Shown here: positions 1-5,168 of the stretch, piece by piece
Numbering within the stretch: position 1 is the stretch's first letter
How the letters are laid out: each line of letters opens with the position of its first letter
Source: Clostridia bacterium
Lineage (GTDB): Bacteria > Bacillota_A > Clostridia > Oscillospirales > CAG-272
Direction: 5' to 3'
DNA length: 5,168 bases
Assembly (NCBI GenBank): GCA_017462145.1
Contig: JAFTRT010000178.1
Location: 1 to 5,168 of the forward strand
The notes under the pieces: generated by a model
Seen by the model: the letters and a program-made list of their open reading frames with translations, nothing else
Databases searched by the model: none
Told to the model about the DNA's origin: nothing
Made by a program: the position numbers and the translations under genes

Positions 1-253
1 CAACCAGACGAACCGGCTCCGAATCCACATAGTATGTCTGATCCTTCGGAATCGGATCGCCGACTACGACCGTTGCCTTTTCGTATCTGTCCTTCTTATT
101 GTTATAGGTGTAATAGGTCTTGTCTTCATCCGGGGTCAACTCCAAGCCATTTGCATATACGATATTTTCGTCGCCCGCAGGCTCTTCGGCACAGCCGATC
201 AGAGCAGAAAGGCCGAGCAGTACGGCCAAAAGACACGCCAACAATCGTTTCAT
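1..253 (-). CDS. Putative lipoprotein, N-terminal part, runs off the left edge
   Basis: This frame has no stop before the window edge, so only the first 84 codons are visible. It starts at ATG 253, six bases after a GGAG ribosome-binding site (260-263). The N-terminus is a typical lipoprotein signal peptide: MKRLL, a hydrophobic stretch rich in Leu and Ala, then a lipobox ending S-A-L-I-G-C with the lipidated cysteine at residue 21. After cleavage the protein should be anchored to the outer face of the cytoplasmic membrane. The mature part begins with an acidic linker (AEEPAGDE) and continues as a polar segment rich in Tyr, Asp and Lys. I recognise no family in the visible part, and the function is unknown. 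It has its own SigA-like promoter just upstream, so it need not depend on the nucleosidase operon. The signal peptide and the start are well supported. Confidence 0.85.
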   Translation of the reverse strand, partial: MKRLLACLLAVLLGLSALIGCAEEPAGDENIVYANGLELTPDEDKTYYTYNNKKDRYEKATVVVGDPIPKDQTYYVDSEPVRLV

Positions 254-285
254 AATACTCTCCTTTGTGGGGTGGTGTTACAATT

Positions 286-314
286 ATTATACAGGATTTT
301 TTATAAAAAATCAA
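286..314 (-). promoter_or_regulatory. SigA-type promoter for the lipoprotein gene
   Basis: On the minus strand, TTGATT (309-314) and a perfect TATAAT (286-291) are separated by 17 bases, ideal for the housekeeping sigma factor. Transcription should begin near 279, giving a leader of about 25 bases before ATG 253. The -35 box lies only 8 bases past the stop of the nucleosidase gene. I see no GC-rich terminator between the two genes, so read-through from the upstream operon is also possible. Confidence 0.7.
295..312. repeat. Perfect 18-bp AT palindrome inside the lipoprotein promoter
   Basis: GATTTTTTATAAAAAATC reads the same on both strands. It fills most of the promoter spacer and overlaps the -35 box (309-314). 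Its core TTTTTATAAA (298-307) recurs as a direct copy at 319-328, exactly 21 bases (two helical turns) away, at the end of the nucleosidase gene. It could be an operator for an unknown regulator or an UP-like, bendable AT tract. With only A and T in the core, chance is a serious alternative. Confidence 0.35.
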
Positions 315-321
315 GTGCTTT

Positions 322-1023
322 TTATAAAGTGGGCAAAACCGACAGCAAAAGCTGTTGGGAGCGTTCTGCGGCAATGGCGACCATCTTGGGATATTCCATT
401 TCCGCCTCTCCCGATGCATTGTCGGAAATGGTGCGCAGAACCGAGCAGGGAATGCCGTTAACCAAGCAAACCTGGCCGATGGCACCTGCTTCCATATCGC
501 AGGCAATGGCATCAAATTGTTCCCGAATCCATGCTTTCCGGCTTCCGTCGTTGACGAATACGTCTCCCGATGCAATGACACCTTGGCGGCAGACAATGCC
601 CATTGCCCCAGCGGCGGTTGCAATCTTTTCTCCCATCTCATCCGATGCGGGGAGCGTGATACGATTGATTCCGGAGATCAGACCGACGGGGTCTCCAATG
701 GCAGAGGTATCCATGTCGTGCTGAACCACGGCTGTGGCAATAGCCAGATCCAAAATACCAAGCTCGGGGGAAAGGGTTCCCGCAACCCCCGTATTGAGGA
801 TGCAGTCTGTCCCGTAGCGGAGGATCATCGTCTGGGCACACAGAGCCGCAAAGACCTTTCCGATTCCGCATTGTGCCACCACAACCTCCTTGCCTGCCAG
901 GGTGCCGCAGACAAAACGGATTCCGCTGACGGTCTCCTCTTTGGGATCGGATAAGCGTGCGATCAGCCCCTCTACTTCTACCTGCATGGCACCGATGATG
1001 CCGATTTTGTGATTTTGTTTCAT
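322..1023 (-). CDS. mtnN: 5'-methylthioadenosine/S-adenosylhomocysteine nucleosidase
   Basis: This cytoplasmic enzyme hydrolyses the glycosidic bond of methylthioadenosine and S-adenosylhomocysteine, releasing adenine. It removes by-products of polyamine synthesis and methylation, and yields S-ribosylhomocysteine, the precursor of autoinducer-2 where LuxS is present. The 233 residues match the family length. Visible landmarks are the N-terminal KIGIIGAM strand with catalytic Glu16 (E. coli Glu12), the GIGKV loop near 53, LNTGVAG at 76-82, SGDVFV at 152-157, DMEA with ribose-binding Glu178 (E. coli Glu174), and RTISD with catalytic Asp201 (E. coli Asp197). All key residues are intact, so the enzyme should be active. 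ATG 1023 follows an AGGAGG site by four bases. The gene starts nine bases after the ABC-F stop, and that TAA forms part of its ribosome-binding site, which indicates co-transcription and possibly translational coupling. No luxS or polyamine gene is in view. Confidence 0.95.
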   Translation of the reverse strand: MKQNHKIGIIGAMQVEVEGLIARLSDPKEETVSGIRFVCGTLAGKEVVVAQCGIGKVFAALCAQTMILRYGTDCILNTGVAGTLSPELGILDLAIATAVVQHDMDTSAIGDPVGLISGINRITLPASDEMGEKIATAAGAMGIVCRQGVIASGDVFVNDGSRKAWIREQFDAIACDMEAGAIGQVCLVNGIPCSVLRTISDNASGEAEMEYPKMVAIAAERSQQLLLSVLPTL

Positions 1024-1032
1024 AGGTCCTCC

Positions 1033-2967
1033 TTATTGTTCGGTCTCCTCATAGATCTCCAGGAGCCGTTCCTCCAGTTCGTTTTTCTTGGTATCCAGCT
1101 CGGACAGGCGTACGTAATCGGTTGCGGCCTCTCCTTGCATTTCTGTTTCAATGGTTTCAAGCTCTGCTTCAATGCGTTCTGCCTCGGCACGCAGACGTTC
1201 CAGTCGTTTTTGTGCCCGACGGAGCTCGGCGGCATTTTGCTTGTTTTTCAGATATTGCTCTTTTTGAGAAGAGACGGCCTGTATCGGTTGTGCTTCCGCT
1301 TCGGAAGGGGCAGTGTCCGCTCTTCGTTTGCGGTCACGGCACAATTCCTCGTAGCCCTGTCCGGGTGTTTCTACATGAATATCCCACATGGACGTACCGG
1401 CGGACGGGGTCAGGTCGATGATGCGAGTGGCTAACTTGTCAATGAGATAGCGGTCGTGAGAGACCACCAAAATGGTGCCGTCAAATTGAGAAAGCGCTTG
1501 CTCCAAAGCTTCACGGGAGTCGATATCCAAATGGTTGGTGGGCTCGTCCAGCACCAATACGTTCACGTCAGACAGCATCAGCTTGCAAAGGGTCAGTCGG
1601 GCTCGTTCGCCGCCACTGATCTCGGATACCTCCTTGAAAACGTCCTCTCCGAAAAAGCGGAAGAGAGACAGGGCGGTTCGAACCGCTGTTTCGGTCATGG
1701 CGGGATAGGTGTGCCAAAGCTCCTCCAGTACGGTGTTTTGGAGATTCAACTGTTGGTTTTCCTGATCGTAATAGCCCACGTTGACGTTGTAGCCCATATC
1801 GACGTATCCCGATGTGGGGGCCAGCTTGCCCAACAGGAGCTTGATCAGGGTGGATTTTCCGCATCCGTTGGGGCCGACAAAGAAAAGCCGGTCTCCTCTC
1901 TTGACCAAAAAGGACAGCGGACGCAACAGGGGCACGGATGGGGTATAGGAAAAGGCAAGATCCCGAACCGTCAGCACGTCGTTGCCCGTCACGGCAGAGG
2001 AGGAAAAGCTCATGCGGATGGCACGGAGATCCTCCTGTGGGCGCTCCAGCTTTTCCATTTTGTCCAACAGCTTCAAGCGGCTCTCGGCGGCAATGATATT
2101 GCGTTCCCGATTCCAACGGCGTTGTTGGGCGATGTAGGCCTCCTGGCGGGCGATCTCCTTTTGTTGATTTCGCCAATGGCGTTCTTCGATCTCACGGTCG
2201 ATGCGCCTTTGTTCCATGCTTTTGGTATAGCCACCGTTGTAGAGCTTGGCCTTGTGATGCTCGATACAGAGGGTCTTGGTGGTAACACGATCCAAAAAGT
2301 AACGGTCGTGGGAGATGACCAAGACGCATTTTTTATAGCACATCAAGAACTGCTCCAACCAATCCAACGTTTCCATATCCAAATGGTTGGTAGGTTCGTC
2401 CAACATCAGAATATCCGGCTCACGGCACAGCTCACGGGAGAGAGCCAGACGGGTACGCTGACCGCCGCTGAACGTGGAGAAGGGGCGGTGCATGGCTTCC
2501 TCGTCAAAGCCCATGCGGCGAAGCGTGGAGGCACAGCGCCCGCGAAATTCCAGACCGCCCTCACGGATAAAGGCTTCATTGAGTGCGGTATATTCGGCGG
2601 TGAGCTCCTCGGTTGCTTCATTGGCTAAGCGTTGTTCTAACAAGGACAGGTGTTCCTCCATGGCCAAGAGGTCGGGGAAAGAGCGATACATCAGCTCCAG
2701 AGCGGAAAGCTCCTCCTCCCCTACCAGTAAGCGTTCCAAGGCTTCATTTTGCCGCAAAATTCCTACGGTCTTATCTTTGGAACGATATACGTGCCCCGAG
2801 TCGGGTGTCAGCTCCCCTAAAATCAGACGGAACAGGGTGGATTTTCCCGCACCGTTGGACCCGATAATGCCGATCCGATCGGCCTCGTCGGCGGCAAAGG
2901 TCACGCCGTCCAGGATGACCTTGGTGCCAAAGGAAAGGGAAAGTCGGTCAATATTGAGTGCGATCAT
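1033..2967 (-). CDS. ABC-F family ATPase, YdiF/Uup-like, ribosome-associated
   Basis: The 644 residues contain two fused ATP-binding domains and no membrane segment, which defines ABC-F proteins. These bind the ribosomal E site and relieve stalled or blocked translation. Domain 1 has Walker A GSNGAGKST (36-44), signature SGGQ (167-170), Walker B ending LMLDE with catalytic Glu191, and switch His220. A charged alpha-helical linker (about 245-325) corresponds to the P-site tRNA interaction motif. Domain 2 has Walker A GPNGCGKST (365-373), signature SGGE (451-454), LVLDE with Glu475, and His504. The C-terminus (about 565-642) is a charged coiled coil, as in YdiF and Uup. The frame stays open up to 3045, but that start would overlap the repressor gene. 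ATG 2967 begins directly with the conserved first strand and has an AAGGA site ten bases upstream. The linker is not unusually long, so a housekeeping translation factor is likelier than an antibiotic-resistance type, though resistance cannot be excluded. The gene is second in the repressor operon. Confidence 0.93.
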   Translation of the reverse strand: MIALNIDRLSLSFGTKVILDGVTFAADEADRIGIIGSNGAGKSTLFRLILGELTPDSGHVYRSKDKTVGILRQNEALERLLVGEEELSALELMYRSFPDLLAMEEHLSLLEQRLANEATEELTAEYTALNEAFIREGGLEFRGRCASTLRRMGFDEEAMHRPFSTFSGGQRTRLALSRELCREPDILMLDEPTNHLDMETLDWLEQFLMCYKKCVLVISHDRYFLDRVTTKTLCIEHHKAKLYNGGYTKSMEQRRIDREIEERHWRNQQKEIARQEAYIAQQRRWNRERNIIAAESRLKLLDKMEKLERPQEDLRAIRMSFSSSAVTGNDVLTVRDLAFSYTPSVPLLRPLSFLVKRGDRLFFVGPNGCGKSTLIKLLLGKLAPTSGYVDMGYNVNVGYYDQENQQLNLQNTVLEELWHTYPAMTETAVRTALSLFRFFGEDVFKEVSEISGGERARLTLCKLMLSDVNVLVLDEPTNHLDIDSREALEQALSQFDGTILVVSHDRYLIDKLATRIIDLTPSAGTSMWDIHVETPGQGYEELCRDRKRRADTAPSEAEAQPIQAVSSQKEQYLKNKQNAAELRRAQKRLERLRAEAERIEAELETIETEMQGEAATDYVRLSELDTKKNELEERLLEIYEETEQ

Positions 2968-2980
2968 ACAAAGAGATTCC

Positions 2981-3577
2981 TTACAGTTTGATTTTAATTT
3001 CCTTGGCCACGCCCAAAATGCGTGCCTCTCCCGATTCAAAGTCATCGGTGGTCAGATGAATGGGCGTGTATTCCTCGTTTTCGGGGAGCAGATATACGTT
3101 GCGCTTGACACGTTGAAAGCGTTTCACCGTGGCACAGTCGCCTCCCACCAAGCAGGCAACCACGTCTCCGTCCTCGGCATACTGCTGCTTGTGAAAAAGC
3201 ACCAGAGATCCCTCCATCATGCCGATGTCTTTCATGCTGTCACCTACGATCTTCAGATAGAAATAATCCTCTGCATCGCCTACGTCGGCGTATTCATAGC
3301 CCAAAAGAGATTCGTCGGTCAGAATGGGCGAGCCTGCACGGATCTCTCCGATAATGGGAATTTGCCGTTCCTTGGCGTGTGGCTCGTCCTCCCCCAAAAA
3401 ATAGGACAGAGAAACGCCAAAATGATGGGCCAACAGCTTGAGCTTTTCGGTTTTGGGAACCGACCGTCCGTTTTTCCAGTCGGTAAAGGTGGAGGGCGAG
3501 ATTTTGGTTGCTTGGGCCACCCGATATACTGTTGTATTGTTCATTTTCAATAATCGTTCCAAGAGAGCGTAGTCCAT
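2981..3577 (-). CDS. XRE-type repressor with self-cleaving S24 (LexA/CI-like) domain
   Basis: This 198-residue protein joins an N-terminal XRE/Cro-type helix-turn-helix (about 14-38, with ISPSTFTDWKNGR as the recognition segment) to a C-terminal S24 peptidase domain. The self-cleavage residues are all present: the Ala81-Gly82 scissile bond in GEIRAGSP, nucleophile Ser114 in VGDSM, and general base Lys152 in ATVKRF. Such proteins bind operators as dimers and are inactivated when RecA filaments on damaged DNA stimulate self-cleavage. True LexA has a winged helix instead, so this is a CI-like or stress-response repressor and not the SOS master regulator. The frame is open back to 3697, but ATG 3577 has a strong AAAAAGGAG site six bases upstream and starts the DNA-binding domain. 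The gene heads an operon with the ABC-F and nucleosidase genes and is transcribed away from the microprotein and sigma-like genes, which are its likely targets. Autoregulation is inferred from the palindrome in its leader. Confidence 0.93.
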   Translation of the reverse strand: MDYALLERLLKMNNTTVYRVAQATKISPSTFTDWKNGRSVPKTEKLKLLAHHFGVSLSYFLGEDEPHAKERQIPIIGEIRAGSPILTDESLLGYEYADVGDAEDYFYLKIVGDSMKDIGMMEGSLVLFHKQQYAEDGDVVACLVGGDCATVKRFQRVKRNVYLLPENEEYTPIHLTTDDFESGEARILGVAKEIKIKL

Positions 3578-3607
3578 TTTCAGCTCCTTTTTGTGTAATT
3601 GTAACAA

Positions 3608-3627
3608 TATTTCGGAAATCCGAAATA
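3608..3627. promoter_or_regulatory. Perfect 20-bp palindrome, probable repressor operator (O1)
   Basis: The sequence TATTTCGGA-AA-TCCGAAATA has perfect nine-base arms around a two-base centre. It lies five bases upstream of the plus-promoter -35 box and within the leader of the repressor transcript. Its size and symmetry suit a dimeric helix-turn-helix protein, and the neighbouring repressor is the obvious candidate. It does not resemble the Bacillus/Clostridium LexA box (GAAC-N4-GTTC), in line with this not being LexA. That a protein binds here is an inference. Confidence 0.65.
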
Positions 3628-3632
3628 GATAC

Positions 3633-3661
3633 TTGACAACCATTCTGATTTCCGCTATAAT
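3633..3661 (+). promoter_or_regulatory. Consensus SigA promoter for the microprotein and sigma-like genes
   Basis: TTGACA (3633-3638) and TATAAT (3656-3661) are separated by exactly 17 bases, a perfect match to the housekeeping consensus. Transcription should start near 3668 and give a leader of about 95 bases before ATG 3763. A promoter this strong usually needs a repressor to keep it quiet. The operator-like site at 3640-3659 covers its spacer and part of its -10 box. Confidence 0.82.
3640..3659. promoter_or_regulatory. Degenerate operator-like site (O2) over the plus promoter
   Basis: Aligned by centre with the 20-bp palindrome, this stretch matches at 12 of 20 positions, including GAT-TTCCG, which is identical to the minus strand of O1. 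Its centre lies at 3649.5, exactly 32 bases from the O1 centre (3617.5). It covers the spacer and the first four bases of the plus-strand -10 box. The match is uneven: the right half is good and the left half weak, so this is a candidate and not a clear site. Confidence 0.4.
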
Positions 3662-3671
3662 ATTGCTGTCG

Positions 3672-3691
3672 GATTCATTATATCCGAAAAC
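3672..3691. promoter_or_regulatory. Degenerate operator-like site (O3) over the minus promoter
   Basis: Centred at 3681.5, another 32 bases on from O2, it matches the O1 palindrome at 12 of 20 positions, with a strong right half ATCCGAAA. A second way to read the region is TCGGAT-N7-ATCCGA (3669-3687), an imperfectly spaced inverted repeat of the same half-site. Either way it covers the -10 box of the repressor promoter (3677-3682) and the first bases of the opposing transcript. Confidence 0.4.
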
Positions 3692-3705
3692 ATCCATTTT
3701 GTCAA
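3677..3705 (-). promoter_or_regulatory. Consensus SigA promoter for the repressor operon
   Basis: On the minus strand TTGACA (3700-3705) and TATAAT (3677-3682) are separated by 17 bases, again a perfect consensus. Transcription should start near 3670, with a leader of about 93 bases before ATG 3577. The -10 box is only 15 bases from the -10 box of the plus promoter. The two promoters point toward each other, so polymerase at one should block the other. Confidence 0.82.
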
Positions 3706-3762
3706 TAAGAAAGTGAAAAACAAATCAAAAAATAGAAGAAGAAGGAGATTTACCGTCAAAAA

Positions 3763-3942
3763 ATGTGTAAAATTTGTCATTATCGCTTTTGTCCGCCTGC
3801 TTGCCCATCCTTTGACGGCAGGAGCTCGGAACTGGGAGAAAGGGTTGGATTCTGTCGGAAATGCGGAAGTCCGCTTTATGAAACTGAGACGGTAATCCGC
3901 ACAAGCGGGCGTTTGTATTGTGTCGATTGTGCTCCTTTTTAA
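3763..3942 (+). CDS. Cysteine-rich zinc-binding microprotein, 59 residues
   Basis: ATG 3763 to TAA 3940-3942 encodes 59 residues with eight cysteines in four pairs: C2-x2-C5, C10-x3-C14, C31-x2-C34 and C53-x2-C56. The sequence opens MCKIC, continues CPPACP, then has CRKCGSPLYE and ends YCVDCAPF. The second half resembles a zinc ribbon or LIM-like knuckle (CxxCG, a beta turn, then CxxC), so one or two zinc ions are probable. I recall short hypothetical proteins of this pattern in Clostridia but cannot name a family. The AAGGAG site (3742-3747) is 15 bases upstream, longer than ideal, yet no better in-frame start exists because all eight paired cysteines follow ATG 3763. It sits first in the plus-strand transcript, 50 bases before the sigma-like gene. 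A role as a nucleic-acid or protein adaptor, perhaps with that neighbour, is a guess. No signal peptide or membrane segment is present. Confidence 0.8.
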   Translation: MCKICHYRFCPPACPSFDGRSSELGERVGFCRKCGSPLYETETVIRTSGRLYCVDCAPF

Positions 3943-3992
3943 CGAGCGGATCGAAAGTAAGATAGATAGAATGAAACAGGAAGGAGGTTTGT

Positions 3993-4391
3993 GTGACCCA
4001 AACAATGCATGGCTCCGTTGGGACGGAGGAAGAAAACAATCAAAAGCTTCTTCGGGAGACCGATCAATATTTGAGGGGGTATGCCCTGAATCGAAAGCTG
4101 TTGCGTTTGGATCGTTATGAGAGGGAATTTTTCAAGCAACGGGAGACCGAGGCGGGAGAGCCCTTTGGCGAGGGCGTGTTGGCACGTGCCCGAATGTTTG
4201 AAATCCGTCATTTTGTGATGTCTATGGACAACAGCGACGAAAAGCTGTTCCTCTATTACCATTACATCAAAGGGCAATCGGTGGAGCGTTGCGGAGAGCT
4301 GTTGGGCCTTTCCAGAAGCAGTGCCTTTCGCATGAAAAAACGAGCTTTGCTGTTGGCGGGAAGGCATCGCAATAGCTTGGAGACGACGTAA
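3993..4391 (+). CDS. Sigma-70 region-4-like helix-turn-helix protein
   Basis: The 132-residue frame starts at GTG 3993, five bases after an AAGGAGG site. A downstream ATG at 4005 is spaced too far (17 bases) to be preferred. The N-terminal half (about 12-55) is a charged, probably helical segment containing YALNRKLLRLDRYEREFF. The C-terminal half holds a helix-turn-helix: IKGQSVERCGELLGLSRSSAFRMKKRAL (about 92-119), like the -35-binding region 4 of sigma factors and the small sigma-like regulators of phages (ArpU, RinA and DUF1492-type). No region 2, which would bind the -10 box, is visible, so it is not a complete sigma factor. It may be an activator or partner of RNA polymerase, or a remnant of a prophage regulator. 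It shares the strong plus promoter with the zinc microprotein and ends at a terminator. The general class is fairly certain; the target is unknown. Confidence 0.75.
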   Translation: MTQTMHGSVGTEEENNQKLLRETDQYLRGYALNRKLLRLDRYEREFFKQRETEAGEPFGEGVLARARMFEIRHFVMSMDNSDEKLFLYYHYIKGQSVERCGELLGLSRSSAFRMKKRALLLAGRHRNSLETT

Positions 4392-4426
4392 AAACAGCCG
4401 CAGAGAATCACTCTGCGGCTGTTTTT
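4390..4426. terminator. Bidirectional intrinsic terminator
   Basis: AAAACAGCCGCAGAG (4391-4405) pairs perfectly with CTCTGCGGCTGTTTT (4411-4425) around the five-base loop AATCA. It is followed on the plus strand by a T run (4422-4427) and preceded by an A run that acts as the T run on the minus strand. It lies directly after the sigma-like gene and 12 bases past the end of ftsH, so it should end both convergent transcripts. Confidence 0.93.
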
Positions 4427-4438
4427 TATTGCTTCGGA

Positions 4439-5074
4439 TCAAGCGTTGGTATCATCCTCATCGGAGGTGGATTCTTCTTCGCTTTCCTCCACGTCCTCGG
4501 AGTCTTCCGTCTCATCCGGAGCCGGGATCGTTTCTTCCTCGGCATCCGCTTCTTCCTCGGGAGATTCCATGGGTGCGATCTTTTCGGCTTCGGCCTTCAA
4601 GGCTTCTTCCTCGGCTTTTTTACGGGCGGCAATGGCCTCCTGACGGCGGCGCTCTTCATTTTCCTCCCGACTCTTGCGCTTTTTGGCCTCGGTCATTTCC
4701 TCCAGCTCTTCAAAGGTGGGATCTCCCTCCATGGCGGCGGCAAACTGCTCACCGTCCATCACCTCGTTCTTCAGCAGGAATTCGGCCACAAAGTGCAATT
4801 TATCCATATTTTCGGTCAAAATGCGCTTTGCATGTTCGTATGCTTGGGTAATGATGGTGTGGATCTCGGCATCGATCTTTGCTGCGGTCTCATCCGAGTT
4901 GTCCTGAGAGCTGGAGAAATCCCGTCCCAGGAAGATCTCGCCCTGATCGGTTCCAAAGGCACGAAGACCCAAAACCTTGCTCATACCCAACTGTGTGACC
5001 ATGCGCTTGGCAACGTCGGTGGCTCGCTTGATATCGTTGGACGCACCGCCCGACACATCTCCAAAGATCAGCTC
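4439..5074 (-). CDS. ftsH: ATP-dependent zinc metalloprotease FtsH, C-terminal part
   Basis: FtsH is a membrane-anchored AAA+ hexamer that degrades misfolded membrane proteins and short-lived regulators. Only the end of the M41 peptidase domain is here. It reads from ELIFGDVSGGASNDIKRAT, where the Asp of GASND is the third zinc ligand, through MVTQLGMS, the FLGRDFS motif, and the helical KIDAEI...AYEHAKRILTENMDKL segment. The HExxH zinc site, the AAA+ domain and the membrane segments would lie beyond the right edge. After the fold comes a long tail of about 90 residues: a basic, coiled stretch (KKRKSREENEERRRQE and following) and then a very acidic Glu/Asp/Ser-rich end. The gene ends at TGA 4439-4441. 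A GTG at 5056 could be miscalled as a start, but it encodes the Val of FGDVS inside the conserved domain. The frame is interrupted at 5075 by a TAA where FtsH has Glu. Confidence 0.9.
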   Translation of the reverse strand, partial: ELIFGDVSGGASNDIKRATDVAKRMVTQLGMSKVLGLRAFGTDQGEIFLGRDFSSSQDNSDETAAKIDAEIHTIITQAYEHAKRILTENMDKLHFVAEFLLKNEVMDGEQFAAAMEGDPTFEELEEMTEAKKRKSREENEERRRQEAIAARKKAEEEALKAEAEKIAPMESPEEEADAEEETIPAPDETEDSEDVEESEEESTSDEDDTNA

Positions 5075-5168
5075 TTATGCGGCACTGCCGCCCAAAAGCA
5101 TGGCGATCTTTTCCTTCAGCTCGGTTTAATAAACGCTGTATTTATCTTAATTGTGAGGATTTAGGGTA
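5075..5168 (-). pseudogene. ftsH: Upstream ftsH sequence with three in-frame stop codons
   Basis: In the same frame as the ftsH fragment, this stretch reads DKYSVY-stop-TELKEKIAMLLGGSAA-stop, clearly FtsH. TAA codons occur at 5075-5077, 5126-5128 and 5147-5149, where Glu (GAA), Lys (AAA) and Glu (GAA) would be expected, each one base change away. A Ser stands where the family has Arg (LLGGR), and TLNPHN before the third stop matches FtsH poorly. Changes this dense lie only at the window's edge, while the downstream 630 bases are clean. I read this as low-quality contig-end sequence; a genuinely broken ftsH is the alternative. Confidence 0.7.

Follow-up and report, generated by a model that had tools for sequence, protein, structure and literature searches.

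Two consensus promoters face each other across one predicted start region between a LexA/CI-type repressor operon and a sigma-like operon in Clostridia

What is achieved by two promoters of perfect consensus that face each other and appear to begin transcription at nearly the same point? The question is raised by a 5,168-nucleotide stretch of clostridial DNA, the whole of which was analysed and is referred to here as the window. A first-pass annotation had placed an exact TTGACA-N17-TATAAT promoter on each strand, with 15 bases between the −10 hexamers, and both the coordinates and the sequences were confirmed in the window. P+ (3633..3661, + strand) drives an operon for a microprotein and a sigma-like protein, and P− (3677..3705, − strand) drives the operon for a repressor and an ABC-F type ATPase. 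The 15 bp gap between the −10 boxes (3662..3676) holds both predicted starts, which, taken 7 nt downstream of each −10, fall at G3668 on the + strand and at the G opposite C3670 on the − strand, in agreement with the start region of about 3668–3670 that had been predicted; each is preceded by a pyrimidine. As read from the sequence, these are two sigma-70/SigA-type promoters on opposite strands that face one another. They are not a bidirectional promoter with a shared −10 (Warman type), as there are two distinct −10 hexamers and the predicted starts lie between them.

The repressor gene (2981..3577, − strand) encodes a LexA/CI-like protein of 198 aa with a Cro/CI-type helix–turn–helix (HTH), an S24 peptidase domain, an Ala-Gly site and a Ser/Lys dyad. 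Directly downstream of it, and presumably on the same transcript, is a gene (1033..2967, − strand) for an ATPase that matches ABC_tran twice and also ABC_tran_Xtn, and which we take to be of the ABC-F type. On the + strand, a 59-aa Cys-rich, zinc-ribbon-like microprotein (3763..3942), whose Pfam matches were all below cut-off, is followed by a 132-aa sigma-region-4-like or DUF1492-like protein (3993..4391), and the operon ends in a hairpin resembling an intrinsic terminator (4390..4426, + strand). The sigma-like assignment is a weak one, drawn from a match to phrog_36 (E 2e–8; Pfam matches were below cut-off) and from a predicted structure (pLDDT 88.9) for which Foldseek returned sigma factors, many of them region 4, with a best E of 0.02; a sequence search for relatives among solved structures gave none that was credible. 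Judging from these matches and the model, the protein could bind DNA. No known RNA element reached the Rfam gathering scores in the window. The unit is flanked by two genes of housekeeping type, one of the nucleoside phosphorylase family and the other, present by its 3′ part, for an FtsH-type (M41) peptidase. By eye, the frame of the latter (− strand, window 5057–5168) has in-frame stops in its last ~110 bases, an interruption that looks like contig-end noise or decay.

A profile built from 28 repressor proteins yielded the best 80 of 129 candidate loci in a genome collection. Of these, L001–L068 are close relatives, found in draft metagenome assemblies of Clostridia, Oscillospiraceae or Ruminococcus, with herbivore gut samples named in many of the assembly titles; L069–L080, whose S24 proteins are distant, were excluded. 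The repressors of the close relatives are 52–73% identical to that of the window. The start region is missing from L067 and readable in the other 67, which together with the window make up 68 comparable loci, and in 61 of these a sigma-like gene is divergent to the repressor gene. An ABC-F gene lies beyond the repressor on the same strand in 64 of 69 loci (68 relatives and the window), although not immediately next door in seven of the 64 (L014, L020, L023, L030, L053, L056 and L059); of the five others, three (L003, L061 and L068) stop short of where it would lie, and two (L033 and L057) show no ABC-F gene within the flank. The S24 repressor and the ABC-F ATPase therefore appear to be co-expressed. 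Relatives of the microprotein (tblastn, E≤0.01) were found to the right of the repressor in 22 of the 68 relatives' loci.

Conservation of the promoters in relatives that keep both operons had been named as a test of the layout, and poor conservation was not what was seen. With the best-matching site per strand taken from within 300 bp at each locus, both promoters were face to face in 61 of 61 loci with the sigma-like gene, at 10–12 of 12 matches, with P+ itself at 12/12 or 11/12 in all 61. The window and these loci thus support the facing geometry that had been distinguished from that of back-to-back promoters. The gap between the −10 boxes is 13–17 bp in 50 loci, the window included (16 bp in 29, 15 in 10, 14 in seven, 13 in two and 17 in two; among the 50, L024 and L025 share both their assembly and their repressor sequence). 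In these short-gap loci, P+ matches at 12/12 in 43 and at 11/12 in seven, and P− at 12/12 in 35, 11/12 in 12 and 10/12 in three. The 17-bp spacers are kept beside both pairs of hexamers, down to a repressor identity of 52%. Across all 61 loci the gap has a median of 16 (quartiles 15–16, range 13–97), and the distance from the repressor start to P+ has a median of 58 (quartiles 53–96, range 41–153). The remaining 11 loci have gaps of 22, 25, 29, 29, 33, 49, 51, 53, 68, 92 and 97 bp, so the exact spacing is not essential. They fall in three parts of the repressor tree, whose midpoint root, itself weakly supported, has short-gap loci on either side.

The predicted start signals are conserved along with the promoters. 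In the 29 loci with a gap of 16, the + strand signal is a pyrimidine in column 6 (all 29) followed by a purine in column 7 (26 of 29), and for the − strand column 10 is a pyrimidine and column 11 a purine in all 29. A pyrimidine–purine signature is therefore present for each strand at the distance expected from its −10 box, from which starts may be predicted. The two RNAs had been expected hardly to overlap, and the predicted 5′ ends do overlap by as little as 2–4 nt in 48 of the 50 short-gap loci. The edge of a bound polymerase reaches to about +20. With the edge set at +20, complexes on the two promoters would clash at any gap below 52 bp, that is, in 57 of 61 loci, and would not in four. 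The physical exclusion of one polymerase by the other that was envisaged at the outset is thus likely on steric grounds, given this geometry.

It had also been held that two perfect promoters interlocked in this way are improbable by chance, and this is upheld by shuffling, by counts in genomes and, above all, by conservation. In 200 dinucleotide shuffles of the window, promoter matches with at most one mismatch averaged 0.01, and no shuffle contained two. A single perfect promoter is ordinary, since there are 77–160 in each of 15 related genomes (0–2 for a reversed-pattern control). Random placement of these, however, would give about 0.01 facing perfect pairs with a gap of 13–17 per genome. 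Among 391 genomes sampled from the class, in a scan that counted exact matches and left out near-perfect pairs, facing pairs with gaps of 4–34 were found in seven. Just one of the seven has a gap of 13–17, and it is the member of this family that was used as the centre; the gaps in the other six are 22–34. The facing pair, unlike the single promoter, is out of the ordinary, and its conservation is the strongest evidence against chance.

The repressor matches both PF01381 and PF00717 above cut-off, which places it among the HTH and S24 proteins. It is not a canonical LexA: no match to PF01726 was found at E≤0.1, and the NCBIfam lexA model TIGR00498 gave 95 bits against a cut-off of 110.95. Nevertheless, it aligns to LexA across the Ala-Gly site, the Ser and the Lys, and these four columns are invariant in 28 aligned repressor relatives. 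We take the Ala-Gly to be the cleavage site and the Ser and Lys to be the catalytic dyad. With a palindromic operator predicted in its own promoter and in that of a divergent target, the protein has the features of an S24 repressor of the LexA type that is probably self-cleaving, resembling HdiR and FddR.

The first-pass annotation had read the region as promoters alone. The promoters stand, as described above, but predicted operators for the repressor within P+ and near the start of P− had been overlooked. Each of the 68 loci has at least one match to the dyad TTCGSAWWTSCGAA at 11 of 14 positions or better, and 59 have matches at two or more start positions, overlapping registers being counted separately. 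In the window, the putative operator O1 (TTCGGAAATCCGAA, 3611..3624) lies upstream of the P+ −35 box. It is perfect, its arms extend to a 20-bp palindrome with a 2-bp centre (3608–3627), and its weight-matrix score of 22.0 equals the highest found. O2 (TTCTGATTTCCGCT, 3643..3656) is degenerate in the window, with a score of 11.5; it lies within the P+ spacer, overlaps the first base of the P+ −10 box, and falls at about +21 of the P− transcript. A half-operator, TCCGAAAA, is situated inside the P− spacer (3683..3690), where the full site scores 3.7. The weight matrix was derived from these same regions, so that the scores are not independent; the fixed positions are. All 50 short-gap loci have O2 at exactly the same position within the P+ spacer, and 10 of the 11 long-gap loci also have a site in that spacer (60/61). 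O1 is present upstream of the P+ −35 box in 40 of 50 and 6 of 11, respectively (46/61), and a full site in the P− spacer, O3, in 9 of 50 (in a register that differs from that of the window's half-site) and 1 of 11. From centre to centre, O1 and O2 are separated by 32 bp in the window and, among the 40 short-gap loci that have O1, by 31 bp in 35, a spacing of about three helical turns.

The seven loci without the sigma-like gene (L007, L008, L009, L018, L021, L026 and L029) indicate which promoter belongs to which operon. P− is retained in all seven at 11–12 of 12, whereas P+ has decayed: no site of at least 11/12 remains around the operator, and L009 holds a 10/12 remnant. (In L007 and L021 another + strand promoter, at 12/12 and 11/12, respectively, is found further right, beyond P− and before other genes.) The operator core GAAATNCG is nevertheless found to the left of P− in 7/7 (chance expectation ~0.006 per 60 nt). 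The matrix score near P− is at least 9 in five, and L009 and L029 keep the core string alone. P+ is lost together with the sigma-like gene while P− and the core are kept; P+ therefore serves the sigma operon. To judge from this retention of the core, O2 most likely acts at the repressor's own promoter as well.

It was of interest to know how far the regulation extends beyond the locus. In 15 genomes, exact operator patterns in intergenic positions (as given by mechanical ORF calls) were found solely beside this repressor. With up to one mismatch, 33 places were listed in four genomes, of which 30 were examined: 10 belong to the locus of the repressor itself, two of these falling within a spurious ORF, and the other 20 are in ORFs of 80 aa or more. 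Upstream of the recA match, no site among the four best scores at each of 13 recA loci exceeded 10.7, whereas the operators of the unit itself have a median of 17.1; the two best-placed high scores, 16.4 in L094 and 11.1 in L098, lie inside the recA match itself. A role as a global SOS regulator is thus unsupported as far as tested, with the operator copies local and recA without a good upstream site. Because no recA-upstream site scored above 10.7, the link to DNA damage comes entirely from protein homology. A different dyad, TTCCG-N4-CGGAA, precedes recA at three of the 13 loci (L096 1313, L099 1323 and L103 1340) and is possibly another SOS-type box.

A strong match to the canonical LexA DNA-binding domain (E 1e–10 or better) is present in eight of the 65 relatives' genomes (G003, G011, G014, G426, G442, G448, G449 and G455), and a match above the Pfam cut-off in 12 of 65. 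Strong matches are more frequent where the promoter gap is long (4 of 11 genomes) than where it is short (3 of 47), and 1 of the 7 no-sigma genomes has one; these counts are not independent, owing to kinship. RecA was found in 13 of 15 genomes, and incompleteness of the assemblies is therefore unlikely to explain all of the shortfall in LexA matches.

Our main reading, to which we assign a probability of roughly 0.7, is that the locus is a self-contained chromosomal divergent unit under the control of a LexA/CI-type repressor, in which the polymerases, once derepressed, would compete for one start region. With both O1 and O2 occupied by repressor dimers, on the same face of the helix, P+ would be closed, and O2 would also damp the repressor's own promoter. 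When the repressor falls, probably through self-cleavage as in LexA, HdiR and FddR, with DNA damage as the leading guess for the trigger, both strong promoters would open. Since the start region should accommodate one RNA polymerase at a time, the two operons would take turns. Competition between polymerases where promoters overlap is well established (PMC6593788, PMC12825309) and lends these steps support by analogy. The competition would set the ratio of their outputs and cap the burst, and would not by itself form a stable either/or switch.

Whether the shared start was itself selected is a separate matter. On one account it is a selected device, in which polymerase exclusion alone fixes the ratio of repressor and ABC-F to sigma-like protein after the repressor is released; this is offered tentatively, and we lean against it. 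The other account, to which we give a little less than an even chance, is that these are ordinary autoregulated divergent promoters, whose spacing lets one O2 complex act on both, so that exclusion is a by-product. The position of O2, fixed in P+ and near the P− start, fits this, as does the O2-like core in all seven loci without P+, and some of the facing pairs with longer gaps in the six other genomes of the class have, by eye, a clear dyad between the −10 boxes. If it were the distance from O2 to P− alone that counted, however, this distance should hold where P+ is gone, whereas the core lies 17–25 bp from P− in the no-sigma loci and 25–29 bp from it in 44 of the 47 short-gap loci with the core. 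Moreover, 10 of the 11 long-gap loci keep the site in P+, with its centre 34–109 bp from the P− −10 box.

The either/or switch proposed in the first-pass annotation is unsupported if a stable choice is meant. In a competition model with equal, saturating promoters, the log gain was 0.17, 0.34 and 0.69 for Hill coefficients of 1, 2 and 4, respectively, against a bistability threshold of 1. In addition, repression of both promoters through the same sites would make the feedback negative. Exclusion at each initiation event shares out the start point; by itself it makes no memory. A bistable toggle would require that the repressor, by closing P+, free P− from competition and so boost its own synthesis, with the sigma-like protein as the opposing lock. 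There is precedent, in that an indirect activation of pL by CI is reported for phage 186 in the portions of PMC6593788 that concern this switch, and some phage transcription regulators are distantly related to the sigma-like protein. The modelled gain at equal strength, however, stays below the threshold at every Hill coefficient from 1 to 4. P+ would have to be about 2 times stronger than P− at a Hill coefficient of 4, or more than 8 times at 2, and both promoters are of consensus sequence. O2 near the P− start, together with O3 in 9 of the 50 short-gap loci, predicts self-repression instead. We regard the toggle as unlikely.

Less likely still is a prophage immunity cassette, whether domesticated or resident, in place of a host regulatory unit. 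The combination of HTH and S24 domains is the architecture of phage repressors, and 150 phage records match the repressor, all at below 60% identity (32–36% in the eight listed). Against this, a search with two peptide patterns found no relatives of the repressor in viral contigs, no relatives of the sigma-like protein were found in phage records, the neighbours in the window are of housekeeping type, and the ABC-F gene is a near-constant companion of the repressor. A phage or mobile origin was accordingly set aside, with viral contigs lacking a relative of the repressor and phage records one of the sigma-like protein; an ancient phage origin of the locus is possible. That one of the two promoters goes unused in vivo, as a relic or permanently covered, is scarcely credible, given that hexamers, 17-bp spacers and start signals are kept at repressor identities as low as 52% and that P+ has decayed precisely where its gene is missing.

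Facing pairs of exact promoters do occur in viruses. They were found in 52 viral contigs, none with a gap of 13–17 and 11 with a gap of 18 or 19. Six of these 11 were inspected (L125, L126, L136, L142, L159 and L171) and lie, by eye, beside structural-looking genes with no repressor; one promoter of such pairs overlaps a gene start. A further exact facing pair, with a gap of 30, was seen at L178 (1501–1588), where an XRE-HTH gene and, after it, one of ImmA-like metallopeptidase type face a gene for a DinB-like polymerase, the genes being named by eye from their translations.

Several known systems share parts of this layout. The bioA and bioBFCD genes of E. coli are controlled by BirA through a shared repressor-operator, and the gene for that repressor, which senses biotin, is located elsewhere. 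The E. coli bio operon is described, in the part of PMC3494674 devoted to its layout, as having two facing promoters that drive two divergent operons, and the present unit is like it in having a facing pair for two divergent operons. Unlike in bio, the LexA-like repressor is here the first gene of one of the operons, both promoters are of exact consensus, and the predicted starts overlap by 2–4 bp.

Facing promoters in coliphage 186 were reportedly described by Dodd et al. in 1990. The promoters of that phage are further apart, and Pe and Pc of phage P2 are a comparable lysis–lysogeny pair; in the 186 and P2 switches, the opposing operon encodes a second repressor (Apl and Cox, respectively) that shuts off the first promoter. 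The present locus resembles the pR/pL pair of 186 in being convergent and under a CI-type repressor, and differs in its consensus promoters and its chromosomal position. In the account of 186 given in sections of PMC6593788, repressing one of the convergent promoters under CI frees the other from interference, which arises chiefly from firing polymerases that meet a 'sitting duck'; overlapping promoters, by comparison, compete, with one bound at a time. The promoters here overlap, and competition for binding is therefore expected, unlike in 186.

For bidirectional promoters with a shared −10, studied by Warman, Grainger and co-workers, relevant passages of PMC12825309 state that one polymerase binds at a time, that competition arises when activity is high, that the starts are most commonly 18 and also 10 or 23 bp apart, and that in five of five such promoters tested the basal activity was too low for competition. 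A single polymerase at a time is likewise expected in the present case, which differs in having two separate full promoters with the starts between the −10 boxes.

The closest likeness in regulator type and in self-contained divergent layout is to FddR of Francisella, which, as presented in parts of PMC13148647, regulates itself and a divergently transcribed gene. HdiR of the Streptococcaceae is similarly stated, within PMC8565304, to regulate itself and a UmuC homolog. Both are S24 repressors in lineages described in those sources as being without a canonical working LexA system, and to that extent the present repressor is comparable; compared with those lineages, however, 8 of the 65 related genomes here do have a strong canonical LexA match. 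The operator also differs, being TTCGSAWWTSCGAA here and GTG-N11-CAC for FddR in the section of PMC13148647 that gives it, and the partner genes and the interlocked consensus promoters set this unit apart from both. No description of the locus was found in literature queried by subject, on the facing-promoter layout, on S24 repressors and on the bio operator. Facing promoters are already known from bio and 186; what sets this case apart is a consensus pair at one start, in a conserved chromosomal unit, in uncultured gut Clostridia.

The weakness of natural promoters may be why competition is usually slight at two-way promoters, and the low basal activity of all five tested in PMC12825309 is in keeping with this. 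The locus is a clear-cut natural example of a form of gene control that is known but has received little study, in which the polymerases should take turns. The 50 short-gap loci, the 11 with gaps of 22–97 bp and the seven without the partner gene form a natural series in which exclusion may be weighed against the repressor as the setter of output. The unit also adds a candidate LexA-like local regulator to a group in which a strong canonical LexA is present in 8 of 65 genomes (draft metagenome assemblies). If the reading as a selected device is true, two promoters of maximal strength would have been kept interlocked, in mostly LexA-less gut Clostridia, as a means of setting the ratio between two operons.
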